From the IMG/VR virus record IMGVR_UViG_3300027963_005227, positions 1 to 64,000 of that record: 64,000 bases of DNA; one strand, given 5' to 3'. Numbering within the stretch: position 1 is the first letter of the stretch; every line of letters begins with the position of its first letter. Of the stretch, positions 1 to 64,000 are shown in pieces. The notes beneath the pieces are model-generated. The model was not told the DNA's origin and did no database searches. It saw only the letters and a list, made by a program, of their open reading frames with translations. Both the position numbers and the translations under genes were made by a program. The stretch comes from a virus.

Positions 1-3000
1 CAAGAAGCAGAGGAATATGGTTTAAAAGTTGCTAAAAGTCTTCAAGATAAATTAGCAAAATTAGTTGTTAAAGCTACAACTAAAAAATCTAGCGCTAATG
101 GATTTTTACCAAACTTTGCAGATCCAATCAAAGATGCTGTTGGAAGAGAAATGAGCGCTGGAGTTCCAGCTTCTCAAATTTACATCGACCAGAATTCATC
201 ATTAAAGAGCGCTATGAATCCTAATGGACTCATGGTGGCTAATCGTATAGATGAACCTATGGGAGGCTCACAGGGCATTGCTAGAGCGCGTAAAGAGGGA
301 TCTAATCCAATGACGTATGGAGCAGCTAGAGGTTTTGTGCCAAACTATGCTAATATTGGATCATTTCAAACTCAAGGAAACTCAATTACTAGTAATCAGG
401 CATCAATAAATCAACCAGCAGTAAATACTGCTGCTGCTGCTGCTGCTGCATCTAGTGTTGTTATTAGTGCTGCTTCCCAAGCAGCAGCAAAACTTTCCCT
501 ACCAAAATCTACTGCAAGATCAATTACACAATATCCAAAAGTAAACGCTGATACTTTTAGCGATAAAAATTCTCAAGTGAGTGGTGAAAAAATGCTTGGA
601 ACTATTTTTGCAATTCAAGGTGCATTATCAGTTTTACAAGGAGTTGTTGGTGAAGTTTCTGGAGAAATGGGTGTAGCATTAAGGGTTATAACTAGTGGTT
701 TAAGCTCTTTAACTACGGGGGCATTTGCTCTTCAAGGATTGCAAGGTATGGGCGGATTAATAGGTGGAGCTACAAAAGCTCTTGGCCCATATGCTTTAGC
801 TTTAGGAGCAGCAACAGCAGCTACTAATGCTTTTGTAGACTACATGAATGAAACTAGTGGAGCAAATACAGTTGCTGCTAAAAGTGTAGAAAGAGTTGAT
901 AGAGCAGCTTCGCAATCTTCTGGAAAATTAGAAGATTATGCAAAAACAGCGCAAGATGACATAAGAAAAAGAGCTTCAATACAGGTTGAAGCTATGATGG
1001 GGGAAAATAAAACAGATGGTGGTTATAAAATCTTTGGAGATACTCCACAATTAAAAGCTGTAAAAGAAATATATGCAAAGGGTTTAGGCGCTGGAGCTTT
1101 TGGTCCTGATTTGGCTGATATATTAAAAAAGTCAGCTGAAAATGGTCTTACAGATAGTGAAGTTGATGATTTTTCAATATCGGTAGCAACTTTTATTGAA
1201 GCAATAAATAAAGTTCCAGATGAAATATTTAATAGTATAGATAAATCTTCTGAAATTTATAAAGCATTATCTGAAAATCCAACCACTATTGAAAATAATT
1301 TAAAAAATTCAAATGGGCTTTTATATGAGCCTTTATATGAATTGAGAAAAAAATTCCAAGACGCTGGAATGCGAAATGACGACGCAATTAATAAAAATAT
1401 TATGAATTTTGCGTCTAAAGTTAAAACTGAAACAAATGCTAAAGATTCAGAAAACCAGATGGCTATTTCTAGAGTTCCAGCTGAAGTATATAAACAAGAA
1501 TTAAATTCAATTATAAAAATTGCTAAAGCTAAAGCTGAAGCAAAAAGAGTTGAAGAAGACCTTGATACTCAAGCATTACAAAAGGGTAAGGAGTTAGGTG
1601 CATTATCTGAGTCTCAGATTAATATACTACAGTATAAGATAGCTTTAAAATCTGAAGATTTAAAACTAGAGGATTTACATCGTGATGCTTTAAGTGCTAT
1701 AGTTGATACCATGGATGCTCAACAGATATCTGATGAAAAAAGAATTACTTTAAAAACACTAATTAATCAATTAGCAGATAAAGATAGAATAACAGCAGAA
1801 GATATTAAAAATATTACTGAAGAATCTTTAAAAGCTCAAGGAACTATTCCAGAAATTGTGGCTAAAACAGCAGAGGAAAAGAAAAAAGCATTAGAGCTAG
1901 ACACAAAGGTAAGTAAGATTGCTAAAGCTATTCTAGAAGCAGAAAATGGTAGAACTGTTGCAACTTTAAAAACTAAACAAGCGATTAATGAAATTATACA
2001 GTCAACAAGTCATTTATTGACAATGAAAAATTTTCAGATTGATTTAACAGCAACAATCAAAACTAATGAAATTGAAAAAGAAATAAGAAGACTGGAACTT
2101 AATCAGCCGCAAAATACAGTAGCTGCTCGCGCACAAGCTGCTCAAATTGCACAAAAAAAATATGAATTATTGCAAACTCAATCTCCACTTGAGGCTCAAA
2201 AAAAATTCAATAATGCTAAAACTGGATTAATAAATCAAGCTAACAGTTTAAGTCTTAACGACACTGATTTTGCAAATTTACAAAAATCAATTGAATCATC
2301 AAAAAATATATCTGAACTTCAAAATAAAGCTAAGATTCCAACAGGAGTAGTTTTTAATAGAGACAAATATCCTGAATATGCAAGTGCTATAGATACTACA
2401 ATAGCTGAATTGAAACAATTTGATGCAAATACAGCTGGAAGTATTGCTGCCGCCTCAGATGAGCTTGCAAAATCTAAATTACCGCTAGTAGTTAAAAAAT
2501 TCTCAGACTATGTTATTGATTTAAATGATGGTTTAGATGCAGCTATAGAACAAGCTAAATTTGAATTTTTATCAACTACTAGTGGCTCTGGATTATTAGA
2601 TAAAGCATCAAAAGACAAATTTAATGCTGAAATGAAATCTGCTGGCACTAGTTCATCTGGAATTTCTCAAGCTTATGCTAATGAAGCAGCGAGATCTGAT
2701 CAAAGAAGATTAGCATTAGCAGGATCTGCGGGAGATAAAACATCAATAGAATACGATATTGAAATAAATAAAAAAATTCTTGCTATTAAACAAGAGAGCG
2801 TTGATACTCAAACACTATCAGAGGATCAAGAAGCTAGAATTCTTGAGCTTGAAAAACAACGCTTAGAAGTTAATAAATCTTTGAGTCAAAAACTCAAAGA
2901 AGCTTTTGCCACTTCGCCACAAGATCAAATCAATAAATTAAACAACACTCTTGTTGAGGGCGCTGTCAAATTCAGAGACACAATGATTGATGGCATTGTT

Positions 3001-4539
3001 CAAGCTATAGAAACTGGCAAAGGACTAAAAGATGTTTTAACTTCTGCTGTGTTAGATTTCTCCAGAGAACTCATGAGAACTTCGTTGAGAAATCTTACTG
3101 GTTCATTATTTGGCGGAATTGGTGGAATGTTTGGACAGGGCAATCAAATTTCCACAGGAGCTTCTGGAGGAGCCGTTTCTGGAGGAAGCGGAAGCAAGGA
3201 TGACGTTCCAGCAATGCTCATGGGCGGAGAGTACATCATTAATAAAAAATCAGTTAATAAATATGGACCAAAATTCTTAGAAGCTATCAATTCTGGAAAT
3301 TTAAATGGATATGCTAAAGGCGGAAAAGTAAAAGACTATTTTACTCCTGGAACTTATGGCGTGAAACAAATGACTACTGATGATGATTTATTAGCTTTTG
3401 CAACTCAAGAATCTACTAGCGGAAAAAAAGATAAAATTCGTTCTGGAGATGGATTTGCATCAGTTTCTTTAGAACCAGAGAGTGTTCGATTAACTAATTT
3501 TGGCAGAAGAAATAGTCCACAAGCTCAAAGAGCCAAAGATGTTAGAAAACAAATCTTTGGAATCTACATTGATGAAATGAAAAAAGCTGCTGAATTAAAA
3601 AGACAAGAAGAAGAAGAGAAAAAAGCTAGAAAAAAAGCTATTAAAAATGCTTTGATTATGGCAGGAATTTCTATAGCTGGATCAGCATTAATAGGAGCAG
3701 CAACTAGTGGGTTTAGCAATGCTTACTCAACATCTAAACTTGCTGGAGGCACTTTTGGAAAAAATGTAGGATCTGGAGTGGGAGGAATGTTTACAGGAGG
3801 AGGAGTTTCTGGTTTGCAAGGAAATAACTATGGAGGACTATTTAACATGTTCTCTAAATCTGGATATGTTACTAAAGCTAGCCAAATGGCTGGAAGTATC
3901 ACTAGCAAAGGTTTTATAGGGCCAGTTCAAAATTCTAGCAATGTTAATATTGGTAATAATATAGCCCAACCGAGCTTTCCTTTAGGAGGCTCATCTGAAA
4001 CTTATGCAGGAGGGTTATTTCCGATGGGATTGACTCCTGAACTTGGAGCATCTGGACCTGGAATGAGTTATGGTACAGCAATAGATTTAACTAATCCTAA
4101 TAGTGAAGATCCATATAATCCATTTCGTATAACAACAAGAGCAGTTGGGGGATCCATTTCTGAAACAGCAGGAATAGATACAATTCCAACAATGCTTTCT
4201 GGTGGAGAATTCGTTATGAATCGTGCTGCTGCTCAAAATATTGGACCTGGAAACTTGCAAGCTATGAATGCTGGAGCTTCTAAACCAATGAGCGAAGAAG
4301 CTTCAAAAGATTTAAATAACAAATTAATTTCTAAATTTGATGAACTCATTGGAACGACTGAAAAATCCACAGGTTCAATCACTATTAATGTGGATGGATC
4401 CTCTGGAAAAAGTTCAGAAAACTCCTCTGGTCAAACTCAAGGAGCAAATCAACAACTTTCGCGCCAAATCAGAGATGCTGTTTTAAAAGTTATTCAAGAG
4501 GAAAAACGTCTTGGCGGTCAATTAAGAAGAGGAATGTAA
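1..4539 (+). CDS. Tail tape measure protein (5' end outside window)
   Basis: The reading frame is open from base 1, so the first in-frame ATG at 151 is probably internal and the gene is truncated at its 5' end by the window. The product is very long, rich in Ala, Lys, Glu and Gln, with long predicted coiled-coil stretches and a hydrophobic Gly/Ala segment near residues 150-220, as tape measure proteins have. Two copies of a GF(L/V)PN(F/Y)A motif (bases 100-120 and 331-351) flank a repeat unit. Two similar C-terminal motifs of the type (D)xxPAML-GGE(Y/F) followed by NK/NR (about 3199-3260 and 4177-4240) are typical of the ends of phage tape measure proteins. It sits directly upstream of tail genes. 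The role, setting tail length and helping DNA ejection, is inferred from the family. Confidence in the class is high. Confidence 0.85.
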   Translation, partial: QEAEEYGLKVAKSLQDKLAKLVVKATTKKSSANGFLPNFADPIKDAVGREMSAGVPASQIYIDQNSSLKSAMNPNGLMVANRIDEPMGGSQGIARARKEGSNPMTYGAARGFVPNYANIGSFQTQGNSITSNQASINQPAVNTAAAAAAASSVVISAASQAAAKLSLPKSTARSITQYPKVNADTFSDKNSQVSGEKMLGTIFAIQGALSVLQGVVGEVSGEMGVALRVITSGLSSLTTGAFALQGLQGMGGLIGGATKALGPYALALGAATAATNAFVDYMNETSGANTVAAKSVERVDRAASQSSGKLEDYAKTAQDDIRKRASIQVEAMMGENKTDGGYKIFGDTPQLKAVKEIYAKGLGAGAFGPDLADILKKSAENGLTDSEVDDFSISVATFIEAINKVPDEIFNSIDKSSEIYKALSENPTTIENNLKNSNGLLYEPLYELRKKFQDAGMRNDDAINKNIMNFASKVKTETNAKDSENQMAISRVPAEVYKQELNSIIKIAKAKAEAKRVEEDLDTQALQKGKELGALSESQINILQYKIALKSEDLKLEDLHRDALSAIVDTMDAQQISDEKRITLKTLINQLADKDRITAEDIKNITEESLKAQGTIPEIVAKTAEEKKKALELDTKVSKIAKAILEAENGRTVATLKTKQAINEIIQSTSHLLTMKNFQIDLTATIKTNEIEKEIRRLELNQPQNTVAARAQAAQIAQKKYELLQTQSPLEAQKKFNNAKTGLINQANSLSLNDTDFANLQKSIESSKNISELQNKAKIPTGVVFNRDKYPEYASAIDTTIAELKQFDANTAGSIAAASDELAKSKLPLVVKKFSDYVIDLNDGLDAAIEQAKFEFLSTTSGSGLLDKASKDKFNAEMKSAGTSSSGISQAYANEAARSDQRRLALAGSAGDKTSIEYDIEINKKILAIKQESVDTQTLSEDQEARILELEKQRLEVNKSLSQKLKEAFATSPQDQINKLNNTLVEGAVKFRDTMIDGIVQAIETGKGLKDVLTSAVLDFSRELMRTSLRNLTGSLFGGIGGMFGQGNQISTGASGGAVSGGSGSKDDVPAMLMGGEYIINKKSVNKYGPKFLEAINSGNLNGYAKGGKVKDYFTPGTYGVKQMTTDDDLLAFATQESTSGKKDKIRSGDGFASVSLEPESVRLTNFGRRNSPQAQRAKDVRKQIFGIYIDEMKKAAELKRQEEEEKKARKKAIKNALIMAGISIAGSALIGAATSGFSNAYSTSKLAGGTFGKNVGSGVGGMFTGGGVSGLQGNNYGGLFNMFSKSGYVTKASQMAGSITSKGFIGPVQNSSNVNIGNNIAQPSFPLGGSSETYAGGLFPMGLTPELGASGPGMSYGTAIDLTNPNSEDPYNPFRITTRAVGGSISETAGIDTIPTMLSGGEFVMNRAAAQNIGPGNLQAMNAGASKPMSEEASKDLNNKLISKFDELIGTTEKSTGSITINVDGSSGKSSENSSGQTQGANQQLSRQIRDAVLKVIQEEKRLGGQLRRGM

Positions 4540-4540
4540 C

Positions 4541-5335
4541 ATGTTTAATTCTACTAGCAACTACGAAAATAGATTTTCTATTAATGATCGAGAAATTTTG
4601 GGCATTGATAGTCTTGATTTGTCGTATAGTAATCCATCTAATAATTCTAAAATTCTTGGAAGAGAATCTTCATTCACCACAATTAATGGCCCAACATCTG
4701 CTCAATTATCAATTAGTAGAAGTTTAATTTATATTGATCCAATTTTACAGTATACGGGATCTCCAGCAATTAATGGAAAAATTCATTTTACTAATAATAA
4801 TCAAGCTTATGGTTTTTCTTCAGGATATTTAACAGAGTACATGGTTAATTGCGCGGTTGGATCTATACCAAAAGTATCTAGTAATTTTATTATTTTTGAT
4901 GAACTCACAAGTCAAGCAGTGCCATCATATACTTTTGAACCTCCTGCAATTTCTATTCCAAATCAAGGAAGCATATCTTTATCTTGCGACAATTCAACAA
5001 CTAATAGAGTAGTTGGTTTTGATTACTCTATAAAAATAACTAGAAAGCCAATTTATACTATAGGAAGTAAATATCCATTTGAAGTAGTTACTTTTAAAAA
5101 TATTGAATACTCAGCATCTGTGCAAATTGATGTTGACGATGCTTTTTTGCAAAATTCTTTTAATTTTTTATCTGCTCGCGAAAATAAAACAGTTTCTTTC
5201 TCTATTAAAGATAAAACATTAACTAATACTATTCAAACATTAACTATACCAAAAGCATCATTAGTTGGCGAAAGTTTGTCTAGCAGTGCTGATGGTGGTG
5301 TAAAATTAACATTAAACTATATTGGTCATTCATGA
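4541..5335 (+). CDS. Tail structural protein, paralogue of the protein at 6270
   Basis: This 264-residue protein starts one base after the tape measure stop and overlaps the next gene by four bases (ATGA), so it belongs to the tail operon. It is rich in Ser, Asn, Ile and Thr with the alternating pattern expected of beta-sandwich virion proteins. A C-terminal stretch with a basic residue followed by P-x-Y-x-(I/L)-GS-x-Y and then an IxxSxSxQ-type strand recurs in the 398-residue protein two genes downstream, so the two look like diverged relatives. I do not recognise a named family. A tail-tip or tube-associated structural role is inferred from position only. Confidence 0.6.
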   Translation: MFNSTSNYENRFSINDREILGIDSLDLSYSNPSNNSKILGRESSFTTINGPTSAQLSISRSLIYIDPILQYTGSPAINGKIHFTNNNQAYGFSSGYLTEYMVNCAVGSIPKVSSNFIIFDELTSQAVPSYTFEPPAISIPNQGSISLSCDNSTTNRVVGFDYSIKITRKPIYTIGSKYPFEVVTFKNIEYSASVQIDVDDAFLQNSFNFLSARENKTVSFSIKDKTLTNTIQTLTIPKASLVGESLSSSADGGVKLTLNYIGHS

Positions 5336-6273
5336 GTGCTTTTTATAATAGAGATTCTAATATTAGTGGAGTCACTGCAATTACTAGTTTAGTTTTTAAT
5401 CCAAGCTACGGATCTAGAATTAATTTTAAAAGCACATACTATTCATATGAAACTCACAATGGATATTATAATTTAATTCCTTTGTCTATTAATAGTTTAA
5501 ATGCTGAATATCAATTAAAATATCAATTGAATGAAACTAATTCCAAACAACTAATCAACTATGTTGAAAGCAAAAATGGCACAGATTTGCTTCCATTTTC
5601 AGATCCATCTAGTTTTTATAAAACAATTTCTGGAGTAATTGATAACTATTCTATAAATCATATAAATAAAAATCATTATGAGGTTAATTTAGCTTTTCAA
5701 GTTAATGAAGCTCCAAATTTACTGAACTGGTCTGGAATGACATTTGTAAACTCTCCTCTAACAACTTGGCAGTCGGGGAAATATTATGAAAAATATGATA
5801 TAGTTTATTCTGGCGTCTCTTCAAATAAATTAGATAATTATTACTATTGTTCTGGAAATCATACAGGAACAAACCGTAGTCTTGATGGACCAACTGGAAG
5901 CGCAACAAAATGGACAAAATATTTCTTTTTTGAACCAGATGTTGGACTTCAAAATGAAGTAGCATTAAAGGTAGATAAAATTGAATTTAAAAATTCATTT
6001 GTTCAGCGAATGAAAACTAGAACAAACATAGCAACAACAGATTTTTCTTATAAGTTTGAGAAAGCTTCTACTAAAAAAGCTAAAGCTATTCTTCATTTTT
6101 TAGAAAATAAAGGCGGATATCGCAGATTCTACAGTGATCCTCCATCAGTGTATAATAAATTGAAAGTATTCTATTCGCCGTCTTGGAGTCACACTTGGAA
6201 TTATGCTGATTCTCACGATTTAGAAGTTTCATTAATTGAAGATCCATTAGGAATAGTACCAACAGGCTCATGA
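5332..6273 (+). CDS. Minor tail protein, lambda gpM-like
   Basis: The 313-residue product ends in a region that matches the lambda gpM / phage minor tail family pattern: an F-x-Y-K-F-E start, a GGYRRF turn, a DPPS segment, then a V-x-x-SPSWSHTW strand and a DLxVSLxEDPLG end (about residues 235-308). In lambda, gpM is added to the tail tip after the tape measure, and here too the gene lies just downstream of the tape measure gene. The N-terminal part is longer than lambda gpM and contains aromatic-rich sequence that may be an extra domain. It overlaps both neighbours by four bases, indicating translational coupling. The family call rests on the C-terminal pattern. Confidence 0.65.
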   Translation: MSAFYNRDSNISGVTAITSLVFNPSYGSRINFKSTYYSYETHNGYYNLIPLSINSLNAEYQLKYQLNETNSKQLINYVESKNGTDLLPFSDPSSFYKTISGVIDNYSINHINKNHYEVNLAFQVNEAPNLLNWSGMTFVNSPLTTWQSGKYYEKYDIVYSGVSSNKLDNYYYCSGNHTGTNRSLDGPTGSATKWTKYFFFEPDVGLQNEVALKVDKIEFKNSFVQRMKTRTNIATTDFSYKFEKASTKKAKAILHFLENKGGYRRFYSDPPSVYNKLKVFYSPSWSHTWNYADSHDLEVSLIEDPLGIVPTGS

Positions 6274-7466
6274 ATAAAACAATTTTAAAAAGCAATTCAG
6301 CATTTGTAGCTATTGGTCAGTCTCCAGCGTGGAAGACTGGTAATGATTCTGGACGATTATTTTCATTGGTTCAGAATTGCAATTTTTCAGTTAGCAATGA
6401 GAGGCAAAAATTAAAACAGATTGGAAGACAAAACTACTCTGTCAATGATCTAGTAAGAGCGCCAAATATAGAACTATCTTTTGATTATTATTTATCGCCC
6501 TATATTAGCAATGAGCTAGCAATGAATTTTCAGACAAAAACTGCTTCTAATTTAGGAGCATTTACTAATATAAAAAATACTAATAATAATTTTTATATTG
6601 TTGTTGATCCAGAAGATCTTAGAGATGCATTTGAAAAGCCTAAAAATCCAATCATCACAAACACTAGTTATAGTGGATTTAATGTTTTATCTTTTGGAAA
6701 TTGTTATTTAAATAAATATAGCGTATCTTTTAATTTGAATGAAATACCAAAAGTTTCAGTTGGATTTGAAGCTTCTAATATGAAATTTGATGTTTTAACT
6801 GGAAACTCAATCACTATTCCAGCTATTAATAGCATTAGTGGAAATTCAATTAATGCTGGTTCATTGAATTTATCTGGATTTTATTCTTCTCTAACTGGAA
6901 GTTATATTACTGGACAGGATAATGGTAAAACAGAATATGATCCTCCAGTTACAATTCCATCTTATTGCACATTCTCTCTGCAAAATTTACAAGTTGGAGG
7001 AGTCGCTTTATCGGCTGCATCAAAACCTATATTACAAAATTTATCTTTAAATTTTGATCTTCCAAGAACTCCACTTTATGGACTAGGAAGCAATTACGTT
7101 TATAATAGAAAACTAGAGTATCCAATTAATGGATCAGTAAATTTATCCGCACAAGTTTCTGGATTCTCTAGCGGATTTTTAAGTGGAATGCTATACAATG
7201 AAAGTGGTTATAATTTTGATATATCATTTTCAGACTCATCAAAATTAGCTACTGGATTTTATAGCATAACAAATGCTAAACTTGATAATTTTAATTATTC
7301 AATGACTGTGAATGATGTTTTAAATTTTACAGCATCATTTTCAGTAGAAACAAATGATTCAGCTGGATTTTACATTGATAGAAAAACCACAAAGTTTCCA
7401 TCTATTTGGAGTGCTATATCTAATATATGGTCAAGTATAAATATTAATTGGCAATCTTTAGAATAA
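6270..7466 (+). CDS. Tail structural protein, larger paralogue of the protein at 4541
   Basis: This 398-residue protein is coupled to the gpM-like gene by an ATGA overlap. It is Asn-, Ser- and Gly-rich and looks all-beta. A segment near residues 260-300 (P-R-T-P-L-Y-G-L-G-S-N-Y followed by an INGSVNLSAQ strand) parallels the 264-residue protein encoded just before the gpM gene. No enzyme motifs are visible. It closes the left tail operon before the fibre gene, which has its own promoter-like box. I infer a tail-tip or baseplate component; the exact role is unknown. Confidence 0.55.
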   Translation: MNKTILKSNSAFVAIGQSPAWKTGNDSGRLFSLVQNCNFSVSNERQKLKQIGRQNYSVNDLVRAPNIELSFDYYLSPYISNELAMNFQTKTASNLGAFTNIKNTNNNFYIVVDPEDLRDAFEKPKNPIITNTSYSGFNVLSFGNCYLNKYSVSFNLNEIPKVSVGFEASNMKFDVLTGNSITIPAINSISGNSINAGSLNLSGFYSSLTGSYITGQDNGKTEYDPPVTIPSYCTFSLQNLQVGGVALSAASKPILQNLSLNFDLPRTPLYGLGSNYVYNRKLEYPINGSVNLSAQVSGFSSGFLSGMLYNESGYNFDISFSDSSKLATGFYSITNAKLDNFNYSMTVNDVLNFTASFSVETNDSAGFYIDRKTTKFPSIWSAISNIWSSININWQSLE

Positions 7467-7477
7467 ACGTGTAAAAA
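7448..7477 (+). promoter_or_regulatory. Candidate promoter of the fibre gene
   Basis: TTGGCA at 7448-7453 and TAAAAA at 7472-7477 are separated by 18 bases, and the -10 box is preceded by GTG. Five bases separate it from the ATG at 7483, the same geometry seen before several other genes here. The -35 is imperfect and could be fortuitous. Confidence 0.4.
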
Positions 7478-7482
7478 TTATT

Positions 7483-9984
7483 ATGAACTTAGGTCCAACA
7501 CAAGTCAGTGCAACATATCCATTTGTTTTAAATCAAAGTGGCGCTAATGCAATCACTCTTGGTGGTAATAATCCAGTTGATTGGGAATCGGGAGGAGTTG
7601 TTGCTAAAACTGGAAATCAAACTATTAGCGGACTTAAAACATTTGATTCAGCATTATCTTTAAACACTCAAGCCTCCACTACTAGTCATGCAGTTCGCGC
7701 AGATAGAAACCTAAGTGCTGGTAGCGGATTAGTTGGAGGAGGACAATTAACTGGGGATCTTACATTTAATATTGGAACGGGTTACGGAATAACAGTTTCA
7801 GCAGATCAAATTAACATCAACACATCAAATGTTGTGGTCACAACTGGAAATCAAACTATTGCTGGAATAAAAACTTTCACTGATCAAATAGTTAATACTG
7901 CAAATGGGAATAGCTCTAGTAATCCAGCATCATATATTTCATGTGGAGCTAGTAATACAATTGCATCATCATCAGATTATTGTTATATTGGAGGGGGTAC
8001 TAGTAATAATATTCAGAATACTATTACTAGTTCTTTAATTGCAGGAGGAGATTCTAATACTATTAATGCAAATTATTCGATAATTGCAGGAGGCGCAGCA
8101 AATACTATTAATGCAGATTATTCATTTATCGGAGGAGGAGCTAATAATATTGCTAGTAGTATTGGCTCTAGTATTAGTGCTGGAAATCTAAATACTACAG
8201 CAGGACTTTATTCAACAATTGGCGGTGGAGAAAATAATACTGCATCTGGAAATCACTCAACAATCGCTGGCGGAACAGGAAATTCAACAACTAATTCTTA
8301 TTCTTTTATTGGAGGAGGAACATCTAATACTACTTATGGAGCTAATGCTTCTGTTGGTGGAGGGCAGAATAATAAATCAAATGGGGCGTATTCTTTTATT
8401 GGTGGCGGGCAAAATAATATTGCTACTGGCGCTAATGCTTTTGTAGGTGCTGGAAATGGTAATATTGCTAATGGAGACTATTCATCTGCTGTTGGAGGAT
8501 ATCAAAATTCTACTAGTGGTCAGTACGCTTTCATTGGGGCTGGATATCAAAATGCTACCATAGGAGTTGGAGCTTCAGTTTTAGGAGGCTATAAAAATAC
8601 AGCTAGTGGAAATTACGCCTCAGTAGGTGGTGGATGGACTAATTATGCAAAAGGATTATATTCTAGCGTAAATGGAGGATATCAAAATTATGCTAGTGGA
8701 AATTACGCATCAGTATCAGCTGGATATAATAATAAAGCTAGTGGAAATTATTCATTTATTGGATGTGGACAAAATAATATTAGTATTGGAAATAATTCAT
8801 TTATTGGGGCTGGAAATGGAAATACATCGTCTGGACTTTATTCAACAGTATTAAATGGTGAAACAAACCAATCTATAGGAGATTATTCTATCATAGCAAA
8901 TGGATTTGAAAGTAAATCAAATGGAATTTACTCTTCAATATTTAATGGTTTTCAAAATTATGCATTTGGGGATTATTCATTAATTGGTGGAGGCGCAAAT
9001 AATACGGCTAGTGGATCATATTCTAATATTATTGGCGGAACAATTAATACAGTTTCTTCTAATTATTCTATAGTTGGAGGTGGAACTCAAAATACTATTA
9101 TTAAAAATAGCGATTATTCATCAATTTTTGGCGGTATAAATAATAGTGCGTCTGGAAGATATTCGAGTATATTAGGTGGATCTGGTAACATGATTAGTGG
9201 AACTAATTCATCAATTGGAGCAGGAAATTCTAATAAAATAACTGGAAATTATTCTACAATTGGTGGTGGAAATTCTAATAAAATAACTGGAAATTATTCT
9301 ATAATTGGTGGTGGAGGTCTTAATGAAATTAAAAAAGATTATTCATCTATTATAGGAGGAACATTTAATAAAATTTCTGGAGAAAGCTCAACAATAGCTG
9401 GTGGTGCCGCTAATGAAGCTACATCTACTTATTCTTTTATTGGTGCTGGATATGGAAATATAGTTAGTGGAGATTATTCTACAATTTTAGGTGGCGATAG
9501 CAATACTATTAAATATGGAAATTATAGCATTATAGGAGCAGGATCGATGAATAGTTCTAGTGGAGTTTACTCTTCAATATTAGGAGGATATGCTAATCAA
9601 ATTAGTGGTGGCGAATATTCATTCATTGGTGGCGGATCTGGAAATAGTATTAGTGGAAATTACTCATGTATTTTAGGGGGAACAAATCACTTTAATAGTG
9701 GAGAGTACTCAAGTATTTTAGGAGGAAGAAGCGCTCAAATTCCAAAATCTCATACTGGATCTACAGTCATAGCTGATGGTCAAGATAGAACTCACTCTTC
9801 CAGAGCACCATATGCTTGCACATTAGATTTTGCTAGTGGAACTTACTTCTCTCTTCCAAAATTTGCTGGACTTTCCACTCAAACTGGAAAATTTGGAGAA
9901 ATGGCAGTTAGTGGATCTGGTCTTTATATTTGCACTGGAACTGCTGGAAGTGGGTGGGGAAGAATTTTCTTATCTACTTTTTAA
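7483..9984 (+). CDS. Trimeric beta-roll tail fibre / adhesin (YadA-head-like)
   Basis: The 833-residue protein has an N-terminal region of about 140 residues, then some forty consecutive 15-residue repeats of the form (F/S)(I/V)GGG-x-N-x-(A/I)-x-G-x-Y-(S/A), and a C-terminal domain of about 80 residues. Such repeats form the left-handed parallel beta-roll head of trimeric YadA-type adhesins, and similar repeats occur in phage fibres. The C-terminus resembles that of the second fibre on the minus strand (a loop of Gly/Ser/Thr, then a strand with a Trp near the end), suggesting a shared trimerisation or receptor-binding tip. It is the last plus-strand gene of the left tail block and ends tail-to-tail with the next gene, overlapping it by four bases. 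The role in host recognition is inferred. Confidence 0.8.
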   Translation: MNLGPTQVSATYPFVLNQSGANAITLGGNNPVDWESGGVVAKTGNQTISGLKTFDSALSLNTQASTTSHAVRADRNLSAGSGLVGGGQLTGDLTFNIGTGYGITVSADQININTSNVVVTTGNQTIAGIKTFTDQIVNTANGNSSSNPASYISCGASNTIASSSDYCYIGGGTSNNIQNTITSSLIAGGDSNTINANYSIIAGGAANTINADYSFIGGGANNIASSIGSSISAGNLNTTAGLYSTIGGGENNTASGNHSTIAGGTGNSTTNSYSFIGGGTSNTTYGANASVGGGQNNKSNGAYSFIGGGQNNIATGANAFVGAGNGNIANGDYSSAVGGYQNSTSGQYAFIGAGYQNATIGVGASVLGGYKNTASGNYASVGGGWTNYAKGLYSSVNGGYQNYASGNYASVSAGYNNKASGNYSFIGCGQNNISIGNNSFIGAGNGNTSSGLYSTVLNGETNQSIGDYSIIANGFESKSNGIYSSIFNGFQNYAFGDYSLIGGGANNTASGSYSNIIGGTINTVSSNYSIVGGGTQNTIIKNSDYSSIFGGINNSASGRYSSILGGSGNMISGTNSSIGAGNSNKITGNYSTIGGGNSNKITGNYSIIGGGGLNEIKKDYSSIIGGTFNKISGESSTIAGGAANEATSTYSFIGAGYGNIVSGDYSTILGGDSNTIKYGNYSIIGAGSMNSSSGVYSSILGGYANQISGGEYSFIGGGSGNSISGNYSCILGGTNHFNSGEYSSILGGRSAQIPKSHTGSTVIADGQDRTHSSRAPYACTLDFASGTYFSLPKFAGLSTQTGKFGEMAVSGSGLYICTGTAGSGWGRIFLSTF
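7930..9760 (+). repeat. Coding 45-bp repeat array of the fibre gene
   Basis: The DNA encodes in-frame 15-residue repeats with a 45-base period. Most copies have diverged, but one neighbouring pair is almost identical (from 9223 and 9268), a sign of recent tandem duplication. This array can expand and contract by recombination and would change fibre length. Confidence 0.8.
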
Positions 9985-10370
9985 TACTTAACATCAACTC
10001 CTTTGCTCTCAAATGTTTTCATTTGTTCAAAGTGTTTAGCTCCTTTTCTCTTTTTTGAATAGTCCTTAAAGTACTTCTCTTTTACAGGATCAACTCCTCC
10101 CGCTTGATCTGCGCGTCTCTGGCTCATCTCTGAACTATAGTCAAGCATATCCCCATAGGAACCCTTCTTAGAGCCTGTACGGTCCACAAATTGAGTAGAG
10201 CTAAATGGATCAATGTGAGTATCAATAGATGCATTAGGAATAGTAAAAACACGCTGCCAAGACTCATTAAATTCATCTGTTTCTCCAAAATATTCGTGAG
10301 TTTCATTCATACCTTGAAGAATTTCGCGATATTCATTTGTTGATTCATTGTGGTAAATATAGATTGGCAA
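9981..10370 (-). CDS. Conserved phage protein with FmdB-like N-terminus lacking zinc cysteines
   Basis: The 129-residue protein begins MPIYIY, the usual start of FmdB-type zinc ribbons, and keeps the spacing of that fold through about residue 45. The metal-binding cysteines are absent: the whole protein has none. The C-terminal half carries a FVDRTGSKKGSYGDMLDYS segment and a DYSKKRKGAKH segment that look conserved and basic. The start codon is TTG at 10370, supported by a strong AAAGGAGG Shine-Dalgarno five bases upstream (10376-10383), an unusually good ribosome site for this window. It is convergent with the fibre gene. Function unknown. Confidence 0.6.
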   Translation of the reverse strand: MPIYIYHNESTNEYREILQGMNETHEYFGETDEFNESWQRVFTIPNASIDTHIDPFSSTQFVDRTGSKKGSYGDMLDYSSEMSQRRADQAGGVDPVKEKYFKDYSKKRKGAKHFEQMKTFESKGVDVKY

Positions 10371-10375
10371 TTAAA

Positions 10376-10665
10376 CCTCCTTTATTTTATTGTACTTTCT
10401 TAATAGAAAAATTCCAGAATTATCATATAGATAATTTCTTAAATTAATTATAGTCTTTTTTGAACAACACCTTATTCTAGAAGCTTTTGAACAAGGTGAA
10501 TCCCAATGAAATATAAAACCTTTTTTTCAAAATGAAGTTTTAATCCTTCACAGAATAACTTAGAACTCATTATTCCAAATTGAAAAATATTATTTTTAAC
10601 ATAAATATGGCCATCCCCCATCAAAATATCCACGAATAAAGTGTCAGCAAAAGATTTAATAATTA
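10376..10665 (-). pseudogene. Decayed LAGLIDADG-type homing endonuclease remnant
   Basis: No intact gene fills 10384-10671, but translation of the minus strand shows a broken one. Frame one, readable from 10633 (GTG) or 10621 (ATG) to a stop at 10472, contains a LMGDGHIY segment like the first LAGLIDADG helix, followed by FQFGIMSSK and a GLKLHFEKK stretch. After a single frameshift near 10500 the adjacent frame continues with SRIRCCSKKTI, LRNYLYDNSGIFLLRKYNK. The YLY-(D/N)-x-x-IFLxRKY pattern is common in phage and intein homing endonucleases. The second LAGLIDADG helix is missing, so the remnant is also deleted. It has neither a complete frame nor flanking exon-like sequence. The assignment is by pattern only. 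Confidence 0.55.
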
Positions 10666-10671
10666 TATAAT

Positions 10672-10704
10672 AAAAAAACAGGTAGTTTTCACTACCTGTT
10701 TTTT
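10672..10704. terminator. Bidirectional rho-independent terminator
   Basis: CAGGTAGT (10679-10686) and ACTACCTG (10691-10698) form a perfect 8-bp stem with a TTTC loop, flanked by an A-tract on the left and a T-tract on the right. For the minus strand it terminates the Hsp20 transcript. Confidence 0.85.
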
Positions 10705-10725
10705 ATTTATTCTATTTTTATCTTT

Positions 10726-11067
10726 TTAAGATACTGGAATTCTAATCCTATCAGCAACTTGAGCTTTTAGTTTAGGAAGTTTAATTTTCAAGACTCCCTT
10801 ATCTAGAGAAGATGAAATCTTTTCAATATCAACTGTTTTATAAAGCTTAATCTGATATTTATAAGGATAAGAAGCATTAGAGCTTACTACATCAAGAAGA
10901 TTATTAGAAGCAGTGATGCTAATTTCTGTTTTTTCAGAGCCAGGAACAATCATAATAGCTTCATAATAATCTTCAAGAGTGTTAATCTTAAAATCCCCAT
11001 TAAAACAGCAGCTTCCATCTGTATATAAAAGACTATTTAAATAGTTTGTAGTTTTATTTTCTGTCAT
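10726..11067 (-). CDS. hsp20: Small heat-shock protein, Hsp20/alpha-crystallin
   Basis: The 113-residue product has the order of an alpha-crystallin domain: an N-terminal strand region with a YEAIMIVPG segment, an LDVV strand, and a near-C-terminal segment ISSSLDKGVLKIKLPK that matches the family signature (A-x-x-x-x-GVLxxxxPK). It ends in RIRIPV, the IxI motif that docks in the neighbouring subunit's groove. It is shorter than host Hsp20 proteins, as phage versions usually are. Such proteins hold unfolded proteins in an ATP-independent way, and in phages they are thought to help virion or scaffold folding. It has its own promoter with a predicted leaderless start and a terminator immediately downstream, so it is a single-gene unit. 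Confidence 0.85.
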   Translation of the reverse strand: MTENKTTNYLNSLLYTDGSCCFNGDFKINTLEDYYEAIMIVPGSEKTEISITASNNLLDVVSSNASYPYKYQIKLYKTVDIEKISSSLDKGVLKIKLPKLKAQVADRIRIPVS

Positions 11068-11072
11068 ATAAT

Positions 11073-11101
11073 ATATTAATATAATTTAAATTAGAAATCA
11101 A
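11073..11101 (-). promoter_or_regulatory. Promoter of hsp20, leaderless geometry
   Basis: On the minus strand TTGATT (11101-11096), a 17-base spacer, TAATAT (11078-11073) and five bases lead to the ATG at 11067. It overlaps the last codon of the upstream glycosyltransferase gene. Confidence 0.7.
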
Positions 11102-12171
11102 GAGAAAACTTTGTCTAAAATAATTTCTGTTGTATTTTTATAAGAGAGTTTTTTGCCAAGTTCAATTCCAGCAATATTAGAAACTCGATATTTTTTAATT
11201 GCAGAGTCCATAGCTTGCATAACAGATTCTTCACTCCAAGAGTAAAACTCCCCTTGATTAAATTCCTGCCCCTGCAAAAAGAAAACTCCATCATGTGCTG
11301 GAATTCTACCATCTGATTCAACTAAAATAGAATTTTCAGATGTTGCCCAATCTTTATGAGATGTTTCATTCAAAACAATTGACCATTTACCCAAGCAAGT
11401 AGCATTAAATGCTGGTAAATTCCAACCTTCAGCGCCACTTAAGCCTGTCAAATCAATGTCAATAGCATTTAAAAACTCATTAACTTCATGATTTGTTTGC
11501 AAGTAAGGAAGAAAATTAATATTAGTGTATCTTTTCCCCTCTAACAAATTGCCAATAATAGCTTGCATTTGTTCTGGTTTAAAAAATGGATTAGTAACAC
11601 AGCAAGATAGCTGATAGTCATTATTGTTTCCATATTTCTTCAGCCAAGTTTTAATGATTTTTTGAGTATGCTTTCGATGCTCAAATTTACCCATCAAGCC
11701 AAAATGAACTACATCTAAATACTTTTTATTTGTGATGTGAAGATCAGGATCGAAACCCATAGGCACAAAACTAGTATTTTCACATCCAAGATCAATGAAT
11801 TTATTTTGAGCATAAGTAGAACTAAAAAAGATTTTATCTTGAGCTTGCGCAATAGATACTTCAGTTTTTGTTGGCTCGCTGCACTCGTAGAATGTTAAAA
11901 GATTTTGATTAGGATTCTTACGATCATCAGAGCTATTTAAATGCCACAGCTTAAATGCTGGAACATCTTTTTTTAAGGCATCAAATCTTTGATTGATAGA
12001 CTTTTGAAGAAATTCTTTAAATTCATTCGATAAGTTGAAAGCTGACAAATCAACATTCCCAAAAGGAAACAAACCGATGTCAATATTTTTATTAAAAAAT
12101 TCTTTAAGAATGTTGATGCTAACATTTCCAAAACTTAAGGTGTTAAGAGCAGCTTGTACTAAGAGTTTCAT
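11098..12171 (-). CDS. GT-B glycosyltransferase
   Basis: The 357-residue protein has a GLMGKFEHRKHT motif near residue 157, which is the usual start of the C-terminal Rossmann domain of GT4-like enzymes, and then a NxxLPYLQTNHEVNEFLNAIDID stretch with LSGAEGWNLPAFNATCLGKWSI, the nucleotide-sugar-binding E-x-x-x-x-P-x-x-E-like region typical of GT-B transferases. The N-terminal acceptor domain is less conserved. Its ATG overlaps the ssb stop (TAATG), so it is translationally coupled to the nucleotide/replication operon on this strand even though its role is different. Possible roles are glycosylation of the virion, of DNA or of the host surface; the sequence does not decide. Confidence 0.7.
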   Translation of the reverse strand: MKLLVQAALNTLSFGNVSINILKEFFNKNIDIGLFPFGNVDLSAFNLSNEFKEFLQKSINQRFDALKKDVPAFKLWHLNSSDDRKNPNQNLLTFYECSEPTKTEVSIAQAQDKIFFSSTYAQNKFIDLGCENTSFVPMGFDPDLHITNKKYLDVVHFGLMGKFEHRKHTQKIIKTWLKKYGNNNDYQLSCCVTNPFFKPEQMQAIIGNLLEGKRYTNINFLPYLQTNHEVNEFLNAIDIDLTGLSGAEGWNLPAFNATCLGKWSIVLNETSHKDWATSENSILVESDGRIPAHDGVFFLQGQEFNQGEFYSWSEESVMQAMDSAIKKYRVSNIAGIELGKKLSYKNTTEIILDKVFS

Positions 12172-12587
12172 TAGAATGGAATGTCTTCAGATTCGAATTG
12201 GTTTGATTCTTGCGGTTTAGAGTTTGACTTCTTAACCGTTTGAGTTGCAGATTCATCACTATTAGCCCCAGTATCTGGTTTTGGTGCTGAATTCATAAAT
12301 TTAACTTTTTCAGCGCGAATATATGGTTTAGTTTGAGTAGTTCCATCTTTTCCAGTCCAAGATGACATGCAAAGCTCGCCTTCAATCATAATCTCTTTTC
12401 CTTTCTTTAAGAATTGAGTGCAAATTTCAGCGAGTTTATCCCAACACTCACAATCAATAAAGCATTTATTTTTTGATTGAGAGTCTGAAATACAAACTCT
12501 AAATGTGCAAACTTGCTTGCCAGTAGAGATTGTGCGAGATTCTGGATCTTTTACTAGATGACCGATTCCGATGATTTTATTGTACAT
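12171..12587 (-). CDS. ssb: Single-stranded DNA-binding protein
   Basis: The 138-residue protein is a bacterial-type SSB. It has an N-terminal OB fold (GHLVKDPES near residues 9-17, DCECWDKLAEICTQFLKKGK near 45-66, then an IEGEL strand), a disordered Ser/Asn/Gln-rich linker from about residue 105, and the classical acidic C-terminal tip ending DIPF. That tip binds host-type SSB partners, so the phage protein may recruit host replication and repair factors or the phage's own DnaE-type replicase. It overlaps the sigma-like gene upstream by 11 bases and the glycosyltransferase downstream by 3 bases. Confidence 0.93.
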   Translation of the reverse strand: MYNKIIGIGHLVKDPESRTISTGKQVCTFRVCISDSQSKNKCFIDCECWDKLAEICTQFLKKGKEIMIEGELCMSSWTGKDGTTQTKPYIRAEKVKFMNSAPKPDTGANSDESATQTVKKSNSKPQESNQFESEDIPF

Positions 12588-13146
12588 AATTTAGTTCTTT
12601 TTTAGCTTTGATAATGAATTTATTGTGAATATCTATGCATCCCTGAATGCTCATTCCAAGTTCTTTAGCAATCAATTTCCAAGGAATGACCTTATTATAC
12701 ATGGAGTTATATCTCATGTCAATAATTTTTCTTACTCTTGAATCAGGATATTTTTTCGAATAATCAAGAATGCTTTGAATGAGTTCTTGCTTGTGAATAG
12801 ACTTTGTAAAGTCTTCGCAAAAAGGTTCTGAAATAATTTTATCAAGAGGCTCTTCCATCATCTTTTTATTTTTATTATAAAGATTCAAGCATTTCCATCT
12901 TGTTTCATTTGCCAGGTGAGTAGAGAATTTAGTGTTTCTATCTGGCTCATATTTTAAAGCTGCACAATAGATTGTAAAGTCTTTTTCTAGCAAAACATCG
13001 TGTTTATTAACAATGCCAGAATAGTCTGGAATAACACGATTAACCATTTCTAAATAAATTCCAGAATGTCGATTGATGAGTTCTTTTAGACTTTCATCAT
13101 CGCGATTTTCTTTAATTTTATTGATGAGAGATAAATCAGAGTCCAC
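12577..13146 (-). CDS. RNA polymerase sigma-like factor
   Basis: The protein of about 189 residues resembles a minimal sigma70-family factor. The N-terminal half has a DESLKELINRHSGIYLEMVNRV helix pair and then F-x-x-Y-x-AALKYEPDRNTKFSTHLANETRWKCLN, the usual region 2 pattern where core is bound and the -10 element is melted. The C-terminal segment PWKLIAKELGMS-(x)9-F-x-x-KAKKEL looks like the region 4 helix-turn-helix. Start: GTG at 13146 gives an 11-base overlap with the kinase gene; a longer frame from TTG at 13170 is possible. By analogy with T4 gp55 it may direct late transcription. The -10-only boxes upstream of structural genes would be natural targets; that link is inference. Confidence 0.72.
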   Translation of the reverse strand: MDSDLSLINKIKENRDDESLKELINRHSGIYLEMVNRVIPDYSGIVNKHDVLLEKDFTIYCAALKYEPDRNTKFSTHLANETRWKCLNLYNKNKKMMEEPLDKIISEPFCEDFTKSIHKQELIQSILDYSKKYPDSRVRKIIDMRYNSMYNKVIPWKLIAKELGMSIQGCIDIHNKFIIKAKKELNYVQ

Positions 13147-13714
13147 GGTTAATCCAATCTTTAGGAACAATCCCTGTTAAAATTGAGTGAGCAATAGCTT
13201 GAATCCATCTTTCATCATTCATGGTATGCCATGTAAAAGCTGAATCAGCATTTTGCTGCAATAAAGAATTGTTTTTTTCTTCTTCTTCATTTGCATTAGG
13301 AACTAAAGTTCCATCTGGAAGAGTTCGATTAACAAACACAATCTTTCCACCTTGCTGTTTGATCCAATTAAATTCATTCTCAAATCGAACATCGCTAATG
13401 ATTACTATTTTGTTAGAATGCATTCTTTTTTCAAGAGCCTCAATCCAAACGTTATCATTTAGTTTGCGCCTTACATGAGTTCCCCATGTTACCAAAAGTG
13501 GCCGAATAATATCTTTTTCTTCTGTAACTTCTGTAAAAATGTCAATGCCTAAAGTTTTCTTAACAAAACTTTTACATTCATATTTTAATTCTTTAGCAAA
13601 AGATAGTTTTTGAGTTTTAACTTTATACTCTTTAAAAATTTCGATGAAGCTGTCGGCTAGGGTATCTTTACCACTTCTAGCTGGTCCACAAATTCCAATA
13701 ATTCTATCGTTCAT
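13136..13714 (-). CDS. Deoxynucleoside monophosphate kinase
   Basis: The 192-residue protein begins MNDRIIGICGPARSGKDTLA, with a P-loop GPARSGKDT. It continues with an SFAKELK segment, a PLLVTWGTHVRRKLNDNVWIEAL stretch and IVIISDVRFENEFNWIKQQGG, the arrangement of phage dNMP kinases related to T4 gp1 and T5 dNMP kinase. Start: the ATG at 13714 overlaps the dUTPase stop as ATGA; an upstream in-frame ATG at 13735 would lie deep inside dut and is unlikely. It would phosphorylate dNMPs, including dUMP-derived dTMP, to diphosphates for replication. It is followed by the sigma-like gene with a small overlap. Confidence 0.82.
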   Translation of the reverse strand: MNDRIIGICGPARSGKDTLADSFIEIFKEYKVKTQKLSFAKELKYECKSFVKKTLGIDIFTEVTEEKDIIRPLLVTWGTHVRRKLNDNVWIEALEKRMHSNKIVIISDVRFENEFNWIKQQGGKIVFVNRTLPDGTLVPNANEEEEKNNSLLQQNADSAFTWHTMNDERWIQAIAHSILTGIVPKDWINRGL

Positions 13715-14214
13715 ACTCCTGTGCTGCCAAAGCATCCCTCCCCTCTTAATGTTTCACTAAACGAATCGCATTGTTCAAGCTGCATAAAGTTTGATTTTTG
13801 AAAAACTAATTGTGCAATTTTATCTCCCTTTTTATAAATAGAATCTGGATTAATAAAAACAGCATGACTAGCACTAAATCTTCCAAGATTATTAATATCT
13901 TCTGGAGATGCAAGATACTTGAATCTTACTTTGATAGTTCCTCTGTAGCTAGAATCAATAACTCCAACACTATTGCATAAAATTAAATTCTTGGTAGAGA
14001 TTGAAGATCTTGGGAAAAGTAGAGTGTGAAACTCAGAACTAGGATCAATGATTAAACCAGAATCATATTCAATATAATCAATGTGAGTATATCCACTCGA
14101 TTCATTGCATTTTCCAACAATATTTGGTTCTGAGTTTGCAAAAATATCATAGCCAACATCTCCATTTGATGGAGAACTAATCAAAGAAATGTTATTAACT
14201 TTAAGTTTATTCAT
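13711..14214 (-). CDS. dut: dUTP diphosphatase (trimeric dUTPase)
   Basis: All five motifs of the trimeric dUTPase family are visible in the 167-residue protein: DVGYDI (19-24), PRSSIS (68-73), GVIDSSYRG (84-92), GDKIAQLVF (130-138) and RGEGCFGSTG (157-166). The second Gly of the last motif is replaced by Cys, a mild change. The enzyme hydrolyses dUTP to dUMP and pyrophosphate, keeping uracil out of phage DNA. It overlaps the preceding 89-residue gene by eight bases and the dNMP kinase by four, so the three are one translational unit. Confidence 0.95.
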   Translation of the reverse strand: MNKLKVNNISLISSPSNGDVGYDIFANSEPNIVGKCNESSGYTHIDYIEYDSGLIIDPSSEFHTLLFPRSSISTKNLILCNSVGVIDSSYRGTIKVRFKYLASPEDINNLGRFSASHAVFINPDSIYKKGDKIAQLVFQKSNFMQLEQCDSFSETLRGEGCFGSTGV

Positions 14215-14476
14215 TTATAAATTTAATTAAATCTGATGAGAATTCATGAAGACCAATATCTGCTAAAATTTTTGGCGCATAAATCATATGTAAATTCTCT
14301 AAATCTTTAGTAATTGGAATCACTACAATCATAGCTCCAATTGGAAAGTTTACAACTTTTGCAGAATCAACTATTTTTTGCACAGCTAACGACGCAGCTT
14401 CTTCAGCAGATTTTGCTGATACTGATACCTCCCAGTTAGCACTTGAGCATAAATATTCTTGCTGTTTATCATTCAT
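14207..14476 (-). CDS. Small conserved-looking protein of unknown function
   Basis: The 89-residue protein is the first gene of the minus-strand dut operon. It has a central Ala-rich helix (SAKSAEEAASLAVQKIVDSA) followed by a hydrophobic strand (GAMIVVIPI). I recognise no family. It begins at ATG 14476, just downstream of a TTGACA-containing candidate promoter, and overlaps dut by eight bases. Confidence 0.6.
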   Translation of the reverse strand: MNDKQQEYLCSSANWEVSVSAKSAEEAASLAVQKIVDSAKVVNFPIGAMIVVIPITKDLENLHMIYAPKILADIGLHEFSSDLIKFINE

Positions 14477-14481
14477 TAAGG

Positions 14482-14510
14482 CAATTAAGCATAGAATTAT
14501 GATCTGTCAA
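14482..14510 (-). promoter_or_regulatory. Candidate promoter of the dut-dNMP kinase-sigma-ssb operon
   Basis: On the minus strand a consensus TTGACA (14510-14505) is followed after 16-17 bases by TTAATT/TAATTG (14488-14482) and then the ATG at 14476. The -35 is perfect and the -10 weak. Confidence 0.45.
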
Positions 14511-14527
14511 ATAAAATTTATACATAA

Positions 14528-14760
14528 AGTAAAATGTTTTACTACGTAGTTGGATAGCGTTTCGTTTTCAATTCAAACTCGCTCCGCTCGTTAATACTTC
14601 GCTACGCTCAGTATTATATACAGATATTTTGTACTGTCAAGTGCAAATGCACTGAGATAAAGATTTTTTTCAAAAATCTTTAATTAATTTGCGAAGCAAA
14701 TTAATTATTCAGAGCATCTGCATATTCAACTGGCATTGCTATGGCGAAAAGGAGTTGAAT
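14528..14760. repeat. Array of seven inverted repeats in a divergent intergenic region
   Basis: The gene-free stretch 14477-14856 holds seven near-consecutive perfect inverted repeats: AGTAAAA/TTTTACT (14528-14543), the palindrome ACTACGTAGT (14541-14550), TAATACT/AGTATTA (14592-14616), AGTGCA/TGCACT (14640-14653), TAAAGATTTTT/AAAAATCTTTA (14658-14682), TAATTAATTTGC/GCAAATTAATTA with a GAA loop (14681-14707), and ATTCAACT/AGTTGAAT (14724-14760). It also has short CGCTnCGCTC-type repeats (14579-14609). I found no tRNA and no convincing ORF. It lies between divergent operons. It could be a replication origin, a structured RNA or a regulatory region. Confidence 0.7.
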
Positions 14761-14823
14761 AAGGTTGCATTGTTTTTTTAGTTGTCAAGGGCAAAATTTA
14801 AAGAAAAATTCCATTTGCTATTC

Positions 14824-14852
14824 TTGATTTCTAGACTATGGTGTAAGATATT
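14824..14852 (+). promoter_or_regulatory. Candidate promoter of nrdB
   Basis: TTGATT at 14824-14829 lies 17 bases before GATATT (14847-14852). A GTGTAAGAT box at 14841-14849 overlaps it and resembles the -10-only boxes before other genes. Either would place transcription initiation very close to the ATG at 14857. Confidence 0.4.
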
Positions 14853-14856
14853 AGCC

Positions 14857-15828
14857 ATGAGTATTTTTGACGAACAAGTATCTAGAAAACCCAACCTTTA
14901 TCCCTGGACAGAGCAATTTATTGATGCTATGCATAACAATGCGTGGTCTCATAAAAGGTGGAATTTTAAATCGGACGTTCAAGATTTTAAAGTCTCATTG
15001 AGCGAGAGAGATAGGGAAATCATCATTCGCACATTGTCTGCGATTGGGCAAATTGAAGTTGCCGTTAAAACATTTTGGGCAAAATTAGGAGATAATCTTC
15101 CTCATCCAGCCATTCAAGATCTTGGTTTTGTAATGGCAAATACAGAAGTTGTTCATAATAATGCTTATGAAGCACTACTAACAATACTTGATTTAAATGA
15201 TGTGTTTGAGGAGAATCTCAAACTTGATTGGATTCAAGGAAGAGTGAAGTATTTGAAAAAGTATACTCATCGCTATTATAAAGATTCTAAAAAACAATTT
15301 CTTTATAGCATCATTTTGTTCACTCTCTTTGTCGAAAATGCTTCGTTATTCAGTCAGTTTTATGTTATTAACTGGTTTGGTAAAAATAACTTACTAAAAG
15401 ATACTAATCAGCAAGTTAGATATACTAAAAATGAAGAGATGATTCATGGTCTTATTGGAATTCAAATCATCAATGATATTAGAAAAGAGTTCCCAGAATT
15501 ATTTGATGCTGAACTAGAAGGGAGAATTTTGCACGAAGCTCAAGAAGCTTTAGTTGCAGAGTCTAAAATTATTGATTGGATTGTTAATGGAGCCGAAGAA
15601 GACTTATTATCTGCCTCAATTCTTAAAGAATTTGTGAAAAATAGAATCAATGAATCTTTCGGTTTGATTGGATTCAAGAAGGCTTTTTCAATTGATGACG
15701 AACTTCTTGCAAAAACAAAATGGTTTGATGAGAGTTTATACGGAAATACAGCGTCTGATTTCTTTTACAGTACTCCAGTAGAGTATTCTAAAGATAATAA
15801 GAGTTTTGATGAAAATGATTTATTCTAA
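14857..15828 (+). CDS. nrdB: Ribonucleotide reductase small subunit, class I
   Basis: The 323-residue protein is a ferritin-like RNR beta chain. Metal-ligand motifs are visible: IGQIEVAVKTFW (first ligand, Glu where E. coli has Asp), NTEVVHNNAY (Glu and His, with the radical Tyr seven residues after the Glu), LFVENASLF, and NEEMIHGLIG (Glu and His). The Tyr is kept, so a tyrosyl-radical enzyme is expected. The C-terminal tail ends DLF, the part that docks in the large subunit. The start is ATG 14857 (MSIFDEQ); an upstream in-frame start would cover the promoter-like boxes. It generates the radical for NrdA, encoded about 1 kb downstream with a sugar gene between them. Confidence 0.92.
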   Translation: MSIFDEQVSRKPNLYPWTEQFIDAMHNNAWSHKRWNFKSDVQDFKVSLSERDREIIIRTLSAIGQIEVAVKTFWAKLGDNLPHPAIQDLGFVMANTEVVHNNAYEALLTILDLNDVFEENLKLDWIQGRVKYLKKYTHRYYKDSKKQFLYSIILFTLFVENASLFSQFYVINWFGKNNLLKDTNQQVRYTKNEEMIHGLIGIQIINDIRKEFPELFDAELEGRILHEAQEALVAESKIIDWIVNGAEEDLLSASILKEFVKNRINESFGLIGFKKAFSIDDELLAKTKWFDESLYGNTASDFFYSTPVEYSKDNKSFDENDLF

Positions 15829-15867
15829 AAAACTGGAGATTTATTAATAAGACATTATAACTAACAT
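15817..15867 (+). repeat. Copy 1 of the sequence flanking fcl (nrdB 3' end)
   Basis: This 51-base stretch covers the last codons of nrdB (Asp-Leu-Phe-stop) and the spacer after it. It matches 16833-16884 just before nrdA: 16 bases are identical (GATTTATTCTAAAAAA) and the rest is clearly related, ending TAACAT in both. The fcl gene lies between the two copies. Confidence 0.65.
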
Positions 15868-15875
15868 AGAAAAGT

Positions 15876-16817
15876 ATGTTCATGGACAGTAAAAGTAAAA
15901 TCCTGATTGCGGGAGCTAAGGGAATGGTTGGATCTGCAATCATAAGAAAATTAAAAGAAAAAGGATATAATAATATCGTTGCTGGAACTCGCGATTTGGT
16001 TGATTTCACAAATTCCAAAGAAACTAAATATTTCTTTAGTAGAGTAAAACCTGATTACGTGTTTGTTGCCGCTGCCAAGGTTGGTGGTATTATTGCAAAC
16101 AATAATTACAAAGCAGATTTTCTTTATGAAAATTTGATGATTCAGAATAATATTATTCATAATGCCTATAATTTTGGAGTTAAAAAACTTCTGTTTCTTG
16201 GTTCTTCCTGCATCTATCCAAGACTTGCCACTCAACCAATCACAGAAGATCAGTTGATGACTGGCGCTCTGGAGCCTACGAATGATGCCTATGCAATTGC
16301 AAAGATTGCTGGAATTAAACTATGTGAAGCATATCGTCAGCAGTATGGATTTAATGCTATTTCTTTGATGCCAACAAATCTTTACGGTCCTAATGATAAT
16401 TTTGATTTAGAAACATCACATGTTCTTCCTGCAATGATTTCAAAGTTTCACAATGCCCTTAACTATAGCAAACACTGTGAAGTGAAGCTTTGGGGAGATG
16501 GTTCTACAATGCGTGAGTTTTTACACGTTGATGATTTGGCAGATGCATGTTATATTTGTATGCAGAACTACGATGAAATGGGACATATTAATATTGGAAC
16601 TGGTGAGGACATAATGATTAAACAACTGGCAGGGATAATTGCCAATATCGTTGGTTATGATCGTGATATTAACTGGGATACAACAAAACCAAATGGAACT
16701 CCAAGAAAAGTTTTAAATATAGATAAAATTAAATCCTTTGGTTGGCAGCCTAAAATTAATCTCTGTGAAGGTATTGAAAAAACTTATGAATGGTATAAGA
16801 AAAATATTATCGTTTAA
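15876..16817 (+). CDS. fcl: GDP-L-fucose synthase
   Basis: This 313-residue short-chain dehydrogenase/reductase has the marks of GDP-4-keto-6-deoxymannose epimerase/reductase: a GAKGMVGSAI Rossmann motif at the N-terminus, AAKVGGI, GSSCIYP with the catalytic Ser, NDAYAIAKIAG with the catalytic Tyr-x-x-x-Lys, PTNLYGPNDNFD, and a SHVLPA segment. It makes GDP-L-fucose from the product of GDP-mannose 4,6-dehydratase (gmd at 31685). It is separated from gmd by about 15 kb and lies between nrdB and nrdA, flanked by a duplicated sequence that suggests insertion. A second Met at 15882 is also a plausible start. The GT11 fucosyltransferase at 21449 is the likely user of the product. Confidence 0.92.
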   Translation: MFMDSKSKILIAGAKGMVGSAIIRKLKEKGYNNIVAGTRDLVDFTNSKETKYFFSRVKPDYVFVAAAKVGGIIANNNYKADFLYENLMIQNNIIHNAYNFGVKKLLFLGSSCIYPRLATQPITEDQLMTGALEPTNDAYAIAKIAGIKLCEAYRQQYGFNAISLMPTNLYGPNDNFDLETSHVLPAMISKFHNALNYSKHCEVKLWGDGSTMREFLHVDDLADACYICMQNYDEMGHINIGTGEDIMIKQLAGIIANIVGYDRDINWDTTKPNGTPRKVLNIDKIKSFGWQPKINLCEGIEKTYEWYKKNIIV

Positions 16818-16832
16818 TCATCTAGGTAAAGC

Positions 16833-16884
16833 GATTTATTCTAAAAAAATATAGATTTAATAAATAATATAATATAATTAACAT
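16833..16884 (+). repeat. Copy 2 of the sequence flanking fcl (before nrdA)
   Basis: This repeat of 15817-15867 includes the bases coding Asp-Leu-Phe-stop of nrdB out of context, then an AT-rich stretch with two overlapping TATAAT boxes (16868-16873 and 16873-16878) just before the nrdA ATG at 16883. Confidence 0.65.
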
Positions 16885-19660
16885 GGAAAAAAATATTTAC
16901 TGGCTCAATGCAGATTCTCGCAAATTTTTAAGCAGCGGTTATTTGATGGACGGCGAAACTGCTGAGCAGAGAATATCTGATGTTGCACAAACAGCAGAAA
17001 GTCTTTTATCTGTAAGCGAGGATTGTATTACTAAAGTTAATGATTACCTCAAATGCAAAAGTTTTGCTGAGAAGTTCGCAGACTATCTTGAGCGTGGATT
17101 TTATTCATTATCATCTCCTAATTGGTCAAACTTTGGCAGAAAAAGAGGTCTTCCAATTTCTTGTTTTGGAACTTATCTAGAAGATTCTATCGAGTCTATT
17201 ACTGGTCATAAACTTGCTGAAATCAGCATGATGACAAAATCTGGGGGAGGCACTAGCGCATTTTTTGGCAATGTTCGTCCTAGAGGATCTAAAATTTCAT
17301 CTGGTGGAGAATCAACAGGTTCAGTTCATTTTATGGAACTCTACGATAAGATGATGACTGTTGTCTCTCAGGGAAATACGAGAAGAGGAGCTTGTGCAAT
17401 ATATCTTCCAATTGATCATGGTGATATCGAAGAATTTTTAAAAATTAAATCAGAAGGAAATGATATTCAAGAACTCTCAATTGGAGTCTGCGTCACTAAT
17501 AAGTGGATGCAGGACATGATTGATGGCAATAAAGAAAATAGAAGAATCTGGGGTCTTGTGATTCAAAAGAGATTTGAAAGCGGATATCCATACATCTTTT
17601 TCTCTGATAACGCTAATGATCAAGCCCCTCAAGTTTATAAAGATAAAAATTTAAAAATCAGTCATTCAAATCTTTGCGTCACTGGAGATCAAAGGGTTAT
17701 TTCTAATTTTGGAATTTTAACGGCAAAAGAACTCTATGAAAATGGAGATGAGTTAATTCTTTTTGATAATGAAAAAGAAGTAAAAGCATCAAAAATGAAA
17801 TTAGTTGAGAAAGATGCTGATGTTTTTGAAATTAAACTTGAGAATGGAATGTCGCATAAAATTACATCCTATCATAAAGTTTCTACAAAAGATGGGGATA
17901 TAGCATGTCACGATTTAAAAATTGGAGATTCTGTTGCGGTTCAAACAAATAAGGGAATTTTTGGAAATAATGATATGACCAAAGAAGCATTTCTTCTTGG
18001 TTTATATCAAGCTGATGGAACTCAACATAAAGATTATATTATGATTGATATTTGGAGAAATGATTTTGATTTAATTGAAGAAGTTCAAAATGCTCATGAT
18101 TTCGTATCTGATAAATATAAAACTCAAATTTCTCTCTATAATAATAGAGTTTATCAAAACGCTAGTTTTTGCAACTGTGTTGTTGCTGAAGGGTCTCATG
18201 AGAAAAAAAGACTATCTAGTAAAGCACTTAAAAAAGCATTGAATTTTGAAAAAGGATACGTTCCAGAATGGATCTGGTCGTCCAATGAAGAAACGCTATG
18301 GCAATACATTAGAGGTCTTTACTATGCAGACGGAACTGTGTTTAAATCTAAATCATCTGGAGAACCACTTCAAATTTCACTAGCTTCAATTAACAAAGAA
18401 TTTCTAGAAGAAGTGCAAATTATTTTAGCAAATCTTGGAATGCAATCATCAATTCGCCTTTTAAGAGAAAGTTGTGAGTCGTTACTTCCTGATGGACATG
18501 GAGGAAACAAAATGTATAAAACTAAAACTGCTTGGAGATTAATTATTGGAAATAAAAATGATGCATTAGTTTTTAATAAAAATACTAAATTTCTTGATAG
18601 AAAAAATATTATTCTAGAGGATCGTGAATATAGAGATAATACTAAAAAATTCTATAAAGTTTCATCTATTTCTAATATTGGGCAAGAGGATGTCTATTGT
18701 TGCACAGTAGAATCAAAATCTCATCACTGGATCTGCAATGGAGTTGTTACTCACAACTGTAATGAAATAATGCTTGCTGATTCTCCAACAGAATCTTTTG
18801 TTTGTAATTTGTCATCTCTGAATCTGGATAAGTGGGAAGAGTGGAAAGATACTGATGCTGTTGAAACAATGGTATTTTTCTTGGATGCTGTCATGACAGA
18901 GTTTATTAATAAAACTGAAAACATGGCATTCATGAGTCATGCTCGCAACTTTGCAATCAATCAGAGAGCGCTTGGTATTGGAGTTCTTGGTTGGCATTCA
19001 CTACTTCAGTCTAAAATGATTCCTTTTGAATCAATGGATGCTAAAATTTTAAATAACCAAATTTGGAAAACAATCAGAAATCGCGCCGATGTGGCTACTG
19101 AGAAATTAGCTGAAATCTATGGAGAACCAGCATTACTTGAAGGATATGGTCGTCGTAATGTGACTACAATAGCTGTAGCTCCAACAGTAAGCTCAAGCTT
19201 TATTCTTGGTCAAGTCTCTCAGGGCATTGAACCTTTAAATGGCAATTACTTTGTTAAAGGATTAGCTAAGGGCGATTTCTCTTATCAAAATCCCTATTTA
19301 GAAAAATTGCTAATTGAAAAAAATCAAAACTCCGCAGAAGTTTGGAAATCTATTTTAATTCGAGGAGGATCTGTTGCTCATTTAGATTTCTTGTCTGAAA
19401 ATGAAAAAGCTACTTTTAAAACTTTTGGAGAAATCTCTCAGAAAGAAATTATCATTCAAGCCTCTCAACGTCAAAAATACATTGACCAAGGTCAAAGCTT
19501 AAACATCATGATTCCTCCTTCAGCATCTGCCAAAGAAGTTAATCAACTTATGATTTTTGCATGGGAACAAGGAATCAAAGGCTTGTATTATCAAAAGAGC
19601 GCTAATCCAGCGCAAGAACTAGCTCGCTCTATTCTCAATTGCGAATCATGCCAAGCATAA
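16883..19660 (+). CDS. nrdA: Ribonucleotide reductase large subunit with intein
   Basis: The 925-residue reading frame is an RNR alpha chain of about 564 residues interrupted by a 361-residue intein (residues 265-625). Extein motifs include PISCFGTYLEDS with the first redox Cys, MTKSGGGTS, a QGNTRRGACAIYLP segment, SNL-Cys-NEI with the radical Cys directly after the intein, SFVCNLSSLNL with the second redox Cys, and a C-terminal CESCQA tail that is reduced by thioredoxin or glutaredoxin. There is no N-terminal ATP-cone, so it lacks that allosteric on/off domain. Splicing must occur before the enzyme can work because the intein separates the radical Cys from its upstream chain. It pairs with nrdB. 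Confidence 0.93.
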   Translation: MEKNIYWLNADSRKFLSSGYLMDGETAEQRISDVAQTAESLLSVSEDCITKVNDYLKCKSFAEKFADYLERGFYSLSSPNWSNFGRKRGLPISCFGTYLEDSIESITGHKLAEISMMTKSGGGTSAFFGNVRPRGSKISSGGESTGSVHFMELYDKMMTVVSQGNTRRGACAIYLPIDHGDIEEFLKIKSEGNDIQELSIGVCVTNKWMQDMIDGNKENRRIWGLVIQKRFESGYPYIFFSDNANDQAPQVYKDKNLKISHSNLCVTGDQRVISNFGILTAKELYENGDELILFDNEKEVKASKMKLVEKDADVFEIKLENGMSHKITSYHKVSTKDGDIACHDLKIGDSVAVQTNKGIFGNNDMTKEAFLLGLYQADGTQHKDYIMIDIWRNDFDLIEEVQNAHDFVSDKYKTQISLYNNRVYQNASFCNCVVAEGSHEKKRLSSKALKKALNFEKGYVPEWIWSSNEETLWQYIRGLYYADGTVFKSKSSGEPLQISLASINKEFLEEVQIILANLGMQSSIRLLRESCESLLPDGHGGNKMYKTKTAWRLIIGNKNDALVFNKNTKFLDRKNIILEDREYRDNTKKFYKVSSISNIGQEDVYCCTVESKSHHWICNGVVTHNCNEIMLADSPTESFVCNLSSLNLDKWEEWKDTDAVETMVFFLDAVMTEFINKTENMAFMSHARNFAINQRALGIGVLGWHSLLQSKMIPFESMDAKILNNQIWKTIRNRADVATEKLAEIYGEPALLEGYGRRNVTTIAVAPTVSSSFILGQVSQGIEPLNGNYFVKGLAKGDFSYQNPYLEKLLIEKNQNSAEVWKSILIRGGSVAHLDFLSENEKATFKTFGEISQKEIIIQASQRQKYIDQGQSLNIMIPPSASAKEVNQLMIFAWEQGIKGLYYQKSANPAQELARSILNCESCQA
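17675..18757 (+). mobile_element. NrdA intein with LAGLIDADG endonuclease
   Basis: The intein starts with Cys (residue 265 of the precursor, CVTGDQ) and ends with VVTHN before a Cys +1 residue (residue 626). Block A is visible as VTGDQRVISNFG, block B as the SHKITSYHKV region, block F as VYCCTVESKSHHW, and block G as NGVVTHN-C. Two LAGLIDADG-type helices, AFLLGLYQADG and YIRGLYYADG, show that the homing endonuclease is probably still functional. The +1 Cys is the catalytic radical Cys of the reductase. It is a class 1 intein by its N-terminal Cys. Confidence 0.93.
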
Positions 19661-19698
19661 TTCCAGTCAAATTATTAAAAAAAAGTGTATTATTATTT

Positions 19699-20661
19699 AT
19701 GGAAATAGATTTTTCAGATAGAATTAAACAACTCTTCGACTCTTCAGAATCAGCAAAAAGATCTGGACCAAAAAGTGCCGCACAAACTCCATCTGCTCCA
19801 AGTGATCGCAAAAAAGGATCGTCTAAAAATCCTAAAGGATCAGCTGGAGAAGATGGTGGGAAAATTGAATTTGCTGAAAAAATCATAAATTCTTTGCAGG
19901 AAAAAGTAAGATCTCATAATGAAAATCATAGTAAGAAAGTCTCTCTATCTCAACTAAAGAAAATCTATAGAAGAGGTCTTGGAGCGTTTTCTTTATCTCA
20001 TCGTCCAGGTCAAACTAGAAGTAGTTGGGCTATGGCTAGAGTGAATATGTTTTTAAAAATGCTTCGTGGTGAAAAAGTTAAAGACTCTTACAGAAGTGCT
20101 GATCAAGACGTTGCATCTGGAACAGAACTATATCATGAAGAAAAGCCAGAAGACTGTTTTTGGAAGTTTGATTCTATTGATTTTGATCTTGCCCGAATTG
20201 ATTTAATCAAAGCTGGAGTCGATTTATTTAATGAAGGAAATATTGATTTATCAGATATTGATTACTCTGAAGCTGAAAAGAAAACCTTAAATAAACCATT
20301 TAGACTTCCAACTGGATCTAATAAAAAATTTGGAGTTTATGTTAAAAATGATAAAGGAAATGTTGTAATTGTAAAGTTTGGCGATCCAAATATGGAAATT
20401 AAACGCGACGATCCAGCTAGACGTAAGAGTTACAGAGCGAGGCATCAGTGCGATACTAACATTGGTCCAAAATGGAAAGCTAATTACTGGAGTTGCAAAT
20501 TTTGGAGTAGCAAGCCAGTATCCTCTTTAGCATCTGAGAATTATGATGATATTGATGAAGATGAAGAGGAATGGTTAGATGATGGTTTTATAGATCAAGA
20601 AGAGTTATTTGTTCACCTTCCAGAGCTTAGAGATATTCAAGAAAGCCTTGAAGATTTTTGA
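19699..20661 (+). CDS. Conserved phage protein of unknown function with two modules
   Basis: The start at ATG 19699 (MEIDFSDRIKQ) is preferred over the upstream in-frame ATG at 19639, because it follows a GTGTATTAT box (19685-19693) by five bases. The first 50 residues are low-complexity, Ser/Lys/Gly-rich. Then comes a module around residues 70-130 with RRGLGAFSLSHRPGQTRSSW-type sequence, and another at about 215-285 with KFGVYVK, KFGDPNM and RKSYRARHQC ending in a YWSCKFW segment. Both modules look like ones I associate with conserved, functionally unnamed proteins of large tailed phages, some linked to head genes. The C-terminus is highly acidic. I cannot assign a function. Confidence 0.6.
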   Translation: MEIDFSDRIKQLFDSSESAKRSGPKSAAQTPSAPSDRKKGSSKNPKGSAGEDGGKIEFAEKIINSLQEKVRSHNENHSKKVSLSQLKKIYRRGLGAFSLSHRPGQTRSSWAMARVNMFLKMLRGEKVKDSYRSADQDVASGTELYHEEKPEDCFWKFDSIDFDLARIDLIKAGVDLFNEGNIDLSDIDYSEAEKKTLNKPFRLPTGSNKKFGVYVKNDKGNVVIVKFGDPNMEIKRDDPARRKSYRARHQCDTNIGPKWKANYWSCKFWSSKPVSSLASENYDDIDEDEEEWLDDGFIDQEELFVHLPELRDIQESLEDF

Positions 20662-20675
20662 TTTAAAAATTTGTG

Positions 20676-20703
20676 TTGAAGAAGTTGATTTGCAAGTTAA
20701 AAT
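20676..20703 (+). promoter_or_regulatory. Promoter at the head of the glycan island, leaderless geometry
   Basis: TTGAAG (20676-20681), a 16-base spacer and TAAAAT (20698-20703) are followed after five bases by the GTG start at 20709. Confidence 0.6.
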
Positions 20704-20708
20704 AGGTT

Positions 20709-21452
20709 GTGTCAGTTATTTTTACTTCTTACTTCTCTCTCAAGAAGCATCCTAATGATCCTAATGATCGTTGGGTGATTGGTCGTCAAGCAGATGGCCG
20801 TGTCGCACAAAATGATTTTAAATATATTGAGTCTTGGTATAACTCAGTTAATGAGCTTTGTCTTGAGGGTCGTATTTTTTACGATAATTTATCTGATGAA
20901 TTTTTAGAAAGATATACTACTAATAAAATTAAATTTATTAAAGTATTCCCATCAGATTACTCTAATAATGATTGGAGATTTTTTTGCTATCGAAATTTTT
21001 TAGAAGAAAATAAATTTGATAATATTTTTCTTACTGATGGATCCGATGTCATAGTTGTTCAAGATCCATCTAAAATAATTTCTTCATTTCCTAGCACAGA
21101 TTTATTTGTATGTAAAGACAGCATGTCTCTTAGTGAGTTTAATTATTTAGAATTGCATAAGCAAGCTAGATGGGATGATTATGTTTTATTTGCTATAATG
21201 GCAAGCAGATGGGACTTAATCAATATGGGTGTAATTGGCGGGAATTACGATAACATAATGTCATTTTTAAATAAATTTTGTGAAACAAGAGTAAAATTAG
21301 GAGCACCAGAGTTTAATTCTGATATGTGGACTGGACAATATGTATTTAGACATCTTTTATCTGAAAAATCTCTATTAATAGGGGATCCATTTACTAGTAA
21401 TTTTAAAAAATATGAAAATGATAGAAAGGATGTATATTTTATACATAAATGA
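20709..21452 (+). CDS. Putative GT-A type glycosyltransferase
   Basis: This 247-residue protein starts with GTG, chosen because the promoter lies immediately upstream. It has a FDNIFLTDGSDVIV segment near residue 105, which resembles the strand carrying the metal-binding acidic motif of GT-A nucleotide-sugar transferases. It then has a W-D-L-I-N-M-G-V-I-G-G patch near 165 and an aromatic-rich C-terminus ending in VYFIHK, both usual in small phage and capsule transferases. It overlaps the GT11 gene by four bases (ATGA). The donor and acceptor cannot be told. It opens the glycan island. Confidence 0.6.
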   Translation: MSVIFTSYFSLKKHPNDPNDRWVIGRQADGRVAQNDFKYIESWYNSVNELCLEGRIFYDNLSDEFLERYTTNKIKFIKVFPSDYSNNDWRFFCYRNFLEENKFDNIFLTDGSDVIVVQDPSKIISSFPSTDLFVCKDSMSLSEFNYLELHKQARWDDYVLFAIMASRWDLINMGVIGGNYDNIMSFLNKFCETRVKLGAPEFNSDMWTGQYVFRHLLSEKSLLIGDPFTSNFKKYENDRKDVYFIHK

Positions 21453-22261
21453 AAAAACATATTTATCCATATATTATTGGTGGTCTCGGTAATATTTTAT
21501 TTCAAATTGCTTGTATTTATGCATATGCATTAAAAAATAATTTAGATCCATTTTTATCTGAATCTTTATATATACAGACTAATCATCCTCATTTAAATAC
21601 ATATAAATGTAATTTTTTATCTAAATTAAATTTTAAAGATTCAAATAAAGATTTTAAAATTTTAAAAGAAAAAACTTATAGGTATATCGATATTCCATCA
21701 TATAATGATGATTTAATTTTTAGAGGATGTTTTCATAGCGAAAAATATTTTTTAAATTTTAAAAATGAAATTCTATCTTTATTTTCTTATGAAGATATAG
21801 AATTAAATAAAAAATATCAAGATATATTAAATTTAAATAACACATGCTCACTTCATGTCAGGAGAGGTGATTACTTAACGCTTCCTCAAAACTATCCAAT
21901 CCATGATGCTTGTTATTATAAAGAAGCTATTAAACATTTTAATAATGATACAATATTTATTGTATTTTCTAATGATATAGAATGGTGTAAAAATAATTTA
22001 AATAAATTATCATTAAATAAATTTATTTTCATAGATAATAATAAAGATTATGAAGATTTATACTTAATGAGTAAATGTAAAAATAATATAATTACAAATT
22101 CTACATTTAGTTGGTGGGGGGCTTATTTAAATCAAAATCAAAATAAAAAAATAATTGCACCTAAAATTTGGTTTAAAGATAATTATTTAAATGAAATATG
22201 TTTAAATAATACAAATGGATTTTTAGAAGACTTAATACCCGAATCATGGATAACAATATAA
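21449..22261 (+). CDS. Alpha-1,2-fucosyltransferase, family GT11
   Basis: The 270-residue protein carries the GT11 motifs in order: GGLGNILFQIA at residues 11-21, the GDP-fucose-binding HVRRGDY at 137-143, an FSND segment near 174, and ITNSTFSWWGAYL at 216-228. It would transfer L-fucose from GDP-fucose in alpha-1,2 linkage, usually to a terminal galactose, making an H-type structure. The same window encodes gmd and fcl for the donor. It overlaps the GT6 gene by 16 bases. It is strongly AT-rich and Asn/Lys/Ile-rich relative to the replication genes, consistent with acquisition along with its neighbours. There is no signal peptide, so it acts in the cytoplasm. Confidence 0.9.
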   Translation: MKKHIYPYIIGGLGNILFQIACIYAYALKNNLDPFLSESLYIQTNHPHLNTYKCNFLSKLNFKDSNKDFKILKEKTYRYIDIPSYNDDLIFRGCFHSEKYFLNFKNEILSLFSYEDIELNKKYQDILNLNNTCSLHVRRGDYLTLPQNYPIHDACYYKEAIKHFNNDTIFIVFSNDIEWCKNNLNKLSLNKFIFIDNNKDYEDLYLMSKCKNNIITNSTFSWWGAYLNQNQNKKIIAPKIWFKDNYLNEICLNNTNGFLEDLIPESWITI

Positions 22262-22962
22262 AAATTGCAATATTAACAATAGCTACAAATAATTATAAAG
22301 ATTTTTTAAATCCATTAATTGAATCTATTCAAGATAAATTTTTACCATTAAATACAAAAGATATTTTTGTATTTGCTGATAAAGATACAGTGTCTGATAA
22401 ATATTCAAATGTAATATTTAATCAAATACAACACGAACCTTGGCCGTTCATCACGTTAAAAAGATTTCATTATTTTGAAAAAGTATTGAAAGATTTAACT
22501 GATTATGATATGGTTATATATTTTGATTGTGATTTAGAAGTTATTCAAAATATTAATGAATTTCCTGTATGCAGTTTATTCGGAGTAATGCATCCAGGAA
22601 TTTATGCATATGGTAAAATGTGGGACATTGAGACAAATCCACAATCAACTGCATATATTTCTCTAGAAAATGAAGGTATTTATCATCAGGGATGTTTTTG
22701 GGGTGGATCATCTAATGAAATATGTAAAATGATTTCTGAATTAAAAAATAATACACAAATAGATTTAGCTAATAATATTATAGCAAAATGGCATGATGAA
22801 TCTCATTTAAATTCTTACTTATTTAAAAATAAAAATAAATTAATTACGATTTCATCATCATATTGTTATCCAGAAAATTGGGAACTTCCTATTGAAAAAA
22901 TAATTATACATAAAGAAAAAAATATCAATCAATATCCAAAATTTCCAGGAATAAATAAATAG
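22246..22962 (+). CDS. GT6 family glycosyltransferase (ABO blood-group type)
   Basis: The 238-residue protein has the diagnostic GT6 segments in order: the metal-binding DxD as FDCD (residues 93-96), LFGVMHPGIYAY (111-122), an NPQSTAYI stretch, YHQGCFWGGSS (146-156) and KWHDESHLNSYL (181-192). The corresponding human ABO transferase segments are closely parallel. Donor choice in ABO is set by residues 266 and 268, where A has Leu/Gly and B has Met/Ala; here the aligned residues are Gln and Cys, so donor specificity is open. It keeps DxD, unlike bacterial GT6 enzymes described with NxN. GT6 enzymes of this type act on alpha-1,2-fucosylated acceptors, which the GT11 upstream could make. Confidence 0.88.
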   Translation: MDNNIKIAILTIATNNYKDFLNPLIESIQDKFLPLNTKDIFVFADKDTVSDKYSNVIFNQIQHEPWPFITLKRFHYFEKVLKDLTDYDMVIYFDCDLEVIQNINEFPVCSLFGVMHPGIYAYGKMWDIETNPQSTAYISLENEGIYHQGCFWGGSSNEICKMISELKNNTQIDLANNIIAKWHDESHLNSYLFKNKNKLITISSSYCYPENWELPIEKIIIHKEKNINQYPKFPGINK

Positions 22963-22998
22963 AATTAATAGAAAATAAATATATTATCAGTTAATATT

Positions 22999-24246
22999 AT
23001 GAAAAAAACAAACTGTAGAATATCAAATGACGAACTAGTTGAGCTTTTTACATTAGGAAATTTATGCGTTTCCGATTTTCTTGATAACAATAATCAAGAA
23101 GCGGAAAAATTTGAACTAAAACTCATGATGTCAAAAAAATCTGGACTAGTACAACTTGAATCTGGAGTTGATCCAGATAAGATGTACGGTAGATACTGGT
23201 ATAGATCTGGAACAAACGATACAATGAGAAAGCAACTTAAAAATATAGTTGACTCTTGCATCTATATAAAGAAAAATTATGAAAATAGTTTATGGCTAGA
23301 TATTGCTTGTAATGATGGCACATTATTAAGTTTTATTCCAGATAACTTTAGCAAATTAGGGATTGATCCAGTTGAAGATTCATATGTTAAAGAAAGCTCT
23401 AAATTTGCAAATCAAATTATTCAAGATTATTTTTCTTTAGAAGCTTATAATAAAAGTATTTTTAAAAATAGAAAATGTGATATAATTACTTGTATTGCAA
23501 TGTTTTATGATTTAGAAGATCCAATTTCATTCTTAAATGATATTAATAGCGTTTTAGCAGATGATGGATTATTTGTAGTGCAAATGAGTTATACGCCATT
23601 AATGGTCGAGCAATTAGCTTTTGATAATATTTGTCATGAACATCTAATGTATTATAATCTACACTCTATCAAATATTTACTTGAGAATAATGGATTTAAA
23701 ATAGTTGACTGTGAACTAAATGATGTTAATGGTGGATCTTTCCGAGTTTATATACAAAAATCAAATGCGGACACAAGCTCATTTGCAACTGCTCCATATA
23801 GAGATGTAGCAAAATTTAGAGTTGAATCGCTACTAAAATATGAACAAGATTTAGGTGTAATGTCAATTGATTACTATAAAAAGTTTTTTATTAAAATTGA
23901 AGATCTAAAAGAAAAAACCGTAAACTTTATTAAAGAGGAAAAAGCAAAAGGTAAATCTATTTGGATATATGGAGCATCAACAAAAGGAAATACTCTTTTA
24001 CAATATTTTGGGCTTGATAATTCATTAATAGATGGAGCGGCAGAAAGAAGTCTTTATAAATTTGGACTTAGAACTATTGCTACAGATATTCCAATTTATT
24101 CAGAACAAGAGATGAGAGATAAAAAGCCAGATTATTTATTAGTATTACCATGGCATTTTATAGATGAATTTAAAGCAAGAGAAAGTGAATTTCTAAAAAA
24201 TGGTGGTAAATTTATAGTTCCTTGTCCAAAATTTGAAATAATTTAA
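22999..24246 (+). CDS. Sugar C-methyltransferase-like protein (Methyltransf_13/14 type)
   Basis: The 415-residue protein has the three-part layout of nucleotide-sugar C-methyltransferases. There is an N-terminal region normally holding a zinc-binding cluster but here with a single Cys near the start. The central SAM-binding domain has LDIACNDGTLLSF near 98-110, followed by the family-typical ICHEHLMYYNLHS near 212-224. The C-terminal half has IWIYGASTKGNTLLQYFGL near 318-336 and a KPDYLLVLPWHF end. Enzymes of this group methylate keto-deoxysugar nucleotides. It may modify a deoxysugar of the phage-made glycan. The loss of the zinc ligands is notable but does not affect the SAM site. Confidence 0.8.
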   Translation: MKKTNCRISNDELVELFTLGNLCVSDFLDNNNQEAEKFELKLMMSKKSGLVQLESGVDPDKMYGRYWYRSGTNDTMRKQLKNIVDSCIYIKKNYENSLWLDIACNDGTLLSFIPDNFSKLGIDPVEDSYVKESSKFANQIIQDYFSLEAYNKSIFKNRKCDIITCIAMFYDLEDPISFLNDINSVLADDGLFVVQMSYTPLMVEQLAFDNICHEHLMYYNLHSIKYLLENNGFKIVDCELNDVNGGSFRVYIQKSNADTSSFATAPYRDVAKFRVESLLKYEQDLGVMSIDYYKKFFIKIEDLKEKTVNFIKEEKAKGKSIWIYGASTKGNTLLQYFGLDNSLIDGAAERSLYKFGLRTIATDIPIYSEQEMRDKKPDYLLVLPWHFIDEFKARESEFLKNGGKFIVPCPKFEII

Positions 24247-24248
24247 TT

Positions 24249-24872
24249 ATGAAAACTTTTTACGCAGAAGATAACACTGATCAAATAGCAAGAGACAAAT
24301 ATTTCCCAGATTATTCTTACAAAGGCACTATTGTAGAAATTGGAGCAGCTACTCCTGTTTTTTTGTCTATGACAAAGCATTTTAAAGATAATGGATGGAG
24401 AGCAGTTCACGTAGAACCAAATCCTCGTTTTATACAAAATCATTTAGATGCTCAAAATGAAATATATCCTTATGCTTGTGGAAAAAATGACAAAGATAAT
24501 GTTGATTTTACTATAGTATGCGTGAATAATGGAGAAGTTACAGATCACTCATTTTCTTCTTTTGAAATAAAAGAAGCGTATAGAAACTCAAACCCAGAGT
24601 GGGTTGATTCTTTACCAAAATCAAAAATAAAAGTAAATTCTAGAAAGCTAGATTCTATTATTGAAGAGGCAAAAATTGATAGTATAGATATACTTTCTGT
24701 AGATACAGAGGGATGGGAGTTAGAGGTAATGGAGGGATTATCTAAAATCGAACCAACCTTGATCATTTTAGAAAATCTTTTTAATTTAAAATCGTATGCG
24801 GACTATATGGAAATGCGAAATTATAAACTAGACCATATTCAAGGTATCAATCATTTTTATATTAAAAAATAA
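24249..24872 (+). CDS. FkbM-family methyltransferase
   Basis: The 207-residue protein shows the FkbM plan: an IVEIGAATPVFLSMTKHF SAM-binding start, a VHVEPNPRFI strand with the acidic residue that binds the ribose, a KIKVNSRKLDSII segment, and IDILSVDTEGWELEVMEG, the highly typical SxDxEGxE motif. FkbM enzymes O-methylate sugars or small molecules. It is the first of three FkbM-like enzymes in this island and lies two bases after the C-methyltransferase stop. It overlaps the next gene by one base (TAATG). Confidence 0.82.
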   Translation: MKTFYAEDNTDQIARDKYFPDYSYKGTIVEIGAATPVFLSMTKHFKDNGWRAVHVEPNPRFIQNHLDAQNEIYPYACGKNDKDNVDFTIVCVNNGEVTDHSFSSFEIKEAYRNSNPEWVDSLPKSKIKVNSRKLDSIIEEAKIDSIDILSVDTEGWELEVMEGLSKIEPTLIILENLFNLKSYADYMEMRNYKLDHIQGINHFYIKK

Positions 24873-25474
24873 TGTTTTACTCAGATGCATCTCAAGATCA
24901 ATTTGTTGCCAATATGTTTGGTTTTAAACAAAATGGATTTTATTTAGATATTGGAAGCTGTGGCGCTTATGGCGCTAATAATTCAGCATATTTTGAGACT
25001 TTAAATTGGAAAGGAATATGTGTAGAAATCAATGAACATTGGAATTCGTCATATAATAGCAGATCATGTTTTTATGTAAATAAAAATGCTTTAGAATTAG
25101 ACTATCTTAAATTACTTCAAGAAACATCTGCACCTCAGTCTATTGATTATTTATCAATGGATATAGATACCTTAAGTTTAGAGTGTTTATCAAAACTCCC
25201 CCATGATGAATATAGATTTAAAATAATAACTATAGAGCATGATCATTATTTATATGGAGATGAATATAGAGAAAAACAAAGAGATTTTTTAACAAAATTA
25301 AATTATAAATTAATTTGCTCTGATGTTTTAGTGCCGCCCAATCTTATTCAAAGGGAAAACTGCTCTTTTGAAGATTGGTGGATCGATGAACAGCATTTTG
25401 ATAATGCATTAATTGAAAAAATTAATTCATTTAATTTATATCCTCATGGAATAATTCAAAAATTTATTAAATAA
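24872..25474 (+). CDS. FkbM-like methyltransferase
   Basis: The 200-residue protein begins with an SDASQDQFVANMFGFKQNG stretch followed by FYLDIGSCGAYGANNS, typical of FkbM-like enzymes acting in glycan clusters, then GICVEINEHW and IDYLSMDIDTLSLECL, where the SxDxD/E motif replaces SxDxEG. A late Trp-Trp segment closes the fold. Its ATG shares a base with the previous stop. It may be an O-methyltransferase. The altered motif leaves activity uncertain. Confidence 0.72.
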   Translation: MFYSDASQDQFVANMFGFKQNGFYLDIGSCGAYGANNSAYFETLNWKGICVEINEHWNSSYNSRSCFYVNKNALELDYLKLLQETSAPQSIDYLSMDIDTLSLECLSKLPHDEYRFKIITIEHDHYLYGDEYREKQRDFLTKLNYKLICSDVLVPPNLIQRENCSFEDWWIDEQHFDNALIEKINSFNLYPHGIIQKFIK

Positions 25475-25478
25475 TAAA

Positions 25479-26474
25479 ATGAATCTTGAATCATTGAAGA
25501 AAAATTATAAAGTTATAGTTTGGGGGTTTAAACCTAATAACGGTTACCTTGAAAATACAATATCATATGTTTGGGAATCATTTTATAATGCATTTAAATA
25601 TTTAGGATTTGAAACATATTGGTTTGCAGATGAAAAAATAGATAATTTTGATTTTTCAAATTGTATTTTTTTAGTTGAAGCTTATCAAGATAAATACATC
25701 CCATTAGAAAAAACGTCTATATATTATGTGCATTGCGCATATAATCCAGCTAAATATGTTAATAATGTAGGTAAATTTATAGATATGAGGTATAATTTAA
25801 ATAAAATTAATCATCCAAATTATATTTATGAAATAGATAAAAATAAATTAAATAAATTAAATAAAGGTTGCTATTATGAAGAGTCAACAAATAAAATTAT
25901 TAGATTAACAAATGGCAGGGTTGATTATAATATTGATGATTTTGATAAGCTATATATTAGTTGGGCAACTAATTTGATGCCAAATGAAATTAATGAAGAT
26001 GATATTTATTTAGAAAGAGAAAATAAAATATATTTTTTAGGTACATTATCATCAGATGGCATTTATTCAAATATAGATTTAATTAATGAATTTGCAAATG
26101 AATCAAGAAAAAATAATATAGAATTTATTATAAATAATTTTAATCATAATCAATTATCTAATAAAGATTATATGGCATTGTGCAAAAAATCTTTATTAGG
26201 TTTTGATGTTAGATGTAAAGCTCATGTTGATTGGGGTCATACTCCATGTAGAATATATAAAAATATAAGTTATGGTCATTTAGGCATCACTAACTCATTA
26301 GAGGTTTATAAAGAATTAGATGGAAATTGTATATATAATCCAAATATTTCTGAATTATTTTATGATTCGATGAATAAAAAAAATGATTATGATTTTATAA
26401 GACAATCATTATTGTATGTAAAAAATCATCATACATATGTTCATAGAGTTGAAAGCATGTTAATAATACTTTAA
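25479..26474 (+). CDS. Putative GT-B glycosyltransferase
   Basis: The 331-residue protein has a KVIVWGFKPNNGY start, a central IYFLGTLSSDGIY segment that resembles the second Rossmann domain, and a C-terminal GHTPCRIYKNISYGHLGITNS run similar to donor-binding regions of CgeB-like glycosyltransferases. It ends with an HHTYVHRVESML helix of the type that closes such transferases. No membrane segments. It is very AT-rich, Asn/Lys/Ile/Tyr-rich. I considered a second fucosyltransferase but found no supporting motif. Donor and acceptor unknown. Confidence 0.55.
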   Translation: MNLESLKKNYKVIVWGFKPNNGYLENTISYVWESFYNAFKYLGFETYWFADEKIDNFDFSNCIFLVEAYQDKYIPLEKTSIYYVHCAYNPAKYVNNVGKFIDMRYNLNKINHPNYIYEIDKNKLNKLNKGCYYEESTNKIIRLTNGRVDYNIDDFDKLYISWATNLMPNEINEDDIYLERENKIYFLGTLSSDGIYSNIDLINEFANESRKNNIEFIINNFNHNQLSNKDYMALCKKSLLGFDVRCKAHVDWGHTPCRIYKNISYGHLGITNSLEVYKELDGNCIYNPNISELFYDSMNKKNDYDFIRQSLLYVKNHHTYVHRVESMLIIL

Positions 26475-26478
26475 TTAT

Positions 26479-27201
26479 ATGAAAGTCGCGATTTGCCTTT
26501 CGGGCCAAACTAGAGATATAGAAAATACTTTAGAAAATATTAAAACTTCTTGGTTTGGATTTAATGATTTAGATTTTTTTATACATACATGGCATTATAA
26601 TAAAAATAAATCATATAGAGTAGATACTCCATCTGATATAATTGAATCTAAAATAGATTATATAATTCAAAAATTATCGCCTAAATTAATAGTTATAGAG
26701 TCTGAAAAAATTTTTAATAAAGTTTATAAAAATTCAATAAATTGGAATTGTTTTCATCCTACTAAAAATCCCAATCCATCTCAAAATATTCAATCTATGT
26801 TTTATTCAATTTATAAATCTAATGAATTAAAAAAACAATATGAAAAAGATAATAATTTTAAATATGATTGTGTTATACGATGTAGATTTGATTATTTTTT
26901 TACTAAAAAATATGATTTAAATAATTTTAATTTTAATTTTTTAAATATTAAAAGCGATTGCAATCATACTCCATATGCTATTAATGATCATTTAGCATTA
27001 TCAAATAGTCAAATCATGGATATATATAGTGATATCTATAATAATATAGATCATTATTATAATAAAGGTATTGAATTTAATCCTGAAGTTATATTAGGTT
27101 ATCACATTCAAATAAATAATATAAATACTATAAAATCACTAGGTTCTGATGAATCTTACGTATCAACTAAAGAGCAAAGAAGGGTAAATTTTTTTAAATA
27201 A
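26479..27201 (+). CDS. Glycan-cluster protein, CLSGQ-type, unknown activity
   Basis: The 240-residue protein begins MKVAICLSGQTRDIE, a start I associate with a group of proteins that occur in capsule and phage glycan clusters and may be transferases. A segment NIQSMFYSIYKSNELKKQYE and then YDCVIRCRFDYFF follow, where the R-x-R-x-D is likely to be the donor or metal site. It lies four bases after the previous gene and just before the trifunctional fusion gene. I infer a glycosyltransferase-like role from motif and place; this is not demonstrated. Confidence 0.5.
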   Translation: MKVAICLSGQTRDIENTLENIKTSWFGFNDLDFFIHTWHYNKNKSYRVDTPSDIIESKIDYIIQKLSPKLIVIESEKIFNKVYKNSINWNCFHPTKNPNPSQNIQSMFYSIYKSNELKKQYEKDNNFKYDCVIRCRFDYFFTKKYDLNNFNFNFLNIKSDCNHTPYAINDHLALSNSQIMDIYSDIYNNIDHYYNKGIEFNPEVILGYHIQINNINTIKSLGSDESYVSTKEQRRVNFFK

Positions 27202-27204
27202 AAT

Positions 27205-29076
27205 ATGAATATAATAATTCCAATATGTGGAATAGGTGAAAGATTTTCTGAAGAAAATTATAATCTTCCAAAGCCATTAATTAAATCATTAGGCAAACCC
27301 ATAATATATTGGACATTAGAAAATTTAAAAATAGATAAAAATGATAAAGTTTTTATTGTATATAGAGATGAATTTAAAAAATTTAATTTTGAAAGTTTAC
27401 TAATTAATAAATTTAGAAAATTAAATTTTCAATTTATACCAATTAAAAATAATACGACAGGAGCTTCTGAAACAGTTTATCATGCTTTAGAAAAAATGAC
27501 TGAAGATGAATTATTAAATTTAACAATTGTTATTGATTCTGATAATTTTTATAATGATGATATTATTACTGAAGCTAAAAATAAAAAAACAAATTTAATA
27601 TTTTATCATAAAGATTTAGATAAAAATCCAATTTATTCATATATAAAAATAGATTCTCAATCAAAAGTTTTAGATATTAAAGAAAAAGAAAAAATCTCAG
27701 ATAATATTTGCGTTGGAGCGTACTGTTTTGAAACAGCAAATCTATTAAAAAATTCTATAGAATTAATTTCAAAAGAAAAAAAATACGAAAAAGAATTTTA
27801 TATATCATCAATTTATAAATTTTTAATTGATAAAAATATTAGCATTTGTTCTGAAGAAGTATTAGGATTTAATTGCTTAGGAACTCCAAATCAATTAAAA
27901 TCATTTTCATCAACTTTTACAATTAATAATAAAAAATGCAGATTTTGTTTTGATTTGGATAATACATTAGTTACATATCCAGAAATAGAAGGTGACTACA
28001 CAAGTGTTAAACCAATAAATAAAACAATAAATTTTTTAAATTTTTTACATTCTCTTGGTCATACAATAATTATATATACAGCTAGAAGAATGAAGACTCA
28101 TTTAGGTAATGTTGGAAAAGTTCAAGCTGATATTGCAAAAATTACAATTGATTCTCTTGAAAAATTTAATATAAATTATGATGAAATTTATTTTGGGAAA
28201 CCTTATGCTGATTTTTATATTGATGATTTATCATTAAAACCTTTTGATGATTTAGAAAAGGAAACTGGATTTTATAATATTCATCCACAAACAAGAAATC
28301 ATAATAAAATTGAAGTATTTCAAGATTTTATTATTAAATATTCAAAAAATATAGATGGTGAAAAATATTATTATCAAAATATACCAGAAAGCTCTAAAAA
28401 TTTATTTCCTAAATTAATTGATTACGGTGAAAATTTTATAAAATTAGAAAAAATTAATGGTATACCATTATCTTTTTTAAATACAAATAATAGTTTAAAT
28501 GAAAATATTTTAATTAGTTTATTTGATAAAATTAATGAATTACATCAATCCTACAATGATGAAAATATTAATATATATTTAAATTATTATAAAAAATTTA
28601 TAAATAGAATAGAAAATTATGATTTTTCAAATTATAAAAATTACGAAAAAAATAAAAATCAAATTTTAGAATTTTTAAAAGAATATGAATTTCAAAATAA
28701 AGGAAAAATTGGCATCATACATGGAGATTTAGTTTTTACGAATATACTTATTGATAATAAAAATAATTTAAAAATGATAGACATGAGGGGAAAAGTTGGT
28801 AATCAATTATCTATTTGTGGAGACCTATTTTATGATTGGTCAAAAATCTATCAATCAATAATTGGATATGATCATATATTAATGGATAAAGAAATTGATA
28901 AAAATTATATAGATAAAAATAAATTAATATTTGAAAAATATATTATTTTAAAATTTAATCAAGAAACTTTAAAAGATATTAAAGAAATTACAAAAAGTCT
29001 ATTATTGTCTTTGATACCAATTCATAATAATGAAAAATGTATTAAATATTATAATTTAATAGAAAATATATCATGA
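27205..29076 (+). CDS. Nucleotidyltransferase-HAD phosphatase-APH kinase fusion
   Basis: This 623-residue protein contains three enzyme domains. Residues 1-240: a sugar-phosphate-type nucleotidyltransferase (PICGIGERFSEENY then LPKPLIKSLGKP, with an IVIDSDNFY acidic site). About 245-360: a HAD phosphatase (FDLDNTLV, IIIYTARRM, FGKPYADFYIDD) of the type in capsule clusters. About 375-623: an aminoglycoside/choline-kinase-like domain with HGDLVFTNILID and the metal-binding IDMRG. Catalytic residues of all three appear intact. Such a set could make an NDP- or CDP-activated group from an alcohol or sugar (kinase plus nucleotidyltransferase) and remove a phosphate on the way. The substrate is not evident; LicA/LicC-like phosphocholine activation is one option. 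It overlaps the next gene by four bases. Confidence 0.78.
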   Translation: MNIIIPICGIGERFSEENYNLPKPLIKSLGKPIIYWTLENLKIDKNDKVFIVYRDEFKKFNFESLLINKFRKLNFQFIPIKNNTTGASETVYHALEKMTEDELLNLTIVIDSDNFYNDDIITEAKNKKTNLIFYHKDLDKNPIYSYIKIDSQSKVLDIKEKEKISDNICVGAYCFETANLLKNSIELISKEKKYEKEFYISSIYKFLIDKNISICSEEVLGFNCLGTPNQLKSFSSTFTINNKKCRFCFDLDNTLVTYPEIEGDYTSVKPINKTINFLNFLHSLGHTIIIYTARRMKTHLGNVGKVQADIAKITIDSLEKFNINYDEIYFGKPYADFYIDDLSLKPFDDLEKETGFYNIHPQTRNHNKIEVFQDFIIKYSKNIDGEKYYYQNIPESSKNLFPKLIDYGENFIKLEKINGIPLSFLNTNNSLNENILISLFDKINELHQSYNDENINIYLNYYKKFINRIENYDFSNYKNYEKNKNQILEFLKEYEFQNKGKIGIIHGDLVFTNILIDNKNNLKMIDMRGKVGNQLSICGDLFYDWSKIYQSIIGYDHILMDKEIDKNYIDKNKLIFEKYIILKFNQETLKDIKEITKSLLLSLIPIHNNEKCIKYYNLIENIS

Positions 29077-29104
29077 GTATATTAAAATATATCATGAGCA
29101 TATT
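29063..29104 (+). repeat. 21-bp tandem duplication at a start codon
   Basis: Bases 29063-29083 and 29084-29104 are the same 21-base unit except one change. Each copy holds ATCATGAG, so the following FkbM gene has two in-frame starts seven codons apart (29073 and 29094). The first overlaps the upstream stop as ATGA. Confidence 0.85.
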
Positions 29105-29741
29105 TATTGATTGTGGCACAAATTTCAAACAAGGATTACATGAAATTCAATCCTTACACACAGATATTCAAAAGACATATTCTTTTGAAGCAAACACATA
29201 TGTATATGATTTATTAGATAAAAATGATGGCAATATATATTTTAATTTAGCAGTATCTGATAAAACAGGTTTTGCAACTTTCCATGCTGAAAGGTGTATT
29301 GGAATGATTCAAGGCGATATTTTACATGGTGAAGATAGATTTATAGGTGGTGGGAGCAGGCTACAAGAACCTAAGCATGGGGTAAGTACTCATTTTGATT
29401 CAAATAAAAATCAAACTATTGGCGGAAATAAACAAACTAATAATATTGATGAGTTTATTGATGATATGTATGAGAAAATAACAATACCAACTATTAGATT
29501 AGTTGATTTTATTAAATATCTAAATCTTGAAAATAATTCTATAATTTTAAAATTAGATGTAGAGGGCGAAGAATATGCAATTCTTAAAGATATGAAGGAA
29601 TCAAATATTTTTAATAAAATAAAAATATTACACGTTGAATGGCATGATTGGGCAAGAATGCCTGAATATGATAATGCATTAACTTGGGTTAATTATTTTA
29701 CTGAAAATAAAATAGAATTTACTTCTCGCGGAATAGTGTGA
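29073..29741 (+). CDS. FkbM-family methyltransferase with duplicated start
   Basis: The protein is 222 residues from the first ATG or 215 from the second. SAM motif IFIDCGTNFKQGL follows the second Met directly, so 29094 was probably the original start. The motif LKLDVEGEEYAIL near residue 170 is the FkbM SxDxEGxE-type signature, and VEWHDWARMPEY follows. A Gly-rich insert (HGEDRFIGGGSRLQEP) lies in the middle. It may O-methylate a sugar. Upstream coupling is by an ATGA overlap with the trifunctional gene. Confidence 0.75.
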   Translation: MSILKYIMSIFIDCGTNFKQGLHEIQSLHTDIQKTYSFEANTYVYDLLDKNDGNIYFNLAVSDKTGFATFHAERCIGMIQGDILHGEDRFIGGGSRLQEPKHGVSTHFDSNKNQTIGGNKQTNNIDEFIDDMYEKITIPTIRLVDFIKYLNLENNSIILKLDVEGEEYAILKDMKESNIFNKIKILHVEWHDWARMPEYDNALTWVNYFTENKIEFTSRGIV

Positions 29742-29751
29742 TTAAAATATT

Positions 29752-30708
29752 ATGAAAATTTGTTTAGTAGCGCCTGGAATTATGCCTATTCCCCCAGATA
29801 CTTGGGGGGCTGTAGAAATGATGTTATGGGATTATTATAATATTTTAATAAAAAATAATATAGATGTTGATATTATTAATAGCCCATCTAGACTTGAAAT
29901 TCTTCAAAAAGTAAACTCAGGAAATTATGATGTAGTGCATATTCATTACGATGTATTTATTGATATTATTAATAGCATTCATTCAAAAGTAAAAATTATA
30001 TCAAGTCATTATCCATTTATTAATAATCCAAATCATTATCAAAATGATGGATATGATAGACTTATAAATCAAATTGCTAATAATAAAGATTTTCATATTT
30101 TTGCATCCTCTCAAAAAGATATTGATACTTTTATAAATTTTGGAGCGAAAAAAGAAAATACATTTTTAAGTAAATTAGGCGTAAGACATGAGCCATATTC
30201 TTTTTATGAAAAAGCAGAGTATGATAAAACTTTATGTTTTTCACAAATTGTTGATAGGAAAAGGCAGTATATAATCCAAGAGATTGAAAATATTGATTTT
30301 ATGGGAAGGATATCTGATTCAAAATTTTATAATTATAAAAATTATAAAGGAGAAGTCGCTAGAGAGTTTTTGAATCAAGAAATTTCTAAATATTCTAACT
30401 TTATTTTAATTAGTTCTATTGAAAATACTACACCATTAGCCCCAAAAGAAGCTTTAATGTGTGGATTAGGATTGGTTATTACTGAGTCGGTCGCCCACGA
30501 ATTAGATACAAGTTTAGATTTTATTGATATAATACCTGAAAATAAAATAAATGATCTTGACTTTATTAAAAAAATAATTGATAAAAATAAAAAAATATCA
30601 ATAAATAAAAGACAAGAAATTAGGAAATATGCTATTGATAATTTTGGTCTTGAAAGTATTTTGATGAATTCTTATATTAAAAAAATAAAAAATCTTTTAA
30701 AATTATAA
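29752..30708 (+). CDS. GT4-like glycosyltransferase, tandem copy A
   Basis: The 318-residue protein starts MKICLVAPGIMPIPPDTWGAVE, the usual N-terminus of a GT4-type GT-B enzyme with the acceptor-side Gly-rich loop. It continues with YDVVHIHYD, FASSQKD, and a donor-side TTPLAPKEALMCGLGLVITES segment equivalent to the E-x-x-x-x-G-x-x-x-x-E region. It aligns end to end with the next gene and shares the same endings (VISENKINDIEYI-type), so the two arose by duplication. Confidence 0.78.
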   Translation: MKICLVAPGIMPIPPDTWGAVEMMLWDYYNILIKNNIDVDIINSPSRLEILQKVNSGNYDVVHIHYDVFIDIINSIHSKVKIISSHYPFINNPNHYQNDGYDRLINQIANNKDFHIFASSQKDIDTFINFGAKKENTFLSKLGVRHEPYSFYEKAEYDKTLCFSQIVDRKRQYIIQEIENIDFMGRISDSKFYNYKNYKGEVAREFLNQEISKYSNFILISSIENTTPLAPKEALMCGLGLVITESVAHELDTSLDFIDIIPENKINDLDFIKKIIDKNKKISINKRQEIRKYAIDNFGLESILMNSYIKKIKNLLKL

Positions 30709-30741
30709 AATTATATACAAAATAAAAGTTAAATTTTTAAT

Positions 30742-31683
30742 ATGAAAATATCTATTATCGGTCCTGGATTTATGAGTATACCCCCAGTTGGTTGGGGCGC
30801 AGTTGAATCTTTAATTTGGGATTATACTGAGAATTTAAAAAAATATGGACACGATGTTCAAATAGTTAATACTTACAATCTTCAAGAAATTGTAGATTCA
30901 GTTAATTCTTTTGATCCTGATTTTGTGCATATGCAATATGATGATTATGCATTTTTAATGCCATACATTCAATGCAAAAGAAAAGCATTGACTACTCACT
31001 ACGCTTATACAGAACAATATGAAAAGCATCCTGAATATCATGGAATTCTACATGAAATTATTAATGGAAATTTTTATGTCTTTTGTTTATCTGAAAATAT
31101 AAAAAATACATATTTAAAATTAGGCGTTGCAAATGATAGATTATTTATCACTCCAAATGGAGCAAGAGAAGATTTGTTTATATTTAAAGAAGAATGCGAA
31201 CGCAAAGATAAATCTATTTATTTAGCTAAAATAGATTATAGAAAACGCCAATTTTTATTTCAAAATATAAAATCTTTATATTTTGCTGGAAACTTATCTG
31301 ACGATAGGTTTGATAGTAATAATATTAATTATTTAGGAGAATGGAATAAAGATTTTCTTTATTCTAATTTAACAAACTATGCAAATTTAATATTACTTAG
31401 CGATGGAGAAGCTGATCCATTAGTTACTAAAGAGGCTTTAATGGCAGGATTAGGTTTAGTTATATCAGAATATTCTACAGCTAATTTAGATTTATCATTA
31501 CCATTTATTGATGTAATATCTGAAAATAAAATAAATGATATAGAGTATATTGAAAATATTATTAAAAGCAATAGAAAAAAATCAATTAAAATGAGAAAAG
31601 AAATAAAAAAATATGCTATTGATAATTTTAGTTGGAATATTATTATAAAAGAATATCTTAATTTAATTAATTTATTAAAATAA
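30742..31683 (+). CDS. GT4-like glycosyltransferase, tandem copy B
   Basis: The 313-residue product is a paralogue of the preceding protein. It has MKISIIGPGFMSIPPVGWGAVE at the N-terminus, FVHMQYDDY, a FCLSENIKN segment, and ADPLVTKEALMAGLGLVISE at the donor site. The first Rossmann domain differs enough from copy A that acceptor specificity may have diverged. It is followed two bases later by gmd. Confidence 0.78.
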   Translation: MKISIIGPGFMSIPPVGWGAVESLIWDYTENLKKYGHDVQIVNTYNLQEIVDSVNSFDPDFVHMQYDDYAFLMPYIQCKRKALTTHYAYTEQYEKHPEYHGILHEIINGNFYVFCLSENIKNTYLKLGVANDRLFITPNGAREDLFIFKEECERKDKSIYLAKIDYRKRQFLFQNIKSLYFAGNLSDDRFDSNNINYLGEWNKDFLYSNLTNYANLILLSDGEADPLVTKEALMAGLGLVISEYSTANLDLSLPFIDVISENKINDIEYIENIIKSNRKKSIKMRKEIKKYAIDNFSWNIIIKEYLNLINLLK

Positions 31684-31684
31684 A

Positions 31685-32800
31685 ATGGAAATTCTCAAAG
31701 AAAAATATATAGGAAAAAAAATAGATCATATGAATATTTTAAATATTGAAGAGGCAATAAAATTTTCTTCTGAAAAAAAGTCAATTATTGTTACTGGCGT
31801 AACTGGGCAGGATGGAAGTCACATGGTTGATTATCTTTTAGCTAATACAGATTATGAAATTTTTGGATGCGTTCGTAGGCTTAGCGTCTATAACCATAAA
31901 AATATTTCTCACATCAATAATGAAAGATTTCATTTAATTAATTTTGATCTTATCGACAGTCATTCTATTGCTAGAATTATTGAAAAAATTAAACCAGACT
32001 ATTTTATTAACTTGGCTGCTCAAAGTTTTGTTGGTAGTAGTTGGGATTTTGCAAGACAAACATGGGAAACTAATTCTACTTCCACTTTGAATATTTTAGA
32101 ATCAATAAGGCTCTATCATCCAACTTGTAGATTTTATCAAGCTGGTTCTTCAGAAGAGTTTGGAGATGTATCGTACAGTCCTCAAGACGAACTTCATCCA
32201 CTGCGCCCTAGAAGTCCATATGGAGCGTCTAAAACAGCTTCTAGGCAGCTAGTTAAGGTGTGGAGAGACTCTTATAATCTCTACGCAGTACAGGGGTGGC
32301 TATTCAATCACGAAGGCACTCGCAGGGGAGAAGAATTTGTAACTAGAAAAATTACAAAAGCGGTTACTCGTATCAAAAATGCTATTAATAATGAAGTGCC
32401 TTATAATATTCTTGAGCTTGGTAACTTAGACGCTAAAAGAGACTGGAGTGATGCTGAAGATTTTGTAGAGGGAATTTGGCTCATGCTGAATCAAGAATCT
32501 CCCAAAGAGTATGTTTTATCATCTAATGAAACGCACTCTATTAGAGAATTTGTTGAATTGGCATTTAAGGAAGTCGGAATTAGTGGGTATTGGCATGGAG
32601 AGGGAATCAATGAAAATTATATTGACAAAAATAGCGGACGAGTATTAGTAGCAATTAATTCTAAATTTTATCGACCTGCCGAAGTTGAACTTCTTTGGGG
32701 AGATTCTACAAAAGCTCGCACAGAACTAAACTGGATTCCAAAAACATCTTTTGAAAATCTAGTCAGCAAGATGGTATCAAATGACCTTGACGAACTTTAA
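31685..32800 (+). CDS. gmd: GDP-mannose 4,6-dehydratase
   Basis: The 371-residue protein has all GMD landmarks: TGVTGQDGSHM for NADP binding (from about residue 38), NLAAQSFVGSSW, QAGSSEEFG with the catalytic Ser/Glu, RPRSPYGASK with Tyr-x-x-x-Lys, NHEGTRRGEEFVTRKI, and a DLGNxDAKRDW-like segment. It converts GDP-mannose to GDP-4-keto-6-deoxymannose, the substrate of fcl. A 35-residue N-terminal extension rich in Lys/Ile precedes the usual start and has the base composition of the glycan island, while the rest resembles the core. The replication module starts just downstream with its own promoter. Confidence 0.95.
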   Translation: MEILKEKYIGKKIDHMNILNIEEAIKFSSEKKSIIVTGVTGQDGSHMVDYLLANTDYEIFGCVRRLSVYNHKNISHINNERFHLINFDLIDSHSIARIIEKIKPDYFINLAAQSFVGSSWDFARQTWETNSTSTLNILESIRLYHPTCRFYQAGSSEEFGDVSYSPQDELHPLRPRSPYGASKTASRQLVKVWRDSYNLYAVQGWLFNHEGTRRGEEFVTRKITKAVTRIKNAINNEVPYNILELGNLDAKRDWSDAEDFVEGIWLMLNQESPKEYVLSSNETHSIREFVELAFKEVGISGYWHGEGINENYIDKNSGRVLVAINSKFYRPAEVELLWGDSTKARTELNWIPKTSFENLVSKMVSNDLDEL

Positions 32801-32814
32801 GACTGTTGTATAAT
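32787..32814 (+). promoter_or_regulatory. Promoter of the recombination unit, leaderless geometry
   Basis: TTGACG (32787-32792), 16 bases and a perfect TATAAT (32809-32814) are followed by five bases and the ATG at 32820. The -35 lies inside the last codons of gmd. Confidence 0.8.
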
Positions 32815-32819
32815 GGTGA

Positions 32820-33194
32820 ATGCCTGCTAAAAAGACTAAGCCAAAATCTCAAAAAAAAGTCAACAAAAAGAAAATCCTCATAAGATTGGTGCTTATTCCC
32901 GCAAAGGATAAGCGCCTTTTTTATATGCGAGAAATGCACTTTTTGAATATTTTATGCGAGAGATATTCTGAAGAGTTCATGGAAGTTGCTTCTTTTGACA
33001 AGCAGTTTGATTCTTTAGCATATCTAGTTAGCGAAAAGCTTAAAGAGACGTTGGATCAAAAGTTCAGAGCTTTTAACTTTACCGTTGACACTTCAAGGTA
33101 TGAGAGTTATGATCTAGGCGATAAGTGTGATTCTGATGCATCTATCATTAATAAAACTAAAACCATCAAAGACTTCCTAAATGAGCAAAATTAA
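32820..33194 (+). CDS. Small protein of unknown function upstream of the recombinase
   Basis: The 124-residue protein begins with a very basic tail (PAKKTKPKSQKKVNKKK) followed by a compact alpha/beta region with FYMREMHFLNILCERYSEEF. The basic tail suggests nucleic-acid contact. It is the first gene of a unit that continues with the recombinase, which it overlaps by 14 bases. No family recognised. The predicted transcript begins at or next to its ATG. Confidence 0.6.
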   Translation: MPAKKTKPKSQKKVNKKKILIRLVLIPAKDKRLFYMREMHFLNILCERYSEEFMEVASFDKQFDSLAYLVSEKLKETLDQKFRAFNFTVDTSRYESYDLGDKCDSDASIINKTKTIKDFLNEQN

Positions 33195-34323
33195 AGATAA
33201 AGATAAAGAAGTTGTAAAATCATCTGATGTTCTTGGATCATTCCTAAAACAAAATTCTGAAGATCACTATAATTTTGAAGAAGAAATTGACTATAAAGTT
33301 TCTAGCGGATCGCTTCAGTTAGATTTGCATTTAGATGGAGGATTAGGACCAGGACTACATAGATTTTGCGGTCCAAATGAAACTGGAAAAACATCGTGCG
33401 CTCTTTCATTCATGAAGGGATTCTTAGATAATGGAGTTAATCGAAAAGGTTTTTACATCAAAGCTGAAGGTCGCCTATCTAAACAAATGAGAGAAAGATC
33501 AGGAATTAAATTTGTCTTCTCTGCTGAAGAATGGGTTGATGGAACTTGTTTTGTATTTGAAACAAATATTTATGAAACTGCTGTTGATGCTATGCGTCAA
33601 CTAGTTGGCAAAAATGATGAAAGTAAATTCTACTTTTTCCTCCTAGACTCTGTTGATGGACTCATCTCTAAAGGAGATTTAGACAAGGGATTTGAAGATA
33701 GTAATAAAGTTGCTGGTGGAGCAGTGATTGCTGGCAACTTTATGAAGCGAATGTCAATCTCTCTATGCAAGAGAGGCCACTTAGCAATTTTCATTAGTCA
33801 AGTTCGAGCAGATATCAAACTTGATCCATACTCTAAAGCTCCAGTACGCCAAACTTCTGCCACTGGCGGCAATGCACTACTTCACTTTGCAAATTGGATT
33901 CTTGAATTTGAACCAAGATTCAAGGGAGATCTTATTCTCAAAAACCCCAACATTGATAAAATTGATTTAATTAATAATCCAATCATTGGTCACTTTGCGA
34001 AAGCTACAGTGAAGAAGTCTCCCAATGAAAAGACAAACTTAACAATTCCATATCCTATTAAATATGGAAGAACTAATGGCAATTCAATTTGGATTGAAAA
34101 AGAAATCGTTGATATGCTTTATGCATGGGAGTTCATTTCTCGCAAAGGATCTTGGATTAACGTCTCAGACGAGTTTCGACAATTAGTGCTTGAAGAAACA
34201 GCTATCATAATTCCTGAAAAAATTCAAGGTGCTGATAATTTATTCTTTTTTATTGAAAATGATGCTAAACTTGCAGCTTTCTTAATTAAATATTTTAAGA
34301 AGCTCATCAATAATGAAGTTTAA
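33181..34323 (+). CDS. RecA/UvsX-like recombinase
   Basis: The 380-residue protein has a RecA-type core: SSGSLQLDLHLDGGLGPGLHRF before the Walker A GPNETGKTS (64-72), the ssDNA-binding and nucleotide segments in the middle, a hydrophobic Walker B FFLLDSVDGL, an IFISQVRADI strand, and the loop L2-like RQTSATGGNALLHF. The N-terminal helix used for filament formation is short. It would load on phage ssDNA to drive recombination-dependent replication and repair. It overlaps the small nuclease gene by 11 bases. The sequence cannot distinguish between RecA and UvsX naming. Confidence 0.85.
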   Translation: MSKIKDKDKEVVKSSDVLGSFLKQNSEDHYNFEEEIDYKVSSGSLQLDLHLDGGLGPGLHRFCGPNETGKTSCALSFMKGFLDNGVNRKGFYIKAEGRLSKQMRERSGIKFVFSAEEWVDGTCFVFETNIYETAVDAMRQLVGKNDESKFYFFLLDSVDGLISKGDLDKGFEDSNKVAGGAVIAGNFMKRMSISLCKRGHLAIFISQVRADIKLDPYSKAPVRQTSATGGNALLHFANWILEFEPRFKGDLILKNPNIDKIDLINNPIIGHFAKATVKKSPNEKTNLTIPYPIKYGRTNGNSIWIEKEIVDMLYAWEFISRKGSWINVSDEFRQLVLEETAIIIPEKIQGADNLFFFIENDAKLAAFLIKYFKKLINNEV

Positions 34324-34720
34324 AAACATCAATGGCAATCCATCATTTTTAAAAAATTCCAAGAAGTATCTCATTGATTGGGAAGTTGATAGCCGTAGCA
34401 AATTCCAAACAACTGTTAAAAACTTTTTAAAACTTTATTGGCAAAATGATAGAGTTTTTGAAGAAATGCGCGTTGTTGGAACAGCTTTATCTTTAGACTT
34501 CTACAATTACAATAAAAAAGTTGCTGTTGAAGTTCAAGGTTTGCAGCATACTCAATATGTTAAATTCTTTCATAGAAATAAACTTCAATATTTAAAACAA
34601 TTAAAAAGAGATGACAAAAAGTTAAAGTTTTGCGAAGTAAATGAAATAATTTTAATAGAAATTTACCCCAAAGATGTTCTCAATAAAGAGTTATTTTTGA
34701 ATTTTGGAGTAGAACTATAA
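34313..34720 (+). CDS. Small PD-(D/E)XK nuclease, Vsr/EDxHD-like
   Basis: The 135-residue protein has the order of a very short patch repair-like fold: VFEEMRVVGT with an acidic residue, LDFYNY with the metal-binding Asp, AVEVQGLQH with Glu-x-Gln and His, then an FHRN region, an RDDKKLKFC helix and ILIEIYP. The same LDF...(A/V)E-x-QG-x-x-H...RD-x-x-K pattern occurs in the homing nuclease remnant between the polymerase halves (42605-42886), so they belong to one superfamily. It may be a conserved recombination nuclease, given its position after the recombinase, or a freestanding homing enzyme. It overlaps the recombinase and ends before the dnaB promoter. Confidence 0.65.
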   Translation: MKFKNINGNPSFLKNSKKYLIDWEVDSRSKFQTTVKNFLKLYWQNDRVFEEMRVVGTALSLDFYNYNKKVAVEVQGLQHTQYVKFFHRNKLQYLKQLKRDDKKLKFCEVNEIILIEIYPKDVLNKELFLNFGVEL

Positions 34721-34728
34721 ATCAATCA

Positions 34729-34757
34729 TTGACAAAATCAATAGTCTCTCGTATACA
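34729..34757 (+). promoter_or_regulatory. Promoter of dnaB, leaderless geometry
   Basis: A perfect TTGACA (34729-34734), 17 bases and TATACA (34752-34757) are followed by five bases and the ATG at 34763. This is the best sigma70-like promoter in the window. Confidence 0.85.
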
Positions 34758-34762
34758 CATAT

Positions 34763-37357
34763 ATGATCTACGATTATGAATTAGAAAAACAATTACTTGC
34801 AGCTTTAATCAAAGAGCCAGATGATTATTGTGAGATTTCTAATTTTATCAACTCTAGAGATTTTTATTCTGAGAATACTAATTTACACTCTTCAATCTTT
34901 TCAATCATCAAACAAGCTATTGATAAGAGCGAAGGAATTGACGAGGTTATTATTGCTCAGAGAGTAAATTCTCTAGGATTATCTTTTGAGGATAATGTTA
35001 ATCCATCTGATTATATTAGATCTTTAGGAATGCGAAAAGTTCCCAAAGGAAACCTAATTAAAACAGCCAGGGAGTTAAAAAAATACACAGTACGTAGAGA
35101 AATCTACGAGTCTGCTCGCGAAGTCGCCAAGAAAATGAAGGGCATTAGTCCTGATTCAACTTACACAGACATCATTTCTCAAGCAGATCAAATCTATAAT
35201 TCTCGTATTAATTTATATGAATTAGGAAATGATACTCCAGAAAATATTTACGAAGAGATGGAAGCTCTCGTTGAGGAGAGGGGAAACAATCCCGTTGTGG
35301 AATTCGGCATGATGGGTCCACATAAAAAAGTAAATCAAATCTACGGATCTCTTCTTCGCCCTGGCAATATCACTGTGATTGTTGCTAGAAGTGGCGTTGG
35401 TAAAATGAATCCATTATATACTAAAGTCTTAACTCCAAATGGATTCGTTGAGATGAGAGATATTTTAGTTGGATCTGAAATTGTATGTCCAAATGGCAAA
35501 ACTTCAAAAGTCCTTAAAACATTCGATCATCAACAAAAAGATATCTATCGCGTTACTTTTGAAGACGGAAGATTCTCCGATTGTGGTTTAGATCACTTGT
35601 GGAAAATTTATACAAGAAATAATAAAGGATTATATCATTGGGAAGTATCTGATACTCAAAAGATAATTAATGACCTATCTCAAAAAAGTAAAAAAGTATT
35701 TATTCCATTAGTATCTGAAATCAATTCTATAGATAAGGAGTTTCTCTTAGATCCATATATTGTGGGAGCTTTAATTGGCGATGGCTGTTTGAGAGATGGT
35801 TTTGTTATAGAATCAGCTGATAGTTTTATTCCTAATAAAATTGAAAAGCTTTTAAAAGAAGACTGCGAAGTTTCAATTAGAGAAAGCTCGAAAAGCCAGT
35901 CTAAAACTTATAGATTTTTTACTTCAAAAGGGGGATCTTTTAAAAATCCACTCATAGAGCATTTAAAAGATTTAAATCTTTATGGTAAATTATCTTATGA
36001 TAAATTTATTCCAGAAGAGTATTTCTACGGATCTTTTAATCAGCGTTTAGATCTTCTGCAAGGTTTAATGGATACAGATGGAACTTTGAGCAAAAGCAGG
36101 GGAAGAAATGGAGATTCATGTAGCTATGGAGGATTAAGCTACTCTACATCTAGCAAACAATTATCAACAGATATCCAGCGCTTGATCTGGAGTCTCGGAG
36201 GAAAAGCTAAAATCTCCGAAAGAATTTCAACATATAAAAATAAAGATGGAGAAAAAGTCAATGGAGCTATTTCTTATAGTGTTAGAATTAGAATGCCAAA
36301 TCCAAAAGATGCATTTTCTCTTCCAAGAAAGAAAGATTTGGCTCTAAGTAAAGAAAATTATCAATACTCTAATCTAAAACTAAGAATATCTAATATCGAA
36401 AAATTAGAAAATAAAGAAGATTGCCGCTGTATTGAAATTGAGGATGGCGAACATTTATATATTATCGATGAGTTTATTGTTACTCATAATACTCAATTTT
36501 GCATGGATTACAGTACCAAGGTTGCTGTTAAATATAGCATTCCAGTATTGCACTTCGACAATGGAGAAATGAGCAAAGAAGAACTCATTATGCGGCAATG
36601 TGCTGCACTCTCTGGAGTTCCCATGCATTTGATTGAAACTGGCAACTGGCGCAAAGCTGGACAAGAAGTGGTTGATAAAATTAGATCAGTCTGGAGCCAA
36701 GTTAAAAATCTCCAGTTCTACTACTACAATGTTGGTGGCATGGATGTTGATAGTATGATTAAAACTCTCAAGCGTTTTTATTATGGAAAAGTTGGTCGAG
36801 GCAATAGAATGATCTTCTCGTTTGACTATATTAAAACTACTTCCGAATCTGGAGGAGGAAAGAATGAGTGGCAAGTTGTTGGTGAGATGGTGGATAAATT
36901 TAAAAAGTGCGTTCAAAAGGAAATCTTGTATGATGGAAATCCCATCATTCCCATGATCACTTCAGTTCAATCTAACAGAAGTGGAATTACAAACAACCGA
37001 AACTCCTCTAATGTTATTGATGATGAAAGTGTAGTTTCTCTTTCTGATCGAATTACTCAGTTTTGCTCTCACATGTTTATTCTTAGAAACAAAACTGCTG
37101 ATGAAATTGAATCTGAAGGTCGTAATTTTGGAACTCATAAACTCATCAACGTTAAAGCTAGACATCTTGGTCAAGATATTGCTGGAGCAGTTGAGCCTAT
37201 TAGAATTGGAGATGCTCTTAGAAAAAATTTCATCAATTTAGATTTCAAAAACTTCTCCATTAGCGAGCGAGGTGATCTTCGTGATATTGCTAATTCAATG
37301 GATACAAATGGAGAATTAGAAACCGATGAAGACGATGACCTGCCAAGTTTCCGTTGA
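34763..37357 (+). CDS. dnaB: Replicative DNA helicase DnaB with class 3 intein
   Basis: The 864-residue frame is a DnaB-type helicase of 502 residues with a 362-residue intein at 215-576. The N-terminal domain (residues 1-110, starting with YDYELEKQLLAALI) and linker precede the RecA-like core. The intein splits the Walker A motif ARSGVGK|T between Lys and Thr. Downstream are PVLHFDNGEMSKEELIMRQ, the Walker B-type RMIFSFDYIKT, and the SDRITQFCSHMF region. The C-terminus is acidic. Splicing is therefore needed for ATP binding. It has its own strong promoter and the primase gene overlaps its end by 32 bases. Confidence 0.92.
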   Translation: MIYDYELEKQLLAALIKEPDDYCEISNFINSRDFYSENTNLHSSIFSIIKQAIDKSEGIDEVIIAQRVNSLGLSFEDNVNPSDYIRSLGMRKVPKGNLIKTARELKKYTVRREIYESAREVAKKMKGISPDSTYTDIISQADQIYNSRINLYELGNDTPENIYEEMEALVEERGNNPVVEFGMMGPHKKVNQIYGSLLRPGNITVIVARSGVGKMNPLYTKVLTPNGFVEMRDILVGSEIVCPNGKTSKVLKTFDHQQKDIYRVTFEDGRFSDCGLDHLWKIYTRNNKGLYHWEVSDTQKIINDLSQKSKKVFIPLVSEINSIDKEFLLDPYIVGALIGDGCLRDGFVIESADSFIPNKIEKLLKEDCEVSIRESSKSQSKTYRFFTSKGGSFKNPLIEHLKDLNLYGKLSYDKFIPEEYFYGSFNQRLDLLQGLMDTDGTLSKSRGRNGDSCSYGGLSYSTSSKQLSTDIQRLIWSLGGKAKISERISTYKNKDGEKVNGAISYSVRIRMPNPKDAFSLPRKKDLALSKENYQYSNLKLRISNIEKLENKEDCRCIEIEDGEHLYIIDEFIVTHNTQFCMDYSTKVAVKYSIPVLHFDNGEMSKEELIMRQCAALSGVPMHLIETGNWRKAGQEVVDKIRSVWSQVKNLQFYYYNVGGMDVDSMIKTLKRFYYGKVGRGNRMIFSFDYIKTTSESGGGKNEWQVVGEMVDKFKKCVQKEILYDGNPIIPMITSVQSNRSGITNNRNSSNVIDDESVVSLSDRITQFCSHMFILRNKTADEIESEGRNFGTHKLINVKARHLGQDIAGAVEPIRIGDALRKNFINLDFKNFSISERGDLRDIANSMDTNGELETDEDDDLPSFR
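35405..36490 (+). mobile_element. DnaB class 3 intein with LAGLIDADG endonuclease
   Basis: The intein starts with Met-Asn-Pro rather than Cys, Ser or Ala, so it lacks the usual first nucleophile. The three residues that define class 3 inteins are present: Trp two residues after the block B His (GLDHLW, residue 280 of the precursor), Cys at block F position 4 (CRCIEIE, residue 556) and Thr two residues before the terminal Asn (IVTHN, residue 574). The +1 residue is Thr. Endonuclease helices YIVGALIGDG and LLQGLMDTDG are visible. By precedent (mycobacteriophage Bethlehem DnaB intein) splicing would start from the block F Cys. Confidence 0.88.
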
Positions 37358-38399
37358 TCCCAATCAAATCAAAAACACTCTAGAATCTGTTGGTTACAAG
37401 CTAATGGATTTTGGAAATCACTGGAGAACCAGCGCTCTATATAGAGGAGGAGATAATTCTACTTCTATTAGAATCTATAAAAATACTGGAGTGTGGACAG
37501 ATTTTGTATCTGGTTCTCAATCTTTTCCACTAGAAAAACTATTGCAATTAACAGTCTGTGGAGATAAAAAAAAACTCAACAAGATTCTTGATTCTTTAAA
37601 TAAATCAGAAGACTTTTTTTATGAGCCTAAACAATTAATCGAAATGGAACGAATCTACCCAGACTCAATATTAGAGAAACTATTTCCTAATTATTCTTTT
37701 TATACTAAGAAGAATTATAAAGAATCAACTCTCAAATTTTATAAAACTGGATTTGCTGGTGAAGGTAAAATGTATCGCCGCATGGTGTTTCCAATTTATA
37801 ATGATAACTCTCAAATCATTGGATTTAGCGGTAGAAAAATTGATGTTGCTGATAAGATTCCCAAATGGAAGCATTTAGGTCAGAGAAAAAATTGGATTTA
37901 TCCAGCACATATTCCCGCAGCTAAAACAGTAGATTCTTGGATAAAGGAAAAAGAAGAAGTGATCTTAGTAGAGAGTATTGGAGATAGCATGGCTCTTTAC
38001 GAAAACAATATTACCAATAACCTTGTAACTTTTGGACTAGGAGTGAGTTCCGCAATTATTAGTTATTTAAACTCTTTCCAACTAAAGAAAATAATTATAT
38101 CCACAAACAATGACTTTGAATCTTCAATTAATCATGGATACAATGGAGCAATTAAAATTTTACTTTCTTTGATCAAATATTTTAACTTTGATCAGATTGA
38201 AATTCGCCTTCCTCCAAAACCATATAATGATTTTTCAGATGCTCATCAAGACAAGTATAATTTACAATCTTGGCGTAAACAAGAAATAGATCGTAAAAAG
38301 TATATTGAGAATTTAAAATACTACATTCACAATAATAAAACAGTCTTTAAGCAAAAAGATGTAGAGTCTTTGATGAAAATTTTTAAAAATTATGACTGA
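37326..38399 (+). CDS. DNA primase, DnaG/TOPRIM type
   Basis: The product is 357 residues from the ATG at 37326; an ATG at 37335 is equally possible. The N-terminal region (GNHWRTSALYRGGDNSTSIRIY then GVWTDFVSGS) resembles the zinc-binding domain of DnaG without its cysteines. The middle has MYRRMVFPIYNDNSQIIGFSGRKI, and the TOPRIM part has VILVESIGDSMALY and KKIIISTNNDFE, with Asn replacing one of the usual Asp residues. It would make RNA primers together with the DnaB helicase, whose gene it overlaps. The missing zinc ligands and altered TOPRIM residue are worth noting but occur in other phage primases. Confidence 0.8.
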   Translation: MKTMTCQVSVDPNQIKNTLESVGYKLMDFGNHWRTSALYRGGDNSTSIRIYKNTGVWTDFVSGSQSFPLEKLLQLTVCGDKKKLNKILDSLNKSEDFFYEPKQLIEMERIYPDSILEKLFPNYSFYTKKNYKESTLKFYKTGFAGEGKMYRRMVFPIYNDNSQIIGFSGRKIDVADKIPKWKHLGQRKNWIYPAHIPAAKTVDSWIKEKEEVILVESIGDSMALYENNITNNLVTFGLGVSSAIISYLNSFQLKKIIISTNNDFESSINHGYNGAIKILLSLIKYFNFDQIEIRLPPKPYNDFSDAHQDKYNLQSWRKQEIDRKKYIENLKYYIHNNKTVFKQKDVESLMKIFKNYD

Positions 38400-39432
38400 A
38401 CCTAAAACTACATTATCTGCAAGTAGAATCAAAACTCTTCAAAGTTGTAGCTGGTTATATTGGTGTAAGTATAAATTAAATCTTCCAGATAAAGGAAACG
38501 ATGGCAGTTCTCGCGGAACTGTTTGTCACTTCATTTTTGAGCTACTGGGCAAATCAAGAAGAGAAAAGATTCATCAATATATTATAGATAATAATGATCC
38601 ATTTTCTCATGGCGCAATCAAACGATTAGTATTAAAACATGCTTTAAAATTACAAGTTGCTGATGAGGAAAATTTAGAGTCTATCAGAATCATGATTTTG
38701 AATGGACTCAAGTATGATTTCTACGGCAGAGCTAATGGATTGATTTCAGAATCTTTTTCAGAGAAAGACTTTGAAATTGTTCGTCAAGATGACAAAGCTG
38801 GAATCTCTTATAAGATCAAAGGATTTATTGATAAATTGTTTTTATATAAAAATGAAAACTTAGCAATTATTCGCGACTTTAAAAGTAGCAAAGAGAAGTT
38901 CAAAGGAAAAGAAATCTCTGATAACTTGCAGGATTACATGTATAACCTTGCAGTTCGCCACATGTTTCCAGAATTCAAAAAGAGAGTTAGTGAATTCTTA
39001 TTTTTAAAGTTTGAGCTAGATCAAAAGCTATTGCAAAAATCTGATGGAGCAGTAGTTATGGATAGAATCAATGAAGATGATTTGGATGGATTCGAGCATC
39101 AGCTAACCTCAATTCAAAAATACATAGATGAACTTTCAGAAATTGATGCTAAGTCTAATTTTGCTAAAAATTCTCCATTTCCCACAGACAAGTCTTTTAG
39201 TGGTCCGCTCCAATGTGGATTTGCTAAATACAAAGGAGAATTAAAAAAAGATGGAAATCCCAAGTGGGCTTGTTCTATGAAGTTTGATTTCTATTATTAT
39301 GTCATTTTAAAAGATGGAAAAGTTACTAAATCATTTTTGGAAGAAGACTTTAGTGAATCTCTAGTGGAGAGCGACCATTCTTTTGAGAAGAGATACTACG
39401 CAGGTTGTCCCGCGCATCTAAAACACTCTTGA
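38392..39432 (+). CDS. PD-(D/E)XK exonuclease, Cas4/RecB-like, probable Fe-S cluster
   Basis: The 346-residue protein contains a RecB-type nuclease core: GFIDKLF with the metal Asp (147), IIRDFKSSK with Asp and Lys (162-164) and QDYMYNLAV (180-188). Cysteines near the N-terminus (LQSCSWLYWC) and three separated ones near the C-terminus (LQCGF, WACSMKF, AGCPAH) match the one-plus-three arrangement that holds a 4Fe-4S cluster in Cas4 and AddB. Its place between primase and polymerase genes suggests a role in recombination or end-processing. It overlaps the primase gene by eight bases. Confidence 0.8.
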   Translation: MTEPKTTLSASRIKTLQSCSWLYWCKYKLNLPDKGNDGSSRGTVCHFIFELLGKSRREKIHQYIIDNNDPFSHGAIKRLVLKHALKLQVADEENLESIRIMILNGLKYDFYGRANGLISESFSEKDFEIVRQDDKAGISYKIKGFIDKLFLYKNENLAIIRDFKSSKEKFKGKEISDNLQDYMYNLAVRHMFPEFKKRVSEFLFLKFELDQKLLQKSDGAVVMDRINEDDLDGFEHQLTSIQKYIDELSEIDAKSNFAKNSPFPTDKSFSGPLQCGFAKYKGELKKDGNPKWACSMKFDFYYYVILKDGKVTKSFLEEDFSESLVESDHSFEKRYYAGCPAHLKHS

Positions 39433-39456
39433 CTTGTTCCGAAGTTGTGCTATCAT
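39429..39456 (+). promoter_or_regulatory. Promoter of the polymerase unit, leaderless geometry
   Basis: TTGACT (39429-39434), 16 bases and TATCAT (39451-39456) are followed by five bases and the ATG at 39462. The -35 overlaps the nuclease stop codon. Confidence 0.8.
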
Positions 39457-39461
39457 AGAAG

Positions 39462-40214
39462 ATGCTCGCTCTCTTCAAATCCAGTTGTTCTATTGGACGC
39501 AGTATCCTAACTCTAAATGATCCTAATAATTGTCATGAGAATGGACCAGATAGCATTTTCTCCATTGCTGTTGAGAATGATTTAAAAACAGTTACTCTTG
39601 TGGAAGATTCCATGGTTGGATTTTTCGATGCATTTAGAATCAGTCAAGCTCTTGGAATTCAATTGATTTTTGGATTACGATTCTCCTGCTGCGATCAGCT
39701 TGATAGTCTAACATCTAATCATAAATTAATTGCATTTGCTAAAAATGATCAAGGATGTAAAGACTTGTACAGTCTCTACTCTAAAATTTATGTTGATTTT
39801 AATGGCAAAATTACTCATGAGCAATTGCAATTAGCATGGACTGATAACTTAAAATTAGCTGTTCCATTCTATGATTCATTCATTCATCAGAATAATTTTT
39901 ACTTTCAAAGCTGCATTCAAGAGTTTGGAAATATTAAGCCAGTCTTTTTTATAGAGTCTAATAATCTTCCATTCGATGATGCTCTGGAAAGAGAAGTTTT
40001 AAAATTTACTGAAAACGGCAAAAAGTTTGAAGTGCAAAAAACTAAATCTATTTATTATAAAGATAAGTGCGATGTAGAAGCTTTTCAAACTTATAAAATT
40101 ATTTGTAATCGAACCTTTGGTCGCCAAGCTACACTGTCCTCTCCTAATCTAAATCACTTCGGAAGTGATGAGTTTTGTTGGGAATCTTATCTAGAACAAA
40201 CTAATGAACGATAA
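39462..40214 (+). CDS. PHP-like domain of DNA polymerase III alpha as a separate gene
   Basis: The 250-residue protein matches the N-terminal PHP region of bacterial DnaE in layout: an opening strand, DSIFSIAVENDLKTVTLVEDSMVGFFDAF (equivalent to the segment with the DHGNM motif), then GIQLIFGLRF and a KLIAFAKNDQGCKDLYSLYS stretch. The C-terminal part resembles the link to the palm (SYY-K-DVEAFQ then NRTFGRQ). The metal-binding His-x-His and Asp-His-Gly residues are replaced (FKSSCS, EDSM), so nuclease or pyrophosphatase activity is unlikely. It is separated from the polymerase by an exonuclease gene, which it overlaps by 11 bases. Confidence 0.72.
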   Translation: MLALFKSSCSIGRSILTLNDPNNCHENGPDSIFSIAVENDLKTVTLVEDSMVGFFDAFRISQALGIQLIFGLRFSCCDQLDSLTSNHKLIAFAKNDQGCKDLYSLYSKIYVDFNGKITHEQLQLAWTDNLKLAVPFYDSFIHQNNFYFQSCIQEFGNIKPVFFIESNNLPFDDALEREVLKFTENGKKFEVQKTKSIYYKDKCDVEAFQTYKIICNRTFGRQATLSSPNLNHFGSDEFCWESYLEQTNER

Positions 40215-40836
40215 TCTACTTCGCTTTAATAATTCTCAAAAATATATAGCACTCGACACTGAGACAGAAGGACTAAATCTAGTAAAGTCTAGACCATGGC
40301 AAGTTGCGTGGATTATTGCAGAAGGCAAACAAATCAAATCCAAGCACAGTCACTTTATCAAGTGGCCGAATCTAACAGTATCTGAAGGTGCTGCTAAAGT
40401 TACTGGATTCTCCATGGAGAAATATGAAAGACTCGCAGAAGATCCAATGGAAGTTTTTAATAAGCTAAAGCCTTATCTTTACAATCCAGAGTATAAAATA
40501 ATTGGGCAGAATCTTCTGGGGTTTGATGTTTATATGATTAATATCTGGAGAAAAGAAATGGGATTAAAATCAGACTACTCTTTCATTGATCGAATCATTG
40601 ATACTAAATCAATTGCTGCTGCAATCTTTAAAAATATTTGGCCCGATAAGAGCAACTTTACTAGCTGGCAATATAAACTTCTTCATGTTAAAGAGAAGGG
40701 TCTTAAAACATCTCAATTGACCTTGCTCAAGCATTATGGCATCTCATTTGATCAGAGCAAGTTGCACGATGCCCTTTACGATATTGAAATGAACTTCGAT
40801 ATTTTCCTCAAACAAATTTACGACATTGAAATATGA
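40204..40836 (+). CDS. DnaQ-like 3'-5' exonuclease
   Basis: The 210-residue protein has the DEDDh motifs: ALDTETEGL (16-24), IIGQNLLGFDVYMI near 98-111, and a final KLHDALYDIEMN with the His and Asp of motif III. It is the likely proofreading subunit for the C-family polymerase encoded next, with which it overlaps by four bases. The order PHP, exonuclease, polymerase recalls PolC, in which the exonuclease is inserted in the PHP domain. Here the three are separate genes. Confidence 0.88.
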   Translation: MNDNLLRFNNSQKYIALDTETEGLNLVKSRPWQVAWIIAEGKQIKSKHSHFIKWPNLTVSEGAAKVTGFSMEKYERLAEDPMEVFNKLKPYLYNPEYKIIGQNLLGFDVYMINIWRKEMGLKSDYSFIDRIIDTKSIAAAIFKNIWPDKSNFTSWQYKLLHVKEKGLKTSQLTLLKHYGISFDQSKLHDALYDIEMNFDIFLKQIYDIEI

Positions 40837-42617
40837 TTACTAGTTTTTCTCCTTACAAAAGTCCATTTCCAGCGGGGGTTAAACTTCCAGAAATTCGTGT
40901 AGATCAAAAATACTACGATCTTCTTGGATGCCAATCAAGCATTTCTAATTTTAACTTTTTGCGCAAGCTTTGCTTTGAAGGCGTTAAGAAGAGAAAAATT
41001 GACGAGCTTCCAAACAAGCAAGTTTATTATGAAAGATTAACAATGGAACTGTCAATCCTAAAGGAATTAGGATTCATTGATTATATTCTTTTGAATTGGG
41101 ATGTTATCAACTATTGTCATGAGAATAAAATCCCAGTGGGTGCGGGGCGTGGAAGTGCTCCAGGCAGTTTAGTCCTGTATTGCATCTCAGTTACAAACAT
41201 TGATCCAATCAAATACGATCTCTTCTTTGAACGATTTGTTTCTAAAAGCAGAGCTAAAATCATTGAAAGCGAAGGAGAGATTTATCTAGACGGATCTCTT
41301 CTCGCAGACATTGATAATGACATTAGTTATGAGCGCAGAAATGAAGTGATTGAATATATTAATAATAAATACAAAGGAAAAACTTCTAAAATTCTCACAA
41401 TGAACACTTTGAGCGGCAAGCTTTGTGTTAAAGAGTGTGGAAAAATTGTTGCTGAAATGTCAGAAACAGAGGTGAACATCATTAGTGATTCTATTCCCAA
41501 AAAGTTTGGAAAAGTTTTCAAGCTAAAAGATGCTTTTGAAGAGAGCGAAGTTTTTAAAACTTTCGCCTTATCTCACAAAAAAGTATATACCATTGCCAAC
41601 AAACTAGAGGGTTTGAATAAGAATACTGGAGTTCATCCTTCAGGAATTGCAATTAGTTTTTATAATCTTCCAGACATTATGCCAATCCAAAAGACTGGCG
41701 AAGATGCTATTGTATCTGGATACGACATGAACAGCGTCTCAGCATTAACTGTTAAATTCGACATCTTAGGACTTAGAACTCTGTCGGTAATTCATGATGT
41801 TTGTTCTATGATCGGAATTAACGTGGACGACATTAATGTTGAAGATCCTAGCATTTATGCAGCGATGCAAATCTTGAAAAGTCCCAAGGGATTGTTTCAA
41901 ATTGAAGCTGATACGAACTTTCGAGTAGCTCAAAAAGTAGCTCCGAAAAATCTTCAAGAATTATCTGCTGTTGTAGCCTTAGCGCGACCTGGAGCTTTAG
42001 ACTTTGTTGATCGTTATGCAGACTATTCTCGCACTGGAGAGTTTCAATCTATTCATCCATTCTTTGATGATGTGCTTTCATCTACTGGTGGATTATGTTT
42101 ATACCAAGAACAAACACTTCAAATGTGTAAGAAAATTGGATTCAGCTTGGATGAAGCTGAACAGCTTAGAAGAATTATTGGCAAAAAGAAAGTTGATCAA
42201 ATGGTTGTCTGGCAAGATAAAATTAAAAATAAAATTATAGAAAATGATCTAGATCCAATTGTTGGAGATGTTTTTTGGAAGGTTGCATCAGACTCTGCAA
42301 ATTATAGTTTTAATAAGTGCATTTTTGAAGAAGAGACGGTTGAATTAGATTCGGGAGAAATAAAAATGTTGAAAGATATTAACTATGGAGATTATATAAA
42401 AGCTTTCGATATTCAAAACGAGCAGGATCATTATGTTCGAGTATTAGATATAGTGAAAAATGAAAAAGAAATTTTTGAATTTGAAATGGAGAATGGGGTT
42501 TCTATCAAATGCTCTATGGAGCATAAGTTTTTATGTGAGCATGATTTAAAAATGCATCCTATTAAAGATATCCTTGAAAATAATTGGCTAATTATGTGTA
42601 ATAAGAATATCATTTAG
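40833..42617 (+). CDS. dnaE: DNA polymerase III alpha, N-terminal half plus N-intein
   Basis: Residues 1-495 are the palm, fingers and start of the tail of a DnaE-type polymerase: VGAGRGSAPGSLVLYC, SLLADIDNDIS with catalytic Asp-x-Asp, HPSGIAIS, KFDILGLRTL with the third Asp, and ANYSFNK at the end. Residues 496-594 are an N-terminal intein half. The frame stops at 42617. The other half of the polymerase is encoded by the gene at 42850. The two should be joined by protein splicing at FNK|SHS, a conserved site near the end of the fingers. This is the only replicase gene in the window, and both catalytic motifs are intact. Confidence 0.9.
   Translation: MITSFSPYKSPFPAGVKLPEIRVDQKYYDLLGCQSSISNFNFLRKLCFEGVKKRKIDELPNKQVYYERLTMELSILKELGFIDYILLNWDVINYCHENKIPVGAGRGSAPGSLVLYCISVTNIDPIKYDLFFERFVSKSRAKIIESEGEIYLDGSLLADIDNDISYERRNEVIEYINNKYKGKTSKILTMNTLSGKLCVKECGKIVAEMSETEVNIISDSIPKKFGKVFKLKDAFEESEVFKTFALSHKKVYTIANKLEGLNKNTGVHPSGIAISFYNLPDIMPIQKTGEDAIVSGYDMNSVSALTVKFDILGLRTLSVIHDVCSMIGINVDDINVEDPSIYAAMQILKSPKGLFQIEADTNFRVAQKVAPKNLQELSAVVALARPGALDFVDRYADYSRTGEFQSIHPFFDDVLSSTGGLCLYQEQTLQMCKKIGFSLDEAEQLRRIIGKKKVDQMVVWQDKIKNKIIENDLDPIVGDVFWKVASDSANYSFNKCIFEEETVELDSGEIKMLKDINYGDYIKAFDIQNEQDHYVRVLDIVKNEKEIFEFEMENGVSIKCSMEHKFLCEHDLKMHPIKDILENNWLIMCNKNII
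42318..42614 (+). mobile_element. N-terminal half of the DnaE split intein
   Basis: The 99 residues start with Cys (CIFEEETVELDSGEIKML) and have the block A pattern, an ending like INYGDYIKAFD, and a block B-like GVSIKCSMEHKFL with the essential His. The frame ends MCNKNII. An endonuclease domain is absent, as in other split inteins. Confidence 0.85.
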
Positions 42618-42886
42618 TATATTTTTCTTTAGATTTTGCATTTCCTGAATTTAAAATTGCAATCGAATGCCAAGGAACTTATTTTCATATAGATCCTCGA
42701 TTCTATCCAAATGGACCATCTGGGAAAATACAAAAAAGAAACTTTGGAAGAGATAAATCTAAGAAAAAATTTCTTGACAAAAAGGGTTGGACTATGATAG
42801 AGTTATGGGAGACTGAAATAAATAACGAAGAATTTAAAAATATTTTAACATGCAAGCTACAAGAATTAAATCTTTTAAACAATTAG
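42605..42886 (+). pseudogene. 5'-truncated EDxHD (Vsr-like) homing endonuclease between the intein halves
   Basis: The gap between the two polymerase halves is not empty. In the third frame an open stretch from 42605 to 42886 encodes LDFAFPEFKIAIECQGTYF, then HIDPRFYPNGPSGKIQKRNF, an RDKSKKKF helix, and KGWTMIELWETEI. That is the catalytic half of the Vsr-like homing endonucleases described between the halves of phage genes broken by split inteins. There is no ATG or other usual start in frame before the catalytic part, and the N-terminal region is missing, so it is probably a remnant. Its last codons overlap the start of the C-half gene. Confidence 0.75.
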
Positions 42887-42963
42887 GTATTAAAAAAACT
42901 ATTGATTTGGAAGTCGATTCCATTGATCATAATTTTTATCTTAAAAACTTAATTACATCAAAT
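42850..42963 (+). mobile_element. C-terminal half of the DnaE split intein
   Basis: The 38 residues contain a block F (TIDLEVDSIDHNFYLKN) and block G (LITSN) and are followed by a Ser +1. The penultimate residue is Ser rather than His, as in cyanobacterial DnaE split inteins (..ASN). The length fits known C-inteins. Confidence 0.88.
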
Positions 42964-44037
42964 TCACATTCGATTTCATATGCGAATCTTGCAGCTATTA
43001 CAATTTATTTAAAATTCAATTATCCACAACAGTTTTATTTGAGTCTCTTAAAGTACGCTCAATTTGAACCAAATCCCCATGAAGAAATCTCGAAAATAAC
43101 ACAAGAGCTTCCATTGTTTGGCATCAAGCTTTTAGCTCCAGACTTGGCTCAGTCTGAAATTGATTTTAAAATTCAAGGAAACGATATTCGTTACGGATTA
43201 AACTCTATTAAAGGAGTGTCTACTAAATCATTAGAGAGTTTGATTGAGTTTCGCGAAGGGCAGTTCAATAACAAGTACGAGGTCTTTTTAGCTGCCAAGC
43301 AAGCAGGGCTTAATATTGGCGTCTTATCCGCTTTGATTCAAGCTGGGGTACTTGATCACTTCTTGAATAAAGACCGCTGTAGGCTTGTCCTAGAGGCGCA
43401 GGCGTTCAACCTACTCACTGACAAGGAGAAGCGTAGCGTGATAGCTCTTGGAGAGCGCTTCAACTATGATGTTTTGAAGTGCATTCACGAATGCACAACT
43501 CAATCTCTTGTAGACGATAACAATAAATTAATCTTTTCGGAAAAGAGATTCACCACTTTTAAATCAAAATACGAACCATACAAAGTAATTTATGAAAAAA
43601 ATCATAAACACTTAAAATTCGCTAATTGGTATTTTGAAACTAAGCTACTGGGATACAGTCACTCTACAAACATTAGAGAAGTTTTTACTGAAAACTCTGG
43701 AGAAACATTAATTTCTTCTAGTGGAATTTCTGAGCTTGGAAACAATGAAAAAATTAAATTTGTCGGAACTGTGAGTGATGTAACCTCTAGAACTAGCGCG
43801 AGAGGAAATAAATATGCTAGATTAGAAATGTCTGATGAATCTGGAAATTTGACAGGACTCATGATGGATTCTACGCAAAATGCAACATACTCTAATTTTC
43901 TTCAATCTGGCAAGGCTCTTCCCAAAAAAGGAGAAGTTATCATCTTGACTGGAAGAAAAAGCAATGATATCATCAGCATCAGTAGCCTCTCGCCCTTAGA
44001 AGATAAAATTTATATGAAGCTATCTGATATAAAGTAA
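42850..44037 (+). CDS. dnaE: DNA polymerase III alpha, C-intein plus C-terminal half
   Basis: This frame starts with 38 residues of C-intein (MQATRIKSFKQLG ... LKNLITSN) and then the extein SHSISYANLAAITIYLKFNYP, which matches the highly conserved SHS-x-x-YA-x-x-x-Y-x-x-x-YLK-x-x-YP segment of DnaE fingers. A helix-hairpin-helix-like region (IGVLSALIQAGVLDHF) and an OB-fold (IKFVGTVSDVTSRTSARGNKY) follow. The start codon at ATG 42850 overlaps the nuclease remnant in another frame. The product is only useful after trans-splicing with the N-half. Confidence 0.9.
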   Translation: MQATRIKSFKQLGIKKTIDLEVDSIDHNFYLKNLITSNSHSISYANLAAITIYLKFNYPQQFYLSLLKYAQFEPNPHEEISKITQELPLFGIKLLAPDLAQSEIDFKIQGNDIRYGLNSIKGVSTKSLESLIEFREGQFNNKYEVFLAAKQAGLNIGVLSALIQAGVLDHFLNKDRCRLVLEAQAFNLLTDKEKRSVIALGERFNYDVLKCIHECTTQSLVDDNNKLIFSEKRFTTFKSKYEPYKVIYEKNHKHLKFANWYFETKLLGYSHSTNIREVFTENSGETLISSSGISELGNNEKIKFVGTVSDVTSRTSARGNKYARLEMSDESGNLTGLMMDSTQNATYSNFLQSGKALPKKGEVIILTGRKSNDIISISSLSPLEDKIYMKLSDIK

Positions 44038-44041
44038 AGTG

Positions 44042-44047
44042 TAAAAT
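44042..44047 (+). promoter_or_regulatory. -10-like box before the Clp ATPase gene
   Basis: GTGTAAAAT (44039-44047) is followed by ATGATG at 44051. The second ATG (44054) is six bases after the box. No -35 is visible. The layout matches other -10-only sites here. Confidence 0.4.
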
Positions 44048-44050
44048 TTT

Positions 44051-46354
44051 ATGATGGATATTAATAATATTAAGTTTACTCCTAGTGTTGAAAGAGCATT
44101 CAATGAGGCTAAAATAAAAGTCTCTAGTAGTGATCAACATATTGTTAATAATTGTTATTTATTTTGCAGCGCATGGCAAAATGCTAATAAAAATTTTAAA
44201 GAGTACATTTTTTCTCGCGGACTAGAATTATCAGATGAGAAAGTAGATAGATTCATTTCTAGATTTTCTCTAAAGTATCCTTATTTATTTGACTCAGATA
44301 AAAAAGAAGTTGTCTTTAGCAGTTCCACTACCACTTCAATTGCTGAATCTTTGAGTTTTGCCCATAAAAAGAATAATTATTTTATTGGAGTTGAGCATAT
44401 ATTATATGGAATTCTCAGTACTACAGATGAATTTTGCAGTTTTCTTTTAACTCAAGATGTTGATACAGAACATTTTAAAACTTGCATTGAATCTTTTATA
44501 TCTGGAAATATTTTTGCAGATGATGAGAGCGAATATGATGATGAGGATGAAGATTATGAAGATGACGATGATGAGTCTCCAGATGGAGTAGCAAATGATT
44601 ACGGAGATCAAGAATATGGTTATCTGAAAAAATTTGGAAGCATTTTAAATGACGAAGTTAATCAACCATCGTTTCCAAAAATTTCTGGGAGAGATTATGA
44701 AATTGGATTAATCGAACAGTCTCTTTGTAGAAAAGTAAAGAGTAATTGTATTCTAGTTGGAGAAGCTGGAACTGGCAAAACTAGCATAGTAGAGGGATTT
44801 GCTCAATTGATATCTACCGAAGAGTATTCTGGACCACTGCAAAACAATAAAATCTACAGTCTCGACATGGGACTCTTGACTGCTGGAACTAGATATAGGG
44901 GTCAATTAGAAGATCGCTTAACAAAAGTAATTAAACATCTAAAACTGCATAAAGAACTCATTGTTTTCATTGATGAGATTCACACAATGATTGGCACTGG
45001 CAATAAAGGGTACTCTTTAGATGTTGCAAATATGATTAAACCCGCTCTTGCTAGAGGAGAAATCAAGTGCATTGGAGCTACAACAATTGAAGAATATAAA
45101 AAAGTCTTTGAAAAAGATTCAGCATTAGCTAGAAGATTTGATGTTATTAACATTGATGAACCATCAAAATCAATGACTAAACAAATGTCAATACAAGCTC
45201 TTCCTAGTTATGAAAAATTTCATGAAGTTAAATATTCAGAAAATGCTTTAAATTTAACAATTGATTTATGTGAAACTTATTTGCCGCATAAAAGATTTCC
45301 TGATAAAGTTTTTGATATTATTGATCAAGTTTCTGCAAAAACAAAAATCAAAAATAAAAAAAGTACAATTCCCAAAGTGTCTTTAGATTGTATTTATGAA
45401 GTAGTTGCTAGTAAAATTAATATTGACGTTGATTCTATGAAGCAGAACTATAATAATGCTTTCCATAATTTTGAACTTGATTTAAATAAAAAAATCTTGG
45501 GTCAAGAGAAAAACATTTCTAAAATATATAATGTTTTAAGCTGCTCAAAATTTGGATTTCAAAAACCTAATAAGCCAATTGCTAGCTTATTTTTTGTAGG
45601 ACCAACTAGTGTTGGCAAAACTTTTACAGCAAAAGAAATTGCTTGCAAATTCTACGGTAATCCCAAAAATATTCTTCAATTAAACATGAGTGAATATCAA
45701 GAGCCAGCTTCTATTTCTAAACTGATTGGAACTAGTGCTGGATATGTTGGATTTGAAGAGGGCGGAATTTTAACAGAATTTGTTCGCAAAAATCCTAATT
45801 CTGTTATTCTATTTGATGAAGTAGATAAATGCCATAAAAATATTCTAGATCTTCTTTTGCAGATTCTTGATGAAGCTTCTATATCTGATAATTTTAATCG
45901 TAAAATTAACTTCTCTAGATGCATCGTTATTATGACTAGTAACATTGGCAATGAAGATGCTGGGCAAAAGCAAGTTGGATTCATTCCTCAAAAAGTTTCC
46001 ACTGAAGACTCGTTCTTAGCTTCTGTAAAAAAATATTTAAGACCAGAACTTATTGCAAGAATCAATGAAATTATTGTTTTTCAAAATTTAGACATCTCTC
46101 ATTTTCAGCAAATTATTACCTCTAAGCTGAATGATATAAAAAGTATTTTGAAGAGCAAGGGTATTGAGTTAATATCTTGTAACAAGACTTTACTTTATCT
46201 ATCTAGTATTGTTAAAAAAGAAAATAATGCTCGTAATATCGATTCTATTATGAGAAATCAAATTGAAGCCCCCTTAGCAAAATTCTATTTAAAAAACTCA
46301 AAAATCTCAAAAATCTCTATTAAAGTTGTTGACAATAAGATCATATTGAGTTAA
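44051..46354 (+). CDS. ClpA/ClpC-type AAA+ unfoldase
   Basis: The 767-residue protein has a Clp N-domain (two repeats; IAESLSFAHKKNNYFIGVEHILYG near 95-118), an acidic linker (about 155-185), a first ATPase domain with GEAGTGKTS, FIDEIHTMIGTG and ALARRFD, and a second with GPTSVGKT, ILFDEVDKCH and TSNIG. After the second sensor it has QVGF, which corresponds to the VGF/IGL loop that ClpC and ClpA use to dock on ClpP, absent in ClpB. I infer a protease-coupled unfoldase that works with host ClpP, or one that remodels host or phage complexes. The second Met (44054) may be the true start. Confidence 0.85.
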   Translation: MMDINNIKFTPSVERAFNEAKIKVSSSDQHIVNNCYLFCSAWQNANKNFKEYIFSRGLELSDEKVDRFISRFSLKYPYLFDSDKKEVVFSSSTTTSIAESLSFAHKKNNYFIGVEHILYGILSTTDEFCSFLLTQDVDTEHFKTCIESFISGNIFADDESEYDDEDEDYEDDDDESPDGVANDYGDQEYGYLKKFGSILNDEVNQPSFPKISGRDYEIGLIEQSLCRKVKSNCILVGEAGTGKTSIVEGFAQLISTEEYSGPLQNNKIYSLDMGLLTAGTRYRGQLEDRLTKVIKHLKLHKELIVFIDEIHTMIGTGNKGYSLDVANMIKPALARGEIKCIGATTIEEYKKVFEKDSALARRFDVINIDEPSKSMTKQMSIQALPSYEKFHEVKYSENALNLTIDLCETYLPHKRFPDKVFDIIDQVSAKTKIKNKKSTIPKVSLDCIYEVVASKINIDVDSMKQNYNNAFHNFELDLNKKILGQEKNISKIYNVLSCSKFGFQKPNKPIASLFFVGPTSVGKTFTAKEIACKFYGNPKNILQLNMSEYQEPASISKLIGTSAGYVGFEEGGILTEFVRKNPNSVILFDEVDKCHKNILDLLLQILDEASISDNFNRKINFSRCIVIMTSNIGNEDAGQKQVGFIPQKVSTEDSFLASVKKYLRPELIARINEIIVFQNLDISHFQQIITSKLNDIKSILKSKGIELISCNKTLLYLSSIVKKENNARNIDSIMRNQIEAPLAKFYLKNSKISKISIKVVDNKIILS

Positions 46355-46357
46355 TAT
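46329..46357 (+). promoter_or_regulatory. Promoter before the small gene at 46359/46365
   Basis: A perfect TTGACA (46329-46334), a 17-base spacer and TAATAT (46352-46357) lie at the end of the Clp gene. The first ATG (46359) is only one base past the -10 box and would be upstream of the transcription start, so 46365 is the likely start. Confidence 0.75.
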
Positions 46358-46358
46358 C

Positions 46359-46628
46359 ATGAATATGACTAATACATCTAAACTCAATCAAAAAATTCCA
46401 TCTTATCTATGCTCCCTGCGCGAGGTAACTAATGCTGCCAGAGAGTCTGGTGGCAAATATTTTGGATTAGATACAATTCATGGCGAAACTATCAATGCTC
46501 GTTTCTTGGGAGAAACTAATTGTTACATGACATTTTATGATCGCAATGCTTCTATAGTGAGAAGTTTTAATAAAAAGTCTATTGCTAAGGTGCGAATTTG
46601 TAAAAATGAATATGTAGTTTGTCGATAG
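46359..46628 (+). CDS. Small protein of unknown function
   Basis: The frame gives 89 residues from 46359 or 87 from 46365 (MTNTSKLNQK), the latter favoured by the promoter geometry. It has a short alpha region (LREVTNAARESGGKYFGLDTI) and a strand-rich C-terminal part (INARFLGETNCYMTFYDRNA) ending KVRICKNEYVVCR. No family recognised. A strong terminator follows 12 bases after the stop, so it is probably a single-gene unit. Confidence 0.6.
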   Translation: MNMTNTSKLNQKIPSYLCSLREVTNAARESGGKYFGLDTIHGETINARFLGETNCYMTFYDRNASIVRSFNKKSIAKVRICKNEYVVCR

Positions 46629-46640
46629 GCATTAACTCAT

Positions 46641-46670
46641 GGGATGCGCTATTAGCGCATCCCTTTTTTT
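46641..46670 (+). terminator. Rho-independent terminator
   Basis: GGGATGCGC and GCGCATCCC (46641-46649 and 46655-46663) form a perfect 9-bp stem with a TATTA loop followed by seven T residues. It ends the replication-module transcript and separates it from the pseudokinase gene. Confidence 0.93.
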
Positions 46671-46682
46671 ATATATAAATTT

Positions 46683-47765
46683 ATGGATTTAAAAAATTTA
46701 CTAAAAAATAAAACTTTCGTTTTTAATAGTGATGAGGGATCATCAACTGATTTTGAAGTTGTTTATGAAATTATTAAATTTTGTAAATTAGGAGAAATTT
46801 CTAGCGTTGAGTTTGTTACTGCTAATGTTAATTATGACTGCTATAAAGTTACAATTGATGATCAATCTTATTTTGTAAAATATAGTTTAGACTCTTCTTA
46901 TAAAGGATTTCAAAATGAGTATTCTATTTTAAATACTAATGAGTTTGCTTGGCAACCAACTATTATAGCTCATGGAACGTTAAAATTTGGTGATGAAATT
47001 GCTTATTCAGTAACATCTTTTGAATATGCAGAAACAATAAATGAAACTGGAAGATCTATTATTATAGAATTCTTGCCAGAGTTTATTGAAAATTACTTTT
47101 CATTACAAAATAAAAATCTTTCTAGAGATAATATAAACTCTTTTTTATCTAGAGTTTTATCAGAGTGTTCAGTAGCTAACTTGCCAGATGAAGTGGTTGA
47201 AGTTTTTAAAAGTAAAAATCAAATAGAAACAATCAATAAAATTTCTGAAGAAATTAAAAATGATATTAATAATTTTTACAATCCTTTTATTTTAGATAAA
47301 AAAGACTTGTGTCATGGAAATTTAAATTTAGAAAATATTCTATTTAGAGATGATAATTTTAAGTTTGTAAATTTTACAAAGAGTTTTACAAGTAATTTGT
47401 ACTTGGATGTGGCATCAATAATTATTAATTTTAATCTTGATAACGCTACTGAAAAACTAATTGTCAAGTCTTTTATAGACTATCAAGACTCAACTCTCTA
47501 TGAAGAAAAACTTAAAGAATATAATTGCTGCTATGAAATTATGATTCGAGTAAAAGCTCTAGAGAGTTTATTTGATTTGATTCAAGAAAGCTACTCTCTT
47601 GAATCTGAAAGACCATCTAAAATTATGAAAATCATTAGTTCTTTTTCTATTAATAGTTCTAGATTTATGAAAATACCAACGTTTAAAAAGCATTATGATT
47701 TCATCTATTCAACTATTTTAGAACCAATTATTGGACCCAAAGATAAAGAAGAAAATGAAGGATAA
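46683..47765 (+). CDS. APH/choline-kinase-fold pseudokinase
   Basis: The 360-residue protein has the APH-like layout: a glycine-poor N-lobe with YFVKYS (Lys of the N-lobe) near 63-68, and a C-lobe with LCHGNLNLENILF (209-221) and KFVNFTKSF. The catalytic Asp of HGD is Asn (213) and the metal-binding Asp of the following IDF motif is Asn (230), so catalysis is unlikely. It could be a binding or scaffolding protein. It lies downstream of a terminator, and its 3' end faces the second fibre gene nine bases away. A TATATAAA box precedes its ATG. The fold assignment rests on the C-lobe motif. Confidence 0.65.
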   Translation: MDLKNLLKNKTFVFNSDEGSSTDFEVVYEIIKFCKLGEISSVEFVTANVNYDCYKVTIDDQSYFVKYSLDSSYKGFQNEYSILNTNEFAWQPTIIAHGTLKFGDEIAYSVTSFEYAETINETGRSIIIEFLPEFIENYFSLQNKNLSRDNINSFLSRVLSECSVANLPDEVVEVFKSKNQIETINKISEEIKNDINNFYNPFILDKKDLCHGNLNLENILFRDDNFKFVNFTKSFTSNLYLDVASIIINFNLDNATEKLIVKSFIDYQDSTLYEEKLKEYNCCYEIMIRVKALESLFDLIQESYSLESERPSKIMKIISSFSINSSRFMKIPTFKKHYDFIYSTILEPIIGPKDKEENEG

Positions 47766-47773
47766 TTCGATGC

Positions 47774-49114
47774 TCACCAATTAGCAAAACCAATGCCTGT
47801 TCTTTGCCAATTAGTTCCATTGTGTCGATAAAGGAAATTGCTGCTAAATGCCATTTGACCACTCACTCCAGCATCTCCAGTTGTTGCTGGAGCAATTCCT
47901 GTGTAGGCAAATCCATTTGTTGAAAATAGTGCTAAATTGCTGACATTACCACTAGCAGAAATAATCATGCGAGCAGTGCCACTTGTTTCTAATACCAAAT
48001 CTCGCGCAAGTCCTCCAGAAATTCCTTTTTCAGTTCCTATTTTAGCAACGCTAGTATCCCATCTTAAGTTTAAACGTTCAAAGTTGTTATTATTTGTATA
48101 TGTGTTATAGATTCTTGATGTTTGAGCATTAGTGATATTACGTTGAGCTAAAATATTAGCGCCATCAGAATATAAATATGCATTATTATTGAAATTAACA
48201 GAGTCGCTTAATAAAATTCCACTAGCTTTAGTATTACCAATGACTTCTAGTTTTTCTGTTGGTGTAGTTGTTCCAATGCCAATATTACCACCAGTAGTTA
48301 TAATCATTCTAGCAGTCCCATCTGTCTCTAATGCTAATGGTCTTGCGATTGCCACTCCGTTTTTGCTCGTACCAATTGTTCCAGTAATACCATTCCATCG
48401 CATCGCAATGCGTTCATAATTAGTTACACTTCCATAGATACTCCTTTGTATTTGCACATTTCCTTTAAGATAAGTATTAGCTATAGAATTGTCTCCTAAA
48501 ACTACTGAATTACTACCCATGCCTCCCGCATTATTTCCGATAACTATAGAATTATTATCACCAAGAGGATCATAAGCTGTTATATAACTACCTATTAATA
48601 AACTATTATTTATACTTTCTAATGGATAACTACCGCCATCGTCATAATTATAACCTAGTGCGCCAGCACCATTACCAATTGCTATATTACTAGATCCATC
48701 ATTCAGATAAAGAAAAGTATTAGAGCCTATTCCTAGATTATTATTTCCATATATATTGGAAAATAAGCTAGCGTTACCAATTGCTGTATTATAAGTACCA
48801 GATACATTACTAGCTAAACTCACATCACCTATTGCTAAATTAGTGCTGATATTGCCCGATCCCCTGCCGAATGAAACGCTATTAACAACGATATCTTTTG
48901 CGAACGTTTTAGTTCCAGAGACTGTTTGATCTCCAGTTCGATAAACTGGAGAGTCAGTAATTTCAACATATCTTACATCAGCAGCGCCAGTTGTTAAAAA
49001 AGAACCTGTAGCAGAGTCTCCTATTAATAAAACTCCACTTCCATTAACTGTTGGTCTTGCTGTAAAAGATGCTCCTTTTGCAATTAAATTATTGATGCGA
49101 AAATCAGTTGCCAT
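47774..49114 (-). CDS. Tail fibre / receptor-binding protein
   Basis: The 446-residue protein looks like a fibre. It has an N-terminal head with an SGTKTFAKDI segment, a central region of repeats (TAIGNASLFSN, LGIGSNTFLY, IAIGNGAG, SIVIGNNAGG) that form a beta-helix-like stem, and two copies of a GTARMII-(T/S)-x-x-GN-x motif with nearby TNAQTSRIYN. The C-terminal tip has GDAGVSGQMAFSSN and ends in a Trp-rich strand. The C-terminal tip parallels that of the first fibre. It is the end of the minus-strand unit and is preceded by a -10-like GTGTAAAA box. Confidence 0.75.
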   Translation of the reverse strand: MATDFRINNLIAKGASFTARPTVNGSGVLLIGDSATGSFLTTGAADVRYVEITDSPVYRTGDQTVSGTKTFAKDIVVNSVSFGRGSGNISTNLAIGDVSLASNVSGTYNTAIGNASLFSNIYGNNNLGIGSNTFLYLNDGSSNIAIGNGAGALGYNYDDGGSYPLESINNSLLIGSYITAYDPLGDNNSIVIGNNAGGMGSNSVVLGDNSIANTYLKGNVQIQRSIYGSVTNYERIAMRWNGITGTIGTSKNGVAIARPLALETDGTARMIITTGGNIGIGTTTPTEKLEVIGNTKASGILLSDSVNFNNNAYLYSDGANILAQRNITNAQTSRIYNTYTNNNNFERLNLRWDTSVAKIGTEKGISGGLARDLVLETSGTARMIISASGNVSNLALFSTNGFAYTGIAPATTGDAGVSGQMAFSSNFLYRHNGTNWQRTGIGFANW

Positions 49115-49120
49115 TTATAT

Positions 49121-49126
49121 TTTTTA
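49121..49126 (-). promoter_or_regulatory. -10-like box before the second fibre gene
   Basis: On the minus strand GTGTAAAAA occupies 49129-49121 and the ATG at 49114 is six bases further. No -35 is visible. The same box occurs before the first fibre gene. Confidence 0.4.
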
Positions 49127-49537
49127 CACCCAATCAATCTCGCTGAGAGTGTATTCGCACGTTAATTCCTCTCCAGGAGAAATTTCTCTCAGTGCAGTGT
49201 AATAGTCTAAAACTAAATTATGATGTAAGTTTGGAGAGTCACTATGATTAACATAGTAGGCTGGATAAACTTTATCTAAATTACAATCAATATAAAATCC
49301 ACTCTCATTAGAATTACAAATTTGTTTGATATAATTTAATACATCACTAGAAACATGAGACACTTCACTCCAAAGAATAAATTGATTATTAATTGCAGAA
49401 AATACAATCTCTCCACGTTCAATTTTACTCACTGCAAAAACTCCCACTCCAGCCCCATTAATTTTGCTAGGAGCAAGTTTGCAAACTAAAGCATGATGCA
49501 GATCTTGAATGATTTTATTTTTATTTTTTTGGTTCAT
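49124..49537 (-). CDS. SET-domain protein methyltransferase
   Basis: The 137-residue protein is a compact SET domain: GAGVGVFAVSKIERGEIV (28-45), YVNHSDSPNL (95-104) and REISPGEELTCEY (117-129). These correspond to the SAM-binding GxG, the NHS motif and the GEELTxDY motif. There are no pre-SET or post-SET cysteine clusters. The enzyme would methylate lysines in a protein. Its place between a conserved unknown gene and the second fibre gene suggests, but does not show, a structural target. It overlaps the upstream gene by 17 bases. Confidence 0.82.
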   Translation of the reverse strand: MNQKNKNKIIQDLHHALVCKLAPSKINGAGVGVFAVSKIERGEIVFSAINNQFILWSEVSHVSSDVLNYIKQICNSNESGFYIDCNLDKVYPAYYVNHSDSPNLHHNLVLDYYTALREISPGEELTCEYTLSEIDWV

Positions 49538-50153
49538 TTGAAAATTCAGTGATGTAGCTATTGTCTGTAAATTGACTTCTTTTATTCTCTACGCTATAAG
49601 TTGTGAGATCAATCTCGTAACCTGGATTTTTTTCAATAGGAACATCCACCCAAGCATCATCGTGCCAAATGATTCTATTATTAGGATAACAGTAAAAATT
49701 ACCATTGTCCATTTTAAACAAATGACCACATTTATGCTCTGGAGTTTCCGAGAAGTTGGTATCAAGCATCGCTTTATTTTCCCAACTCCAATCAAAAGTC
49801 ATCATGTATTCTCCAGCTTCTTTAGATCCATCTGGACAAATAAGTTTAGCTCTAAGACCTCTCATTCTAGCGCGAACATTAACATCAATATAAGGACTAA
49901 AACAGTCCCAATACATTGCTTTCTCTAGCTTTACTGGCAGACAAGGTTTCCAGCAAAATGCTGAAATTGGTCGTCTAGTCCAGTTTACTCCATTAGTTAA
50001 AAACCCTTCAAACAATGGCACTCTTTTTTCAATCGATGCAACACTATGCACATCGCAGCTAGTATATTCTCCAAAGCCCTTTTTATGATTAAAAAGATAC
50101 TCATTTCTCATTAAGCAAGTGATGGTAGGAAGATTATGATTCAAGTACGCCAT
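49521..50153 (-). CDS. Conserved phage protein, unknown function
   Basis: The 210-residue protein has a highly patterned sequence: LPTITCLMRNEYLFNHKKG, then YTSCDVHSVASIEKRVPLFE, NGVNWTRRPISAFCWKPC and YWDCFSPY, followed by DTNFSETPEHKCGHLF. I associate this family with conserved uncharacterised proteins of T4-like marine phages. The many Cys and His residues suggest metal binding. It is the first gene of the SET-fibre unit and starts five bases after a TAAAAT box (50164-50159). Confidence 0.65.
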   Translation of the reverse strand: MAYLNHNLPTITCLMRNEYLFNHKKGFGEYTSCDVHSVASIEKRVPLFEGFLTNGVNWTRRPISAFCWKPCLPVKLEKAMYWDCFSPYIDVNVRARMRGLRAKLICPDGSKEAGEYMMTFDWSWENKAMLDTNFSETPEHKCGHLFKMDNGNFYCYPNNRIIWHDDAWVDVPIEKNPGYEIDLTTYSVENKRSQFTDNSYITEFSNEPKK

Positions 50154-50158
50154 ATAAA

Positions 50159-50164
50159 ATTTTA
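50159..50164 (-). promoter_or_regulatory. -10-like box before the gene at 50153
   Basis: TAAAAT on the minus strand at 50164-50159 with a five-base gap to the ATG. The surrounding bases (TAAAATTTTAT) match those before the Clp gene at 44042-44052. No -35 is visible. Confidence 0.45.
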
Positions 50165-50210
50165 AGTTAAAAATAATAGAAATCTAGTTTATTATTATTA
50201 ATATCATGAT

Positions 50211-50693
50211 ATGTTTAGTCTCTATAAGCCTAATTCTAAAAATACTGGATGCGCGTTCGCCTTTAAAGAAGGAGTGACTGGTAAAAATTATGAGCCATGC
50301 GTTTACGTTAATGGTATTCAACAATATTCTTGGAATGATGCTACTAAAAATGGATCATTTTCGGAAAATGCTAAAAATCCTGAAAAGATTATCGCATTTA
50401 AATTGAATGAATTTGAGCTTGGTGGTCTTATTAATGCTATTGAAAATCGCATCGAGTATAAAGCTTTTCATACTTTTGATGATAATAAGACTGTCATCAA
50501 CTTTAAACCATACACAAAGCAAGATGGAACTGCTGCATACTCTTTGAGCGTAACTAAAAACTCCACAATCAAGTTTGGAGTGGGCATTGAAGTTGGAGAG
50601 GCTTACGTTTTGAGAGAGTTTTGCAAAAACATTCTTCGCAATATTTTTGAATTCCGCTACAAGCAAAATCAAAGCTCCAAAAATAATGAGTAA
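50211..50693 (+). CDS. Small conserved-looking protein, possibly ssDNA/RNA-binding
   Basis: The 160-residue protein begins FSLYKPNSKNTGCAFAFKEG and has repeated beta-strand-like segments with aromatic residues (PCVYVNGIQQYSW, EYKAFHTFDD), an NFKPYT segment and a final amphipathic helix. The pattern recalls PC4/Whirly-like nucleic-acid-binding folds but no diagnostic motif is present, so this is a suggestion only. It is the first gene of a plus-strand unit and overlaps the following glycosyltransferase by eight bases. Confidence 0.5.
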   Translation: MFSLYKPNSKNTGCAFAFKEGVTGKNYEPCVYVNGIQQYSWNDATKNGSFSENAKNPEKIIAFKLNEFELGGLINAIENRIEYKAFHTFDDNKTVINFKPYTKQDGTAAYSLSVTKNSTIKFGVGIEVGEAYVLREFCKNILRNIFEFRYKQNQSSKNNE

Positions 50694-52578
50694 AAAAACA
50701 GTACTATTGCATTCAAATTTTTGCAAAGCCTTTACTGGATTTGGCAAAAATAAAAAAAATATTCTACGATATTTATTTAATACTAATAAATATAACATCG
50801 TCGAATTTGCTAATGGTCAACATTGGCAAAGCAGAGAAACAGAAAGTACTCCTTGGAAAACTTATGGATCTCTTCCAACTCCAGAAGCATTTAATAAAAT
50901 CACTGATCCAGCATTGCAACGAGCAGCATCTTATGGAGCGGAGTTGATTGACAATGTTATTAAACAGGTCAAGCCAGATGTTTATATTGGCATCGAAGAC
51001 ATTTGGGCATTTGATACTCTATACTCTAAACCATGGTGGAATAAAATTAATTGCATGATTTGGACAACTTTAGATAGTTTACCAATTTTACAGTCTGCCA
51101 TTGATGCTGCCCCCAAAACTAAAAACTATTATGTTTGGGCATCTTTTGCTGAAATAGCATTTCAAGAAATGGGGTACTCTCATGTAAAAACGCTGCGCGG
51201 AAGTTTAGATGCATCTTCTTTTTATAAAATGTCTCCTCTTCAAAGGCTAGAGTTGAGAAGTAAAAACAACTTACAAGATGAATTCATCATTGGTTTTGTT
51301 TTTCGTAACCAATTAAGAAAGAGTGTTCCTAATATTTTAGATGGATTCAAACTGTTTAAACAGTCCACTCCAAAAGCTAAACTTTTGCTTCACACTCATT
51401 GGTCAGAAGGATGGGATATTCCTCGACTCTTAGAAGAGAAGAGCATTGATAAGAATGATATTTTAACAACTTATTTTTGCAAATCTTGTAGCGCTTATAG
51501 CATTCAACCTTTTTCAGGACAGCAAAAACAATGTCCTCATTGTAGAACTGAGCAGTCGTTTTCCACTACTAATATTTCAGATGGAGTTAATGAATCTCAA
51601 TTAAATGAAATTTATAATCTCATGGATGTTTACTGTCATCCATTCACTAGTGGCGGACAAGAAATCCCCATTCAAGAAGCTAAGCTCACAGAGCTAATCA
51701 CATTAGCCACTGATTATTCGTGCGGCGAAGATTATTGTCATGAAAATAGTGGAGGCTTGCCACTTGATTGGTTTGAATATAGAGAACCAGGAACTCAATT
51801 TATTAAAGCTTCTACTTGTCCTATTAGCATTTCTAATCAACTGCACAAAGTTTATAACATGTCAGTTTCTGAGAGGCAAGAGATGGGATCTAAAGCTAGA
51901 CAGTTTGTAGTTGACGAGTGCTCAATAGAAGTTATTGGTAAAAAAATTGAAGACATCATTGATGCTATGCCAGATGTAGAGTTTGATTTTGATTTTAAAT
52001 CAATCGAGAAAAATCACGCTTATTCTCCCGCAACAATGGAAGTGGATAATGTAACATTTTTAATTGATCTTTATAAAAATATTTTAAATGAAGACATGGA
52101 TAAAAACTCCACAGGAGTCAAGCATTGGTTGCATGTGTTAGCAAATGGAACTAGTAAAGCTCATATTTTAAAGCATTTTCAAGATGTTGCTTTGAAAACA
52201 AATACTGATGCAAAAGCTGTAGATTTTAGCAGCATATTAGATTCGGATGATGAGGGGCGAAGAATTGCAGTAGTAGTTCCAGACTCAGAAACTGATGTTT
52301 TATTGATTAATGGATTAATGAAAAATTTGAAAAAACAATATCCTAAATACAATATTTACGTTATTACTAATCCAAATAATTTTGAATATATAGAAGATAA
52401 TGTTTATATTCACAAATGCATTCCTTACTCTCCATCCATTGATAGTGCGCCAATTTTAGAGGGACAATCTCATCATAATGGATATTTTGAACTAGCTTTC
52501 TTTCCAACAATTACAACTCAAAAAATCATTTCCTTTGTTCATAATGGAAAAGATAAAATTCAATTCGCACTAACATGA
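50686..52578 (+). CDS. GT-B glycosyltransferase with embedded zinc ribbon
   Basis: The start is taken at ATG 50686 (MSKKTVLLHSNF), which gives 630 residues; an upstream ATG at 50647 lies inside the previous gene. An N-terminal GT-B half (FTGFGKNKKNILRYLF) leads to an IGFVFRNQLRKSV segment, then CKSCSAYSIQPFSGQQKQCPHC, a four-cysteine zinc ribbon inside the enzyme, then CHPFTSGGQEIPIQEA with the donor-site Glu. The C-terminal 200 residues continue into a region related to the next gene (GT9-like). It overlaps that gene by four bases. Function: transferase of unknown donor. Confidence 0.72.
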   Translation: MSKKTVLLHSNFCKAFTGFGKNKKNILRYLFNTNKYNIVEFANGQHWQSRETESTPWKTYGSLPTPEAFNKITDPALQRAASYGAELIDNVIKQVKPDVYIGIEDIWAFDTLYSKPWWNKINCMIWTTLDSLPILQSAIDAAPKTKNYYVWASFAEIAFQEMGYSHVKTLRGSLDASSFYKMSPLQRLELRSKNNLQDEFIIGFVFRNQLRKSVPNILDGFKLFKQSTPKAKLLLHTHWSEGWDIPRLLEEKSIDKNDILTTYFCKSCSAYSIQPFSGQQKQCPHCRTEQSFSTTNISDGVNESQLNEIYNLMDVYCHPFTSGGQEIPIQEAKLTELITLATDYSCGEDYCHENSGGLPLDWFEYREPGTQFIKASTCPISISNQLHKVYNMSVSERQEMGSKARQFVVDECSIEVIGKKIEDIIDAMPDVEFDFDFKSIEKNHAYSPATMEVDNVTFLIDLYKNILNEDMDKNSTGVKHWLHVLANGTSKAHILKHFQDVALKTNTDAKAVDFSSILDSDDEGRRIAVVVPDSETDVLLINGLMKNLKKQYPKYNIYVITNPNNFEYIEDNVYIHKCIPYSPSIDSAPILEGQSHHNGYFELAFFPTITTQKIISFVHNGKDKIQFALT

Positions 52579-53732
52579 GCCACCTCATTGAAGAATATTC
52601 TAAAAGTTTAGGAGTGAGAATTTCTAAACCAATTGTTTCTCGTCATTTTTATCCCATGATGTTTGACAACTACATCACAATTCAACTAGCTGCTGATATT
52701 ACTGCTAAAAAATATCATTACTACGAAATTGTAATTGATATCATTTCTAGCAAATTGCAAAAACTTGGCATTTCAATTGTTCAAATTGGCGCGACTCCAG
52801 AAACTAAATTAAAAAATGTAAATATTAGTTATGGTAAATTAGGATTTAAAAATACTGCTTATATTATTTCAAAATCCAAGCTTCACATTGGAGTTGACGA
52901 CTGCTTATCTCACTATGCTAACTCGCTCAATATTCCTCAAGTAACATTATTCTCTAATGTTTATAGTTCTGTAACAGAAGGATACTGGTCTAAATCAAAG
53001 ATTAACATTGAAGCTCCTTGGACAGTAAAACCTTGTTTAAGCAATTATGATCCAGAAGATTCTATTAATAAAATTCTTCCAGAAACTATTGCTGCTGCTA
53101 TTTTAAAATCTTTAAAAATAGATGACAAGATTCCTTTAAAAACTCTTTTCACTGGAAAAATGTATCATAATAAAATTATTGAAATTGTTCCAGATTTTTT
53201 TAATCCATCATTAGTTCCAGCTAGTGAATTTTGTTTTTTAAGATTAGATTGGGAGAATAGCAATGAAGTTTGGACGCACTGGTTTCAGTATTTGAATCGA
53301 TTCGCCATCATCACAGACAAGTTTATTCCAGTAGAATTGATTGATTCTTTTAAACATAAAATTCATATTTTATCTTTGATTGTAGATGTTCAAAATAAAC
53401 CAACAGTTGAGTATTTAGAAGCTTTAAAGAAGTTGAAAATTCAATTTCATTTGCTAGTTAAAAATATAGATGAACTTCCAACTTTGCGAGATGAGTTTTT
53501 TGATTATTCAGTTCAAGAATATGGAGTGGACTCTAAAGACGTTTTACCAAAAGACTTTTCATTTAAAAATGCATTTTTTAATTCTAGTAAAACTATTTTA
53601 TCAAAAAATCAAAAATATAATAGCAGATATCATTTGCTAAAAGGTGAAAAATTTGTTGACAAAAACTTTGAACTGTGCGAAGATGAAGTTCTCTTAGAAG
53701 AACTAAAACATTTTTATGTCTACTCAAAATAA
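52575..53732 (+). CDS. GT9-like (heptosyltransferase-type) glycosyltransferase
   Basis: The 385-residue protein has the C-terminal nucleotide-sugar-binding pattern of GT9 enzymes: IVQIGATPETKLKNVN near residue 72, SKSKLHIGVDDCLSHYAN near 102-119, and an IPQVTLFSNV strand. The N-terminal half is shorter than in bacterial heptosyltransferases, because part of the fold may lie at the end of the previous gene, to which it is coupled by ATGA. The remaining C-terminus (from about 200) is of unknown kind. Together the two genes may form one enzyme complex. Confidence 0.65.
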   Translation: MSHLIEEYSKSLGVRISKPIVSRHFYPMMFDNYITIQLAADITAKKYHYYEIVIDIISSKLQKLGISIVQIGATPETKLKNVNISYGKLGFKNTAYIISKSKLHIGVDDCLSHYANSLNIPQVTLFSNVYSSVTEGYWSKSKINIEAPWTVKPCLSNYDPEDSINKILPETIAAAILKSLKIDDKIPLKTLFTGKMYHNKIIEIVPDFFNPSLVPASEFCFLRLDWENSNEVWTHWFQYLNRFAIITDKFIPVELIDSFKHKIHILSLIVDVQNKPTVEYLEALKKLKIQFHLLVKNIDELPTLRDEFFDYSVQEYGVDSKDVLPKDFSFKNAFFNSSKTILSKNQKYNSRYHLLKGEKFVDKNFELCEDEVLLEELKHFYVYSK

Positions 53733-54567
53733 CGAAATCTTAGATAGCGAAACTCCTATTATCCAAGAGGTGAATAATAAACCTCCACATAGCATTGAGT
53801 TTAAACGCAATGAATATGGATTGCTTGGTTCAGTTAATTATTCATTCAATGAGGATGGATCAGTAAATTGGCGCAGCATGATCAAGCCTGAATTTCTTTA
53901 TCCAAATAAAGATTGGTTTGATCTTCGCAAGCAAACTGTTCCATCTTCCGCAGAAGGATTAACAGACAAGCAGCTTCTCATCATGCTGGGAGGAATCAAA
54001 GAACTAGCAAAGCTGCGCGGATTTACCAAAGTAAAGTATTCATTAGATTATCCTAGAGATAATTATGTTGTGGCTAAATGCTCTATTGAGTGGATGCCAA
54101 ATTATGAAAATGCTGAAAGTGTCATTTATGAAGATGTAGCTAATGCTACTAGTGATAATACTGATCTTTTTTGTTTAAAGTTCTTAGAGACTATTGCTTG
54201 CAATAGAGCTTTTGTTCGTTGCGTTCGCAACTTTTTAAACATTCACATTGTGGGTGCTGATGAAATTGACAAGTCTAAAAACAGAGTTTCAGATGTTGCT
54301 GAGCTTATGATTTCCAATGCAGTGCCAATTACTGCACAGGGCGCTCTAGAAAAGGCTGTGAATGAATTACTGCATGTTCAGACCTTGGAAGACTTTAAAG
54401 CGTTCCTGCGCGAAATATGGAAGAAAGCTGGCACATCAGAGAAGCAAGAACTCTCTGAATTGCTGTCTGACGCTAAAGAGTGGAATGTTTTCAAAGATAT
54501 TCCATCAAAACAATCAAGAATGCTTCTTAAATTAACCAATGAGCATAAAAAGAATAACAAATCCTGA
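53716..54567 (+). CDS. Possible ssDNA-annealing / recombination mediator-like protein
   Basis: The 283-residue protein has a central segment with YEDVANATSDN and then LKFLETIACNRAFVRCVRNF, which resembles the pattern of Rad52/ERF/Sak single-strand annealing proteins (a Gly/Ala-Asn-x-x segment followed by an RA-x-x-RA helix). N- and C-termini are probably disordered or helical. No other evidence supports the function. It overlaps neighbouring genes at both ends. Confidence 0.5.
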   Translation: MSTQNNEILDSETPIIQEVNNKPPHSIEFKRNEYGLLGSVNYSFNEDGSVNWRSMIKPEFLYPNKDWFDLRKQTVPSSAEGLTDKQLLIMLGGIKELAKLRGFTKVKYSLDYPRDNYVVAKCSIEWMPNYENAESVIYEDVANATSDNTDLFCLKFLETIACNRAFVRCVRNFLNIHIVGADEIDKSKNRVSDVAELMISNAVPITAQGALEKAVNELLHVQTLEDFKAFLREIWKKAGTSEKQELSELLSDAKEWNVFKDIPSKQSRMLLKLTNEHKKNNKS

Positions 54568-54997
54568 AGAGTTTAAAGTTGTTTTAGATGATTTGATGGA
54601 GCTTTTTAAACAAGAGGATATTGACTCTGCTCATCAATTATTGAGCCATAGTGTTGAATCTATTAAAAATGCTTTTTCTCATAAATCGATTTTAGCTTGG
54701 GATTTTTTTCTTTGGGCTAATTTTAATGGTTCTAAATTTGATGCTATCATTGCTTTTGTTAATGATAAAAATGTTAAATTTAATGAAAGTATTTTTAGCG
54801 AATATCTTTGGCTTTCTAAAAATCCAAAAGTAGGATATAAATTATTTAGCACTGCAATAAAATTTGCCAAAGCAAATGATTTTAAATATATTTCTATGAA
54901 TACTGTGGTTAAGCATCCAAAACATGAAAAAATTAAATCTTTTTATACAAAACTAGGATTTTTAAAAGACTCTGAAACTTACATCTCTAAATTATGA
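54539..54997 (+). CDS. GNAT-family N-acetyltransferase
   Basis: The 152-residue protein has the C-terminal GNAT pattern: FSEYLWLSKNPKVGYKLFSTAI in the acetyl-CoA-binding position, a KYISMNTV strand, and the final FYTKLGFLKDSETYISK segment. The canonical Q/RxxGxG/A loop is not obvious (NPKVGYK stands there). It may acetylate a small molecule or protein. It overlaps the neighbours upstream and downstream. Confidence 0.7.
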   Translation: MSIKRITNPEEFKVVLDDLMELFKQEDIDSAHQLLSHSVESIKNAFSHKSILAWDFFLWANFNGSKFDAIIAFVNDKNVKFNESIFSEYLWLSKNPKVGYKLFSTAIKFAKANDFKYISMNTVVKHPKHEKIKSFYTKLGFLKDSETYISKL

Positions 54998-55164
54998 ACG
55001 GCAATAAAGCAAAAGAACTTCGATCCATCATTAATCCAATCGATCCTATTACTCGTAAAACTTATAGGCGAGCTAAGAAAAAGTATGCATCTCTATCTGC
55101 TGATGCTAGACTTTTATTCTTAGAGGGTTTAAGAGAAACTTTTAGTCACAAAGCTACTCTATAG
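54994..55164 (+). CDS. Small basic protein, 56 residues
   Basis: A short open frame starts with an ATGA overlap on the acetyltransferase stop and ends at TAG 55162-55164. It encodes MNGNKAKELRSII, then RKTYRRAKKKYASLSADARL, a basic amphipathic helix pair. The coupling and the clean frame support it as a real gene. It overlaps the 3' end of the minus-strand tail gene by 19 bases. Function unknown. Confidence 0.6.
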   Translation: MNGNKAKELRSIINPIDPITRKTYRRAKKKYASLSADARLLFLEGLRETFSHKATL

Positions 55165-56324
55165 AGTTTGTAAATTCCTGTTGGTGAAACTCCTGAAACA
55201 TTCAGGAAAACATAGTCTCCAGAATTTGTATAAGAGTATACTGGATAATTATTATCGCTAATAGCATATTCTGAGAATGAAACTCCAGATGATGCGCTTC
55301 CAGTAGATGTAATTACAAACTTTAATTCGGATGATGATACAGCCAAGTTAGAATCTATAATTTGAGTCGTATATTTTATTGTATTATAAAGATCTTTTTG
55401 AATAAAATCTAAAACTGTATCAGTATTAATATCTCCAGTAATAATTCCAGTAATAAAATCAATATTCATGGATGAGTCTCCATGTAATAATGAAATTTGA
55501 TTTGTAGATAAAACAGTTTCTCCTGGATCATCTAGATCATCTTGACTTTCTCTAGTGGCAGTTAATGGTCCAACATATATTATTTCTCCAGGCCCAACTT
55601 CTGAATAAGGAATGATGGCAAAATAATATGGAGTATCATAATATATTCTACTAATTGGAACATCAATAATTGGATTGTATGAATTATTATTTAAATAATT
55701 TATTGCTGGTTGAGTATATAAATAATATGGATTATTATAAATTACATTAGTATCTAATGTGCTGTCTGATTTAATTCCAACATCATTTAGTGGACTAGTA
55801 TGAACATAAACGTCAGTTCGATTAAATTTGGTATAGCGAGCATCATTTTGAAAAAAAAGATGAAATCTAATTTTATCATAAATTCCATATCCAGAAGCAA
55901 ATGAACCGCTAGTTCCATCATAAGTTACAACTGAATTCGTGACTGGCAAATTTCCATAAAGATAAAATTCAGCTATAAATTTTTCCTCATTAATATTATT
56001 TTCAATAGTAGCTCTTATTCCAAAGTCTTTTTGATAAAATCCAAATAAATTAACGTTTTCTTGTGAAGATAATTGTACAAATCTAGTTTTTCCATTTCTA
56101 TAATTTTTATAAATTGTATCTCCTCCAGTTGTTAAAATATCAAAAGATACATCTTTAATTGATGCACTATTTGCTAATTCAGAATCTGTTAAAAAAACAG
56201 ATCCTCCTGGATCTAAAATATCAAATAATAAAGAAACATCTTTATATAAATGCACTCCACTCCCAGTATAAAGGTCGGTAAGCGCTCCAGTATCTAAAAC
56301 ATATGTTGGATCAAATTCGAACAT
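55146..56324 (-). CDS. Tail-tip-associated structural protein
   Basis: The 392-residue protein is the last of the minus-strand tail cluster, directly after the J-type protein with one base between them. It is mostly beta-sheet by composition (Asn, Ser, Thr, Tyr, Ile) and contains segments such as FDILDPGGSVFLTD and YYDTPYYFAIIPYSEVGPGE, which resemble fibronectin-like and BppU-like parts of tail tips. The C-terminus ends in a Ser/Gly-rich region with VSPTGIYKLYRV. No named family is certain. A position at the tip or a fibre attachment is inferred. Confidence 0.6.
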   Translation of the reverse strand: MFEFDPTYVLDTGALTDLYTGSGVHLYKDVSLLFDILDPGGSVFLTDSELANSASIKDVSFDILTTGGDTIYKNYRNGKTRFVQLSSQENVNLFGFYQKDFGIRATIENNINEEKFIAEFYLYGNLPVTNSVVTYDGTSGSFASGYGIYDKIRFHLFFQNDARYTKFNRTDVYVHTSPLNDVGIKSDSTLDTNVIYNNPYYLYTQPAINYLNNNSYNPIIDVPISRIYYDTPYYFAIIPYSEVGPGEIIYVGPLTATRESQDDLDDPGETVLSTNQISLLHGDSSMNIDFITGIITGDINTDTVLDFIQKDLYNTIKYTTQIIDSNLAVSSSELKFVITSTGSASSGVSFSEYAISDNNYPVYSYTNSGDYVFLNVSGVSPTGIYKLYRVAL

Positions 56325-56325
56325 T

Positions 56326-59300
56326 TTATAAAATAGTAAAGTTTTTAACTAATGGTCTATCAAAAAGTGTTATTCCTTGGTACATAACAAAAGTATCTTT
56401 TCTTGAATAGTCAGAATCTAAATTTACATGCTTATCGCCTAAAGCTTTTACTTCTAAAGTCCAAGTTCCAAGATCAGTTAATCCTTGAAATTCATACTTA
56501 CCTACATTATTAGCTACGAAATAAGTTTGTGAGTATTGAACTGTCTTGTTATAAAGATTAACTTCAAATCCAGTCGCCTTGCTATTTTCATCCCAAACTC
56601 CTGATAAAGTAAATGAGTTTGAGCTTGACTTTCCAGTAACAAATTGTTGAATATATGGAGCTTCTAATTGATTAATTTCATAGTTATTAACTTTAATAGT
56701 TCCAGCATAATAAGTATCTGGCAAATAGTCTTCAACTGTAAAATTTTCAATTAATTCGTATTTACCAGTATCATATTTTGATCCAACTATATTGTATTCA
56801 TTTTGATTTTCTTCTCTAATTGAAAGTATTTTATAGATTTGATTTGCAGCGCCACTTCTTTCAATTCTATAAGGACTGCCAACTTTAACAAAACTCAATA
56901 AATTAATATTTGGATCTCCAGTATTTAAGTATAAATTGCAACCATAATCTTGATTATCAAATCCTGTAATATTAAATGTTTTAATTTGTGGATAATTAAT
57001 AGTAGAAATTTCTTCATTTAAAATTCCTTTTTCAGATCCTCCAATAAAGTTTTTTATACCTGTATATAAATCTTTTGCAGATCCTCTTCTATTCGGAATA
57101 CTAGTATCATATAAAAATCCTGATAAACCATTAATACTCAGAATATTATCGATTCCAGTATTAAAAATAATTTTATCATAAAGATTATTATCTGAAAAAG
57201 CTTTTCCAGTAGAAAAAACCCAACCACTAACCCCAGTATTATAATAACAAAATAGATTTTGTTTATTAGTAAAATTATATCCAGTATATGAGCCAAAATA
57301 ATTTTGAGACGTACCTCCAGTATATCCATTAGTATATTTATCAAAACTATAGTTACCAGTTAAATTCTTTAAATCACTATCTAATAGAAGATTAGAATTA
57401 AAATCAAAATTGTCCACTCTAGAGCGATTTGACTTGGCAAGATCTGATAATTCCTGACTAGTAGCATAACCAGTAGGAGTATAAACTGTTAATTTTCCAA
57501 TGTATTTTTCGTCAGAGTATTTATTTTCAATGTATAAAGATTTTTGTTCTAAATTAACATCTAAAACTCTGCCATAATTTGTGTCTCTAGTTTTCATTTC
57601 ATCATCTACTATGATTAAATCTCCAGGGCGACATAGTAAACTTTCCAATCCAGCTTTAAATTCAACAGATTGATTTTCTTTAATGGTTTGATAAATTAGA
57701 TGCTTCCCCATTCTGCGAGCCATCGCTCTAGAAGTTACTCCATTTGTGTTGATAGTAGTTTTTAATACTCCTCTTTTTCTTATGCTAGCTTCATCTTCTA
57801 CAAATTCTATTTTAGTTTTGAAATTATCAAATCTATCTAGATAAACCACTTCAACTGTATTAAACTGCTGATCTCTTCTATTGTTTGTATAGCTAAAAAA
57901 TCCATCTTTAACATTAGAGTTTGAAAATGTAGCAATTGGAGTTCTTGGTCTATCATCTAAAAAATGAACTTCAGAATTAGAAAAGAAAGTTGATCCTCTG
58001 AATAAATTTGAAACAATATTAATTGCATCAAAAACTTTAATATTATCTTTGAACATGATGTTGCAAGAATATCGAGGCTCTAATCCACCAATACCATCAG
58101 AAACTCCTATAAAATATCCATCATCATTAACGCTATCACAAAATCTTCCAATTTTATAGAGTTCCCATATATTAATTTGAGACTCATCAATGTATCCACC
58201 TAGTCCATATCTCTGACTAGTTAAAAGATCGTAAAGAATCCATGCTGGATTATCAGTCCAACCATCTTTAAATGTGCCATCCCAGTCTCCTACATAAATT
58301 TTTTGAGGTATTTTATAATCGCTAGCTTTTGAGATGTACCTTCTATCGCTGCCATTAGAATCAGCTAATGGATAATAATTTGAAGGAATTTTAACTACTT
58401 TTAAACGGCAATCATAAGATCTATCTGGAATAGATCCAAAAGATCTTGAGTCTAATTTTATTCCATTAATTGCAGAAAATGGATAAGATAGATTAGAATC
58501 AATAATTTCAGTGACTTTAATTAAAGAACAATCCTTGCTAATTAAAACAGAATTTGTTTCTACTGAAACTTTAGTTATTTTAATAAATCTTTTTACTCCA
58601 GAAATATTATCTTTTTCAGTGATTGGTGGTAATTGAAATGGTATTCTTTGTGCACCAGGTCTACGAATAAAATCGCTACCAGGTGCTCCTTGAAAAATAT
58701 AATCATATCTGCTACTACCATTATATACAAGTTCGGGCCACCCAAAATCAACTAACGTCATGCTCTCAATCTGAGCAACTATTGAGAATTTTACATCGCC
58801 AGATGGATCTTGAATTCCATCGCGGGTGACTCCCCAAGTTACATTAATGACTAATATTGCTGGAATTGAATCTCCAGCTTGTAATTTACTGCTAGCTGCT
58901 TTAGCTGGATCTCCTGGAGTTATATTAACAGTATCTTTTAAACTAGAAATACCCAATGTAAAATATACGCTAGTTACATTTGGATTTTCAATAGTATGAA
59001 CTATTGGAACGTCACTGTCATCAAAGTTACTCTCTTTATCCCAATTTGAATAATTTTTTGTGTTATATGTTGGATCCGATAGTTTTATTTTTCCGTTTAC
59101 AATTTTTACAACTTTGACTTCTCCGTATTTATTATATGCGAGTTTTCCTCTGCTACTTACTGTAGTATTTCGAGTATCAGAACTTCCTTCTCTATTTCCT
59201 CTTTCTGAATTTAATTTAGCAGGTCCACCATTTCTGGCTGGATCATTCTTTCTCATAACGGTATATTCATCCCAACCATCTTTGATTCTAATATCTTGCT

Positions 59301-61059
59301 TCACACGTTGTATCTCACCACCTCTTCTATATGCTCCATATAAGGGGGCATTATATTCAAAATCAACATGAATATTATTAAAATACTTTAATGGATCTTG
59401 AAATTCCTTTCCATTTTTAAATTCGCATAAAACATTAGAAAAATTAAATTTATCACTATTAGCTCGATAAGTAGATCGCTGCTTTCTAATAAACAAAAGC
59501 TCAAAATTTTTATTTTTTAATTGGTCAATGAAGTCTGGAAAAAACCAACGTGCAGTTCTCCAACTTCTATATTTTGCGTCTGCACCAGTGCCCCATTTAG
59601 CCGTTTTTCCAGTACTACCATCAAGGTTATAATTATCTCCAGTACTATTTTGCAAAGTTAAAGGAATTTCTAAAATGATACATCCAAAAAATAATCCAGT
59701 CATTTTATCTAGATTACCTTTATAAGCAATATTATCATTTAAATATGGAGTAACTAAACTATGAATAGTAATACCATCTGGTAAATTAGGAATAAAAACT
59801 GAAAATTCATCTATGTTTTCTGAGTTTGGAATATAAATTGAGCTATCTGAATTTATACCTTTAGCTCCCCCTGCATAATCAGCAGAATCAGACCAATTAT
59901 TATCACCTAATTTAATAATAATAAAACATTTATTGCTTGGTCTAGTGCTTCTGATAGGACTTGATAATGGTGCAAATTTAGCTGCAATCGTTGTATCTTC
60001 TGAATTACTAGCATTATTTTCATCAAATTTTTGAACTAGAGCATCATCTGTTCCTAAATCATATTCAGTTAAAAACTTATTAATAATATTTTTTTGATTT
60101 CCAGCATAAGTTGATATAGGACGGGATGAATTGATAGTAGAATCGGTAATTTTATTTAACTTTGTCAAATAATCTGATAAAATTGATCCATTGCTATTTA
60201 ACGATCCTCGGCTATAATGAACTTCAATAGTTGATTTTCCTATTTTTTGATTTTTTTCTATAGTGTTAGTTTGATTTGAATACCATGGAACACTATCATC
60301 AAGTGTAGCTGTGGAATCTTTTAATTTTAAATACAAACGATTACTTGCAACAGCAACATCTTTATTGTAATAAGTTGCAAAACTATCAGAATCTATCGAT
60401 GCAAGATCATTGCTAATAATTTTTGCATGATCATAGTAAGGGGGCACGCTAAGACCTCCAAAAAAATTAGAAAAAACTGGTTGCCAAGGGTTATAGTCAG
60501 CGTTATTAGTATCATTAGATACTGCATCAGTAAAAAGTAATGTGGTCTTTTCTGACTTTTTTCCTTTATTTTCTAACCATGGAAAAGAAATAGCAGCGAA
60601 GCGTCTTTGTTCACTATATGCTGCTGCTGATTCATAATTAAAAAAACAATTTTTGAGCTTATCACTCAATAAACTTGTTTTATACACATCCTCTCCATCT
60701 ATTCTCTCTGAGAAATTTTTTAAACGAGCATTAAAATCTGTAGAATCTATTTTATAAATATATGAAGTTTCTGCATTAGTATTAGCGCCTGGAGTCGGAA
60801 CAGTGGAAACTGCTATTGGAGTGTTATTCAAATAAACAGCTTGAAATATATCAGTACTATTAACCTCTTCTCCATTTTGATTTACCAAGCTATGAATAGG
60901 ACCATCAGAAATTAAATCAATAATTTCAACTATACTATATGAACTACCAACTGAAAACTTTCCAATATCAGGAGGACGTAAAACTGTTGGTTTTGGTTTT
61001 GGTTTTTCTCGTTTGCCTCCTGCTCCAGCAAAAATTCTCTTTTTAATAAAATGTTTCAT
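56326..61059 (-). CDS. Tail tip / central fibre protein, lambda gpJ-like
   Basis: At 1577 residues this is the largest gene. The N-terminus has VLRPPDIGKFSVGSSYSIVEIIDLISDGPI, the usual gpJ start. The middle has IYVGDWDGTFKDGWTDNPAWILYDLLTSQRYGLG, then SCNIMFKDNIKVFDAINIVSNLFRG, QQFNTVEVVYLD and RMGKHLIYQTIKENQSVEF, all patterns of the gpJ/phage tail protein family. A fibronectin-like domain is found near the end (SGVWDENSKATGFEVNLY). The long Ser/Thr/Asn-rich insert around residues 250-680 is atypical. In lambda this protein binds the host receptor. Confidence 0.85.
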   Translation of the reverse strand: MKHFIKKRIFAGAGGKREKPKPKPTVLRPPDIGKFSVGSSYSIVEIIDLISDGPIHSLVNQNGEEVNSTDIFQAVYLNNTPIAVSTVPTPGANTNAETSYIYKIDSTDFNARLKNFSERIDGEDVYKTSLLSDKLKNCFFNYESAAAYSEQRRFAAISFPWLENKGKKSEKTTLLFTDAVSNDTNNADYNPWQPVFSNFFGGLSVPPYYDHAKIISNDLASIDSDSFATYYNKDVAVASNRLYLKLKDSTATLDDSVPWYSNQTNTIEKNQKIGKSTIEVHYSRGSLNSNGSILSDYLTKLNKITDSTINSSRPISTYAGNQKNIINKFLTEYDLGTDDALVQKFDENNASNSEDTTIAAKFAPLSSPIRSTRPSNKCFIIIKLGDNNWSDSADYAGGAKGINSDSSIYIPNSENIDEFSVFIPNLPDGITIHSLVTPYLNDNIAYKGNLDKMTGLFFGCIILEIPLTLQNSTGDNYNLDGSTGKTAKWGTGADAKYRSWRTARWFFPDFIDQLKNKNFELLFIRKQRSTYRANSDKFNFSNVLCEFKNGKEFQDPLKYFNNIHVDFEYNAPLYGAYRRGGEIQRVKQDIRIKDGWDEYTVMRKNDPARNGGPAKLNSERGNREGSSDTRNTTVSSRGKLAYNKYGEVKVVKIVNGKIKLSDPTYNTKNYSNWDKESNFDDSDVPIVHTIENPNVTSVYFTLGISSLKDTVNITPGDPAKAASSKLQAGDSIPAILVINVTWGVTRDGIQDPSGDVKFSIVAQIESMTLVDFGWPELVYNGSSRYDYIFQGAPGSDFIRRPGAQRIPFQLPPITEKDNISGVKRFIKITKVSVETNSVLISKDCSLIKVTEIIDSNLSYPFSAINGIKLDSRSFGSIPDRSYDCRLKVVKIPSNYYPLADSNGSDRRYISKASDYKIPQKIYVGDWDGTFKDGWTDNPAWILYDLLTSQRYGLGGYIDESQINIWELYKIGRFCDSVNDDGYFIGVSDGIGGLEPRYSCNIMFKDNIKVFDAINIVSNLFRGSTFFSNSEVHFLDDRPRTPIATFSNSNVKDGFFSYTNNRRDQQFNTVEVVYLDRFDNFKTKIEFVEDEASIRKRGVLKTTINTNGVTSRAMARRMGKHLIYQTIKENQSVEFKAGLESLLCRPGDLIIVDDEMKTRDTNYGRVLDVNLEQKSLYIENKYSDEKYIGKLTVYTPTGYATSQELSDLAKSNRSRVDNFDFNSNLLLDSDLKNLTGNYSFDKYTNGYTGGTSQNYFGSYTGYNFTNKQNLFCYYNTGVSGWVFSTGKAFSDNNLYDKIIFNTGIDNILSINGLSGFLYDTSIPNRRGSAKDLYTGIKNFIGGSEKGILNEEISTINYPQIKTFNITGFDNQDYGCNLYLNTGDPNINLLSFVKVGSPYRIERSGAANQIYKILSIREENQNEYNIVGSKYDTGKYELIENFTVEDYLPDTYYAGTIKVNNYEINQLEAPYIQQFVTGKSSSNSFTLSGVWDENSKATGFEVNLYNKTVQYSQTYFVANNVGKYEFQGLTDLGTWTLEVKALGDKHVNLDSDYSRKDTFVMYQGITLFDRPLVKNFTIL

Positions 61060-61063
61060 ATTA

Positions 61064-61720
61064 TTATCTAACTAATATTGAAGAATTAGTAGGGCGGTCT
61101 GAATCTCTACGAGTTAAGTCATTCAAAACACTATCTTTATTAGGATGAGATTTGATAGATGCTGAAATGACATTAGATCCAATTCTTAATCTGCCATATC
61201 CAACAGGAACTGGAGATCCCTGATCTGCCACATTAGCTTTGCTGCTAAAAATAAAAGATTCTTTAACTCCTCCAACTTCAATGCTTGGAGCTTTTCCAGC
61301 TTTTTCTGCATTTGGAGCTAGCATCATTTGAATTCCTATGCTTAATGCCATGGCTCCAAGTGCTCCTAGTAGACCAGCACCAAATGCTCCTATAGTTCCT
61401 ATCACTGCTGCTGTTGTAGAGGCATATAATGCAATAGCTCCAACAACAGCAACTACCACTCCAGATCCACAAATCATTGGAACGATGTCAATAACTCTTG
61501 GAGCTTTTTTAATTTCTAATTCTAAATGTTCTTTTACATCTTTTCCATCAACAATAATTGCATAATGAAGTCCCTCTTTTGATAAATCCATCACTCTTTT
61601 AATAAAATTAGAGCGATTCATATTGATAGCCATTATAGCATCTTTTGGTTTTCTAATTTTTAATAAAAAAACTTCGCCAAACTCTTTAGCTAAAATTCCA
61701 TGCAAATTGATAGTAGTCAT
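61064..61720 (-). CDS. Tail assembly protein, lambda gpI-like
   Basis: The 218-residue protein has an N-terminal ubiquitin-like region, a long hydrophobic Gly/Ala-rich segment (residues 80-135: VPMICGSGVVVAVVGAIALY and AFGAGLLGALGAMALSIGI), and the typical C-terminus ANVADQGSPVPVGYGRLRIG. This matches the tail assembly protein I family. It lies between the K-like and J-like genes in the lambda order and overlaps the K-like gene by four bases. Confidence 0.85.
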   Translation of the reverse strand: MTTINLHGILAKEFGEVFLLKIRKPKDAIMAINMNRSNFIKRVMDLSKEGLHYAIIVDGKDVKEHLELEIKKAPRVIDIVPMICGSGVVVAVVGAIALYASTTAAVIGTIGAFGAGLLGALGAMALSIGIQMMLAPNAEKAGKAPSIEVGGVKESFIFSSKANVADQGSPVPVGYGRLRIGSNVISASIKSHPNKDSVLNDLTRRDSDRPTNSSILVR

Positions 61721-62127
61721 TTTATTTGTTCCTTAAACCCTGTAACTAGTTTTACATCATATTGTTGATTTTGTGGCTCATAAAAATAAAACTTTTTCGA
61801 ATTGATTGAAAAAATCATAAATGGCACACAACAATTTTCTGACATTTTGATGTCAAATTCAGATGGATTCTCATCTCCTACAACATGACTATGAAAAATT
61901 GCAATTAAATCGTAAGAGTGTTTGAAATTTAAATATTTTGCTGGACTAATTGAAAAAAAGTTTTGAGGATCCAAAGAGATATTTTGCTCAATTTGAGCTA
62001 CATATTTTTTTAAATATGATGAATATCCAATAAATCCACAAATTTCCATTGATTTATTTTTATAAGACTCATTGCTTATAAAATTTGTAATTTCTAAAAC
62101 TGTAGAGCTTATAATTTTATCTTGCAT
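61717..62127 (-). CDS. Tail assembly protein K-like, JAB1/MPN metalloprotease domain only
   Basis: The start is set at ATG 62127 (MQDKIISSTVLE), overlapping the L-like stop by 11 bases; a longer frame from 62166 lies inside that gene. The protein of 136 residues has the JAMM motif: Glu in MEICGFIGYS, then FHSHVVGDENPSEFD (His-x-His, Ser, Asp). The second, NlpC/P60, domain of lambda gpK is missing. It may be a tail-tip processing protease. Its place between L and I supports the call. Confidence 0.8.
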   Translation of the reverse strand: MQDKIISSTVLEITNFISNESYKNKSMEICGFIGYSSYLKKYVAQIEQNISLDPQNFFSISPAKYLNFKHSYDLIAIFHSHVVGDENPSEFDIKMSENCCVPFMIFSINSKKFYFYEPQNQQYDVKLVTGFKEQIK

Positions 62128-64000
62128 AACGATCTGTTGCTGGAAATCCACCAAATGGCAAGCCAATTACTGGATTTCCAATTTCTTTATAGTTATATAC
62201 TGGAACCTCTGAAGGTATTTCTATTTCTAAACCAGTATAATACAATCCAGTTAAAATTAAAATATGCCTGCTATATTCTGTTATAGTGCTGGCGTTAGTA
62301 TACGTGTTATTCTGACTGCTATTATATACTATATAATCATCAGGGTTAGGATCTCCATCTTCTTTTCGTAAACTTTTATCTATAAAAGGTGGCTCTGTAC
62401 TTATATTCCACCAAGGTGTAATTATATCCATGTCCCACCAAGCGTAAAGATTTTTTATCGCAGGAGAATATTTATTTACTTGAGAATAACTTTTTGGAAA
62501 AGCGGTAGTAGGATCATCTGTAATAATTCTGTTAGAAGTAAACTCAGACCGTCGAGGATCATCTTCAGTTGATTCTGAAGTCCAAATAGCAGTTGATCCT
62601 ATATACATGGGAGAAGTGTAAGTTATTCCCCTTTCATACTGCTGCCATTGATTAATTCCAAAATATAAATTGCCAATTCCATTTTGCCTTATCGGATCTT
62701 TGAATAAAAATGACTCTCCAGAATAACCAGAAAGAACCTCTGCTACATCTGTATAATATTGAGCAATAATATTTCCAAGACTATCGTAGATTCTTATTCT
62801 TGAATCTAATGTTCCATAAGGAGGAGTAGTACTATAAATGTAACCTGGGGGATGATTTTGATAGCTTTCTAAAAATAAACAAAATCTTTTTTTATCAAAA
62901 ATATCTTGATAATCTCCATCAATTGACTTCTCGGCAATTTTAACAGGTCCAGGTATGAGAACTCCGCCTTCACCAGTTAAGAATTTGCCATCTGATCCAG
63001 TCTCATCTTGTATATAAGTTGTTGCAAAATCGCAAAAAACTCGTTCTCCAGATAAATATAAATTAATGCCACTATATCGATTATCATCTTTAATATTATG
63101 AAAAAGATTAAATGGAATTGTTGGGTCAACTCCACTTGGAAAAATTCCCCACATTCCAATTAAAAATCCTTGTTTTTGATGAACTTTATCTGGACTATTA
63201 AAAGTAGTATTATATAGTCCATAGCTGATATTATTACTAATCAAATCTACTTCTGTTAATCCTACACTTCCAGTGCAACCGCTAGCAGCTATTTTAACTC
63301 CTGTTACGCCCGTGTATGAAAGATTTGTTATAGATGACATGGAACCGCCGCTCGCAACAAAGAATCCTGTATAATTAGTAGGAATTCCAGAAATGGTAAT
63401 ATTAGCAAAATTAAAATTATCAGTCAAACCTGTTAAATCATACAAATTGATTCTATTAATTTCTCCTGTTGGAAGATTATTAAAATAAATAATTCCACTC
63501 TCTCCACCAGTTCCAGCAACCCAAGTTGAATCAAAATCATCATCTCCAACATAAGTTGCGCGTTGCAGATTGCCAAGAGTTCCCAACTCCTCATCTCCCG
63601 TTTGAAAATACTCACTAGATGCTGTAATGCCTGTGAAATGATAAGCAATATTATTAGTTGGATTTAATGTTTTAGATGAAAAATCAATGTATTTAGTATA
63701 AAACGAAACGTCTCCACTCTTTTCTAGAGTGTATGATTTTTGATTAAATCTTAGTTTACAAGCACTTAATTTTTTTGAGCATCCATCTTTTATCCAGTAT
63801 TGTGAATTGTCGTCTGGTCTTGTTGCATCGCTAGACTGATGAAATTTTTGACAAACAAATTTAATTTTAACAGGTTCTGTATATTTGCTGCCATCATCTC
63901 TAACTTTACTAATATAAATTTTTGGATTTTCCAAGTAAACGCCAACTCCACTTTCATAAGATCTGGTTGGATTCCACACCTGCATTGGACTTTCGGTAGT
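62117..64000 (-). CDS. Minor tail protein L-like with large insertion (5' end outside window)
   Basis: The minus frame is open to the edge (64000), so the ATG at 63985 is probably internal. Near the visible start there is VCQKF, and then DGCSKKLSACKLRF with the Cys-x6-Cys pair typical of lambda gpL, which binds an iron-sulphur cluster. The last residues are LPFGGFPATDRYAR, the other half of the gpL end. In lambda the two are nearly adjacent. Here about 530 residues separate them, with beta-rich sequence (SGINLYLSGERVFCDF, LFHNIKDDNRY) that looks like a LamG/concanavalin-like domain. Three of the four expected Cys are visible. It heads the right tail cluster. Confidence 0.72.
   Translation of the reverse strand, partial: TTESPMQVWNPTRSYESGVGVYLENPKIYISKVRDDGSKYTEPVKIKFVCQKFHQSSDATRPDDNSQYWIKDGCSKKLSACKLRFNQKSYTLEKSGDVSFYTKYIDFSSKTLNPTNNIAYHFTGITASSEYFQTGDEELGTLGNLQRATYVGDDDFDSTWVAGTGGESGIIYFNNLPTGEINRINLYDLTGLTDNFNFANITISGIPTNYTGFFVASGGSMSSITNLSYTGVTGVKIAASGCTGSVGLTEVDLISNNISYGLYNTTFNSPDKVHQKQGFLIGMWGIFPSGVDPTIPFNLFHNIKDDNRYSGINLYLSGERVFCDFATTYIQDETGSDGKFLTGEGGVLIPGPVKIAEKSIDGDYQDIFDKKRFCLFLESYQNHPPGYIYSTTPPYGTLDSRIRIYDSLGNIIAQYYTDVAEVLSGYSGESFLFKDPIRQNGIGNLYFGINQWQQYERGITYTSPMYIGSTAIWTSESTEDDPRRSEFTSNRIITDDPTTAFPKSYSQVNKYSPAIKNLYAWWDMDIITPWWNISTEPPFIDKSLRKEDGDPNPDDYIVYNSSQNNTYTNASTITEYSRHILILTGLYYTGLEIEIPSEVPVYNYKEIGNPVIGLPFGGFPATDRYAR

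What the first reader, a model, noticed from the sequence alone, without database searches (positions are those of the whole stretch)
40833..44037. Replicative polymerase broken by a split intein around a decayed homing endonuclease
A DnaE-type polymerase stops after a 99-residue N-intein that begins at Cys after the conserved FNK. The C-half starts with a 38-residue C-intein ending SN before the matching SHS. Between the halves, in another frame, lies the catalytic part of a Vsr-like (EDxHD) homing endonuclease. This is the fractured-gene arrangement described for phage split inteins in metagenomic data (gp41, NrdA, NrdJ, IMPDH). The insertion site (FNK|SHS) differs from the cyanobacterial DnaE split intein site, four residues upstream (EY|CFNKSHS), so it appears to be a separate DnaE allele. 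Trans-splicing would be essential to replicate the genome.
Basis: partly seen in the sequence, partly recalled or inferred. Interest (0 to 1): 0.92.

Follow-up and report, generated by a model that had tools for sequence, protein, structure and literature searches.

The report
Phage DNA polymerase split by intein
A virus of bacteria makes its DNA-copying enzyme in two pieces that probably weld themselves together by protein splicing, and the DNA-cutting gene that once helped this element spread has been half deleted here, while relatives carry it intact, replaced by unrelated cutters, or missing altogether.

Summary
A DnaE-type polymerase gene of a tailed phage (IMG/VR record) is broken after FNK by an N-intein (42318-42614) and a stop; the second ORF starts with a 38-residue C-intein directly before SHS. 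Between them lies an untranslatable 93-codon remnant of an EDxHD (Vsr-like) homing endonuclease gene.

Relatives show how it arose. A close relative (L006) has the same halves around an intact 316-aa endonuclease gene; the window lost 674 bp of it, and its present N-half stop comes from that deletion. About 84 of 90 related polymerases are uninterrupted.

The same intein, split at the same point, recurs in 11 phage lineages with free EDxHD, LAGLIDADG or antisense GIY-YIG genes, an HNH domain fused to the N-half, or no endonuclease. Intein and endonuclease are far more alike between phages than the flanking polymerase, so the element moves as a unit. Selection keeps the N-intein. Trans-splicing is by far the best explanation; it is untested.

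One correction: FNK|SHS is not a new intein site. Bacteria and other phages carry uninterrupted inteins there.

A member of a known kind (fractured gene with split intein), but an unusually informative set.

The parts
39462..40214 (+). PHP-domain ORF, upstream part of the same replicase (context)
   Evidence: PF02811 6e-6; same order in L010 and L036
40204..40836 (+). DnaQ-like 3'-5' exonuclease ORF (context)
   Evidence: PF00929 3e-10
40833..42317 (+). DnaE N-extein: palm and fingers up to ...SANYSFNK
   Evidence: PF07733, PF17657; 98% identical to L006, 61-76% to uninterrupted relatives
42318..42614 (+). N-intein: Cys1, block B CSMEHKF (SxxH); last residues KNII derive from the deletion
   Evidence: alignments A2/A7; dN/dS 0.06-0.18 against relatives; nearest solved relatives cyanobacterial DnaE split inteins and gp41-1
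42602..42605 (+). junction of a 674-bp deletion relative to L006
42615..42617 (+). stop codon of the N-half, lying in former endonuclease coding sequence read in another frame
42605..42886 (+). remnant of EDxHD homing endonuclease gene (last 93 of 316 codons plus stop; no start codon)
   Evidence: 100% aa identity to L006 over the 90 residues compared; PF18741 2e-4, DUF559 5e-3; fold of the L006 copy
42850..42963 (+). C-intein, 38 aa, block F VDSIDHNFYL, ends SN
42964..44037 (+). DnaE C-extein from SHS to the stop
   Evidence: PF14579 8e-17; continuous with N-extein in uninterrupted relatives

Best explanation
A fractured phage dnaE gene. The two ORFs give two polypeptides, DnaE-N::IntN and IntC::DnaE-C. 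The halves associate into one Hint fold; Cys1 attacks the K-C bond, the chain passes to Ser+1 of SHS, Asn cyclises, and FNK-SHS is sealed, restoring the fingers domain of the only DnaE found in this phage. The element entered the gene as split intein plus free EDxHD endonuclease gene and spread by homing into uninterrupted alleles. In this lineage a recent 674-bp deletion removed the endonuclease's start, DNA-binding region and first catalytic helix, so it can probably no longer home, but trans-splicing must continue. Shown: anatomy, deletion, block-wise mobility, purifying selection on IntN, alternative endonucleases at the same split point. Inferred: the splicing reaction, essentiality and homing itself.
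For: The residues of class 1 splicing are present here and in 10 other lineages: Cys1, (S/T)xxH, block F Asp/His, terminal Asn, Ser+1. IntN dN/dS 0.06-0.18. L006, L010, L011, L244 and L312 (same contig as L267) carry intact 316-aa endonucleases between the halves, overlapping the start of IntC in L006, L010, L011 and L312. L010 vs L011: element 90-92% identical in DNA, exteins 69-72%. Split carriers do not form a clade on the DnaE tree (AU p 7.5e-11, long branches present), although nine of their inteins do (support 99/97). About 84 of 90 relatives have an uninterrupted site. One DnaE in the 120-kb L004 contig. In L036 the endonuclease is on the opposite strand, so readthrough cannot join the halves. 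No intron match in Rfam.
Against: No protein or splicing data. The penultimate residue is Ser, not His, though cyanobacterial DnaE inteins also have Ser or Ala there (PMC5874633). No clear Shine-Dalgarno before the C-half ATG, but most genes in this window lack one. The viral records are fragments, so a second polymerase elsewhere is not excluded. Between window and L006 the C-intein has two replacement and no silent changes, too few to judge.
Confidence: 0.87

Rival explanations
1. Gene in pieces without splicing: the two DnaE chains assemble non-covalently and the intein halves are inert tails, as described for a phage ribonucleotide reductase split by an endonuclease gene (Friedrich 2007, cited in PMC10448857).
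For: Such a case exists in phages; the PHP and exonuclease parts of this replicase are already separate ORFs.
Against: Both intein halves keep the catalytic residues in 11 lineages and IntN is under purifying selection; the break lies inside the conserved FNKSHS fingers motif.
Confidence: 0.06
2. Decaying, non-functional locus: the deletion damaged the element and the polymerase is dead or the contig comes from a defective population.
For: The endonuclease is truncated and the N-half stop is a by-product of the deletion.
Against: The exteins keep an open frame with mostly silent differences from L006 (69 silent, 8 replacement codons in the N-extein); the deletion allele occurs in two assemblies; L260 and L322, without any endonuclease, keep the split halves.
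Confidence: 0.04
3. A frame or assembly error hides a normal continuous intein.
For: Continuous inteins occur at this site in bacteria and other phages.
Against: Same split point in 11 lineages; separate assembly with the same deletion; antisense endonuclease in L036.
Confidence: 0.01
4. The halves are joined at the RNA level or by recoding.
For: Phage genes are often interrupted by introns (general knowledge).
Against: No Rfam intron match; both sides of the break are intein sequence; antisense gene between the halves in L036.
Confidence: 0.01

Closest known systems
Fractured genes with phage split inteins and EDxHD endonucleases (Dassa et al. 2009, doi 10.1093/nar/gkp095)
   Same: Conserved phage enzyme gene interrupted by a split intein with a free-standing Vsr-like endonuclease gene between the halves; uninterrupted alleles exist
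   Different: The paper itself is not held, so absence of DnaE from its list was not checked.
Phage PolB split inteins (Aes123 PolB1, CP21 PolB1; MIJ3 PolB, where an HNH gene lies between the halves)
   Same: A phage replicative polymerase broken by a split intein; the Aes123 intein is studied as a trans-splicing tool (PMC12707363, PMC6892783)
   Different: Family B polymerase rather than DnaE; Cys1 intein here rather than the cysteine-less type
Cyanobacterial DnaE split inteins (Npu, Ssp)
   Same: Same host protein, split at the equivalent point, SN at the C-end; closest solved relatives of IntN (2e-13)
   Different: Inserted before CFNKSHS rather than before SHS; in cyanobacteria no endonuclease gene between the halves (own knowledge)
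Continuous DnaE inteins at FNK|SHS in bacteria
   Same: Exactly the same insertion point with Cys1 and Ser+1
   Different: One polypeptide, penultimate His, separate part of the intein tree
gp41-1 split intein
   Same: Phage split intein; second-best solved relative of IntN and best of IntC
   Different: Other host gene

Membership tests
Natural split intein, class 1 | Nucleophile Cys at intein position 1 | tested here: met
Natural split intein, class 1 | Block B (T/S)xxH | tested here: met
   SMEH; S/T-x-x-H in all relatives
Natural split intein, class 1 | Block F Asp/His, terminal Asn, Ser/Cys/Thr +1 | tested here: met
   DHNFY, SN, SHS
Natural split intein, class 1 | Penultimate His (usual, not strict) | tested here: not met
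   Ser in all 12 sequences aligned; Ser or Ala also in cyanobacterial DnaE inteins, which splice
Natural split intein, class 1 | Halves encoded by separate ORFs | tested here: met
   same split point in relatives
Natural split intein, class 1 | Trans-splicing activity | not testable with these tools
   needs co-expression
Fractured gene arrangement | Free-standing endonuclease gene between the intein halves | tested here: met
   intact in L006, L010, L011, L244, L312; only a remnant in the window itself
EDxHD homing endonuclease | Vsr / I-Bth0305I fold | tested here: met
   L006 copy: 3r3p TM-score 0.80 (target-normalised), 1cw0 E 9e-4
EDxHD homing endonuclease | Catalytic E-D-H-D set | tested here: inconclusive
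   D, H, D present in L006 and in the remnant; the aligned E is His in L006/L010/L011, Gln in L244, Glu in L312
Cyanobacterial DnaE split intein allele | Insertion between Y and CFNKSHS | tested here: not met
   inserted after FNK; cyanobacterial site from own knowledge
Gene in pieces without splicing | No splicing element at the break | tested here: not met

The most novel reading that the evidence does not exclude
The split DnaE intein is the stable unit and endonuclease genes of unrelated families are interchangeable passengers on it; and the cyanobacterial DnaE split inteins used in biotechnology descend from such phage fractured dnaE genes. In trees of concatenated halves an Npu-type sequence falls among phage DnaE inteins rather than among bacterial continuous inteins of the same site (support 97/92; only 93/87 with more rows), and cyanobacterial DnaE inteins are the top PDB matches of the phage IntN profile.
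Probability: 0.2. Interest if true: 0.82.

Novelty: new variant of a known kind. Interest (0 to 1): 0.64.

Why it matters
One phage polymerase family offers a natural series at a single site: empty, split with a complete endonuclease gene of three unrelated families (one antisense) or a fused HNH domain, split with a half-deleted endonuclease (this window), and split with none. That makes questions about inteins testable: why genes stay split after the endonuclease is lost, whether splitting happened once, and how endonucleases are exchanged. It also gives a set of diverged natural split inteins with native exteins, and a lead on where the cyanobacterial DnaE split inteins came from.

Tried and rejected
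Scan of 84,980 species' genomes with the N-intein alignment found no relative. Rfam search of the region: nothing. No isolated phage in the GenBank collection has a near relative of the intein or endonuclease, so host and lifestyle remain unknown. The original fractured-genes paper is not in the library; FNKSHS is not mentioned in any held paper. With added sequences the split inteins no longer form one clean clade (a continuous phage intein, L333, falls inside and L319 is unplaced), so a single origin of the split is likely but not shown. The long-branch warning on the DnaE tree limits the deep placements; L010 lies among uninterrupted alleles on a short branch. A supposed footprint of a lost endonuclease in L260 (GTFKEDLKCKL against GEFKNILKCEL) is too short, and overlaps IntC coding sequence, to count as proof. 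The Npu sequence used was written from memory and only partly cross-checked by the PDB alignments.

Full report
Check of the observation. The window is part of a 74.6-kb viral record of a tailed phage (lambda J-like tail module). The replicase is encoded in pieces: PHP ORF 39462-40214, exonuclease ORF 40204-40836, polymerase N-half 40833-42617 and C-half 42850-44037. The N-half runs through ...SANYSFNK and continues at Cys 42318 into 99 intein codons; the C-half opens with 38 intein codons ending SN before SHSISY. The frame 42605-42883 between them encodes the end of an EDxHD/Vsr-like nuclease and has no start codon. All is as reported.

How this state arose. L004 (another assembly; 26 mismatches over 54.5 kb) has the same locus. 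L006, 98% identical in DnaE protein, has the same halves around a complete 316-aa gene: NUMOD3 DNA-binding motif and a C-terminal nuclease. AlphaFold on the L006 protein gives a confident nuclease domain (residues about 200-316; the rest of the model is poor) that matches the catalytic domain of I-Bth0305I (3r3p, target TM 0.80) and Vsr (1cw0). The window lacks 674 bp of this gene (223 of 316 codons), and the deletion gave the N-intein a new tail (KNII) and a stop inside former endonuclease sequence. The remnant differs from L006 by silent changes only (4 silent, 0 replacement), so the deletion is probably young.

Mobility. About 84 of 90 related phage DnaE loci are uninterrupted at FNKSHS. 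Between L010 and L011 the block IntN-endonuclease-IntC is 90-92% identical in DNA while the DnaE sequence is 69% before and 72% after it. Between window and L006 the block is 97-98.5% against 93-95% in the exteins, a smaller contrast in the same direction. On a DnaE extein tree the carriers are scattered among uninterrupted alleles, and holding them together is rejected (AU p 7.5e-11; some carriers are on long branches). This is what homing of the whole element predicts.

One site, many endonucleases. Scans for the interrupted codons and the intein search give 11 lineages of the same DnaE family split at the same point: free EDxHD gene (L006, L010, L011, L244, L267), EDxHD remnant (window), free LAGLIDADG gene (L250 and identical-looking copies), GIY-YIG gene on the opposite strand (L036), NUMOD4-HNH domain fused to the N-intein followed by a stop (L319/L339), and no endonuclease (L260, L322). 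A second phage DnaE lineage (L298, L305) is also split at this site with another free gene between the halves. Nine of the inteins form one clade (99/97), so splitting most likely preceded the exchange and loss of endonucleases; a larger sample blurs this.

Splicing. All carriers keep Cys1, (S/T)xxH, block F Asp and His, terminal Asn and Ser+1. IntN dN/dS is 0.06-0.18. A profile of the IntN halves finds cyanobacterial DnaE split inteins (2e-13) and gp41-1 (7e-10) as nearest solved structures; the IntC profile finds gp41-1 (9e-7), the Spl DnaX mini-intein and cyanobacterial DnaE. Because the antisense gene in L036 rules out readthrough there and no intron is found, trans-splicing is the only simple way to rebuild the fingers domain of the sole DnaE found in the 120-kb L004 contig. 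It has not been demonstrated.

Comparison with what is known. The layout is that of the fractured genes of Dassa et al. 2009 (cited in PMC12350094 and PMC3653736; the paper is not held). Split inteins in phage PolB polymerases are established (PMC12707363, PMC6892783). The insertion point is not the cyanobacterial one, but it is not new: 46 bacterial DnaE genes in a truncated sample carry continuous inteins exactly there, and several phages do too. I found no report of a split form at this point in the held library, nor of one split intein with several endonuclease families, but the library lacks most subscription papers.

Verdict. A real, probably functional fractured dnaE gene with a recently crippled homing endonuclease. 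As a single locus it is a new member of a known kind; the series of alternative endonucleases around one split intein makes it a variant worth following.

Noticed in passing
window 16883-19660: NrdA ribonucleotide reductase with a continuous 361-aa intein (residues 265-625) containing a LAGLIDADG domain.
   Followed up: partly
window 34763-37357: DnaB helicase with a continuous insert of about 360 aa containing a LAGLIDADG domain, placed right after the GVGK nucleotide-binding motif and ending VTHN|T, apparently an intein; three replication or nucleotide genes of one phage would then carry inteins.
   Followed up: partly
window 39462-44037: The phage replicase is encoded as separate PHP, exonuclease and polymerase ORFs, the same order in L010 and L036.
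   Followed up: partly
L011:271-1104: A free LAGLIDADG endonuclease ORF sits between the exonuclease and polymerase ORFs.
   Followed up: partly
window, gene starts: Most genes lack a recognisable Shine-Dalgarno sequence and have A/T-rich leaders, hinting at a host that does not rely on it.
   Followed up: no
L298, L305, L316: A second, unrelated phage DnaE lineage is also fractured at FNK|SHS, with a free nuclease-like ORF between the halves.
   Followed up: partly
phages record OM634661.1 (hit H1): Bacillus phage vB_BauM_KLEB27-3 has its DNA polymerase III alpha annotated as two genes with an HNH endonuclease under the match.
   Followed up: no
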